Part shown: positions 1 through 21,302 of the stretch, in pieces
How positions within the stretch are numbered: the first letter of the stretch is position 1
How the letters are laid out: every line of letters starts with the position of its first letter
DNA from: a virus
Virus record (IMG/VR): IMGVR_UViG_3300017753_000137
Location: 1 to 21,302 of that record
DNA length: 21,302 nucleotides
Strand: one strand, 5' to 3'
Translations under genes and position numbers: made by a program
The notes under the pieces: generated by a model
What the model was told of the DNA's origin: nothing
Seen by the model: the letters and a program-made list of their open reading frames with translations, nothing else
Databases searched by the model: none

Positions 1-21
1 GAATATACGAAAAATAAATTG

Positions 22-462
22 CTATGCAAAATCTTTATCGAAAAATTTACCAAGAATATTGTCATTTAAATATTCACTTGATTCAAGCACACCAAGCGCA
101 AACTGATGTTTACATTCCAAGTAAGTCAAATGTTTTTTATTGTTTGCTATGAATATAATTTCACGTTTTAATTCGTGTTCAAAACCACCTTTTAAATATT
201 CTTTGATTAAGTGATGTGAACCATAGTATGTTTTCCAATCGCTTTCTTTTAATACGCGTTTATACATTGGTGGGCGACCTTTACCTTCCCAAAGGGCCTT
301 TTCTTTTTTACCTAATTTTTTCTTTAAATTATACATTAGTGATTTTTTACCAATGTATTTTTTACCTGTAGGTATGTGAGTTGTTTGGTAAATAAAGCCG
401 AATGCTTCTTGTGGAAGGTCGGTTATTTCGTTAATTTCTTTTTTATTATATAACCATTTCAT
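22..462 (-). CDS. GIY-YIG nuclease-like protein (possible homing endonuclease)
   Basis: This 146-residue protein probably cuts DNA. The N-terminal half carries the two halves of a GIY-YIG motif, GFIY at residues 22-25 and KYIG at 35-38, followed by a conserved-looking DWKTYYGS block (75-82). E116 in a YLECK context is a candidate for the metal-binding glutamate. A single-domain protein of this size is usual for small phage-encoded GIY-YIG enzymes, which act as free-standing homing endonucleases or in DNA processing. It is the last gene in reading order, 18 bases after the glycine-rich gene, with an A/T-only leader. Its codon use differs: all three arginine codons are CGC or CGT, while the next gene upstream uses mostly AGA. 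That fits separate acquisition. The domain is well supported; the homing role is inference. Confidence 0.75.
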   Translation of the reverse strand: MKWLYNKKEINEITDLPQEAFGFIYQTTHIPTGKKYIGKKSLMYNLKKKLGKKEKALWEGKGRPPMYKRVLKESDWKTYYGSHHLIKEYLKGGFEHELKREIIFIANNKKHLTYLECKHQFALGVLESSEYLNDNILGKFFDKDFA

Positions 463-480
463 ATTTTATTATTTTAATAT

Positions 481-1854
481 TTATTCAATTGTTTCATCTC
501 CTCCTGGGATATCTGGAGCTTCAACATATGGATCAGTTGTAGGATTTCCTCCTAAATGAATACCAGAACCATTGTCTGGATCAAAAAATCCAGACAATTC
601 AAACAATCCTCTACCTGAAATATCTTTTTTTCTTAAAAATTTAAAACCAGCTTTAAGTGTATAATAACGGTCATAAATAAAATTAATTTCAAAGACATTT
701 TCATGAATATTTCCAGAAAATATATCTATCCTACCAAGATTAAATTTAGCTGTATTTAAAAATAAACCCATAGGAAATCCTCTTTCACCATCCTCAAAGA
801 TAGCGTCTGCTTCAGTCGCCCATGTTTCTGAACCTGATATTGGATATTGATTTATATTCATATCATATAAATCTAGTCTTTCATCCATAAAAAAGTGTCT
901 TTTATCTGCATCATTAACTACACCTGTATATTCAGGTATAAAATTTGATCCGTTGTTTGGGTTTTCTTCAGTAAAAGGCATTAAATGTTTATTAAATATT
1001 GTAGGAGAATAATCAAATGCTAATTGTTGCCCAGGTGTATTTGTATCACCATGTGCCTCTTTATGACCCTTTTTATCTTCAAATAGTTGTCTACTTCTAG
1101 CGGCTAACGAGCAATTTTCTTGAGAACCTGAAGCAGCAGTTGCACTATATCCACTACATGAAATAAATTCTGCGGGTGCGGCACCAAATGCATGTACATA
1201 ACCATCCTTTGTGTTATTAATTAAATCGTGATCCCAAGCACCTTGAGTTAGACCTTGACCAATATTATCTGAATGTCTAGGAGTTGGTCTAGAATATGGA
1301 AATGTTTGAAAAGTATTCTCAATTTTACTATAAAAGAAAGGAGAACCTTGTAATGGAGTTTCAGGAGGATAAGGAAAAACATGAATATTATTTTCTCCTT
1401 GCGATGTTATCCAAGTATCTCTATAATCCATACCTATAGGATTTTCTGAACCCCAACCCCAATCCATAGCAATTAATTCAGTAATGTATTTAGTAGTTTT
1501 AGCTGTATGGGGATTCCAATTAGCAGATTGACAATTTACATTATTGGGGGTATTTTCAGCAGCTATTGAAGTAATATCACCCATTTCAGGGTCTGTTCCT
1601 GGCCACATAACTGTGTTTGCTCCAAAATATACATTAGACATAGTTTGATCTGGATCTACACCAATACCACCGCCGCCACCGCCACCACCACCAGTACCAC
1701 CACCATCACCACCATCACCACCTGGACTACCTGGATCCTCTGGACCACCTGAACCTACTTCTCCAATTACTACCCTAAAAGAAAAATTTTCTTGAAAATC
1801 AGATGTTCCAAAAGTATCTCCAAATTGATTAAAAAGAAATTGGTTTCTTATCAT
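481..1854 (-). CDS. Glycine-rich putative tail-tip or adhesin protein
   Basis: I do not recognise the family of this 457-residue protein. A short N-terminal segment (1-30) leads into a low-complexity glycine-rich stretch (about 31-66) containing a run of nine glycines, then a large domain rich in aromatic residues, Asn, Pro and Gly. The C-terminal part (about 360-430) alternates hydrophobic and polar residues as a beta structure would. There is no signal peptide or membrane segment. It starts one base after the stop of the S74 fibre gene, so the two are probably co-translated. A gene directly downstream of a long fibre is where T4-type phages place adhesin or fibre-assembly genes such as gene 38, whose product also has glycine-rich motifs. 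By position this may be a receptor-binding tip; I see no sequence match that proves it. Confidence 0.5.
   Translation of the reverse strand: MIRNQFLFNQFGDTFGTSDFQENFSFRVVIGEVGSGGPEDPGSPGGDGGDGGGTGGGGGGGGGIGVDPDQTMSNVYFGANTVMWPGTDPEMGDITSIAAENTPNNVNCQSANWNPHTAKTTKYITELIAMDWGWGSENPIGMDYRDTWITSQGENNIHVFPYPPETPLQGSPFFYSKIENTFQTFPYSRPTPRHSDNIGQGLTQGAWDHDLINNTKDGYVHAFGAAPAEFISCSGYSATAASGSQENCSLAARSRQLFEDKKGHKEAHGDTNTPGQQLAFDYSPTIFNKHLMPFTEENPNNGSNFIPEYTGVVNDADKRHFFMDERLDLYDMNINQYPISGSETWATEADAIFEDGERGFPMGLFLNTAKFNLGRIDIFSGNIHENVFEINFIYDRYYTLKAGFKFLRKKDISGRGLFELSGFFDPDNGSGIHLGGNPTTDPYVEAPDIPGGDETIE
1661..1749 (-). repeat. GGN trinucleotide tract encoding polyglycine
   Basis: On the plus strand this is a run of mostly ACC and GCC triplets, read on the minus strand as GGT/GGC glycine codons with a few Asp, Thr and Pro interruptions. 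It is one of the most G+C-rich segments in an otherwise AT-rich window. It lies in the N-terminal part of the glycine-rich protein. Loss or gain of a triplet by slippage would keep the frame and change only linker length. Confidence 0.8.
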
Positions 1855-1855
1855 T

Positions 1856-3433
1856 TTAAATCAATTTTTTAAGTTTGTCAATTTGTTTTTGTTGATCTTT
1901 AATAGCTTCAATTAATAAAGAAACTATTTTATCATACTTAACTCCTTTATAACCATCTTCTCTTGTTTGTACTAATGAAGGTAATACTTGTTCAATTTCT
2001 TGTGCTATAACACCAAAATCTGTTCCTTCATATGTTGATTGATTATTATTCCAATCAAATGAATAACCACCTATTTGTTTGATTTTTCCAATTGGATCTT
2101 CAATTGGTTTAATATTGTCTTTTAAACGTTTGTCTGAAGTATAATATGCAATTACATCTTGTTGAGCTAAAATATTACCAGCAACTAAAAGTTTATGGTT
2201 AGTATTACTAGAAGCATCAACTCCTATACCTACATTATGTGATGGTGTTACAAGTCCTATTCCCCCACCAGCAATTTCCCAATATGTGTCTCCTCCTGCG
2301 CTTGCACTAATTACAACTGCACCTGTTCCAACCCCACCTTGTAATGTAATATTTGGACCTGCAGTTATAGATGTAACACCACTAGATCCTCCTCCTCCAT
2401 AACTTCCAGTAAAATAAAATCTACCAGAAGATGTGTCTATTAAAACAGTTGGATACCCACCAGTTCCAGCATCTGTTGTATTAGCATATAATAACCCACT
2501 TGCACTAAAATCACCAGAAGCAGTAATACCTTGTGCTTCATTTATTCTTAAAGCAATAGTATTATCAGTAAGCAATAATAAATCACTACCTGTAACTGCA
2601 ATACCATTAAAATTAGTAGTAGTATTTAAAGATGAAAGTTTAATTCCTGATGTACTAGCTTTTGAATGAAAATGGGCTAAAACAGAACCATTAGAAGAAG
2701 CAGATATTGCTGCTGAGGTTCCTGATTCACTAATGTGAAGTCTTACTTTAGGGTTTTGTTCTGCAATACCTACTAACCCACTTGAAGATATTATCATAGA
2801 AGGATTAGGAGTTTCTGTAGGTTCGGTACTAGTTCTAAATCTTATATTACCAGTAGTACTATTAACACCTTGAGCTGTTATATTTAAATTCTCTCCATAT
2901 TGATGGATTTCATTTGAATCAAAGGCTAAATGTTGATTAATATTATGTAAAATTAATAAAGAAGATGCAGATGCTTGAGTTAGAGAACTAGTACTAAGTC
3001 CTATAGTTTTACTTGATTCTATATATAATCCTTCACCTTCTATTGGATTATTAGTTGATCCTAAACCAACTGGGGTTAAAAAGTATGAAGCTGAATGTGC
3101 ACCACTACTTGATTGGTAAATTGGACCAAAGAAAGAATGTGAAGTAACACCAAGTTCTGGGGCAAAAGGTGGAGCTCCTGCTGATTGAGAACCAAAGACA
3201 TTACTTGATGTAAGGGTTAAATTTTGTAAATCTGTTGTTACTGCTGAAAAATCTAAAGATTCTAATGAATATGCTCCTGCATTAACTCCTGAGGCTGATA
3301 TAGTACCTGCAACTATTTGGGTTCCTGTTTCAGCTAAATTTAGCATTGAATCAATTAACTCACCAAATTGTCCTTCAGTAGGAGTATCTCCATCTTGAAA
3401 ATATTCTTTTAAATCTTCTTTATTTGTTGCCAT
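1856..3433 (-). CDS. Tail fibre protein with C-terminal S74 intramolecular chaperone
   Basis: This 525-residue protein is a probable trimeric fibre. The N-terminus (about 2-33) has a GDTPTEGQFGELIDS motif that I know from other S74-type fibre proteins, especially of Bacteroidota and their phages. The middle (about 40-420) is rich in Ser, Thr, Gly and Ala with repeated short beta-strand patterns and phrases such as NPKVRLHIS, LLVAGN and VGIG, typical of fibre shafts. Residues 433-525 form an S74 endosialidase-type chaperone: SDKRLKDNI at 433-441, FGVIAQEIE, GVKYDKIVSLLIEAIK, then a short C-terminal coiled coil. The family self-cleaves after the serine of the SDxRLK motif once the trimer has folded; S433 and K438 match the known Ser/Lys pair spacing. 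The start ATG follows an A/T-rich leader without a Shine-Dalgarno site. Confidence 0.88.
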   Translation of the reverse strand: MATNKEDLKEYFQDGDTPTEGQFGELIDSMLNLAETGTQIVAGTISASGVNAGAYSLESLDFSAVTTDLQNLTLTSSNVFGSQSAGAPPFAPELGVTSHSFFGPIYQSSSGAHSASYFLTPVGLGSTNNPIEGEGLYIESSKTIGLSTSSLTQASASSLLILHNINQHLAFDSNEIHQYGENLNITAQGVNSTTGNIRFRTSTEPTETPNPSMIISSSGLVGIAEQNPKVRLHISESGTSAAISASSNGSVLAHFHSKASTSGIKLSSLNTTTNFNGIAVTGSDLLLLTDNTIALRINEAQGITASGDFSASGLLYANTTDAGTGGYPTVLIDTSSGRFYFTGSYGGGGSSGVTSITAGPNITLQGGVGTGAVVISASAGGDTYWEIAGGGIGLVTPSHNVGIGVDASSNTNHKLLVAGNILAQQDVIAYYTSDKRLKDNIKPIEDPIGKIKQIGGYSFDWNNNQSTYEGTDFGVIAQEIEQVLPSLVQTREDGYKGVKYDKIVSLLIEAIKDQQKQIDKLKKLI

Positions 3434-3460
3434 TTCAGTTTATTTAATTTATTATACATA

Positions 3461-5242
3461 TTAAGTATCCCATCTCAATATAATAGTAGTATCAGTTTCA
3501 TTTGAAGTTCTTAATGGTTGTCCTAATTTTCCTACAACAAGTAATTCATTACTTTCATTATATAATCCTATAGTTGTAACATATGGTTTAAAAAGTGATC
3601 CTGTTGCAAAATTTGATAAATCAGGAGAGGTATGGGTTTTTAATTTTCTTACTGAGGGATTTAAAGTATTATTGTATTCATTTTCATCTATAGTACATTT
3701 ATATTCATTTTCATATATTAAATGAGATCCTTGAAATTTAAGTTGATTTATTCCAAAAATAGCTTGTAAAGAAGCAGCTGTTCCTGGAACCCCACCTACT
3801 GTAAATATACCAGGTACATCTGGAAGTTCTATAGGACCTGAATCATCAATAGTCATAGTTCCAATACCATAACCTGCTTTGTTTAATATATATTGGTATT
3901 TTGGATGGGTTATTGTTACTAACCCTTGAGAATAAAATATATTTCCTATATAAGGTGAACCATTACTACTTTCATAATTATTTTTAACTTGTGTTGGAGA
4001 TAATGCTTTATCATAAATTTTTATTTGACTTAAAGAGCCACTAAAATAATTAGTATTACCCCCTTCATTACCAATATAAATATCTGCATTATTTCTATAT
4101 ACACCACTTAAAACTGTTTTTTCAGTTGATTTAATAGTATTTTTATAAATAAATATTTTAGAAGCCGATTGTACGCATACTATATGATGTTGTTTATCAT
4201 ATTCAAGTGGAACAGCATTTAAACTGTTTTGTTGTTTATCATTTTGTTTTTCAAAACTAAGAAAAGTTATAGGTGATACATAATTTGGATTTGTCGACGT
4301 CGCAGTAGGTTTTCGTAAATATATTTTAAATGGATATGAGTCTACATTTTTACTTATGATTTGAGATGATGCTGATGTTTGTAGTAAAGGGAAGGTTGTT
4401 TCTGTAGTAGATTTTTCAATTAGAAACATTTTGTCACCTTGATTACTCATAGTAGGAACATTTACCCAAAATTCAATTGAAAAGTCATCATCTGAATTAA
4501 AGTTAAATTTATTATTATTATAAATTTTTATTTCTGAATTATCTCCATTAAAATCTATTCCTGGAAATTTACTTTGAGAATTATTTGATGGGTGAAGTAT
4601 TTTTTCTGAAAAAGCTACATTATTATAATAAGTTTTATTAAGAAAATAACTATCATCATATTCATATTTATCAAAAGGTGTACTATAAGAATTAACAACG
4701 TTTACTCTTTCATCACCTTTTCTATAATATCTAGTAGGTTTAATATAACCATCATAAATATTTAAATCATATTTTTTATATCCTTCAATAGGACCTATAT
4801 TTAATAAAGTAGAACGAGGATCGGTAATATAATCATCTATATTTGTTCCACTTATTATAAGATTACCATAAGAATCATCTATTATTTTTCTATGACTAGA
4901 TGAAAGAAAAAATGATCCAGGTTTAATTTCATAACCATATAAACCTGCAGGTATAGATAAAATATTGGCTTCTTTATAAAGGGCTCTTTTATGTTTTAAA
5001 TAATTTTCACCTCCAAATTTATTATTTATATCTGTGATATAATTTTTATAATATAAATGATTTATTTGTTGATATTTTATATTTCCACTAGTATAAAGGT
5101 TTATATTAGTAGATGAATATGAAGATGTAAAATAATCTATATCGTTAAAAGCTGCAGAACTTGAATTAAGAGTGTATTGTTTATGGGCATTAAATGGTAC
5201 TACTGCATAGTCTCGGGGTGTAAATTGTTTATAAACTGACAT
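3461..5242 (-). CDS. Virion surface protein with LamG-like domain; paralogue of the next gene upstream
   Basis: This 593-residue protein is probably displayed on the tail or baseplate. Three parts can be seen. The N-terminal scaffold includes an IKPGSFFLSS block (about 106-115) and IIDDSYGNL (about 120-128). Residues about 226-425 form a LamG/concanavalin A-like beta sandwich, with FPGIDFNG, FSIEFWVN, IYIGNEGG and FSGSLSQIKIYDKALS as recognisable strands. Such domains commonly bind glycans. The C-terminal module (about 508-593) has NPSV, YVTTIGLYNESNELLVVGKL and QP. The scaffold blocks and C-terminal module recur in the protein encoded just upstream (5255-6346), which lacks the LamG part. The pair therefore look like duplicates, one with an inserted glycan-binding domain. 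Gaps on both sides are short (27 and 12 bases). The exact place in the virion is unknown. Confidence 0.7.
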   Translation of the reverse strand: MSVYKQFTPRDYAVVPFNAHKQYTLNSSSAAFNDIDYFTSSYSSTNINLYTSGNIKYQQINHLYYKNYITDINNKFGGENYLKHKRALYKEANILSIPAGLYGYEIKPGSFFLSSSHRKIIDDSYGNLIISGTNIDDYITDPRSTLLNIGPIEGYKKYDLNIYDGYIKPTRYYRKGDERVNVVNSYSTPFDKYEYDDSYFLNKTYYNNVAFSEKILHPSNNSQSKFPGIDFNGDNSEIKIYNNNKFNFNSDDDFSIEFWVNVPTMSNQGDKMFLIEKSTTETTFPLLQTSASSQIISKNVDSYPFKIYLRKPTATSTNPNYVSPITFLSFEKQNDKQQNSLNAVPLEYDKQHHIVCVQSASKIFIYKNTIKSTEKTVLSGVYRNNADIYIGNEGGNTNYFSGSLSQIKIYDKALSPTQVKNNYESSNGSPYIGNIFYSQGLVTITHPKYQYILNKAGYGIGTMTIDDSGPIELPDVPGIFTVGGVPGTAASLQAIFGINQLKFQGSHLIYENEYKCTIDENEYNNTLNPSVRKLKTHTSPDLSNFATGSLFKPYVTTIGLYNESNELLVVGKLGQPLRTSNETDTTIILRWDT

Positions 5243-5254
5243 TCAATTAACATT

Positions 5255-6346
5255 TTAATAATCTAATTTTACTCTAATAAGGGCTTCTTTTGAAAAATCT
5301 TTAGCAATTGGTTGACTTAATTTAGCTACTGCTACTAAATCATTAGTATCATTATATAATCCTACTGTTGTAATATATACTTTTGGATTATTTTCCATTG
5401 TACTATATCTTAAATTACCTGTTGAATCTATAAATGATGGGTTAGTAGTAAAATTATGTTGGGAATTTTTTATTCTAGTAAAATAATATTTAGAACTAAT
5501 TTTTTCCTCACTATCTACTATAAATTTACCACCTCCACTAATAGCATTTAAAATTCTAACAGAATTAGTACCATCAATACTATGTGTATTGCCACCTCTT
5601 TCAGGAATAAAACATGTTGATGCATCTCCTACATCATTTGAAGCTGTTAATATATGACCTATAGCAACTGGGTTTAAGACTATAAAACCACTATCTGGAT
5701 AATATAATCCGTAAGATCCACTACCAATAGAATTTTGAATATTAGTAGAACCTGATCTGACTCCATTTGATCCTGAAACAATATTAAATTGTCTACCTGC
5801 ATTAGTAATAACTGCAGATCCTGTTGTTGTAACTGAATCATCAGTAAGGTGAACACCTGTAAATGTTCCAGCTTGGTAATTTCCTAAATGGAGATTTAAT
5901 GAACCAGGTTTTAAGTTATTTTTATAACGTGATCTATTTACATTAATTACATAAATATCATTAGGTGTAAAAGCATTTGTATCACCATCTCCTGGAAAGG
6001 CAAAATGTTTAGTTTCATCACCAAATACTAATTGTCGATATTGATTATAAATATTTTTTGAAGGACTATTACCTATAGCATTAGTATCATTAGTAAAATC
6101 TAAAGATCCAGATCCTGCTCTGTGACCATAAGCTACAGAGAATTGAGAAGCTGAAAGACCTGTATTATTATATACTTCTATATAATGAGCTCCTGAACTT
6201 GTAGCAGCTGCAAAATCTGCTTGAATAGATGAAGTAAAACTATTATCAACTATTAAATTATTAACATTATTAGTCCATGTAGATGTTACTACTTTTTGTG
6301 TATCATCTACAACATCTTCTGTTAAATTATAATCAATTCGTGCCAT
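5255..6346 (-). CDS. Virion structural protein, LamG-less paralogue
   Basis: This 363-residue protein resembles conserved structural proteins I have seen in marine T4-like phages. Conserved-looking blocks are IYVINVNRSRYKNNLKPGSL (131-150), LTDDS (167-171), RQFNIVSGS (185-193), GLYYPDSGFIVLNP (213-226), a YYFTRIKNSQHNFTTNPSF stretch (287-305) and the C-terminal YITTVGLYNDTNDLVAVAKL (324-343). It ends with a KVKLDY-like tail. The C-terminal blocks align with those of the 3461-5242 product, so the two share a common ancestor. No enzyme motif, signal peptide or membrane segment is visible. Its position between baseplate and fibre genes suggests baseplate periphery or fibre attachment, but the molecular role is unknown. 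Confidence 0.65.
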   Translation of the reverse strand: MARIDYNLTEDVVDDTQKVVTSTWTNNVNNLIVDNSFTSSIQADFAAATSSGAHYIEVYNNTGLSASQFSVAYGHRAGSGSLDFTNDTNAIGNSPSKNIYNQYRQLVFGDETKHFAFPGDGDTNAFTPNDIYVINVNRSRYKNNLKPGSLNLHLGNYQAGTFTGVHLTDDSVTTTGSAVITNAGRQFNIVSGSNGVRSGSTNIQNSIGSGSYGLYYPDSGFIVLNPVAIGHILTASNDVGDASTCFIPERGGNTHSIDGTNSVRILNAISGGGKFIVDSEEKISSKYYFTRIKNSQHNFTTNPSFIDSTGNLRYSTMENNPKVYITTVGLYNDTNDLVAVAKLSQPIAKDFSKEALIRVKLDY

Positions 6347-6363
6347 TTTTTATTTTTTATATT

Positions 6364-7065
6364 TTAATATTTTTCTGCTGCTGTTATACCTTGAGCATAT
6401 TGAGATGCACCACTAGCTGCTTTGTTTATAGTAACTGGAACTGTTGCTCTTGCTCCTGTATCTCTACCTTCGATTGTTATAGTAGTTACTAATCTAGTAT
6501 TTGAACCAAATAATGAATCTGAAGATATTGCTTCAAATGATAATGTATTACCAATTACAGTTTCACTAACTGCTACTGTACTTGATATAACTTGAGATGT
6601 TCCTGATTGAGCTGTGCCTTGTCCATTACCTGTGAATGATTTAAATAATCTTCTGTCTTTTACAGTAAATATGTAACCACTTGATTCTTTTGAGTTTACA
6701 GACGCATCAAAATTTAAAGTTTGAGGATCAATTATACCACCTTCACCTTTATTTAAATTAGGAGCTTGATTTGTTATTGAAAGAATAGGAATTGTAGTTA
6801 CATTTCTATTTAGAGTAATTAATTTATGTTTCATTATATTATTTTCATCAGGAAATGCTTCTAATAAAGGCATATTTTCAATTGCTTCACCCGCATATTG
6901 AGAACCATTTGGATGATTTTCATTAAATAATGAATAATCGATTTCATCATCTGCTAGTGCAAATGATGTAATATTAAAAGAACCATCATTTCTTGATAAT
7001 AATTCGCGACCTTTTTTAGTTAATATCGCATCTACTGTTATTGATTTGTTATCTAAATATCCCAT
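6364..7065 (-). CDS. Conserved marine-phage structural protein, possible Ig-like C-terminus
   Basis: This is a 233-residue protein of unknown exact role. The N-terminal two-fifths has a strongly conserved-looking pattern (MGYLDNKSITVDAILTKKGR at 1-20, FALADDEIDYSLFN at 35-48, EAIENMPLLEAFPDE at 60-74). I know this pattern from uncharacterised proteins of marine tailed phages. The C-terminal part (about 158-215) alternates hydrophobic and Thr/Ser residues and ends in TITIEGRD and VPVTINKA, like an immunoglobulin-type or other small beta-sandwich domain. It starts after the longest intergenic gap in this half of the window (44 bases), which holds a copy of the 16-base repeat. It may therefore be the first gene of the fibre-side transcription unit. 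A structural role is inferred from position and resemblance. Confidence 0.6.
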   Translation of the reverse strand: MGYLDNKSITVDAILTKKGRELLSRNDGSFNITSFALADDEIDYSLFNENHPNGSQYAGEAIENMPLLEAFPDENNIMKHKLITLNRNVTTIPILSITNQAPNLNKGEGGIIDPQTLNFDASVNSKESSGYIFTVKDRRLFKSFTGNGQGTAQSGTSQVISSTVAVSETVIGNTLSFEAISSDSLFGSNTRLVTTITIEGRDTGARATVPVTINKAASGASQYAQGITAAEKY

Positions 7066-7075
7066 TATAATTGTG

Positions 7076-7091
7076 TTTTGTTATAAATATA
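7076..7091 (-). promoter_or_regulatory. 16-base repeat, copy 2: candidate promoter or translation leader
   Basis: The minus strand reads TATATTTATAACAAAA, identical to the copy at 21269-21284. It ends ten bases before the ATG at 7065, inside a 44-base intergenic gap that is long for this window. It would drive the fibre-side genes from 7065 leftward. Upstream of it the sequence is A/T-rich with no clear -33 box. Confidence 0.45.
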
Positions 7092-7109
7092 AAATTTTCT
7101 AAAAAATGT

Positions 7110-7766
7110 TTATTTTGTTGCATATCCTGCTTTTAATAGAATTTCATCTAAATTTTCTTTTACTTTAGGGTGGGTATTTTCAGGTATAAGTACAAATCCT
7201 TTATTTCCTACCCCATTAGGTAATTCATTAGATTTATCTAAATCTATAATTAAAGTTGGATTTTTTCTTAATACTGATAATTGATGACTTGAATAAGGAT
7301 AAAAATAAGAAGCTTTTACTTCTCTTGATGCTGAAAATGATTGAGATGCTCCATCATGTATTTCATAATCAATAGTTGTTGATTGAAATTTTGAAGATGT
7401 TAAGATTGTTTCAAAATGTCTTGTTCCTTTCAATCCAGTTGTTGGAATAAAACCATTATACCTATGATTATTTGTAGTTGTTGATGAAGTAGGGGTTTTT
7501 TCTTCACCTTCTAAAAATGCATCAAATCTAGCTGTGTTTCTAGTTATCCCATCAATAAAATTATCTGAAGATGCTGTATTAGATAGTACTTTAGGATAAT
7601 CAATTTCCATTGTTCCTATAGATTCTTGTCTATTATTAGGAATACCATATTGGCCTTTTTCAAAAGTTACAAAAAATTTATTAGTATTTTTAGCTATTTC
7701 CCAATAAACTATATTATCATAAAATTCTGTTAAACTACTTGTAAGATTTATTATTGATTGAGGCAT
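7110..7766 (-). CDS. Hypothetical virion-associated protein
   Basis: I do not recognise this 218-residue protein. It is soluble-looking, with no signal peptide, membrane helix or coiled coil. The N-terminal half has short beta-like runs (YDNIVYWEIAKN, KFFVTFEKGQY). A Thr/Ser-rich stretch around residues 93-110 is likely a loop, and the C-terminus (about 155-218) contains LSVLRKNPTLIIDLDKS and a lysine-rich helical end. The leader is A/T-only, and its start is separated by three bases from the stop of the upstream gene. Placement in a run of baseplate-peripheral genes suggests a virion or assembly role, which is inference only. Confidence 0.5.
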   Translation of the reverse strand: MPQSIINLTSSLTEFYDNIVYWEIAKNTNKFFVTFEKGQYGIPNNRQESIGTMEIDYPKVLSNTASSDNFIDGITRNTARFDAFLEGEEKTPTSSTTTNNHRYNGFIPTTGLKGTRHFETILTSSKFQSTTIDYEIHDGASQSFSASREVKASYFYPYSSHQLSVLRKNPTLIIDLDKSNELPNGVGNKGFVLIPENTHPKVKENLDEILLKAGYATK

Positions 7767-7769
7767 ATT

Positions 7770-8999
7770 TTAAAATATTTTTTTAGTATATGAAAATTGA
7801 TTAGTAGTTGGGGCACCTGAAGCAGTTAATGAATTTAAATGGGTAATTTCTGGTATATTCCCATATAATGATAATTCACTAGGAAATTCTGCTACAGTTG
7901 TATATGGTCCCCCACCATAGGTCTCTTGGGTACTTAATCCAAATCTTGAAGCACTTGTTGGATGTGTCATACCAAATCCAAATAATCCTCCACCTGACAC
8001 TACATTATCTATTAATTTTCCTTTTTCATCTCTTATTCCAAAACCTCCAAATACTCCATCTTCATGTCCAGTAGTATCTGCAGTATAAGCATATAATGAC
8101 ATTAAAAGACCTTGATTAAATTTAACATGGTGGAATTCTTTTAATTGAGCTGAGGTTGCTATATCTAATATTTTAGTAACAATTTTAGATCCTTCTGGGA
8201 AATTATCTGCTACCATTCTTCTAAATGATTCTTTTTTTTCTTCAGTTTCATTAAATTGTTCAAATGATATTTTTGTTGATTTTAATGTTTGTAAATCTAC
8301 TAAAAGAATTGTATCTATTGTGACATAACTATGATTATTTATTTCAACTAATGGATCTAAACTACTAGTAGCTTCACCATCTTGTACACTATTTCCCATA
8401 AAAATAGCACATGTTTTATTTTCTATAACTGGTTTTAAACCATATGCATAAATAGGGTCTCCTGTAGTATGTTGATTTATTTTAGATCCTGAAATTTTAC
8501 ATCCATCATACCTTATATTGTTCCATGAAGCCATGTCTATAAGACTATCATCAAATTCTATATTATAATCTCTAATATAATAAGGGGTAAAAACATTAAT
8601 ATAATCTATTATAGTAGTAGATGAATTAGTAGAGTTTATAAATGTATATTGAAATGATACATATTTTATAGGATTAATTGAAGGTTGTGGTATATCTTTT
8701 GCAACTTCTCCTGATCCTGGAGCATAAGTATCAATTATTATATCATTCCCATTTGTATCTGTAACTGTTAAAATACAAGTATTAGCAGTATTTGCACCCA
8801 TGTTAAGGATAATTCTATTTATATATTTGGGTCCATCAAACGTATGTTTAAATATAAAAGCATTATCATTATTTGTGATTGTTGTGGATGATGATTGGTT
8901 TTCTATATCAGAGATACCTGAAATAACATATGAATCAGTCCCTGATAGTTGTTGTGTTGTAAAATTATTAGTATTTAATGTTATTTGTTGAAAACCCAT
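7770..8999 (-). CDS. Putative virion structural protein
   Basis: This is a 409-residue protein that I cannot name. The first 140 residues are rich in Asn, Thr, Ser and Ile with alternating hydrophobic strands (YINRIILNMGAN, NDIIIDTYAP, IKYVSFQYTFI), as in a jelly-roll or carbohydrate-binding-type beta sandwich. The middle carries SWNNIRYDGCKISGSKIN (158-175), similar to an RYxGS-type motif I know from other marine phage structural proteins. Residues about 245-300 are helical and charged. The C-terminal quarter is glycine-rich (GGFGIRDEKG, GGGLFGFGM). It follows the large gpI-like gene by 13 bases and probably belongs to the same operon. A baseplate or fibre-connector role is plausible by position; I see no catalytic motif. 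Confidence 0.55.
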   Translation of the reverse strand: MGFQQITLNTNNFTTQQLSGTDSYVISGISDIENQSSSTTITNNDNAFIFKHTFDGPKYINRIILNMGANTANTCILTVTDTNGNDIIIDTYAPGSGEVAKDIPQPSINPIKYVSFQYTFINSTNSSTTIIDYINVFTPYYIRDYNIEFDDSLIDMASWNNIRYDGCKISGSKINQHTTGDPIYAYGLKPVIENKTCAIFMGNSVQDGEATSSLDPLVEINNHSYVTIDTILLVDLQTLKSTKISFEQFNETEEKKESFRRMVADNFPEGSKIVTKILDIATSAQLKEFHHVKFNQGLLMSLYAYTADTTGHEDGVFGGFGIRDEKGKLIDNVVSGGGLFGFGMTHPTSASRFGLSTQETYGGGPYTTVAEFPSELSLYGNIPEITHLNSLTASGAPTTNQFSYTKKIF

Positions 9000-9012
9000 C
9001 TTAAATTTTTAA

Positions 9013-12000
9013 TTAATTAACTCGTCGTAATTGATAATACCTATTAGAAGTAATTCCATTTGTAGCATTTCCTTCAAAATTTGAAGAACCTGCAAAACTA
9101 CATTGGTCTTTAATATTTATAGTAGCATTTGTTCCTTGTTCTTGTCTTTGTTGATTACTACCTGTAGTTTGAAGTAAATTATTAGTTACAATTACTGAAG
9201 AATCTGTAATAGAGAATTGTTTTTTAGATTCTATTTCGAATTCAAATGTTTGGTATGAATTATTTTTCATACTTTGACCCACACCAGTAGTAGGTATTTC
9301 TCTTGCAAATTTAGTTCTTTCTAAATAATGTGGTTCAATTAATAATCCTGTTTTTAAATTTGCTTTTGCAGGTGTGAACTGTTCTACTAATTTAAATAAT
9401 GTATGGTCAATATATTGAATTAATTTAATATAATAACAATAATTATAACGTTTTTTTACTTTTTTAAAATATAAATCTTTTATATCAGATAAATTTTCAT
9501 ATACTGATGAAGATTGAGCTGAGGGTAATGGAGATCCAATATAATCATCTAATCTAAATGAACCTAAAGTATATAATATATCTTCATTTATTTCTGTTGT
9601 AGGAGAGAAAAATACTCCTAAATCAGGATAATCTAAAGGTTGTCTGTCTAATGTTGATGTTTCAGCTTTAATAGTTGGTGATAACCAATTATCGTCTACA
9701 GTACCAGTATCTATTCTAGTTTTTTCACTTGTCATTGAAATACCAACAGTATCAGGAGTAGGTAAATGATGAGTTTCTATTACTTCTTCCCATTCTTGAG
9801 TAGCCATACTACTAGTCCCACCTCCTAAATAATCTACATCTGAATTAGGATGGAAGCTAGCACTACTTTTTTGATCATTACTTCCTAAAGGTAATCTTAA
9901 AACTACATTATCATATGAAGAAGAAATAGTATTACCATTATACATAAAAGGTTCAAGAGCATGTTTTATAAGTGTTTCATGTGAAAGTAATTCATTAAAA
10001 TGGTATCTTACTTCTTGAAGTGAGCCTGAATATCTTAATCCATCTACATTATTATGGTGTTGTGCTGGAGGGAGTCCTCCTATATAACAATATTCTGCTC
10101 CTTTTAAATATATATTAGCATTAGCCGGTTCATTTCCGGGTCTAAGTCCCCAAGCCAACGAATTACCACTCATTTGCTCATAACGAAATGCTCTATAAAA
10201 ATTAACATTTTTTAAATGATTTGCTTGATAAGCTCCAAATTCTATTTTTTGTTGAGAATTAAATGTGGGAGCTGGCTCAACACCTATAAAAATATTCCAA
10301 AAATCACCATTGTATATAGGAAAATATTCTGTTGCTGTAGTAGTACTTGAATTCTCATCACTATATTTACTAAAAACTAATCTACCATATTGTGATGCAT
10401 CTCCTGAGGATGATATATCTGTGCCTGTATATGGTTCTAATCTAAGATGTTGATCTCTGAGGATAGATTGATTAATACTACCCATTGAACCTGATAATGA
10501 CCATAAATGGTAATTATTACTTGATCTATGGGGTTTTATTCTAAATTCAACTGTTTTAGCTATAGACATACCTGAGCTTGATCTGGCTGTAAGAGATGAA
10601 GACCAAGGAGTTTTTATAAAGTATCCATCTGTGCCTGAATCTCCTTTTAAAGCTAATCCAGACTTTTCATAACTAAATGTTTTATATGTTGTTTTATCTG
10701 TGGTAGAACCGCCATATTCTTTGACATTAAGTATAGTAGAGGGAACCCCATAACAACTCATGAGAGCTTTAAGACCACGTTCAGTACCTTTTGTTTTTAA
10801 TAAATAAGGTGCATTATGATATAAACGTTTCCATATTTCTTTTGTAATATCTTCTTTAGGAATTGAACCTGCATTTGAAGCAGTTACTAATGATTGAGAA
10901 ACAGGGGTATTATAAAAAATACTACCTGAATCACCTTCTCCTAATATATATTCTATTAAATTTGAATTTTCAAATTGATCAAAAGTATCTAATCCTAAAC
11001 TTTTTAAAGAATAATAAACTAAATCTTTAGAAATACCCCTTATATGATGAGTATCATTAGTTTCAGTAATATGTTTAATATGAGTCCAAATTTGATCATA
11101 ATGATGACCTATCATATTAACAAATGTAGTATAAAATAAATTATCTGGATTATCTATTATATGATTTGGAATTAATCTTACTAAAGAATGTTCATTTTGT
11201 CTATCATATAAAGAAGATGTTAAAAGTTGCCCCCCATAATTAAGATGTGTATCTAATTCACTACCTAACCAATCTGTAACTTCAGATGATGATATAGAAT
11301 GTAAAGAATAAGGAGGGGTTGTTGAAGATTTAGGCCACGATAAAGTTCCTGATTCATAATACAAAAATCTTTCATATCCATCAAAAGCTTTTAATAAATT
11401 TGTTTTTTTAGTTATTATACTTTCTTTATCATTTAGGATATAAGATGATGATGATGTAGAACCTGTAATATTATTAATAATAGATAATTTTGTATCATAT
11501 CGTTCTAGTAATTCTATTTTATAACGAAAATTTTTAATTCTTTCTAAAGCACTACCAAAATGTACAAAATTTTCAAAATTATAAGTTACTTCTTGAGGAT
11601 TTTCATCATTACTACCTGAAGGAGTTCTAACAAAATCATATTGAACTTCAGGTATTTCTTTATTTTCTAATTTATTTAAAAGATTTTGATAAGAAGAAGT
11701 TAAACTATATTCTAGTATTTTATCATAATTTTTATAACTTGAAGGAATACTATTATTTAATCTAACATCTATTTTAAAATTAGGACCCTTAAGAGGTATA
11801 CCAGTATCTATAGAAGAGGGAAGACCTAAATCTTGGGTTTGGATAATTTTATCAGTAATTTCTTCAGCAATTGAAAAATTTCTAAGTGGAATAATATCAT
11901 TAGGTAAAGGTTCACTTAATTTAATTAATAATTCTGAAGTAGAAGGTACTTCATTAAGAATTAAATTAACACCTGTAATTAGTTTATCATTACCAAAATT

Positions 12001-12444
12001 TAAAACAAAATCTCTTAAAAATGGAGAATTACTAATTTCATTTATGTAACGTTGAGATGATGTTTTTAACTCATCATTTTGAATATCTTTAGCTATAACT
12101 CTTAACTCATTTCTTGTAGGAGAAATAGCTTTAATTACAAATAATTTAGTAGAAGTATTAAATATTTTTTTACGAAGTATATTAAATACTAATTTGTATT
12201 TACCTGTTGTGTATCCATTATCACTTAATATAGCTATAGGGTTCCATGCTAATTCTGTTTTTTCAGGTTGAGTAAAATTAGTAAAACTAGGTATAGAAGT
12301 TAAAAGCTGATCATTTTGATTATATATATGTACTTCTATATAATCTTCAGGACGACCAAATATCCTATTAATAGTTTTAGAAGTTACTGATTCTACAGGA
12401 AAATCAAACTTAGCTTGTTGTTTTGTTTCTGTTTTGATTGCCAT
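9013..12444 (-). CDS. Large baseplate protein: P2 gpI-like core with inserted LamG-like domain
   Basis: This is the largest gene in the window, 1143 residues. The N-terminal 230 residues look beta-rich and may bind the wedge. A mostly helical region (about 290-580) includes FVNMIGHHYDQIWTHIKHIT (441-460) and WKRLYHNAPYLLKTKGTERG (538-557), then LKALMSCYGVP. This pattern matches the tail protein I (P2 gpI-like) core that joins baseplate to fibres. From about 590 to 830 is a LamG/concanavalin A-like sandwich (TVEFRIKPHR, YCYIGG, YSGSLQEVRYHFNELLS). A C-terminal helical region (about 985-1046) has FTPAKANLKTGLLIEPHYLE. P2 gpI is far shorter, so this is a heavily elaborated version. The order gp25, gp6/J, then I matches phage baseplate operons. 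The gpI assignment rests on motif memory; LamG is moderately sure. Confidence 0.68.
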   Translation of the reverse strand: MAIKTETKQQAKFDFPVESVTSKTINRIFGRPEDYIEVHIYNQNDQLLTSIPSFTNFTQPEKTELAWNPIAILSDNGYTTGKYKLVFNILRKKIFNTSTKLFVIKAISPTRNELRVIAKDIQNDELKTSSQRYINEISNSPFLRDFVLNFGNDKLITGVNLILNEVPSTSELLIKLSEPLPNDIIPLRNFSIAEEITDKIIQTQDLGLPSSIDTGIPLKGPNFKIDVRLNNSIPSSYKNYDKILEYSLTSSYQNLLNKLENKEIPEVQYDFVRTPSGSNDENPQEVTYNFENFVHFGSALERIKNFRYKIELLERYDTKLSIINNITGSTSSSSYILNDKESIITKKTNLLKAFDGYERFLYYESGTLSWPKSSTTPPYSLHSISSSEVTDWLGSELDTHLNYGGQLLTSSLYDRQNEHSLVRLIPNHIIDNPDNLFYTTFVNMIGHHYDQIWTHIKHITETNDTHHIRGISKDLVYYSLKSLGLDTFDQFENSNLIEYILGEGDSGSIFYNTPVSQSLVTASNAGSIPKEDITKEIWKRLYHNAPYLLKTKGTERGLKALMSCYGVPSTILNVKEYGGSTTDKTTYKTFSYEKSGLALKGDSGTDGYFIKTPWSSSLTARSSSGMSIAKTVEFRIKPHRSSNNYHLWSLSGSMGSINQSILRDQHLRLEPYTGTDISSSGDASQYGRLVFSKYSDENSSTTTATEYFPIYNGDFWNIFIGVEPAPTFNSQQKIEFGAYQANHLKNVNFYRAFRYEQMSGNSLAWGLRPGNEPANANIYLKGAEYCYIGGLPPAQHHNNVDGLRYSGSLQEVRYHFNELLSHETLIKHALEPFMYNGNTISSSYDNVVLRLPLGSNDQKSSASFHPNSDVDYLGGGTSSMATQEWEEVIETHHLPTPDTVGISMTSEKTRIDTGTVDDNWLSPTIKAETSTLDRQPLDYPDLGVFFSPTTEINEDILYTLGSFRLDDYIGSPLPSAQSSSVYENLSDIKDLYFKKVKKRYNYCYYIKLIQYIDHTLFKLVEQFTPAKANLKTGLLIEPHYLERTKFAREIPTTGVGQSMKNNSYQTFEFEIESKKQFSITDSSVIVTNNLLQTTGSNQQRQEQGTNATINIKDQCSFAGSSNFEGNATNGITSNRYYQLRRVN

Positions 12445-12447
12445 GTT

Positions 12448-13797
12448 TTATTTATATTGATGTCCTATAAAAAAATATCTTTCTGCTAAACCACCTTGAT
12501 AATCACTATAAGTATAATATGTTACATATTTATCAAATTGCCAACCACCACCAAATAATCTATATTTTTCTTTGACATAAATTAATTTTATTAATCCCTC
12601 ATTTAATAAATCATAAGCTATTTGACTTTTTTCAGGAATATTTAAAAATTGATTATTACCATCGATTTCAGGACCAGTAAATAAAGATATATTAGTAATA
12701 TAATCATCTCCTTCTAAAACTCCAGGAAATAATTCTTTACCATCACCATAACCAGAAAATGCAGCTATATCACTTTCTTTTAGCCCATTAATTATTTCAG
12801 CAGAACCTTTATCAGCATTAACACCCTTACCTACTTCACTACGAGGTAATATGGAATTAAAATCTATATTAGGAAAATTCGCTTTTTCAGCCCATATTCG
12901 TGCTAATATTGCTAAAGTTTGTCTTGATTTTATGATTTTAGGATTTACTAATTCATATAATGCCTGACCAACATCTCTATCTTCTTGAGTATACCCATCT
13001 CTAGCATCATTATAATATTTCCAAGACATTGATTCAAGACTTTCTTCTCTTTCAAATTCTTCTTTAATTTTACTTTTTAATAAACCAATATATGTTAATT
13101 GGTTAGATATACTACCGTCTTCTATTGGTTGAATTAAATTAATAAGTTCTTCTCGCCAATCATCTACTACAATAGATGCTAATAAATTTGTTTGTTGTTC
13201 TAATTCTTGAGCAGCTGTTTGGCCTGTTAAATCTTCTATATCTAAGAAAGCACCATCTGGTATACCATCAAATACAATTTTAGGGACTACTTTTGCTATG
13301 TCAGCAGGATCTGTGTCTGCTTTATACCCTAATGAAGCTATTAAAGCTTTAAATACTTCTCCTTGTGCGCCATTAATAATTAATCTTTTTTCTCCTTTAT
13401 CCATATAATGCATATTCCCCCAATCTGGAATATTTTCATTATCATCATCAGTAGATATTATAGTACCATTAGCATAGAATGGATGTTCTTTTATTATTTC
13501 AGGTTCAGCAAGTTGTTCTTCTAATTCAATAATTCTTTCTGTAAGGGTTTGTATTTCATCATCTCTTTGGTCATAATAATTTTTTGTATAATCTAAACTT
13601 TGTTTTACAATTGATTCATGAGATTTAGACCCTTTCTTTGGAATATCATAAAATAGCTCATTATAGATAGAAAAAAATCGATCTATATCTACTGGATCTT
13701 TAGTTTTAAAGAATTCAGAAAAAGAACGATCTACTAAACCATCTGTTGATTTAGTACTATATATAGTTTTAGTTAATTGTATATTTTCTTCAGCCAT
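12448..13797 (-). CDS. Unassigned baseplate-region protein with N-terminal coiled coil
   Basis: I do not recognise a named family in this 449-residue protein. The N-terminal 50 residues hold aromatic-rich segments (FSEFFKTKDPVDIDRFFSIY, ELFYDIPKKG). A charged heptad-like helix at about 66-98 suggests a short coiled coil. The middle is acidic and helical (ELINLIQPIEDG, LLKSKIKEEFEREESLE). The C-terminus (about 405-449) is rich in Tyr and Phe and beta-like (KEKYRLFGGGWQFDKYVTYY). Its ATG shares its A with the TAA stop of the upstream DNRLRE-like gene, implying translational coupling. The gpI-like gene follows after three bases. Sitting between wedge proteins and the gpI-like protein, it may correspond in position to a T4 wedge protein such as gp7 or gp8, but no sequence match supports that. 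Confidence 0.5.
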   Translation of the reverse strand: MAEENIQLTKTIYSTKSTDGLVDRSFSEFFKTKDPVDIDRFFSIYNELFYDIPKKGSKSHESIVKQSLDYTKNYYDQRDDEIQTLTERIIELEEQLAEPEIIKEHPFYANGTIISTDDDNENIPDWGNMHYMDKGEKRLIINGAQGEVFKALIASLGYKADTDPADIAKVVPKIVFDGIPDGAFLDIEDLTGQTAAQELEQQTNLLASIVVDDWREELINLIQPIEDGSISNQLTYIGLLKSKIKEEFEREESLESMSWKYYNDARDGYTQEDRDVGQALYELVNPKIIKSRQTLAILARIWAEKANFPNIDFNSILPRSEVGKGVNADKGSAEIINGLKESDIAAFSGYGDGKELFPGVLEGDDYITNISLFTGPEIDGNNQFLNIPEKSQIAYDLLNEGLIKLIYVKEKYRLFGGGWQFDKYVTYYTYSDYQGGLAERYFFIGHQYK

Positions 13798-14963
13798 TAT
13801 CTAACTACTTTAAAGTGATAATTATCATCAAATATGGTAGTACCAAAATCATTAGTGCTTTTTAATAAAATACGATAATGTCTTTCTGGTTGTAACCCGT
13901 TCATATATAATTTAAAAAACATCCCCTCACTATCTGCACTTAATTTAGTATAATTATCATCAAAAGGGATTATTATTTCTTCTGTATGTGCATCTCTTAT
14001 ACTATAATAAGAAGTTGTTTTAAAATATCCTGGTTCTAAATAATTTGAAGAAGTAGTAAATTGTCTTGTAGGATATTTTTCTCTTATATGTAATCTAAAA
14101 GTAGCTACTTCATTTATATTATATTCTTTTTTACTATTATATAAAGATACATTCAATCCTTCATTAGGGAGTATAGCTGTAGACCTAAAAATTTCACCAT
14201 TTACTGTGGTTATATTAATTGTACTATCATCCCATTTAAAAGCTAATTTTGGTGGATAAATTGTATGGGTATCAGAAGAAAAATATTTTAAATCACCATA
14301 ACTACCTGAAGTAAATTCTTCAGCTGTTTGTGGGTATTTTATTATAAACCCATTATTAGGAATACCTGTAGGGTAGATTGAACTGTCAGTAAAACTAGCA
14401 CTAAATTTATTAATTATTGAAGTTACATCTACATCTAAATCTAAAATATCTGCATTAGAAAATGATTGTGATGCAATAAAACCACTACCAGTATACCATT
14501 CACCTCCACCTGGAGTTATACCTGATGAAGGAGATATAGAACCTGTAGAACCATCATTAAAACTTCCTGTAGCCCATCTATTAGCTCTAATTGATCCATC
14601 TTTAAATAACCAAGAACAACCATTAGAAGATGTAGGATTATTTGAATATCTGCCTGTTCCTTCTTCCCATACTTTAGCTAAAGGAAATACCTCAATACCT
14701 TGATTAATAGCTAAATTTTTATGTTCAGTTGAAAATAATTGTAAATTTGTAGAATATGTAATACCTCCTGTTTTGTCTATAGCTTCTTTAATATTATCAT
14801 CAGAAAATTGAAGTAAAATCCTAGATGGGTAAAATTTTGATTGAAAAGATAATTTTTCTTTTACAAGTTCAAGAATTTCATCATGTCCTGTATTTATAGT
14901 ATCTCTATTTGGATGACTATATATTGTTGAATCTTTTTCGGGAAATATAAAATAATATGCCAT
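13797..14963 (-). CDS. Baseplate-operon protein with DNRLRE-like beta-sandwich domain
   Basis: This is a 388-residue protein. Residues 1-245 read like a DNRLRE domain, a jelly-roll fold usual in secreted and cell-surface proteins. Features are DSTIYSHP near the N-terminus, a TGHDEI segment, SRILLQFSDDNI (47-58), FPLAKVWEEGTG (93-104), a Ser/Gly-rich loop with tryptophans, LDVDVTSIINKF (176-187), NNGFIIKYP (203-211) and YFSSDTHTIYPPKLAFKW (227-244). Strand order and the closing FSS...PPKL pattern fit the family. The rest (246-388) is beta-rich and may be an Ig-like pair (ATFRLHIREKYP; LQPERHYRILLKSTNDFGTT). The gene lies one base from the gp6-like stop and overlaps the next start by one base. 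Binding of baseplate partners or host glycans is an inference; I am fairly sure of the fold and not of the role. Confidence 0.62.
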   Translation of the reverse strand: MAYYFIFPEKDSTIYSHPNRDTINTGHDEILELVKEKLSFQSKFYPSRILLQFSDDNIKEAIDKTGGITYSTNLQLFSTEHKNLAINQGIEVFPLAKVWEEGTGRYSNNPTSSNGCSWLFKDGSIRANRWATGSFNDGSTGSISPSSGITPGGGEWYTGSGFIASQSFSNADILDLDVDVTSIINKFSASFTDSSIYPTGIPNNGFIIKYPQTAEEFTSGSYGDLKYFSSDTHTIYPPKLAFKWDDSTINITTVNGEIFRSTAILPNEGLNVSLYNSKKEYNINEVATFRLHIREKYPTRQFTTSSNYLEPGYFKTTSYYSIRDAHTEEIIIPFDDNYTKLSADSEGMFFKLYMNGLQPERHYRILLKSTNDFGTTIFDDNYHFKVVR

Positions 14964-14964
14964 T

Positions 14965-16860
14965 TTAATATGTTGTTACACGTCCGTTAATATCTTGATT
15001 TGGGTATTTTAATTCAAAAATACTTGGATCCATTGAAGGATATATTACTCCATTTTTAATAGCTCCATTAAAATCGTATTTATATTGTGAATATCCTAAA
15101 TTTACCCCATTTTTATTATTTAATAATATACTTTCAACTGTTTGTACACCATTAATACCTGCAATTAAATTAGATATTTCAGATATAATAATAGGTTGAT
15201 TTATTTGCCATTTATCTATGTTAAAATAATCTTTTAATTCAGATATACATTCTAATATAACTTCATTATTATTATAATTTTTATATGTAGTAATTTCAAA
15301 ATCTAAACTAAAATTAATTATAAATGCATCTTTAATATTAATTGCATCTGTTAGCATTCTATATTGTTCTAAATAAGTTATTAAATTAGTTTTAGTAGCT
15401 GTATTTAGAGTAGATAAGTATTTATTTTTATCATACCCTAAAGTATATAGATTTAATGCTAAAGGATTTGGAATATTATTATATTCTGTTGTTAGGGGAC
15501 TTATTTGGTCATCTTGAGTTATATAAGCTTTAGAAATTTCACCAAACTCAGAAGGTAAGGATAATGTTCTTATAATATAATCATCTTTAGTTACTGTTCT
15601 TTGTTGAGAAGAAAAATTAGCTATTGTATTTAGTCTAATATCTTCTATAGAATCTCCACTTCCCCCTCCTGTTGCAGATTCTGGATTATTAGACGTAATT
15701 GATGATTTTACATAATTAGATAAATTAGAATTTAGATTGGGTTTACTAAAAGTAATTAATTCTTTATTTTGTGTAATTGTATTTGATGATACATTAGATT
15801 CTAATCCACCTCCTACAATATATGTTATAGTTAAAGTTGTATTAGCGGGTACTTGACCATATGTTTTAGTAAATAAAAAATTAGAAGGATCAAAAGCTAT
15901 ATCTAATTTAGATCTCCCATCTTTAATTCCTAATCCTATATTATCAGGATTGGGTATAATTTCTTCATCAGCTTTATCACTTACACCTGCACCAAATTGG
16001 ATTTCTAATTGATTATTAGTTTTAAATCTTGATATAAATCTTCTAGGGACTTTTTTTAGTTTTAAAAGATATGGTGTTTGTTGATTATATTGTTTTAGTT
16101 CAGGATCAATTGCCCCCGTATTTTCAATTTTATCAAAAATTGTATCTTGGGCTAAATAAGGAACTTCATTCCAAATGTTTCCTTCACTATCTATTATAGA
16201 TTCAATTGATATAATACTATTATCAAATAATTCTAAGGTTTTAAACTTTTCAGCTGCTCCTATTGTAAATGTTTGAGTTTTTCTTTCACCTGAAATTGCT
16301 CTAACTGTTCTTTTTATTAAATAATATGATGGATTACTATCCCCATCATAATATAATATTTCTGGTTCTGAAGTAGTTGATGATGAAATACTAAAATCTA
16401 CTTGATTTTCCAAATAAAAATTTGATCCTTCAGTTGAATTAAAAATAGAATTTTCATCTATTTTTAAAGCATAATTAAAATCTGGAATATGTTCTGTACC
16501 ATTATCATTTAATTTTGCTGGGATTTGTTGAAATATATCTAAATTTACATTAGAAGCGGCTGTGACTTTAGGTTTATAACCCATAGCATATGCCATATTA
16601 TATAAGTTTTCTTTTTCTTGGGCTAAAGATAAAAACGATTCTTTTAATTGAGTATCAGTATAAAATGATAAAATATCCCCAACATATGCTGACATTTCAA
16701 GAAACATCATTCCTGGATTACCTTCACTAAAATCATTAAAATTATTAGGAAAATATATTTCGGAAAATTCTATTAATTGGTTTTTAAAAGAATTAAAATC
16801 TTTATTAAGATATTTTACATCTTTATCTTGTGTTTTATTTGATACTTTATTATATGCCAT
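14965..16860 (-). CDS. Baseplate wedge protein, T4 gp6 / P2 gpJ-like
   Basis: At 631 residues this is close to the length of T4 gp6. Family members dimerise around the hub to make the inner baseplate ring. The N-terminal helical region has NDFSEGNPGMMFLEMSAYVG (42-61) followed by DILSFYTDTQLKESFLSLA and a NMAYAMGYKP segment. This is the standard baseplate-J opening of helices and Tyr-rich loop, followed by a Gly-Tyr turn. The central beta part (about 104-390) leads to the signature SIEDIRLNTIANFSSQQRTV (404-423) and the TKDDYIIRTLSLP segment. The C-terminal domain contains ISEISNLIAGINGVQTVES (559-577), the usual late motif. It directly follows the gp25-like gene by 12 bases, the conserved baseplate order. 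The leader is A/T-only (AATATATAAAAATG). No anomaly is seen. Confidence 0.9.
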   Translation of the reverse strand: MAYNKVSNKTQDKDVKYLNKDFNSFKNQLIEFSEIYFPNNFNDFSEGNPGMMFLEMSAYVGDILSFYTDTQLKESFLSLAQEKENLYNMAYAMGYKPKVTAASNVNLDIFQQIPAKLNDNGTEHIPDFNYALKIDENSIFNSTEGSNFYLENQVDFSISSSTTSEPEILYYDGDSNPSYYLIKRTVRAISGERKTQTFTIGAAEKFKTLELFDNSIISIESIIDSEGNIWNEVPYLAQDTIFDKIENTGAIDPELKQYNQQTPYLLKLKKVPRRFISRFKTNNQLEIQFGAGVSDKADEEIIPNPDNIGLGIKDGRSKLDIAFDPSNFLFTKTYGQVPANTTLTITYIVGGGLESNVSSNTITQNKELITFSKPNLNSNLSNYVKSSITSNNPESATGGGSGDSIEDIRLNTIANFSSQQRTVTKDDYIIRTLSLPSEFGEISKAYITQDDQISPLTTEYNNIPNPLALNLYTLGYDKNKYLSTLNTATKTNLITYLEQYRMLTDAINIKDAFIINFSLDFEITTYKNYNNNEVILECISELKDYFNIDKWQINQPIIISEISNLIAGINGVQTVESILLNNKNGVNLGYSQYKYDFNGAIKNGVIYPSMDPSIFELKYPNQDINGRVTTY

Positions 16861-16872
16861 TTTTATATATTA

Positions 16873-17307
16873 TTAACCATTTCCACGGGGGAAGTATGAT
16901 GAGTTAAAGTTTAATTGAATTGCATCTTTTGATCCATCTAAATTAAAACTATATGAAATTATTATGTGTAACTTATATTCATCATTTTCAAAATTTACAT
17001 TTACATCTGATAAAGTAATTACAGGAATGTAAAATTCTATTTGACTATTAATTTTATCATTTAAAACCTCTATATTTGGATTTTGTTCAAATAATAAATT
17101 TTTTAACCCTACACCAAAATTAGGTTCATTTACTCGTTCTCCAGGTTCAGTTAATAATAAATTAATTAAATTACTTTTAATTTGTTCTTTAACTGTTTTA
17201 GTACCTTTAAACATATTAACAGAATCAAGAGGAAAAGCAACCCCAATAGTAACATTTTTATTAATATCTAAAGGACTTATTCTTCTATTTCCGTTAATAT
17301 ATGCCAT
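16873..17307 (-). CDS. 25: Baseplate wedge protein, gp25 / GPW family
   Basis: This is a 144-residue member of the GPW/gp25 family, the small wedge protein that joins gp6 and starts sheath assembly in contractile tails. The signature is PGERVNEPNFGVGLKNLLFE at residues 55-74. It is preceded by the helix VKEQIKSNLINLLLTE and followed by an LNDKINSQIEFYIPVITL segment and a last beta strand pair. Length is close to that of T4 gp25 (132 residues). Its ATG shares its A with the TAA stop of the upstream gene, and the gp6/J-like gene follows closely. This is the clearest evidence that the phage has a contractile tail. Confidence 0.93.
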   Translation of the reverse strand: MAYINGNRRISPLDINKNVTIGVAFPLDSVNMFKGTKTVKEQIKSNLINLLLTEPGERVNEPNFGVGLKNLLFEQNPNIEVLNDKINSQIEFYIPVITLSDVNVNFENDEYKLHIIISYSFNLDGSKDAIQLNFNSSYFPRGNG

Positions 17308-17741
17308 TATGGTCTACTGTTTTTTCTTTTATCCATTGCACGCATTAATTCTCTATAATCTCTGTTTACAACAGTTGCTACTTCAGTAGGCATTGTTTCT
17401 GTTGGTATAGGAGATGATGAATTAAATGGTTGGGATAAATTTACAGGTGATAATGCTGATTCCGTATTAGTATTACCTTGAGCTGTTTCGTTTAATAAAT
17501 CATTAAGAGTACCATTAGATACAAAATTTTTAGATATAGGTTTTTTACCCATAATTTTTTCTTTTAAAGAAGTTTGTATATTTTCAGGAATAGGTGTACG
17601 TTGTGTAGATTGTTCTACAACTTGTGGTTTTAATTCCTCACGTAAATCTTCTTTAAGTGATTTAATTTCACGTCGAAGAGCATAATCTATTTCTTCTCTT
17701 ACAACTTTTCTAATTAATTTTTCGAAAACTGTGGCTTTCAT
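17307..17741 (-). CDS. Small charged helical protein, function unknown
   Basis: This is a 144-residue protein of unknown function. Residues 1-38 form a highly charged amphipathic helix (FEKLIRKVVREEIDYALRRE and onward), probably a coiled coil. The middle (about 40-112) is disordered-looking, rich in Pro, Ser, Thr, Asn and Gln, with a MGKKPISKNFVSNGTLNDLL segment. A second basic helix (about 127-144, DYRELMRAMDKRK) closes the protein. Two helices joined by a flexible linker suggest an adaptor, scaffold or chaperone rather than an enzyme. It starts downstream of a near copy of the 16-base repeat and overlaps the gp25-like start by one base, so it may help assemble the wedge. I recall similar uncharacterised proteins beside gp25 in marine phages, which is not a functional clue. 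Confidence 0.6.
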   Translation of the reverse strand: MKATVFEKLIRKVVREEIDYALRREIKSLKEDLREELKPQVVEQSTQRTPIPENIQTSLKEKIMGKKPISKNFVSNGTLNDLLNETAQGNTNTESALSPVNLSQPFNSSSPIPTETMPTEVATVVNRDYRELMRAMDKRKNSRP

Positions 17742-17752
17742 ATTAAATAATG

Positions 17753-17768
17753 TTTGTTAATAAATATA
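17753..17768 (-). promoter_or_regulatory. Near copy of the 16-base repeat
   Basis: The minus strand reads TATATTTATTAACAAA, ending 11 bases before the ATG at 17741. It equals the other two copies apart from one extra T and the final base. It lies in a 33-base gap that opens the wedge-gene block, so it may be a promoter for the gp25-containing unit. Confidence 0.35.
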
Positions 17769-17774
17769 ATTAAA

Positions 17775-18647
17775 TTAAGCAATTCGATATTGAATTACTT
17801 TAAAATTAGCATTCTTAATTCTTTCTATAGTGTTTGGTAGTAATTCATCTTCTGGGATATATATTTCTTGATCAGAACCACCAGAATTTGTACCTCCTAA
17901 CATATCATCTAAATTACTTTGAGCATCATCTACAGCAGCTTGATAAGCTTCATCTTCTATAGAATCACCTTCTACATTACACATTAAAGTATATTTAAGA
18001 TAAAATCCTTCAATTAAACCTATTACAGCATTTATAGTTGTTTTTAAAGTAAGTATAACTCCTATAGCTAAAGTTGTTATTCCTAGTATAATTGCAAATT
18101 TTTCTTGAATTTTTCTAACTTTTTTTTCAAAAACTTTTACTGAGTTATTTATTTCTTTTACTTTATTATTAGATTTATCTATTTGATCTTTTAATTTAAG
18201 TCCAGCATCAACATCAGCTGCTGGTCCTTTTAGTAAATATAAACCTACTTGAGCACTTATAGCTATAGTTTGTAATACAGGTATTAAAGCTTTTAAAGCT
18301 TCAATTATTGCAGTAATGGCTATAATTATTTTATTTATTTGTAGTAATTTTTCTTGTAAATTTACTAATTTTTCATGTGATAAATTAATTAAAGATTGCA
18401 TTTTTTCAACACTAGATATTAATTTATTATAAATAAAATCAATACGATTACGCACTTCTATACTACATACTAATTCGGGCCCCCTAGATGTAATTTCATC
18501 CATCATTATTTGTTTAACTGAATCTTTAGTAGGAATTTTTTGTTTAATTTCTATTATTTTTTTATTGGCTTCTTCTTTTACTTTAGGGGCTACAATATCT
18601 AAAATTTTATTACTTTGTTGTATTAATGTTACTATAGACCTTGACAT
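17775..18647 (-). CDS. Helical hydrophobic protein of the hub region, function unknown
   Basis: This is a 290-residue, almost wholly helical protein. Two long hydrophobic segments stand out: about 107-140 (IIIAITAIIEALKALIP then VLQTIAISAQVGLYLL) and about 184-217 (FAIILGITTLAIGVILTL then INAVIGLIEGFYL). Each is flanked by charged heptad-like helices (about 66-105 and 150-183). The C-terminal tail (about 225-290) is acidic, then Gly/Ser-rich (GGTNSGGSD), then mixed. There is no signal peptide. It sits between the spike-like gene (one base away) and the wedge operon. A protein with buried or membrane-inserting helices beside the hub could be carried in the tail and delivered to the host membrane, or plug the tube. 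A holin-like role is also conceivable. Neither is shown by the sequence. Confidence 0.55.
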   Translation of the reverse strand: MSRSIVTLIQQSNKILDIVAPKVKEEANKKIIEIKQKIPTKDSVKQIMMDEITSRGPELVCSIEVRNRIDFIYNKLISSVEKMQSLINLSHEKLVNLQEKLLQINKIIIAITAIIEALKALIPVLQTIAISAQVGLYLLKGPAADVDAGLKLKDQIDKSNNKVKEINNSVKVFEKKVRKIQEKFAIILGITTLAIGVILTLKTTINAVIGLIEGFYLKYTLMCNVEGDSIEDEAYQAAVDDAQSNLDDMLGGTNSGGSDQEIYIPEDELLPNTIERIKNANFKVIQYRIA

Positions 18648-18648
18648 A

Positions 18649-19128
18649 TTATATTGTTTTTACTTGTTTACTTAAATTTTCTTGAAATTTTTTTCTTAAT
18701 ATATCTATTTTACCTTTACGATTTTCAATAGCAATATCATTAATTATAGAAGGAGTAGTAACACCTCCTGGAACTAAATATGATATTTCTCCATCAATCA
18801 TATCTAATATACTATCTAAAACATCTAATAAACCTTCTGTTAAATCATCTCCAACCATCCATTCTTGCATTTTATGACCTAAAATAAGAGGTTCAGTAGG
18901 TAGATTTCCATCTTTTAAACCAAAATAAATATTAGGAGAATTTACAATAAATTTGCTATCTTCCTTATCACTTGTATCAAAATTAAAACTACCATTTGTA
19001 CTAAAACCAATAGCTTTATCTGAAAATAATAAAATAGAATCGTTTTTAGCGTTAAAAATTAAACGGTCTGAATCTATTATTATTTGTTTTCCTTGATATA
19101 TATATGGTGCATCTGGTGTATAACTCAT
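18649..19128 (-). CDS. Baseplate spike-like beta-rich protein
   Basis: This is a 159-residue protein. Residues about 13-70 consist of short alternating strands (KQIIIDSDRLIFNAKNDSIL, FSDKAIGFST, GSFNFDT, KFIVNSPNIYFG). The pattern resembles the intertwined beta-helix of phage central spikes such as the T4 gp5 C-terminus. A PTEPLILGHKMQEW block (77-90) follows, then an amphipathic helix (about 97-113) and a basic helical end. I know the NAKNDSI...PNIYFGL pattern from proteins next to OB-fold hub proteins in marine phages. Its ATG shares its A with the stop of the hub-amidase gene, so the two products are made together. I infer that it trimerises as the membrane-puncturing tip beneath the hub. 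No metal-binding HxH tip motif is seen. Confidence 0.6.
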   Translation of the reverse strand: MSYTPDAPYIYQGKQIIIDSDRLIFNAKNDSILLFSDKAIGFSTNGSFNFDTSDKEDSKFIVNSPNIYFGLKDGNLPTEPLILGHKMQEWMVGDDLTEGLLDVLDSILDMIDGEISYLVPGGVTTPSIINDIAIENRKGKIDILRKKFQENLSKQVKTI

Positions 19129-20915
19129 TACATTGTTAATTTAACTATTTTTTCATGATTATTAAATTTATCTTTACTTAAATCCATTCCACTTACAATT
19201 CCATTGTAAATATTTTTATTTGGTATTGATAATAATGAACAATATTTACGAACATCAAACCATGGACATTCTTTTGCTGCAATTTGATTATGTCCTAATA
19301 TTATAATATCAGGGTATTTAGTTAAATAAAATTTAACTAATTCATTTAATGAATTAGCTTGTTTTTTAGTCATATCAAATGCACCTTTTCCTCCTATCCA
19401 ACTTATATTAATTGTATTACTATTTCCTATAGTTGAACTTTTATTATATCCTTTTCCTGGACTATTTACACCATTTGATGGTGTATTATCTTTTAACATT
19501 TGAACACAAGTTCCTTCATAATCTATAGTTACATGATACCCTCCTTTTTTCCATCCTCCTACTTTTTCTTTTAATTGTCCTTCTTTTTCATGTCCTTTTG
19601 GATAATATTTATCTGCACTTTTCTGCATAAAATACCAAGCTACCCATAAATGAGGATTAACACTAAATGTTAATGGTGAAGCTGTTGTATGAATTACTAA
19701 ATATGAAACTCTAGATGGTGATGCAACTTCATCTGAATCTATTCGAGTTATTATATCAGCTACACTTAAAGGAGTATGAACTGTAGTTGCTATTCCAACA
19801 TATTGATATGAAGGAATAGGAGTATTGAATGATATTTCAGTTAAATCTACAGAAGTTAAAGCTGAGCTGATTGGTGTATCATCATTAACATCATTAGTAT
19901 CTTCTTCTGTTCCTGATATATCTTCAATTTCTATATCAAAAACTCCATCTAAAAGTTCTTCTGCATAATCTGCAAAAGGATCATCTGGGTCATCTATAGA
20001 AGATGTAGGAGGTAAAGTTTGAGGGGTTGATTCAAATGATTCTGTAATTTCTTCAGGAATATCTTCTGCTACTATTAATGGTTGGGTAATTAATGTTTCA
20101 GGAGTTTGATAATTTCCTGCTAATTGTTCTTGTATAGTAGGTTCTATAACTAAATTAGCTCCAAATGATTTTTGATTTAATGAAGCAGGTATAAAATTAG
20201 ATAATTGTTGGTTAGATGTCATATAAATTGATGATGCATCACCTATTATATCTTCTTTAGCGTGAATCCAACCTTTATCATCTAATTGACTTGATTGACC
20301 ATTCCTTATAATAATAATAGGATCTCCCAATTTACCATTATTACTCCATTCATTAGGAGTACCTACTTTATCACTTATATTAGTAGAACCAAATCTTATA
20401 GAATTACCAAATCTACCTTCTATAATAGTATCACCTTCATAAGGTAATAAAGGTTTTATATTTAATTTTTCTTTAAAATAATGACCTAAATTAATTCCTG
20501 TTGATCCATCTTCTACTTGTCTTGCGATACTTTGTTCATAATCATTAGATGAAGCATTATTAAATTCTTCTATATATGGTAAAGCATTATGGTGAGGATG
20601 GTTCCAGATATTTAATATGGGAAGATAATATGTTGATATTTTATTATCTTTATCACCTGATGACATTATTAAAACCACTTCATTTAATAATGGGTAATTT
20701 TTTACAAATGAAAATAAAGGTTTTGCAATAGAATCAGTAGAAGGATTAGATTTATTTAAAGTTGTATAAAATATAGTACCTATTGAATCATAACTACCAT
20801 AATCTTCAAAACGATCATGAGAAGGATCTAATATAATATCAGTAACCCTAACAGCTTCTAATTTAGTATCGGGAGATAAAATTTGAAATTGATTATCTAT
20901 TCTAACTATTGCCAT
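19128..20915 (-). CDS. Baseplate hub protein (gp5-like N-terminus) fused to T7-lysozyme-like N-acetylmuramoyl-L-alanine amidase
   Basis: This is a 595-residue two-part protein. Residues 18-235 resemble the OB-fold hub domain of marine phage gp5-type proteins: VRVTDIILDPSHDRFEDYG (22-40), SIGTIFY, LPYEGDTIIEGRFGNSIRFG (157-176), GDPIIIIRNGQ and DASSIYMTSNQ. An acidic, Pro/Thr-rich linker (about 280-345) follows. Residues 405-562 are an amidase that should cleave the bond between MurNAc and L-Ala in peptidoglycan. Zinc ligands H409 (in VIHTT), H542 and C550 and catalytic residues Y460 (in GYH) and K548 match T7 lysozyme H17, H122, C130, Y46 and K128. Between H409 and Y460 there are about 20 more residues than in T7. 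The gene overlaps the upstream gene by 14 bases. The fusion would put wall digestion at the tail tip. All active-site residues are present, so it is probably active. Confidence 0.87.
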   Translation of the reverse strand: MAIVRIDNQFQILSPDTKLEAVRVTDIILDPSHDRFEDYGSYDSIGTIFYTTLNKSNPSTDSIAKPLFSFVKNYPLLNEVVLIMSSGDKDNKISTYYLPILNIWNHPHHNALPYIEEFNNASSNDYEQSIARQVEDGSTGINLGHYFKEKLNIKPLLPYEGDTIIEGRFGNSIRFGSTNISDKVGTPNEWSNNGKLGDPIIIIRNGQSSQLDDKGWIHAKEDIIGDASSIYMTSNQQLSNFIPASLNQKSFGANLVIEPTIQEQLAGNYQTPETLITQPLIVAEDIPEEITESFESTPQTLPPTSSIDDPDDPFADYAEELLDGVFDIEIEDISGTEEDTNDVNDDTPISSALTSVDLTEISFNTPIPSYQYVGIATTVHTPLSVADIITRIDSDEVASPSRVSYLVIHTTASPLTFSVNPHLWVAWYFMQKSADKYYPKGHEKEGQLKEKVGGWKKGGYHVTIDYEGTCVQMLKDNTPSNGVNSPGKGYNKSSTIGNSNTINISWIGGKGAFDMTKKQANSLNELVKFYLTKYPDIIILGHNQIAAKECPWFDVRKYCSLLSIPNKNIYNGIVSGMDLSKDKFNNHEKIVKLTM

Positions 20916-21261
20916 TATTTTTCTTAGGTTCTTTTTCTGTTTCTTCTATTATATCTTGTAACTGATTCATTTCTTCTTCAGTTAACATATCACCTCCCCC
21001 ACTGGTAGCATTTCCTGTGGATAAACGTTGAACTATAGCTGCCATTTTTAATAAATGGTCATCATTTTTAACACTAATTTCCATATATTCTTTAATTAAT
21101 GGAACAACAACAGTAGCGTCTCCTAAATTTTGAATAAGAGGTCTTAATTCAGCTATAAGCTGACCTATTTGTTTACCTTTTTTTTTCTGATTAGTGTGGA
21201 TTTCTTTAAGAAGATCAGAAAATGTTTTATCGTCAAATATTACTTGGCCTAATGGATCCAT
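20902..21261 (-). CDS. Small helical protein upstream of the hub gene, function unknown
   Basis: I do not recognise this 119-residue protein. It is predicted helical throughout: residues 11-50 (DKTFSDLLKEIHTNQKKKGK, then IGQLIAELRPLIQ), 55-85 (VVVPLIKEYMEISVKNDDH, then LLKMAAIVQRL), a Gly-rich break (SGGGDM, 92-97), and an acidic helix with a Lys/Asn-rich end. There is no membrane segment. An in-frame TAA five codons upstream makes this ATG the first possible start, and a copy of the 16-base repeat lies just upstream. Its stop lies 14 bases inside the hub gene, so the two are probably translationally coupled. By position it could be a hub assembly chaperone or tail completion factor, which is only a guess. 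Confidence 0.6.
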   Translation of the reverse strand: MDPLGQVIFDDKTFSDLLKEIHTNQKKKGKQIGQLIAELRPLIQNLGDATVVVPLIKEYMEISVKNDDHLLKMAAIVQRLSTGNATSGGGDMLTEEEMNQLQDIIEETEKEPKKNNGNS

Positions 21262-21268
21262 ATTTTTA

Positions 21269-21284
21269 TTTTGTTATAAATATA
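21269..21284 (-). promoter_or_regulatory. 16-base repeat, copy 1: candidate promoter or translation leader
   Basis: The minus strand reads TATATTTATAACAAAA, ending seven bases before the ATG at 21261. The identical 16-mer occurs at 7076-7091 and a one-base-longer variant at 17753-17768, each just upstream of a gene start. The TATATTTA part differs by one base from the Bacteroidota -7 consensus TAnnTTTG. The A-rich AACAAAA part may act in translation instead. Confidence 0.45.
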
Positions 21285-21302
21285 GATTTTTTAAATTTTT
21301 AC

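Follow-up and report, generated by a model that had tools for sequence, protein, structure and literature searches.

A putative two-chain puncturing device with an exchangeable entry enzyme in uncultured contractile-tailed phages

A pair of tightly coupled genes in a viral contig probably encodes the central puncturing device of a contractile-tailed phage as two chains, namely a hub with a tethered amidase and a separate spike, with the place of the enzyme being open to exchange. This reading is built on gene order, domain identities, relatives that encode hub and spike in one chain, and the exchange of enzymes on conserved hubs. The stretch analyzed (hereafter the window) is the whole IMG/VR record of 21.3 kb, almost every gene of which lies on the minus strand. 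The features relevant to the device are as follows.

20902..21261, minus strand: conserved helical protein of 119 aa, directly upstream of the hub (gene order in relatives)
19128..20915, minus strand: hub-amidase gene, 595 aa (ORF listing; relatives in 80 IMG/VR loci)
20607..20858, minus strand: OB-like domain of the hub, residues about 20–103 (AF2 strands and Foldseek; weak)
20151..20453, minus strand: conserved hub stretch, residues 155–255, with the motif GDxIxEGRFGNSIRFG (invariant columns)
19731..20129, minus strand: acidic linker, residues 263–395, of low model confidence (AF2, composition)
19212..19715, minus strand: N-acetylmuramoyl-L-alanine amidase domain, residues 401–568 (PF01510, phrog_822, Foldseek 6ssc)
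19126..19130, minus strand: TAATG junction of hub stop and spike start, with one base in common
18649..19128, minus strand: spike gene, 159 aa (C-terminal part of a single hub–spike chain in relatives)
18913..19089, minus strand: octad-repeat part of the spike, residues 14–72, likely a trimeric beta-helix (self-similarity at lags 8 and 16)
18664..18876, minus strand: C-terminal helices of the spike, residues 85–155, coiled-coil-like (model, lags, PDB coiled-coil matches)
16873..17307, minus strand: baseplate wedge protein gp25 (PF04965, 53 bits; phrog_261)
14965..16860, minus strand: baseplate wedge gp6-like protein (phrog_219, E 3.6e-16)

The baseplate locus

The presence of gp25 and of the gp6-like protein, both encoded downstream of the hub/spike pair, points to a contractile-tail baseplate cluster, and the pair is thus encoded amid baseplate genes. 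The ORF listing confirmed the 595-aa and 159-aa reading frames, and the letters at their junction, TAATG, show the TAA of the hub and the ATG of the spike overlapping by one base. Since the gaps between hub (or enzyme) gene and spike gene are mostly −1 to +2 nt across the clade of split genes described below, coupled translation in equal amounts is suggested, in agreement with the initial annotation, which had described two coupled genes sharing an ATG/TAA. In turn, the hub gene begins within the end of the 119-aa gene upstream of it, with 14 nt in common (20902–20915). No PAAR gene was found within the 21.3-kb window. No hub was found in the scanned GTDB genomes, which left the host unassigned.

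Several neighboring genes were also observed. The 119-aa protein, which has no family match, is also encoded just upstream of the hub in a 484-kb phage record as well as in Flavobacterium phage immuto and Microcystis phage Mel-JY01. Directly after the spike, in the window (17775–18647) and in nearly all split relatives, lies a gene for a conserved, helical, partly hydrophobic protein of 290 aa that could have a role in membrane passage; immuto has a different helical protein there, not of the same length. Farther away, a GIY-YIG homing endonuclease of the SegE type (PF19835, 89 bits) is encoded at 22–462, one matching PHROGs family of which is named "NAD synthetase," by appearance a mislabel. 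A tail fiber with an S74 chaperone domain (1856–3433) and its neighbor with a Laminin_G_3/concanavalin-like lectin domain (3461–5242) are likely host-recognition proteins.

One-chain relatives and the two halves of the device

The strongest evidence that both genes form one device comes from relatives and not from fold prediction. In tblastn searches, the N-terminal part of the hub and the 159-aa protein matched one and the same gene in immuto (378 aa; QQO92072) and in Mel-JY01 (503 aa; WWT39504), and such one-chain homologues were found at about 20 further viral loci, with the final census, based on scans of viral contigs, comprising 22 distinct hub–spike chains. In the one-chain proteins, the end of the hub profile lies close to the start of the spike profile, and a recognized hydrolase was found in none of the 22 chains. 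The 119-aa gene is located upstream in nearly all one-chain loci, and gp25 and gp6 are located downstream in most of the contigs that are long enough. Because relatives encode both segments in one chain and in the same gene order, the 159-aa protein is the C-terminal half of a hub–spike protein in detached form. Immuto and Mel-JY01 thus resemble the window in their homologous hub and spike parts and in gene order, and differ from it in having a single chain without an enzyme. In Mel-JY01, a gene annotated as "chitinase" (COG3179; L083:9361–10392), with an acidic N-terminal stretch, directly follows the hub–spike gene and fills the position of the enzyme, but as a separate, adjacent gene of its own.

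The spike was analyzed by profile self-similarity on an alignment of 47 spikes. Within residues 14–56, self-similarity was maximal at lag 8 (z 3.0, p 0.003) and high again at lag 16 (p 0.008), many lags having been looked at; the positive control, T4 gp5C, peaked at the same two lags with z of about 8, and the hub and T4 OB controls gave no comparable lag-8 pattern. The octad signal is of moderate strength, yet eight is the period to be sought, this being the period of the VxGxxxxx repeat of T4 (PMC3004832; PMC4576200). Residues 85–155 instead have their self-similarity at lags of 3, 4, and 7, and their PDB matches include designed coiled coils; helices at the C-terminus are also present in the structure model. 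The Pfam family Gp5_C did not match the 159-aa protein, and the only spike-like PDB sequence match, VgrG 8gra, was not significant (E 0.2, and E 2.1 in a second search). The single-chain model is poor (pLDDT 70, without strands in residues 1–71), and a BFVD search with it returned nothing below E 1; as a poor monomer model is expected of an intertwined trimer, it was taken as evidence neither way. From the periodicity and the fused relatives, we infer that the 159-aa protein is a spike in which helices come after a short triple-stranded beta-helix.

The N-terminal part of the 595-aa protein would be the hub capping the tail tube. An OB fold at its N-terminus is likely rather than demonstrated. 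The AF2 model places strands at residues 20–27, 48–52, 62–66, 80–87, and 93–103, with mean pLDDT of about 57–81, and falls below pLDDT 50 over residues 100–256, including the conserved stretch 155–255, whose GDxIxEGRFGNSIRFG sequence was found in each relative that reaches it. In Foldseek searches with this model, the matches ranking below the amidases were the A-1(L) baseplate chain 8kea_D, P2 gpV, VgrG, and small OB folds, all weak (E 0.05–0.7). The top fold match in BFVD, Vibrio phage VP-1 "baseplate hub subunit and tail lysozyme" (E 4.5e-9), was probably driven mainly by the shared amidase. When the alignments of hub and spike were compared, profile against profile, with eight gp5 proteins, no homology to T4 gp5 was detected. 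Likewise, Gp5_OB (PF06714) matched neither the window protein nor the 44 and 15 relatives searched, with T4 and Aeromonas proteins as controls matching at E below 1e-60. PDB sequence searches with the hub alignment gave chance matches only, no significant sequence match to T4 gp5, VgrG, or solved spikes was obtained, and neither Pfam nor PHROGs usefully recognized the N-terminal part of the hub, the spike, or the fused relatives.

These results bear on the initial annotation in different degrees. Its puncturing device split in two genes is backed by the one-chain relatives, the same synteny, and the octad periodicity, the fold of the hub being its weakly supported part, and its separately encoded, beta-rich spike half is substantiated by the one-chain relatives and the gp5C-like periodicity. 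The hub half gains from the one-chain relatives; its OB fold draws on weak fold matches and a model of low-to-moderate confidence, with Gp5_OB unmatched. The OB boundary, placed at residues 1–235, is to be redrawn, with the OB-like part covering only residues of about 20–103, residues 155–255 forming a separate conserved stretch, and the gene break coming after the latter. The structure model and profile comparison that the annotation had proposed turned out well for the amidase, which was modeled mostly with confidence and matched as T7-lysozyme-type, and less so for the hub and the spike, with five strands in the OB region, low pLDDT over residues 100–256 of the hub, no gp5 match for either, and a VgrG sequence match that was not significant.

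With the OB assignment of the 595-aa protein being weak, this protein could instead belong to the baseplate and bear an amidase without forming the OB base of the spike. It could be a hub of the gp27 type, for example, such as that of cyanophage A-1(L), where the hub has the enzymes and the spike has a gene of its own (PMC10966104). We consider this unlikely. In A-1(L), it is the spike chain that has the OB domain, and a protein of 159 aa is too small to hold an OB domain plus helix; relatives join the counterparts of the 595-aa N-terminal part and of the 159-aa protein in a single chain, which would be expected of an OB–spike protein and not of gp27; and the fold matches other than amidases are spike proteins and OB folds.

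The amidase and the exchange of entry enzymes

With Pfam Amidase_2 (PF01510), residues 401–551 of the 595-aa protein scored 42.4 bits, the curated cut-off being 26 bits, and the AF2 model, confident for most of the domain, matched the solved amidase 6ssc in Foldseek (E 6.2e-6). Residues H409, Y460, H542, K548, and C550 correspond to H18, Y47, H123, K129, and C131 of T7 lysozyme (Met = 1), so that the zinc ligands (H409, H542, and C550) and the catalytic residues (Y460 and K548) are all in place. Furthermore, the five residues are identical in 17/17 distinct amidase-bearing hubs and are thus not merely a chance motif. Preceding the enzyme, residues 263–370 contain 28 Asp/Glu and no Lys/Arg. Both the T7-lysozyme-type amidase at the C-terminus of the hub and the long acidic linker before it, as initially annotated, therefore stand. 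Release of the amidase by cleavage, offered there as a possibility, was considered and dropped, no evidence for proteolysis having been found; a tethered amidase fits better.

Among database amidases, the closest are endolysins from phages of Flavobacterium and Porphyromonas (about 33% identity over the stretch), which would suit a late-lysis endolysin accidentally joined to a tail protein. Such an origin is nevertheless very improbable, given that the gene lies in a baseplate operon and that unrelated hydrolases (M15, C39, and Phage_lysozyme2) are found at this position in relatives, as would be the case for an entry enzyme; Phage_lysozyme2, one of these occupants, is the "phage tail lysozyme" of Pfam.

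The exchange of these domains was followed on a tree of the N-terminal part of 84 distinct hubs, 22 from one-chain proteins and 62 without an attached spike, which are parted by one supported branch (SH-aLRT 95). Among the 62 split hubs, 17 carry a fused Amidase_2 domain, 17 carry a fused M15 domain, and 16 are followed by a stand-alone M15 gene, placed before that of the spike. The remainder comprises C39-like enzymes (2), Phage_lysozyme2 (1; L157), a C-terminal domain of no recognized family (4), hubs without an enzyme (3), and unclassed cases (2). On the best tree, enzyme type changed at least 13 times; when only starred branches are counted, the amidase and the fused M15 domain require at least four and at least five changes, respectively, all of these being estimates from a quickly built tree with some long branches. 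The closest pair with unlike enzymes, L032 (amidase) and L140 (M15), is 93% identical in the N-terminal part of the hub; between L003 (amidase) and L015 (no enzyme), the identity is 92%. Conversely, L018 and L080 have hubs from different clades but sister amidases on them, 51% identical, which tentatively suggests, the branches being long, that cassettes move between phages. In this clade, the enzyme place is thus a cassette site, with peptidoglycan hydrolases from unrelated families replacing one another, and the three close relatives without any enzyme indicate that the enzyme is not essential everywhere.

In one contig, L025, the M15 domain is a separate ORF although the N-domain of the hub does not differ from that of the fused L022; natural unfusion was rejected here, a frameshift being more probable. 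That the split or the enzyme differences in general are assembly or frameshift artifacts of metagenomic contigs, as L025 might suggest, is scarcely credible, since dozens of independent contigs show split genes with tight junctions, TAATG recurs, and each main enzyme class is represented by several contigs.

Two further observations concern the C-termini of hubs. Tandem hub genes with unlike C-termini occur in L018 (2955–6867; a domain without a family match, and an amidase) and in L157 (3956–6312; Phage_lysozyme2, and a second, truncated hub), as if one phage had two alternative or mixed hubs. In addition, hubs in L171 (2586–5000), L185 (3081–5477), and L018 (2955–4817) share a C-terminal domain with an NSIHIP motif and a WAExxHxAD-like stretch, which has no Pfam match and may be a new domain for cutting the wall or for binding.

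As a tentative extension, the hub–spike junction could be a dedicated exchange site for entry enzymes, where unrelated hydrolases are swapped, fused, unfused, or lost on a near-constant hub. With the permanent gene break, a new enzyme would need no adjustment of the spike or of a maturation protease, and swaps would do no harm. The exchanges may track the wall chemistry of the host, or inhibitors of entry enzymes from host or prophage, comparable to Spackle, which inhibits T4 gp5.

Proposed working and comparison with known systems

If the two genes encode a two-chain puncturing device, its working, including trimer formation, contraction, dissociation, and enzymatic activity, may be envisaged as follows. 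The amidase would hang from the hub by the long acidic linker, and the spike would pierce the outer membrane upon contraction. Being encoded as a separate chain, the spike could then dissociate without proteolysis, leaving three amidases on acidic tethers of about 130 residues at the tip of the tube. These would cut the NAM-L-Ala bonds of peptidoglycan, allowing the tube to reach the inner membrane. The hub-amidase and the spike would thus be equivalent to gp5* and gp5C from the outset.

The textbook puncturing device is that of T4, with one precursor, one lysozyme, and one cleavage. A large group of phages, mostly marine and uncultured, appears to build a T4-like device without the cleavage and to exchange its enzyme freely, even between hubs that are 93% identical. 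Whether the entry enzyme is selected by wall chemistry, by inhibitors, or by nothing thereby becomes a testable question. These natural chimeras also show possible attachment points for enzymes on a spike, and the hub and spike profiles permit annotation of the immuto and Mel-JY01 proteins now listed as "hypothetical."

T4 gp5 is synthesized as one OB–lysozyme–beta-helix precursor and is cut at Ser351–Ala352 into gp5* and gp5C, which remain together, with the lysozyme being 10% active until the beta-helix departs (PMC3004832). The initial annotation had set the window against a one-chain gp5; this holds for the precursor and not for the mature form, and the contrast is smaller than claimed because T4 gp5 is itself cut. 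Both systems have the order of hub, peptidoglycan hydrolase, break, and octad spike, the OB fold of the hub and the beta-helix of the spike being likely in the window; both are encoded in a baseplate cluster, and in both the spike is finally a separate chain. In the window, however, the break arises from a gene boundary instead of a maturation protease and is placed after an extra conserved stretch; the enzyme is an amidase, with no lysozyme (muramidase) domain, Phage_lysozyme2 occurring only in the relative L157; the octad part covers only about 60 residues and is followed by helices; a PAAR gene was not found; and sequence homology is undetectable. Moreover, the T4 lysozyme is held by a second covalent linker, whereas the amidase of the window ends at a stop codon and is not so held.

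A precedent for gp5 with an amidase is provided by an isolated phage, Vibrio phage VP-1. Its gp5 (AWY10192) contains Gp5_OB, Amidase_2, and an S74 chaperone in one chain, as assigned with Pfam. As in the window, Amidase_2 follows the hub and a long linker; unlike in the window, the protein is a single chain of 1016 aa with an S74 chaperone end, and its amidase is just 32% identical. An odd order of tail lysozyme and beta-helix is likewise seen in gp078 of Klebsiella phage RaK2, where the lysozyme is C-terminal to the beta-helix in a single chain (PMC3622015). The evolved VgrG spikes of type VI secretion are reported to combine OB/beta-helix with C-terminal enzymes, some of which act on peptidoglycan (PMC9927483); these differ from the window in being one chain and a cellular weapon, and in the sequence match not being significant. 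In A-1(L), hydrolases are carried by the trimeric hub gp15, which encircles the spike, and the OB domain is found on the spike gp25 (PMC10966104). The enzyme-bearing center of the baseplate and the separate spike protein are thus shared with the window, and the location of the enzymes on gp15 and of the OB domain on the spike chain is not.

No description of the split arrangement or of enzyme exchange in this clade was found among open-licence papers. Overall, entry hydrolases on tail tips and enzymes fused to VgrG are well known, and it is not the function of the present device, which is ordinary, but its layout and the ease with which its enzyme changes that are unusual.
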